Below are positions 1 through 7,767 of a stretch of 7,767 nt of DNA, one piece after another. The translations under genes and the position numbers were made by a program. Numbering within the stretch: the first letter of the stretch is position 1; each line of letters opens with the position of its first letter. A model generated the notes under the pieces. It was given only the letters and a program-made list of their open reading frames with translations, searched no databases and was not told the origin of the DNA. The stretch spans positions 1-7,767 of the forward strand of contig OMIW01000126.1 in assembly GCA_900299205.1 (NCBI GenBank), read 5' to 3'. The stretch is from Pseudomonadota bacterium (GTDB lineage Bacteria; Bdellovibrionota_C; UBA2361; OMIW01).

Positions 1-35
1 AGAATGAAGTTGTAGGGGCGGTGATAAGACCTTGG

Positions 36-67
36 CGGGGAGGTGCGGAAAGTCTGAGTGCTCCCCG
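36..67. repeat. inverted repeat downstream of yedI
   Basis: CGGGGAG (36-42) pairs with CTCCCCG (61-67) around an 18-nt loop, 12 nt past the yedI stop. No T-run follows in the leftward direction, so a Rho-independent terminator is not supported; it may only protect the 3' end of the message. Confidence 0.35.
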
Positions 68-78
68 GGTTAAAAACA

Positions 79-999
79 CTACCTCGCACGATGAGCGTTA
101 ACGCGTGTCCCAAAAACAATCACCGTTCCGATGATAAAACCCGCGGCGCCTGACGAGAGGGCCGAGATGGTGCCCCCTGCAATGCCGTCGCTGGGACTGA
201 ATAACGAGATGGTGTGCTCGAGGGTTTGATGGAGGAGGGGGATTCCGTGAACGATGATTCCCCCGCCGACGGTGAACATTGCGAGGGTCCCGAGGATTGA
301 CAACGCTTTCATAAAAGTCGGAGTAGCCCGAATTATTGCCCTTCCTACGGCTCGAGATGTTTGAGCCCCTAATCGCGCACCGGAGCGTTGGATCAGAAAG
401 AGCCCCAGGTCGTCTGCTTTCACAATTGCCGCGACCAGCCCATAAACGACGATGGTCATACCAACTCCAATTACGGTCAAAGCCCCAGCTTGAACAATCA
501 AAGGAGCGGAGGCAGCAGAACCGAGCGCGATGGCGATGATTTCTGCGGATAGAATGAAATCCGTCCGAATGGCTGCCTGGATTTTTTGCTGTTCTTCCAC
601 GGCCAAGTTTTCGTTCGGGGAGGCTGGATCGCCCGTATGCTTGCCTTGAGTGTTACTCTGAGAGTGAGCTCGGTGATGAAGAACCTTTTCCGCACCCTCA
701 AAGCAGAGATAAGCCCCTCCCACCATGAGTAATACCGGTATCAAAAAAGGTGCGAACAGGCTCATCAAAAGGGCTGCCGGAATCAGAATGAGCTTATTCT
801 TTAGCGAGCCACGGGCAACGGCAAAAACGACTGAGAGCTCCCGGCGGGCCTCAATATGAACGAGCTGCTTTGCATTAAGCGCAAGGTCGTCACCCACAAT
901 CGCCGAGGTCTTACCGGCGGCGACCTTCGTCATGCTTGCGATGTCGTCAAGGAGAGCGGTTATATCGTCAAGAATCGCGAAAAAACCGGTGAAGGCCAT
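79..999 (-). CDS. yedI: DUF808 family inner-membrane protein, YedI-like
   Basis: This 306-residue protein matches the YedI/DUF808 family from end to end, at the usual length of about 305. The N-terminus (residues 8-46) carries the family signature: an LDDITALLDDI helix, a VAAGKTSAIVGDDLALNAKQ stretch and then ARREL. Hydrophobic segments lie at about 68-97, 148-165, 168-194, 232-255 and 275-299, so it should be a multi-pass inner-membrane protein. IRTDFILSAEI (144-154) and MKALSILGTLAMFTVGGGIIVHG (230-252) are also typical of the family. Residues 110-138 form a polar, poorly conserved loop. The biochemical role of YedI is unknown and I assign none. The ATG at 999 has a GGGG-type ribosome site about 9 nt upstream. 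The upstream hydrolase gene stops 5 nt before it, so the two are very likely cotranscribed. Confidence 0.93.
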   Translation of the reverse strand: MAFTGFFAILDDITALLDDIASMTKVAAGKTSAIVGDDLALNAKQLVHIEARRELSVVFAVARGSLKNKLILIPAALLMSLFAPFLIPVLLMVGGAYLCFEGAEKVLHHRAHSQSNTQGKHTGDPASPNENLAVEEQQKIQAAIRTDFILSAEIIAIALGSAASAPLIVQAGALTVIGVGMTIVVYGLVAAIVKADDLGLFLIQRSGARLGAQTSRAVGRAIIRATPTFMKALSILGTLAMFTVGGGIIVHGIPLLHQTLEHTISLFSPSDGIAGGTISALSSGAAGFIIGTVIVFGTRVNAHRAR

Positions 1000-1004
1000 C
1001 TCAT

Positions 1005-1979
1005 TTATCCCCGAATTGTAAATCGACCGAAGAGGGATTGAGCGAACTCAATGACCCGTCTCTCAGCGAAGGTTGGTGAGGAGCCGAGTGATGAGAGAAA
1101 TCCCGTGTGGCCCCCTTGTTCACTTAATTCAAGATCAACCCAGCGATGATGTCGGCACTCGGTAATCGGAAACGAACCGGCCGAGAAAAAGGGATCATCA
1201 CGGGCTGATATTATTCGGCAGGGAACACGGATCTCTGGAATAAATTGCGCGCTGCTGTTGGCCTTCCAATATTCATTCGCTGAGGAGTATCCAAAAAGAG
1301 GAGCGGTGTAACGCCCGTCATAGTCTGAAAAAGTTGAGATATTCCCAAAATCGGCAAAGGAAGAGGGGGCGATTCCGCGCGCAACCTTTGCCCGGTGTTT
1401 TCGGCGAAAAGAAGAGATAAAATACTTTTCGTAAAAGGGTATGGCTGCAATCCCCTCGGCCGTCGCAGCGAGGTCTGTGGGCGCTGAAATCACAACAGCT
1501 CCTCGGACACGACCCTCTATCTGCGACCCCTCTTCACCTAGATATTTTAGAATAATATTTCCTCCGATGCTAAAACCAACCAATAGGGTGGGCTGCACCG
1601 AGAGGGATAGATAGGTTCGCAAATCGTCCGTAAACCCGGCGTGATACGAGCGGAGGAGGCGATTTAACGAGGGGCCACAACCCCGGAGAAAAATAAGATC
1701 GACCTCATATCGGCCGACAGAGGTCAGTCTCTTGATGAGGCGACGCAGGTATCCACTTTTTATTGACCCCTCAAGCCCATGGAGAAGAACGATTCGCCCC
1801 GATGCCCCCTCGGGGCATCCCCACGAAGCAACCTCAAAAAAATCCCCGTCAGTCCCCTCGATAGTGCGAATAGTTGGGGTAGGAATCAAAAGGTAACGAC
1901 CGCCTAGGCCCCCCAGGCAGGTTTGTATGTGACGATTAGCGAGGAGGCGAGGAGGCGAGAAGGGAGATGCGAGGATCAT
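1005..1979 (-). CDS. yheT: YheT-family alpha/beta hydrolase
   Basis: From the ATG at 1979 this is a 324-residue alpha/beta hydrolase of the YheT/ABHD1-3 family. Visible landmarks in order are NRHIQT (15-20), the oxyanion-region HGLEGS (67-72), LRGCG with a following N (98-106), YHAGFTDDL (112-120), the nucleophile elbow GFSIGGN with Ser137, the acid in ARDDPF (Asp261/262) and the catalytic His291 in GGHTGFL. The full triad is present, so the enzyme should be active, probably as an esterase or lipase-like enzyme on an unknown acyl substrate. The frame stays open to a TTG at 2144, and an ATG also lies at 2012. I chose 1979 because E. coli YheT begins only a few residues before the equivalent of the NRHIQT motif, and the extra N-terminus is unlike the family. 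However, the 2144 TTG has a GGAGG 4 nt upstream while the 1979 start has only a weak GGTGA. The stop lies 5 nt before yedI, which suggests an operon. Confidence 0.88.
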   Translation of the reverse strand: MILASPFSPPRLLANRHIQTCLGGLGGRYLLIPTPTIRTIEGTDGDFFEVASWGCPEGASGRIVLLHGLEGSIKSGYLRRLIKRLTSVGRYEVDLIFLRGCGPSLNRLLRSYHAGFTDDLRTYLSLSVQPTLLVGFSIGGNIILKYLGEEGSQIEGRVRGAVVISAPTDLAATAEGIAAIPFYEKYFISSFRRKHRAKVARGIAPSSFADFGNISTFSDYDGRYTAPLFGYSSANEYWKANSSAQFIPEIRVPCRIISARDDPFFSAGSFPITECRHHRWVDLELSEQGGHTGFLSSLGSSPTFAERRVIEFAQSLFGRFTIRG

Positions 1980-2164
1980 CGGAAAAATCACCACAGAGGC
2001 ATACCCTTCCATTTTTATAATAAAAGGAGCTGAAACACAAAAGATGATTGCTCTTTGGGGTGAAAAACGATTTCGAATCGAGAATCGTGGATATCGCATC
2101 CCATGAGGAGCATCAGAGCGGCCAAGTAAGGGCGATTTGCTCAAGTTTCCTCCGTTGAGTCGTC
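1980..2164. promoter_or_regulatory. divergent intergenic control region
   Basis: This stretch separates the leftward hydrolase-yedI pair from the rightward glycosyltransferase operon and must hold promoters for both if the 1979 start is right. An AT-rich patch at 2011-2025 contains a perfect TATAAT on the plus strand (2016-2021) and TATTAT/TATAAA on the minus strand. I see no convincing -35 box at 16-18 nt for either direction, so no promoter is called exactly. An inverted repeat sits at 2067-2088. If the hydrolase really starts at 2144, most of this region is coding and the promoters overlap it. Confidence 0.45.
2067..2088. repeat. inverted repeat, possible operator
   Basis: ACGATT at 2067-2072 is the exact reverse complement of AATCGT at 2083-2088, and a nested CGATT-TCG-AATCG palindrome lies at 2068-2080. 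GAATCG-like half sites therefore occur three times in about 20 bp. Its place between two divergent genes fits a regulator-binding site, but the arms are short and chance is possible. Confidence 0.3.
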
Positions 2165-3976
2165 ATGTCAGACTTTTTCGAACCAAATCTCAAAGCCCTC
2201 GCGCGACGATTTCCTGAGATTGCCCGACGGCTCGCATTTCGGGACGAGGTGTCCTCAGATGTTCAGTCAAAAGTATCAAGTGAGGGGATGATAGTTGTTG
2301 TTCGAGAACAGCCTCTTGATCACCCTTCTCATCCTCGTCAAGCAGCTCAGCAATGGGCTATCAGGGCGTGTGGCTCGCTTCAATCTCGTGGTGATCCTGT
2401 TATCGTTTTTGGTCTCGGGGGAGGTTATCACCTCGAGGCATTGGTCGGTGAGGGAGTAACTGATCTCGCTGTTTACGAACCAAGTTGGGATGTGCTTCGC
2501 GTTGCGATGGAATCGCGGGATCTGAGCCAGCTATTCGATAAATTGAGGGCAATTTGGATCGATGAAATACCGACTGACCTGTCTGGCGATAGACAGCTGA
2601 TGACCCGCTCTTTATCCCAAACGGTATTTCCTGAAGCATGGGACGAGTTGCGACGAGGACTCTTTGCGGCGCGAGGTTCCGAAAAGTTGAAGCCGTCGGT
2701 CTCTATTCTAGGACCACTGCAGGGCGGAACCCTCCCTATTCTGTCGTATGTTCAATCTGCTCTTGTACGATTGGGCATCCGCGCTCGGCCTCTCAATATG
2801 AGTCCGTGGGCGGCGGGTTATCATCAGGTAGGTAGCCTCATAGGGGATAAGTTTCGACAACAGGTGGCCGAGCGGAATTACGTCGATTTCCTCTCGAGTG
2901 TTGCGGTCGAGAGTGTCACTCACCGACCGGTGGATATTTTCATTTGTCTCGCGCAGGCACCGATAACGATTAAGGCGCTCCAGCAGCTCCGCTCCATGGG
3001 AATTATTACCGTGTTGTGGTTTGTTGAGGATTTCCGTCGATTCTCCTATTGGCAGCAGTTTGCCCCGTACTTTGATTTCGTATTCACGATTCAGAAGGAG
3101 CCATGTATCTCCGCAATGAGGCAAGCGGGTGCTCCGCAGGTCCACTATCTCCCTGTTGCATGCGATCCGCTTGTTCACGCCCCGATGTCGTTGACACCAG
3201 AGGAGCACCGGCGGTGGGGAAGTCCAGTGTCATTCGTAGGGGCAGGGTATCACAATAGGCAACAGGTATTCGCCTCACTCTCGCACCTGCCTTTCAAGAT
3301 ATGGGGAACTGAGTGGCCCGTCAGCAGGCCATTTAATACCTTGGTGCAGGAAGAGGGTCGTCGCTTGGCACCAGAGGAGTACACTAAGATTTTTAATGCG
3401 ACCGACATTAACATTAATCTTCATTCATCCTCCGAGCGGGATGGTGTGGATCCCTTCGGAGACTTCGTCAATCCGCGAACATTCGAATTGGCCGCGGCAG
3501 GAGCCTTTCAGCTTGTCGATCAACGTACACTCCTTCCCGAACTCTTTGTGCCAGGAGAAGAGCTCGTTACGTTTAATTCAGTTCCAGAGCTTAAAGATCA
3601 GGTCGCAATGTATCTGAGCGAGCCAGAGAAAAGACTTCAATCAGTCAGAAAAGGGCGGGAGCGAGCGCTCAACGACCATACCTATGATACCCGGATGAAA
3701 CAGATGTTGTCGGTGATTTACAGTACTAAGTATGATCATCTTGCGGAGAGGCAGAAAAATCATCCATGGACTAAACTCCTCACGGCAAGCAAACCGTTCC
3801 CAGAGCTCATGAAGCGACTGGAAAGAGGATACGGCCGTGGTGACGATCCGTCGCTTGACTCCCTTATCGCCGAAATAAGCGTTGGAAAGGGCAAGCTCGA
3901 TGATCTCGATCAGGAACTTCTTTTTCTTCACCATGTGAAGCAGAACATGGTCCTAAAAAAGCCAGGCGAGGGGTGA
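2165..3976 (+). CDS. CgeB-like glycosyltransferase with Maf-like N-terminus
   Basis: This 603-residue cytoplasmic protein has no signal peptide or membrane segment. The C-terminal two-thirds reads as a CgeB/DUF3880-type GT-B glycosyltransferase: VLWFVEDFRRF (283-293), a Rossmann-like SFVGAGYHNRQ segment (356-366), KIWGTEW shortly after, INLH..S then VNPRTFELAAAGAFQLVDQR (435-454), and LVTFNS with a D/Y-rich end near 510. The nucleotide-sugar donor cannot be read from the sequence. The N-terminus (FFEPNLKALARRFPEIARRL, about 4-23; GLGGGYH 83-89; VYEPS near 100) resembles the N-terminal part of Maf/MptE-like flagellin-modification proteins; that link is my inference. Residues 525-603 form a charged helical tail. 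An in-frame TGA lies at 2156-2158, so ATG 2165 is the first possible start, although its ribosome site is weak (GAG 5 nt upstream). It is the first gene of a three-gene operon, 3 nt before the GT9 gene. Confidence 0.85.
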   Translation: MSDFFEPNLKALARRFPEIARRLAFRDEVSSDVQSKVSSEGMIVVVREQPLDHPSHPRQAAQQWAIRACGSLQSRGDPVIVFGLGGGYHLEALVGEGVTDLAVYEPSWDVLRVAMESRDLSQLFDKLRAIWIDEIPTDLSGDRQLMTRSLSQTVFPEAWDELRRGLFAARGSEKLKPSVSILGPLQGGTLPILSYVQSALVRLGIRARPLNMSPWAAGYHQVGSLIGDKFRQQVAERNYVDFLSSVAVESVTHRPVDIFICLAQAPITIKALQQLRSMGIITVLWFVEDFRRFSYWQQFAPYFDFVFTIQKEPCISAMRQAGAPQVHYLPVACDPLVHAPMSLTPEEHRRWGSPVSFVGAGYHNRQQVFASLSHLPFKIWGTEWPVSRPFNTLVQEEGRRLAPEEYTKIFNATDININLHSSSERDGVDPFGDFVNPRTFELAAAGAFQLVDQRTLLPELFVPGEELVTFNSVPELKDQVAMYLSEPEKRLQSVRKGRERALNDHTYDTRMKQMLSVIYSTKYDHLAERQKNHPWTKLLTASKPFPELMKRLERGYGRGDDPSLDSLIAEISVGKGKLDDLDQELLFLHHVKQNMVLKKPGEG

Positions 3977-3979
3977 CAG

Positions 3980-5665
3980 ATGAAGCGTCGCTATCCCGAA
4001 AAACATAATGTGCTCCTCGTCAATATCACCAGATTGGGCGATATGCTTCAGGCAACGCCGACCATATCGGGAATAAAGCGAGAAAACCCCCATTGCAGGA
4101 TCTCAGTCGTCGTTGAAAAACAGTTTGCCGAGGTCTGTCAATGGATACCGGATATTGATGAAGTAATCTCTCTTGATCTGACCTATGTAGTAAAGTGCCT
4201 CCATCGAGACGGCGAGGGGGTTCTCGAGGCGTATCGCTATTTTCACGATTTTATCGAGGATCTGAGAGCCAGAAAATTCGATTTTTCGCTTAATATGGCG
4301 TCATCCTCGTATACGGCTTTGATACTATCGTTGGTGGGTACTCCCCGGATGGGGGGGTGGACGGCCGATGAGGAGGGATGTCGACGAATTGAGTCCGATT
4401 GGGCGCGGCTGTTCGCAAGCTCGGTCTTCCATCAAAATAGACATTTTACCTCCCTTAACCTTGTGGATGTCTTTCGGCTTAGTGCCGATGTCATCGATCA
4501 CCCCCTCAACCTCATGCTCCAGGTGTCCGAGGAGGCAAAACGCAGAGCACAAGAGTTAATTGAAGAGTGTGGCTTCACTAGTAAAGGACCACTCATCGCG
4601 ATTCAGGCGGGAGCGAGTCAGGCCAAAAGGCAGTGGCGAACGGAGCATTTTGTCTCACTGATAAAAAAACTGGTGGCAGATACCGGCGCCCGAGTTATCC
4701 TTACCGGGACCAAGAGTGAGCTTTCGATAATCGACCCCATCGTGTCAGCACTCGACGGCTGCTTCGGGGATGGGAGAGTCGAGGTTGGAGTGGTGGCGGG
4801 AAAGACATCTATTCCTGAGCTTGCAGGAGTGCTCCAGGCGAGTGATATCTTGATAACGGGTGATACCGGCCCGATGCACATCGCCGTGGCAGTTGGAACG
4901 CCGGTGGTCGCGATGTTCGTCGCGTCAGCTCTGGGGTATGAAACGGGGCCATACGGTGAGGGAAGTGTTGTGGTCCAAGCTACGATAGGATGTGGTCCGT
5001 GTCACCCCGGCAAGCCGTGTAGTACGATTGAGTGTCACGATCTCATCTCTCCCAACCTCATCGCGGAGTTGGCTCAGCTTCGGTTGCGTGGTCCGCTCTC
5101 CGAAATTCCTCGAGAGTTGAGTAATCCGACGGCATATCGGGTATTCGGTACGGGATTTGACAGGCACGGAGTTTGGAAGTTGGAACCCCTTGATCCTTTT
5201 GACCGAGATCCTGCATCTCCTTATCGAGAGGCATATCGTCGTCTCTGGCTGGAGGATCTCGGAGGGTTTGTGGCTGGGTGCACCGCAAAGAAGGGCGGTA
5301 TGCTCCAGAAACGGTTTGGGGAGAGAGGTGATCCGGTCGCCGGTCTGGCGGAGCTTGAAGAGCTCGGAGTAAGGGGAATCGACCTTCTTGATCGGCTCCT
5401 CGAGGCAGAGGGGGATCTGCAAGTTTCACCCGAAAAGCTGAGAGAGATTGCAGATTCGATGGACAGGACGGATCGGGAGATTGAGCAGCTGGGGTATCAC
5501 TATGCGTACCTCGGCTTACTCGTGAGAATGTTTGTTTTTGCGAAGGAAAATCTTCAAGGTTATGACGTCAAGGATCTATCGAGTCAGATGAGGGGGGTGT
5601 ACGAGGACCTCAGGAGGCGCAGCGGGCTTTTGGGGCGGTATATTCACGAAGAGTTAAAGGGATAA
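3980..5665 (+). CDS. GT9 heptosyltransferase-like protein with long C-terminal extension
   Basis: Residues 1-370 form a glycosyltransferase family 9 (ADP-heptose:LPS heptosyltransferase type) GT-B fold. It opens with VLLVNITRLGDMLQATP, where Asp21 of the RLGD motif sits at the position of the family's catalytic base. The donor-side motif GDTGPMHIAVAVGTPVVAMF (about 294-313) follows, with Asp295 and His300 as expected. Four cysteines (338, 341, 347, 352, pattern CxxCx5Cx4C) follow the donor domain, as in many GT9 proteins. Typical GT9 enzymes end near residue 350-370. This one continues for about 190 residues (371-561) of mostly helical, charged sequence that I do not recognise. The protein is soluble. 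GAGGGG overlapping the end of the upstream gene gives a strong ribosome site 6 nt before the ATG. The operon context suggests transfer to a protein or glycan acceptor together with the upstream enzyme; LPS core synthesis is the alternative. Confidence 0.88.
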   Translation: MKRRYPEKHNVLLVNITRLGDMLQATPTISGIKRENPHCRISVVVEKQFAEVCQWIPDIDEVISLDLTYVVKCLHRDGEGVLEAYRYFHDFIEDLRARKFDFSLNMASSSYTALILSLVGTPRMGGWTADEEGCRRIESDWARLFASSVFHQNRHFTSLNLVDVFRLSADVIDHPLNLMLQVSEEAKRRAQELIEECGFTSKGPLIAIQAGASQAKRQWRTEHFVSLIKKLVADTGARVILTGTKSELSIIDPIVSALDGCFGDGRVEVGVVAGKTSIPELAGVLQASDILITGDTGPMHIAVAVGTPVVAMFVASALGYETGPYGEGSVVVQATIGCGPCHPGKPCSTIECHDLISPNLIAELAQLRLRGPLSEIPRELSNPTAYRVFGTGFDRHGVWKLEPLDPFDRDPASPYREAYRRLWLEDLGGFVAGCTAKKGGMLQKRFGERGDPVAGLAELEELGVRGIDLLDRLLEAEGDLQVSPEKLREIADSMDRTDREIEQLGYHYAYLGLLVRMFVFAKENLQGYDVKDLSSQMRGVYEDLRRRSGLLGRYIHEELKG

Positions 5666-5669
5666 GACG

Positions 5670-6278
5670 ATGGTATCAGTTCGGATTGACGGTGAGCAGA
5701 GCACTATCTCAGGGGAGCATCTTCCCCGGCTTATCGACCTCATCGAGGTGATCAAGGACCATATCGTTCCTGGTCACATGATCACAGCTTTGCATATCGA
5801 TGGCCGAACCATTTCAGACGAGGATTGGGAAATTTCTCCGCGTTACCTCGCTGGCACTACCCTCGAGGTGACCACGGGCACACCCGCTCAATACCTAAAA
5901 GAAAAGGTTTCGGCTGCTCCTGAAGTTATCGACCACTGTTATTTCATGTTCCGTTCGACCCGGAAAGCTTTTATTGATGGGGATAGTCAGTCAGCAAACC
6001 ACCTGTTGCAAGAAGCCGTCGACAATTTACAAGCCTTCGTTAGCTGGTATCGGACGATGCTTGAACTGATGCCAGAAGATCAGCGGCTCAGATTTGGGAT
6101 CGACCCCGAAATAACCGAAATGGGGGAAACTCTCGAGCGCATATGCATGCAGCAGCTTACACAGTCGTGGAAGTTAACGGGGGATACTATCAGTAAAGCA
6201 CTCGAGCCTCAGCTCGACAACTTGCACTCACGCATGAGGGTCATCATAGCTAACGAGCCAGGTTACAAGAAAGTTTAG
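5670..6278 (+). CDS. uncharacterised protein, beta-grasp-like head and helical tail
   Basis: I do not recognise a named family in this 202-residue soluble protein. Residues 1-70 read like a small beta-grasp (ubiquitin/ThiS-like) unit. It begins VSVRIDGE, has a helix LPRLIDLIEVIKDHI, then ITALHIDGRTI and a closing TTLEVTTG strand. It lacks the terminal Gly-Gly of a conjugated ThiS protein. Residues 75-195 are almost entirely helical and contain an aromatic-rich segment (CYFMFRSTRKAF, 90-101) and WYRTMLELMPEDQR. This could be a helical bundle like an export chaperone such as FliS/FliT, though I see no sequence proof. The start is well supported: AAAGGGA ends 7 nt before the ATG and the GT9 stop is 4 nt upstream. 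Being last in the operon, it is probably an adaptor, chaperone or regulator for the two transferases (inference). No T-rich terminator follows it directly. Confidence 0.75.
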   Translation: MVSVRIDGEQSTISGEHLPRLIDLIEVIKDHIVPGHMITALHIDGRTISDEDWEISPRYLAGTTLEVTTGTPAQYLKEKVSAAPEVIDHCYFMFRSTRKAFIDGDSQSANHLLQEAVDNLQAFVSWYRTMLELMPEDQRLRFGIDPEITEMGETLERICMQQLTQSWKLTGDTISKALEPQLDNLHSRMRVIIANEPGYKKV

Positions 6279-6526
6279 TGGAAGGCGTCGAGCCTTGCGC
6301 GACCTCAAGAGAACCATTAGCTGAACCTCTCGATTGCTGTCCTCCGTCTCGCGGGGGCGTTCACCCCATGGGGGAGTTGTGCACTGAGGAGTCTTCGGCG
6401 AAAATTGAGTAAAATAGAAAGAGGGGATTACCCACTGGTCGAGATTCTCCAGATGGATTGAGCGCAGGTAGGCTCTTTCCTTTAAAGGGGGCGGAGACCG
6501 GAATTATCACCAAAGAGGAGATGCCT
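6279..6526. other. intergenic gap before the HPF-like gene
   Basis: No gene is supported here. A small hairpin (AAGGC 6283-6287 with GCCTT 6293-6297) follows the 202-residue gene but has no T-run, so it is a poor terminator. Two perfect 10-bp palindromes occur, CCCCATGGGG (6364-6373) and CCTTTAAAGG (6479-6488). A CTGG/CCAG hairpin lies near 6436-6453. I could not place a clear sigma-70 or sigma-54 promoter. The AGAGGAG ribosome site of the next gene closes the gap at 6514-6520. Confidence 0.4.
6514..6520 (+). promoter_or_regulatory. ribosome binding site fixing the HPF-like start
   Basis: AGAGGAG ends directly against an ATG at 6521, too close to use, but stands 6 nt before the ATG at 6527. 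It therefore favours 6527 over the longer in-frame starts at 6458 and 6521. Confidence 0.75.
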
Positions 6527-6889
6527 ATGCGTTGCGAAATAAAGCTGGACAAAAACCTAGCATCGGACTCCGTGCGAGAGTACTTTGCAAGGCAATTAGG
6601 GGAGCTTTCGCCTCGTTTTGACTCTATAGTTCGACGTTTGATTGTTACGGGACGTGATATTAACGGTCCGCGGGGTGGAAATGATAAGGAGTGTGCGATT
6701 TTTGCATACCTCGCGAATGGTAAGCCAATTCGCATCGCCGCACGGGCTTCGGATTTATACCAAGCGGTCGATATCGTTGTTGAAAAAGCAAAAGTTCGGA
6801 TTGCGAGCCACAAGGTTCATGCGATAGCACGGCGAAGAGGAGTCGGTAGTTCCAGGGGATTCTCTCAGTCGCCGGTCCTTTCAGAGTAA
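6527..6889 (+). CDS. HPF/RaiA-like ribosome-associated protein (short form)
   Basis: This 120-residue protein belongs to the sigma-54 modulation/HPF-RaiA group, which binds the 30S subunit and helps store or silence ribosomes in slow growth. It shows the family layout: an N-terminal strand (MRCEIKLDKN), a helix SVREYFARQLGEL (15-27), a strand VRRLIVTGRDINGPRGGNDKEC (35-56), then IAARASDLYQAVDIVVEKAKVRI, the second helix. The D(I/V)NGPRGG.D..C motif is typical of a short HPF-like branch. There is no long C-terminal dimerisation domain, so it is the short type. The last 15 or so residues (RRRG, then SSRGFSQSP) are basic and disordered-looking. The longer frame opening at 6458 would add 23 residues unlike the family, and the ribosome site supports 6527. 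A strong intrinsic terminator lies 70 nt downstream, so it ends its transcription unit. Confidence 0.87.
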   Translation: MRCEIKLDKNLASDSVREYFARQLGELSPRFDSIVRRLIVTGRDINGPRGGNDKECAIFAYLANGKPIRIAARASDLYQAVDIVVEKAKVRIASHKVHAIARRRGVGSSRGFSQSPVLSE

Positions 6890-6960
6890 GAAATGAATTC
6901 GCCAGGAGAGGATTGCTAAAGGCGAAGTGCTGACAGTTCCTTTTGAGGTGTCAGAACCCT

Positions 6961-7002
6961 AAGGTCGGTGCGGTGACGATACGAGCCGCACCGACCTTTT
7001 TT
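6961..7002 (+). terminator. Rho-independent terminator of the HPF-like gene
   Basis: A perfect 13-bp stem (AAGGTCGGTGCGG 6961-6973 with CCGCACCGACCTT 6986-6998) encloses a 12-nt loop and runs into a six-T tract (6997-7002). It lies 71 nt after the stop codon. A weaker hairpin (CTGACA 6930-6935 with TGTCAG 6949-6954) sits just before it and lacks its own T-run. Confidence 0.93.
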
Positions 7003-7070
7003 ATTGAGATCGAACTACATAATACATGATACGTAGTATTGCAGTTTCAGAGCAGGTTGGCGAAGGCCTG

Positions 7071-7099
7071 ATGTCCGATAACGGTTAATTATCGGACAT
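7071..7099. repeat. perfect 11-bp inverted repeat
   Basis: ATGTCCGATAA (7071-7081) and TTATCGGACAT (7089-7099) are exact reverse complements around a 7-nt spacer. GGCC at 7065-7068 and 7109-7112 could extend the pairing after internal loops. No T-run follows on either strand, so it is not an intrinsic terminator. It may be an operator for a dimeric regulator or the stem of a small structured RNA. Confidence 0.7.
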
Positions 7100-7205
7100 A
7101 TGTGAAACGGCCGGGAGAGAGCCGACAAGATTACAGGTAACGCATATTCATTACTCGAACACCACCTTTTCGGGGTGCGAACTACCCGATTACACCGCTG
7201 ATTTT

Positions 7206-7233
7206 CTGACAGCACTTGTCATTTTTTTAAAAT
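7206..7233 (+). promoter_or_regulatory. sigma-70-type promoter for rpmG
   Basis: CTGACA (7206-7211) and TAAAAT (7228-7233) each match the consensus at five of six positions and are 16 nt apart, with a T-rich spacer. Transcription would begin near 7240, giving a leader of about 70 nt before rpmG. Confidence 0.65.
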
Positions 7234-7309
7234 CCGTGCATCATCGGGGTCTTCTGCCGGTCCACTGTTCAGCACATTAGTTTTTCAGTCGCGTTTTGAG
7301 GCAATACTT

Positions 7310-7531
7310 ATGGCAAAGGCAAATAAAGAAACGGTCTTTATGATCTCCGAAGAAGGTTCGGGCTATTTCTACTCGTTCCGTCGGAATAAGAAAAAGGGCC
7401 GCAAAGAAGGGAAAATCTCCCTCAAAAAGTATGATCCCGTTGCGCGTAAGCACGTGACCTTTGGTGAAAAGAAGCTCTCTCGCCTTAAGAAGCGGTATGT
7501 CCGACGAGATGCGGAGGCTCCTGCGGCCTAG
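7310..7531 (+). CDS. rpmG: 50S ribosomal protein L33, extended form
   Basis: The 73-residue product is ribosomal protein L33 of the large subunit. The core is clear: ETVFMISEEGSGYFYSFRRNKKK (7-29), then ISLKKYDPVARKHVTFGEKKL (36-56), matching the family's G.GYFY..R.NK and LKKYDPV.RKHV patterns. There are no CxxC pairs, so it is the zinc-independent type. It is longer than the usual 50-55 residues because of a small lysine-rich insertion (about 30-34) and a basic tail (SRLKKRYVRRDAEAPAA, 57-73). GAGG at 7298-7301 lies 8 nt before the ATG. It has its own promoter upstream. The common downstream partners secE and nusG are not seen in the remaining 236 nt. Confidence 0.92.
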   Translation: MAKANKETVFMISEEGSGYFYSFRRNKKKGRKEGKISLKKYDPVARKHVTFGEKKLSRLKKRYVRRDAEAPAA

Positions 7532-7767
7532 GCGGTATCAGGTTGCTGTTCCCCTGGGGGCTGGTAGACTTGCATGTCTGTTGTCGTCCGTCGTCCCCCA
7601 TTGCGAGCATTACATTGGAAGCAGTAAATTGCGAGCAGTGAATCGGTTGAGTGGTCGAAGCTTTCCATCCGATACGAGGAGTCGGCAAGCCTCACAACGA
7701 GAAGGTGGCAACAAGGCCCCCAGGTAACGAAGGCCCTCTGATAGCATGCCAGTGGGCTGATTGAGGG
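7532..7767. other. region after rpmG with no recognised gene
   Basis: No coding frame here looks real: the only frames open across it start inside rpmG or run antisense with unnatural composition. Features seen are an AGAC/GTCT mini-hairpin near 7566-7578, the 14-nt repeats at 7606-7647, a GAGG/CCTC hairpin near 7676-7693 and CCCTC/GAGGG pairing near the window end. A structured RNA or a promoter region for a gene beyond the edge is possible. I see no clear rpmG terminator. Confidence 0.4.
7606..7647. repeat. three degenerate 14-nt tandem repeats
   Basis: Units begin at 7606, 7620 and 7634 and read AGCATTACATTGGA, AGCAGTAAATTGCG and AGCAGTGAATCGGT. Neighbouring units agree at 10 of 14 positions. 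The six bases ATTGCG just before the first unit match the end of the second, hinting at a fourth, decayed copy. The function is unknown; the spacing is longer than one helical turn. Confidence 0.5.

Follow-up and report, generated by a model that had tools for sequence, protein, structure and literature searches.

In the cytoplasm of Aeromonas caviae, flagellin is bound and glycosylated by Maf1, which passes it to the FliS homologue FlaJ (PMC4065374). The flagellin O-glycosyltransferase of Caulobacter, FlmG, binds flagellin through its TPR part (PMC7591256), and the flagellin glycosylation islands of Enterobacteriaceae encode GT41-methyltransferase fusions (PMC4875605). The BAHT autotransporter heptosyltransferases, such as TibC, also act on proteins and carry a four-cysteine metal-binding cluster, C339/342/358/370 (PMC4358343).

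Here, we analyzed a window of 7,767 nucleotides, which is an entire contig (G000:C126) of a 2.45 Mb genome assembled in 206 contigs and 90% complete. Its genes A, B and C were compared with each of these systems. The likeness to Maf/FlaJ is a cytoplasmic glycosyltransferase tied to FliS (PMC4065374), with a partial Maf N-terminal-like stretch in A; however, the catalytic part of A is a CgeB/GT4-like GT-B enzyme, and the locus has in addition a second transferase, of family GT9, and protein C. Shared with FlmG (PMC7591256) is a soluble, modular GT-B enzyme whose flagellin-binding part would be separate; moreover, a TPR-glycosyltransferase is encoded next to C in several relatives, with an orthologue in the genome of the window, but A has no TPR domain and its binding of flagellin is putative. 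The enterobacterial islands share the occurrence of glycosyltransferase-methyltransferase fusion proteins within flagellin loci (PMC4875605), so this kind of system is already known; the GT family is a different one, though, and here the methyltransferase lies N-terminal to the CgeB-type enzyme and appears to have been lost in the species of the window. The GT9 enzyme B has a four-cysteine cluster like that of TibC (PMC4358343), but with the spacing CX2CX5CX4C and with flagellar partner genes. Finally, FliS, an operon neighbour, is a helical bundle about as large as the C-terminal part of C, but no sequence relationship between the two was found, C has an extra beta-grasp domain, and it coexists with FliS in most genomes. 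Literature searches returned no description of this operon.

Organization of the three-gene operon

Gene A (2165..3976, + strand) encodes a 603-aa GT-B glycosyltransferase of the CgeB type (Glyco_trans_1_2 and DUF3880), as assigned from the ORF list, Pfam and an AlphaFold2 model; gene B (3980..5665, + strand), a 561-aa GT9-family glycosyltransferase with a C-terminal extension (PF01075, alignment A3); and gene C (5670..6278, + strand), an uncharacterized 202-aa protein, also modelled with AlphaFold2, from a family that is associated with the flagellum across the phylum. The initial annotation had placed two glycosyltransferases and a 202-residue protein only 3 and 4 nt apart. All three ORFs were present, and the gaps were confirmed as CAG (3977-3979) between A and B and GACG (5666-5669) between B and C. 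For the strong internal ribosome sites that it proposed, purine-rich candidates could be read before B and C: GAGGGG (3968..3973, + strand) within the 3' end of A, and AAAGGGA (5656..5662, + strand) within the 3' end of B; in contrast, reading of the sequence before A gave no obvious site. Since the gaps are this short and the ribosome-binding sites of B and C lie inside the preceding gene, the natural reading is that A, B and C would be on a single transcript. The proposal of one transcription unit thus agrees with the spacing and the internal sites, but the sigma-70 promoter and terminator scans stayed at chance level, and no promoter for A-B-C was identified. Sigma-54-like sites in the window were also at chance level, and sigma-28-like sites numbered 12 versus 5.6 in shuffles, all with three mismatches and none just upstream of A. 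The Rfam search of the window gave no match.

The gene order in the window is a DUF808 gene and a YheT-like hydrolase on the - strand, followed on the + strand by A, B, C, an HPF-like gene and rpmG, for ribosomal protein L33. The likely start of the hydrolase is the Met at 1979, leaving about 185 bp before A. The HPF/S30AE-like protein (6524-6889) has 121 aa, is a weak match and is devoid of the long C-terminal domain. No flagellar gene adjoins A-B-C in the window, where the neighbours are the hydrolase upstream and the HPF-like gene and rpmG downstream, and this was counted against a role in flagellin modification.

The two glycosyltransferases and protein C

The Pfam matches of A were Glyco_trans_1_2 (7.8e-36) and DUF3880 (1.2e-11). 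In its AlphaFold2 model (pLDDT 90), residues ~172-526 (2678..3742, + strand) form the predicted GT-B catalytic part and matched GT4-type GT-B enzymes, with BshA (3mbo_C) at Z 26.6, rmsd 2.9 and 316 aligned residues; the comparison with PglA from Campylobacter gave Z 22.8. A Maf-like N-terminus had been suggested for this enzyme, and residues 77-128 (2393..2548, + strand) did match PF20157, Maf_flag10_N, with an E value of 3.8e-11 and 43.3 bits versus a cut-off of 23.5, although this likeness is restricted to a 52-residue fragment, profile positions 113-165 of 228. The matches listed for the model included no Maf structure, in a comparison that hardly covered the N-terminal 170 residues, and the central Maf catalytic domain (DUF115/MAF_flag10) was absent, by Pfam, from A and 17 aligned relatives. 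In place of the Maf domain, A has Glyco_trans_1_2 and a GT4-like GT-B fold as its catalytic part, and this was likewise counted against a role in flagellin modification. In relatives, A has about 930 aa and an N-terminal SAM methyltransferase (loci L010, L012, L014, L016-L019, L021, L023, L024 and L026), a domain missing from A of the window and of L020. Both of these fall within the methyltransferase-bearing clade of the tree (support 96/93), and thus the simplest reading is that the domain was lost, possibly in one event or in two. A search of the same genome, run without a positive control, found no such domain elsewhere.

The match of B to PF01075, Glyco_transf_9 (E 4.5e-29, 101.9 bits versus a gathering cut-off of 22), places it in family GT9. 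Its four cysteines, C338, C341, C347 and C352 (4991..5035, + strand), occupy nearly invariant columns of alignment A3, and the C-terminal extension, residues 365-561 (5072..5662, + strand, same alignment), has no Pfam match.

For C, no Pfam or NCBIfam model was above its cut-off, and the Pfam and PDB sequence searches returned just scattered matches or designed helical bundles, with no family. The AlphaFold2 model, of high confidence (pLDDT 90.6), has two parts, a beta-grasp-like domain and, after it, a four-helix bundle. The first, ubiquitin-like, comprises residues 1-70 (5670..5879, + strand) and was assigned from the secondary structure of the model and weak SUMO/ubiquitin Foldseek matches; the predicted bundle spans residues 72-195 (5883..6254, + strand) and was also seen by structure comparison. 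The comparison with FliS (6gow_E) gave Z 10.7, rmsd 3.6 and 107 aligned residues, on par with unrelated helical bundles. There was no PF02561 match, and the hhalign probability was 0.2% with shallow profiles; hence, C as a FliS homologue was unsupported by sequence.

The third protein had been taken for an orphan, but C was found in 40 of the 45 available genomes of the phylum and is conserved throughout it. In three genomes it stands apart from A-B, beside a TPR/glycosyltransferase or a TPR protein and sigma-54 activators. In two of these (G002 and G028), the genes after C encode a TPR protein, which in G002 carries a glycosyltransferase domain, as well as sigma-54 activators and a histidine kinase; the layout in G030 is alike by length, with one sigma-54 activator confirmed. 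At L171:5671-15086 and L173:6856-12887, unlinked C precedes genes for a TPR protein, a pair of sigma-54 activators and a histidine kinase, which may form a flagellar regulatory cluster. The TPR-glycosyltransferase also lies downstream of the A-B-C operon in several other relatives. In the genome of the window, a 1008-aa TPR-glycosyltransferase is followed by a second CgeB-type glycosyltransferase on contig C201 (L185:6331-10745), and this pair is orthologous to the one that follows the operon in relatives. From these neighbourhoods, C keeps company with glycosyltransferase or TPR genes and not with one particular enzyme.

Linkage and co-occurrence with flagellar genes

Scanning of species genomes returned 59 loci, which were compared gene by gene. 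The same A-B-C order was found in the phylum of the window, whose members appear in NCBI titles as Deltaproteobacteria, Bdellovibrionales, Oligoflexia and others; some Nitrospinota and a single Thermodesulfobacteriota genome had A-B with a diverged C. Because the order recurs across relatives, the arrangement is not due to chance. FliS (PF02561) was directly upstream of A in 11 searched loci, preceded by one or two FliD genes in five loci and by FlaG in two. Among the 36 FliS-bearing genomes of the phylum, at least 24 have FliS linked to A or C: in 17 it is 5-7 kb from C (within 8 kb), and in seven more (G019, G020, G025, G027, G032, G036 and G041), where the operon is split by the assembly or the FliS-C distance could not be measured, it is directly upstream of A. 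In addition, fliS, fliD and flagellin adjoin A-B-C in the Thermodesulfobacteriota locus L030, and flagellins adjoin B-A in G030. The gene-neighbourhood check, set beforehand, therefore returned a conserved A-B-C order with FliS upstream of A, often behind fliD, and the two glycosyltransferases are genomically tied to flagellar filament genes. Two further features were observed around the operon. A PD-(D/E)XK/Cas4-like gene lies right after C on the opposite, - strand at L021:7746-8657 and in L023, L024 and L026, and a giant CgeB-like protein of 1100-1400 aa is encoded upstream of A-B in the Nitrospinota loci L029, L031-L035 and L044.

Among 43 relatives, C was present in 38 of the 39 genomes with flagellin and in none of the four without (Fisher p = 4e-5, kinship not corrected for); these four belong to three families, and so the number of independent events is smaller. 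Full-length B was absent from the same four. The exception, G011, has flagellin but no C, and its B is cut by the contig end where C would be expected; from matching coordinates, G011 is probably the genome of L020. The genome of the window encodes three flagellins, two FlgL-like proteins and FlhA, and therefore its species should be flagellated. A second FlhA-like (FHIPEP) gene at G000:C55:2177-3919 possibly belongs to another export system. FliS (PF02561) was found neither in the genome of the window nor in G011, and FliD was not found in the former; at a completeness of 88-90%, these absences are suggestive only and may be explained by incompleteness.

Proposed function and alternative readings

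The gene structure, the enzyme folds (that of A as predicted), the conserved order, the fliS/fliD linkage and the co-occurrence with flagellin were established here, and the flagellar link of the operon is well supported. We regard it as probable that A-B-C is a cytoplasmic flagellin(-O)-glycosylation operon in which C serves as a flagellin-handling adaptor. With flagellin as the likely acceptor, A and B would act in turn, in either order, one attaching the initial sugar at Ser/Thr residues and the other extending the glycan. A would perhaps grip the acceptor via its Maf-like N-terminal region and, by analogy with Maf1/FlaJ and FlmG, both enzymes would modify flagellin ahead of its uptake by FliS. 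For C, our proposal is that its most likely binding partner is flagellin, alone or in complex with the transferases; it would keep flagellin accessible for modification and then pass it to the export chaperone, which is FliS in genomes that have it. The methyltransferase fused to A in relatives would probably cap or methylate the glycan or flagellin; in the lineage of the window, this domain and also the neighbouring fliS were probably lost. A more tentative extension, to which we give rather little weight, is that C may be a new type of flagellin-handling factor that couples flagellin glycosylation to export, with a chaperone role in lineages apparently without FliS, such as that of the window.

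Alternatively, A-B-C could be an LPS core or capsule operon with B as the LPS-core heptosyltransferase, in keeping with its GT9 family and its weak similarity to heptosyltransferases I-III. However, B scored below every NCBIfam LPS equivalog cut-off (102.8/185.3, 87.9/134.6 and 105.7/170.2 bits, score/cut-off, for the models of LPS heptosyltransferases I-III), separate GT9 paralogues are kept in genomes, the flagellin-negative ones included, where the B-type enzyme is missing, and the operon is linked to FliS/FliD. On the scores and the flagellar linkage, the LPS core reading was rejected as highly improbable, in agreement with the initial annotation, which had favoured protein glycosylation over LPS core synthesis. 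It is also improbable, to a lesser degree, that the operon glycosylates other flagellar parts, such as FliD or a hook protein, or several surface proteins, with flagellin not being the main acceptor. This would fit the FliD genes, often two, that adjoin the operon in some lineages, and the flagellin genes, usually found on contigs other than that of the operon; yet, the operon is linked most tightly to FliS, the flagellin chaperone, which in known systems binds flagellin specifically, and flagellin is adjacent in L030 and G030.

A separate question is whether C lies outside the enzyme system and shares the transcript by coincidence, being either a flagellar regulator or a FliT/FlgN-like export chaperone; this we find possible, if on the unlikely side. 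C is predicted to be a small helical bundle, as are several export chaperones, and in G002 and G028 its neighbours include sigma-54 activators and a histidine kinase. Nevertheless, the gene after B is C almost throughout the phylum, as well as in some Nitrospinota, and where C is unlinked it is still beside a TPR/glycosyltransferase or TPR protein.

The presentation of flagellin to glycosyltransferases and its subsequent transfer to the export gate are known in few model species. Through this operon, a single gene order found across the phylum connects FliS with two transferases, a methyltransferase that is optional and a conserved, uncharacterized protein. Protein C is the most interesting part of the system, and the division of labour can be tested through the apparent natural losses of the methyltransferase domain and of FliS.
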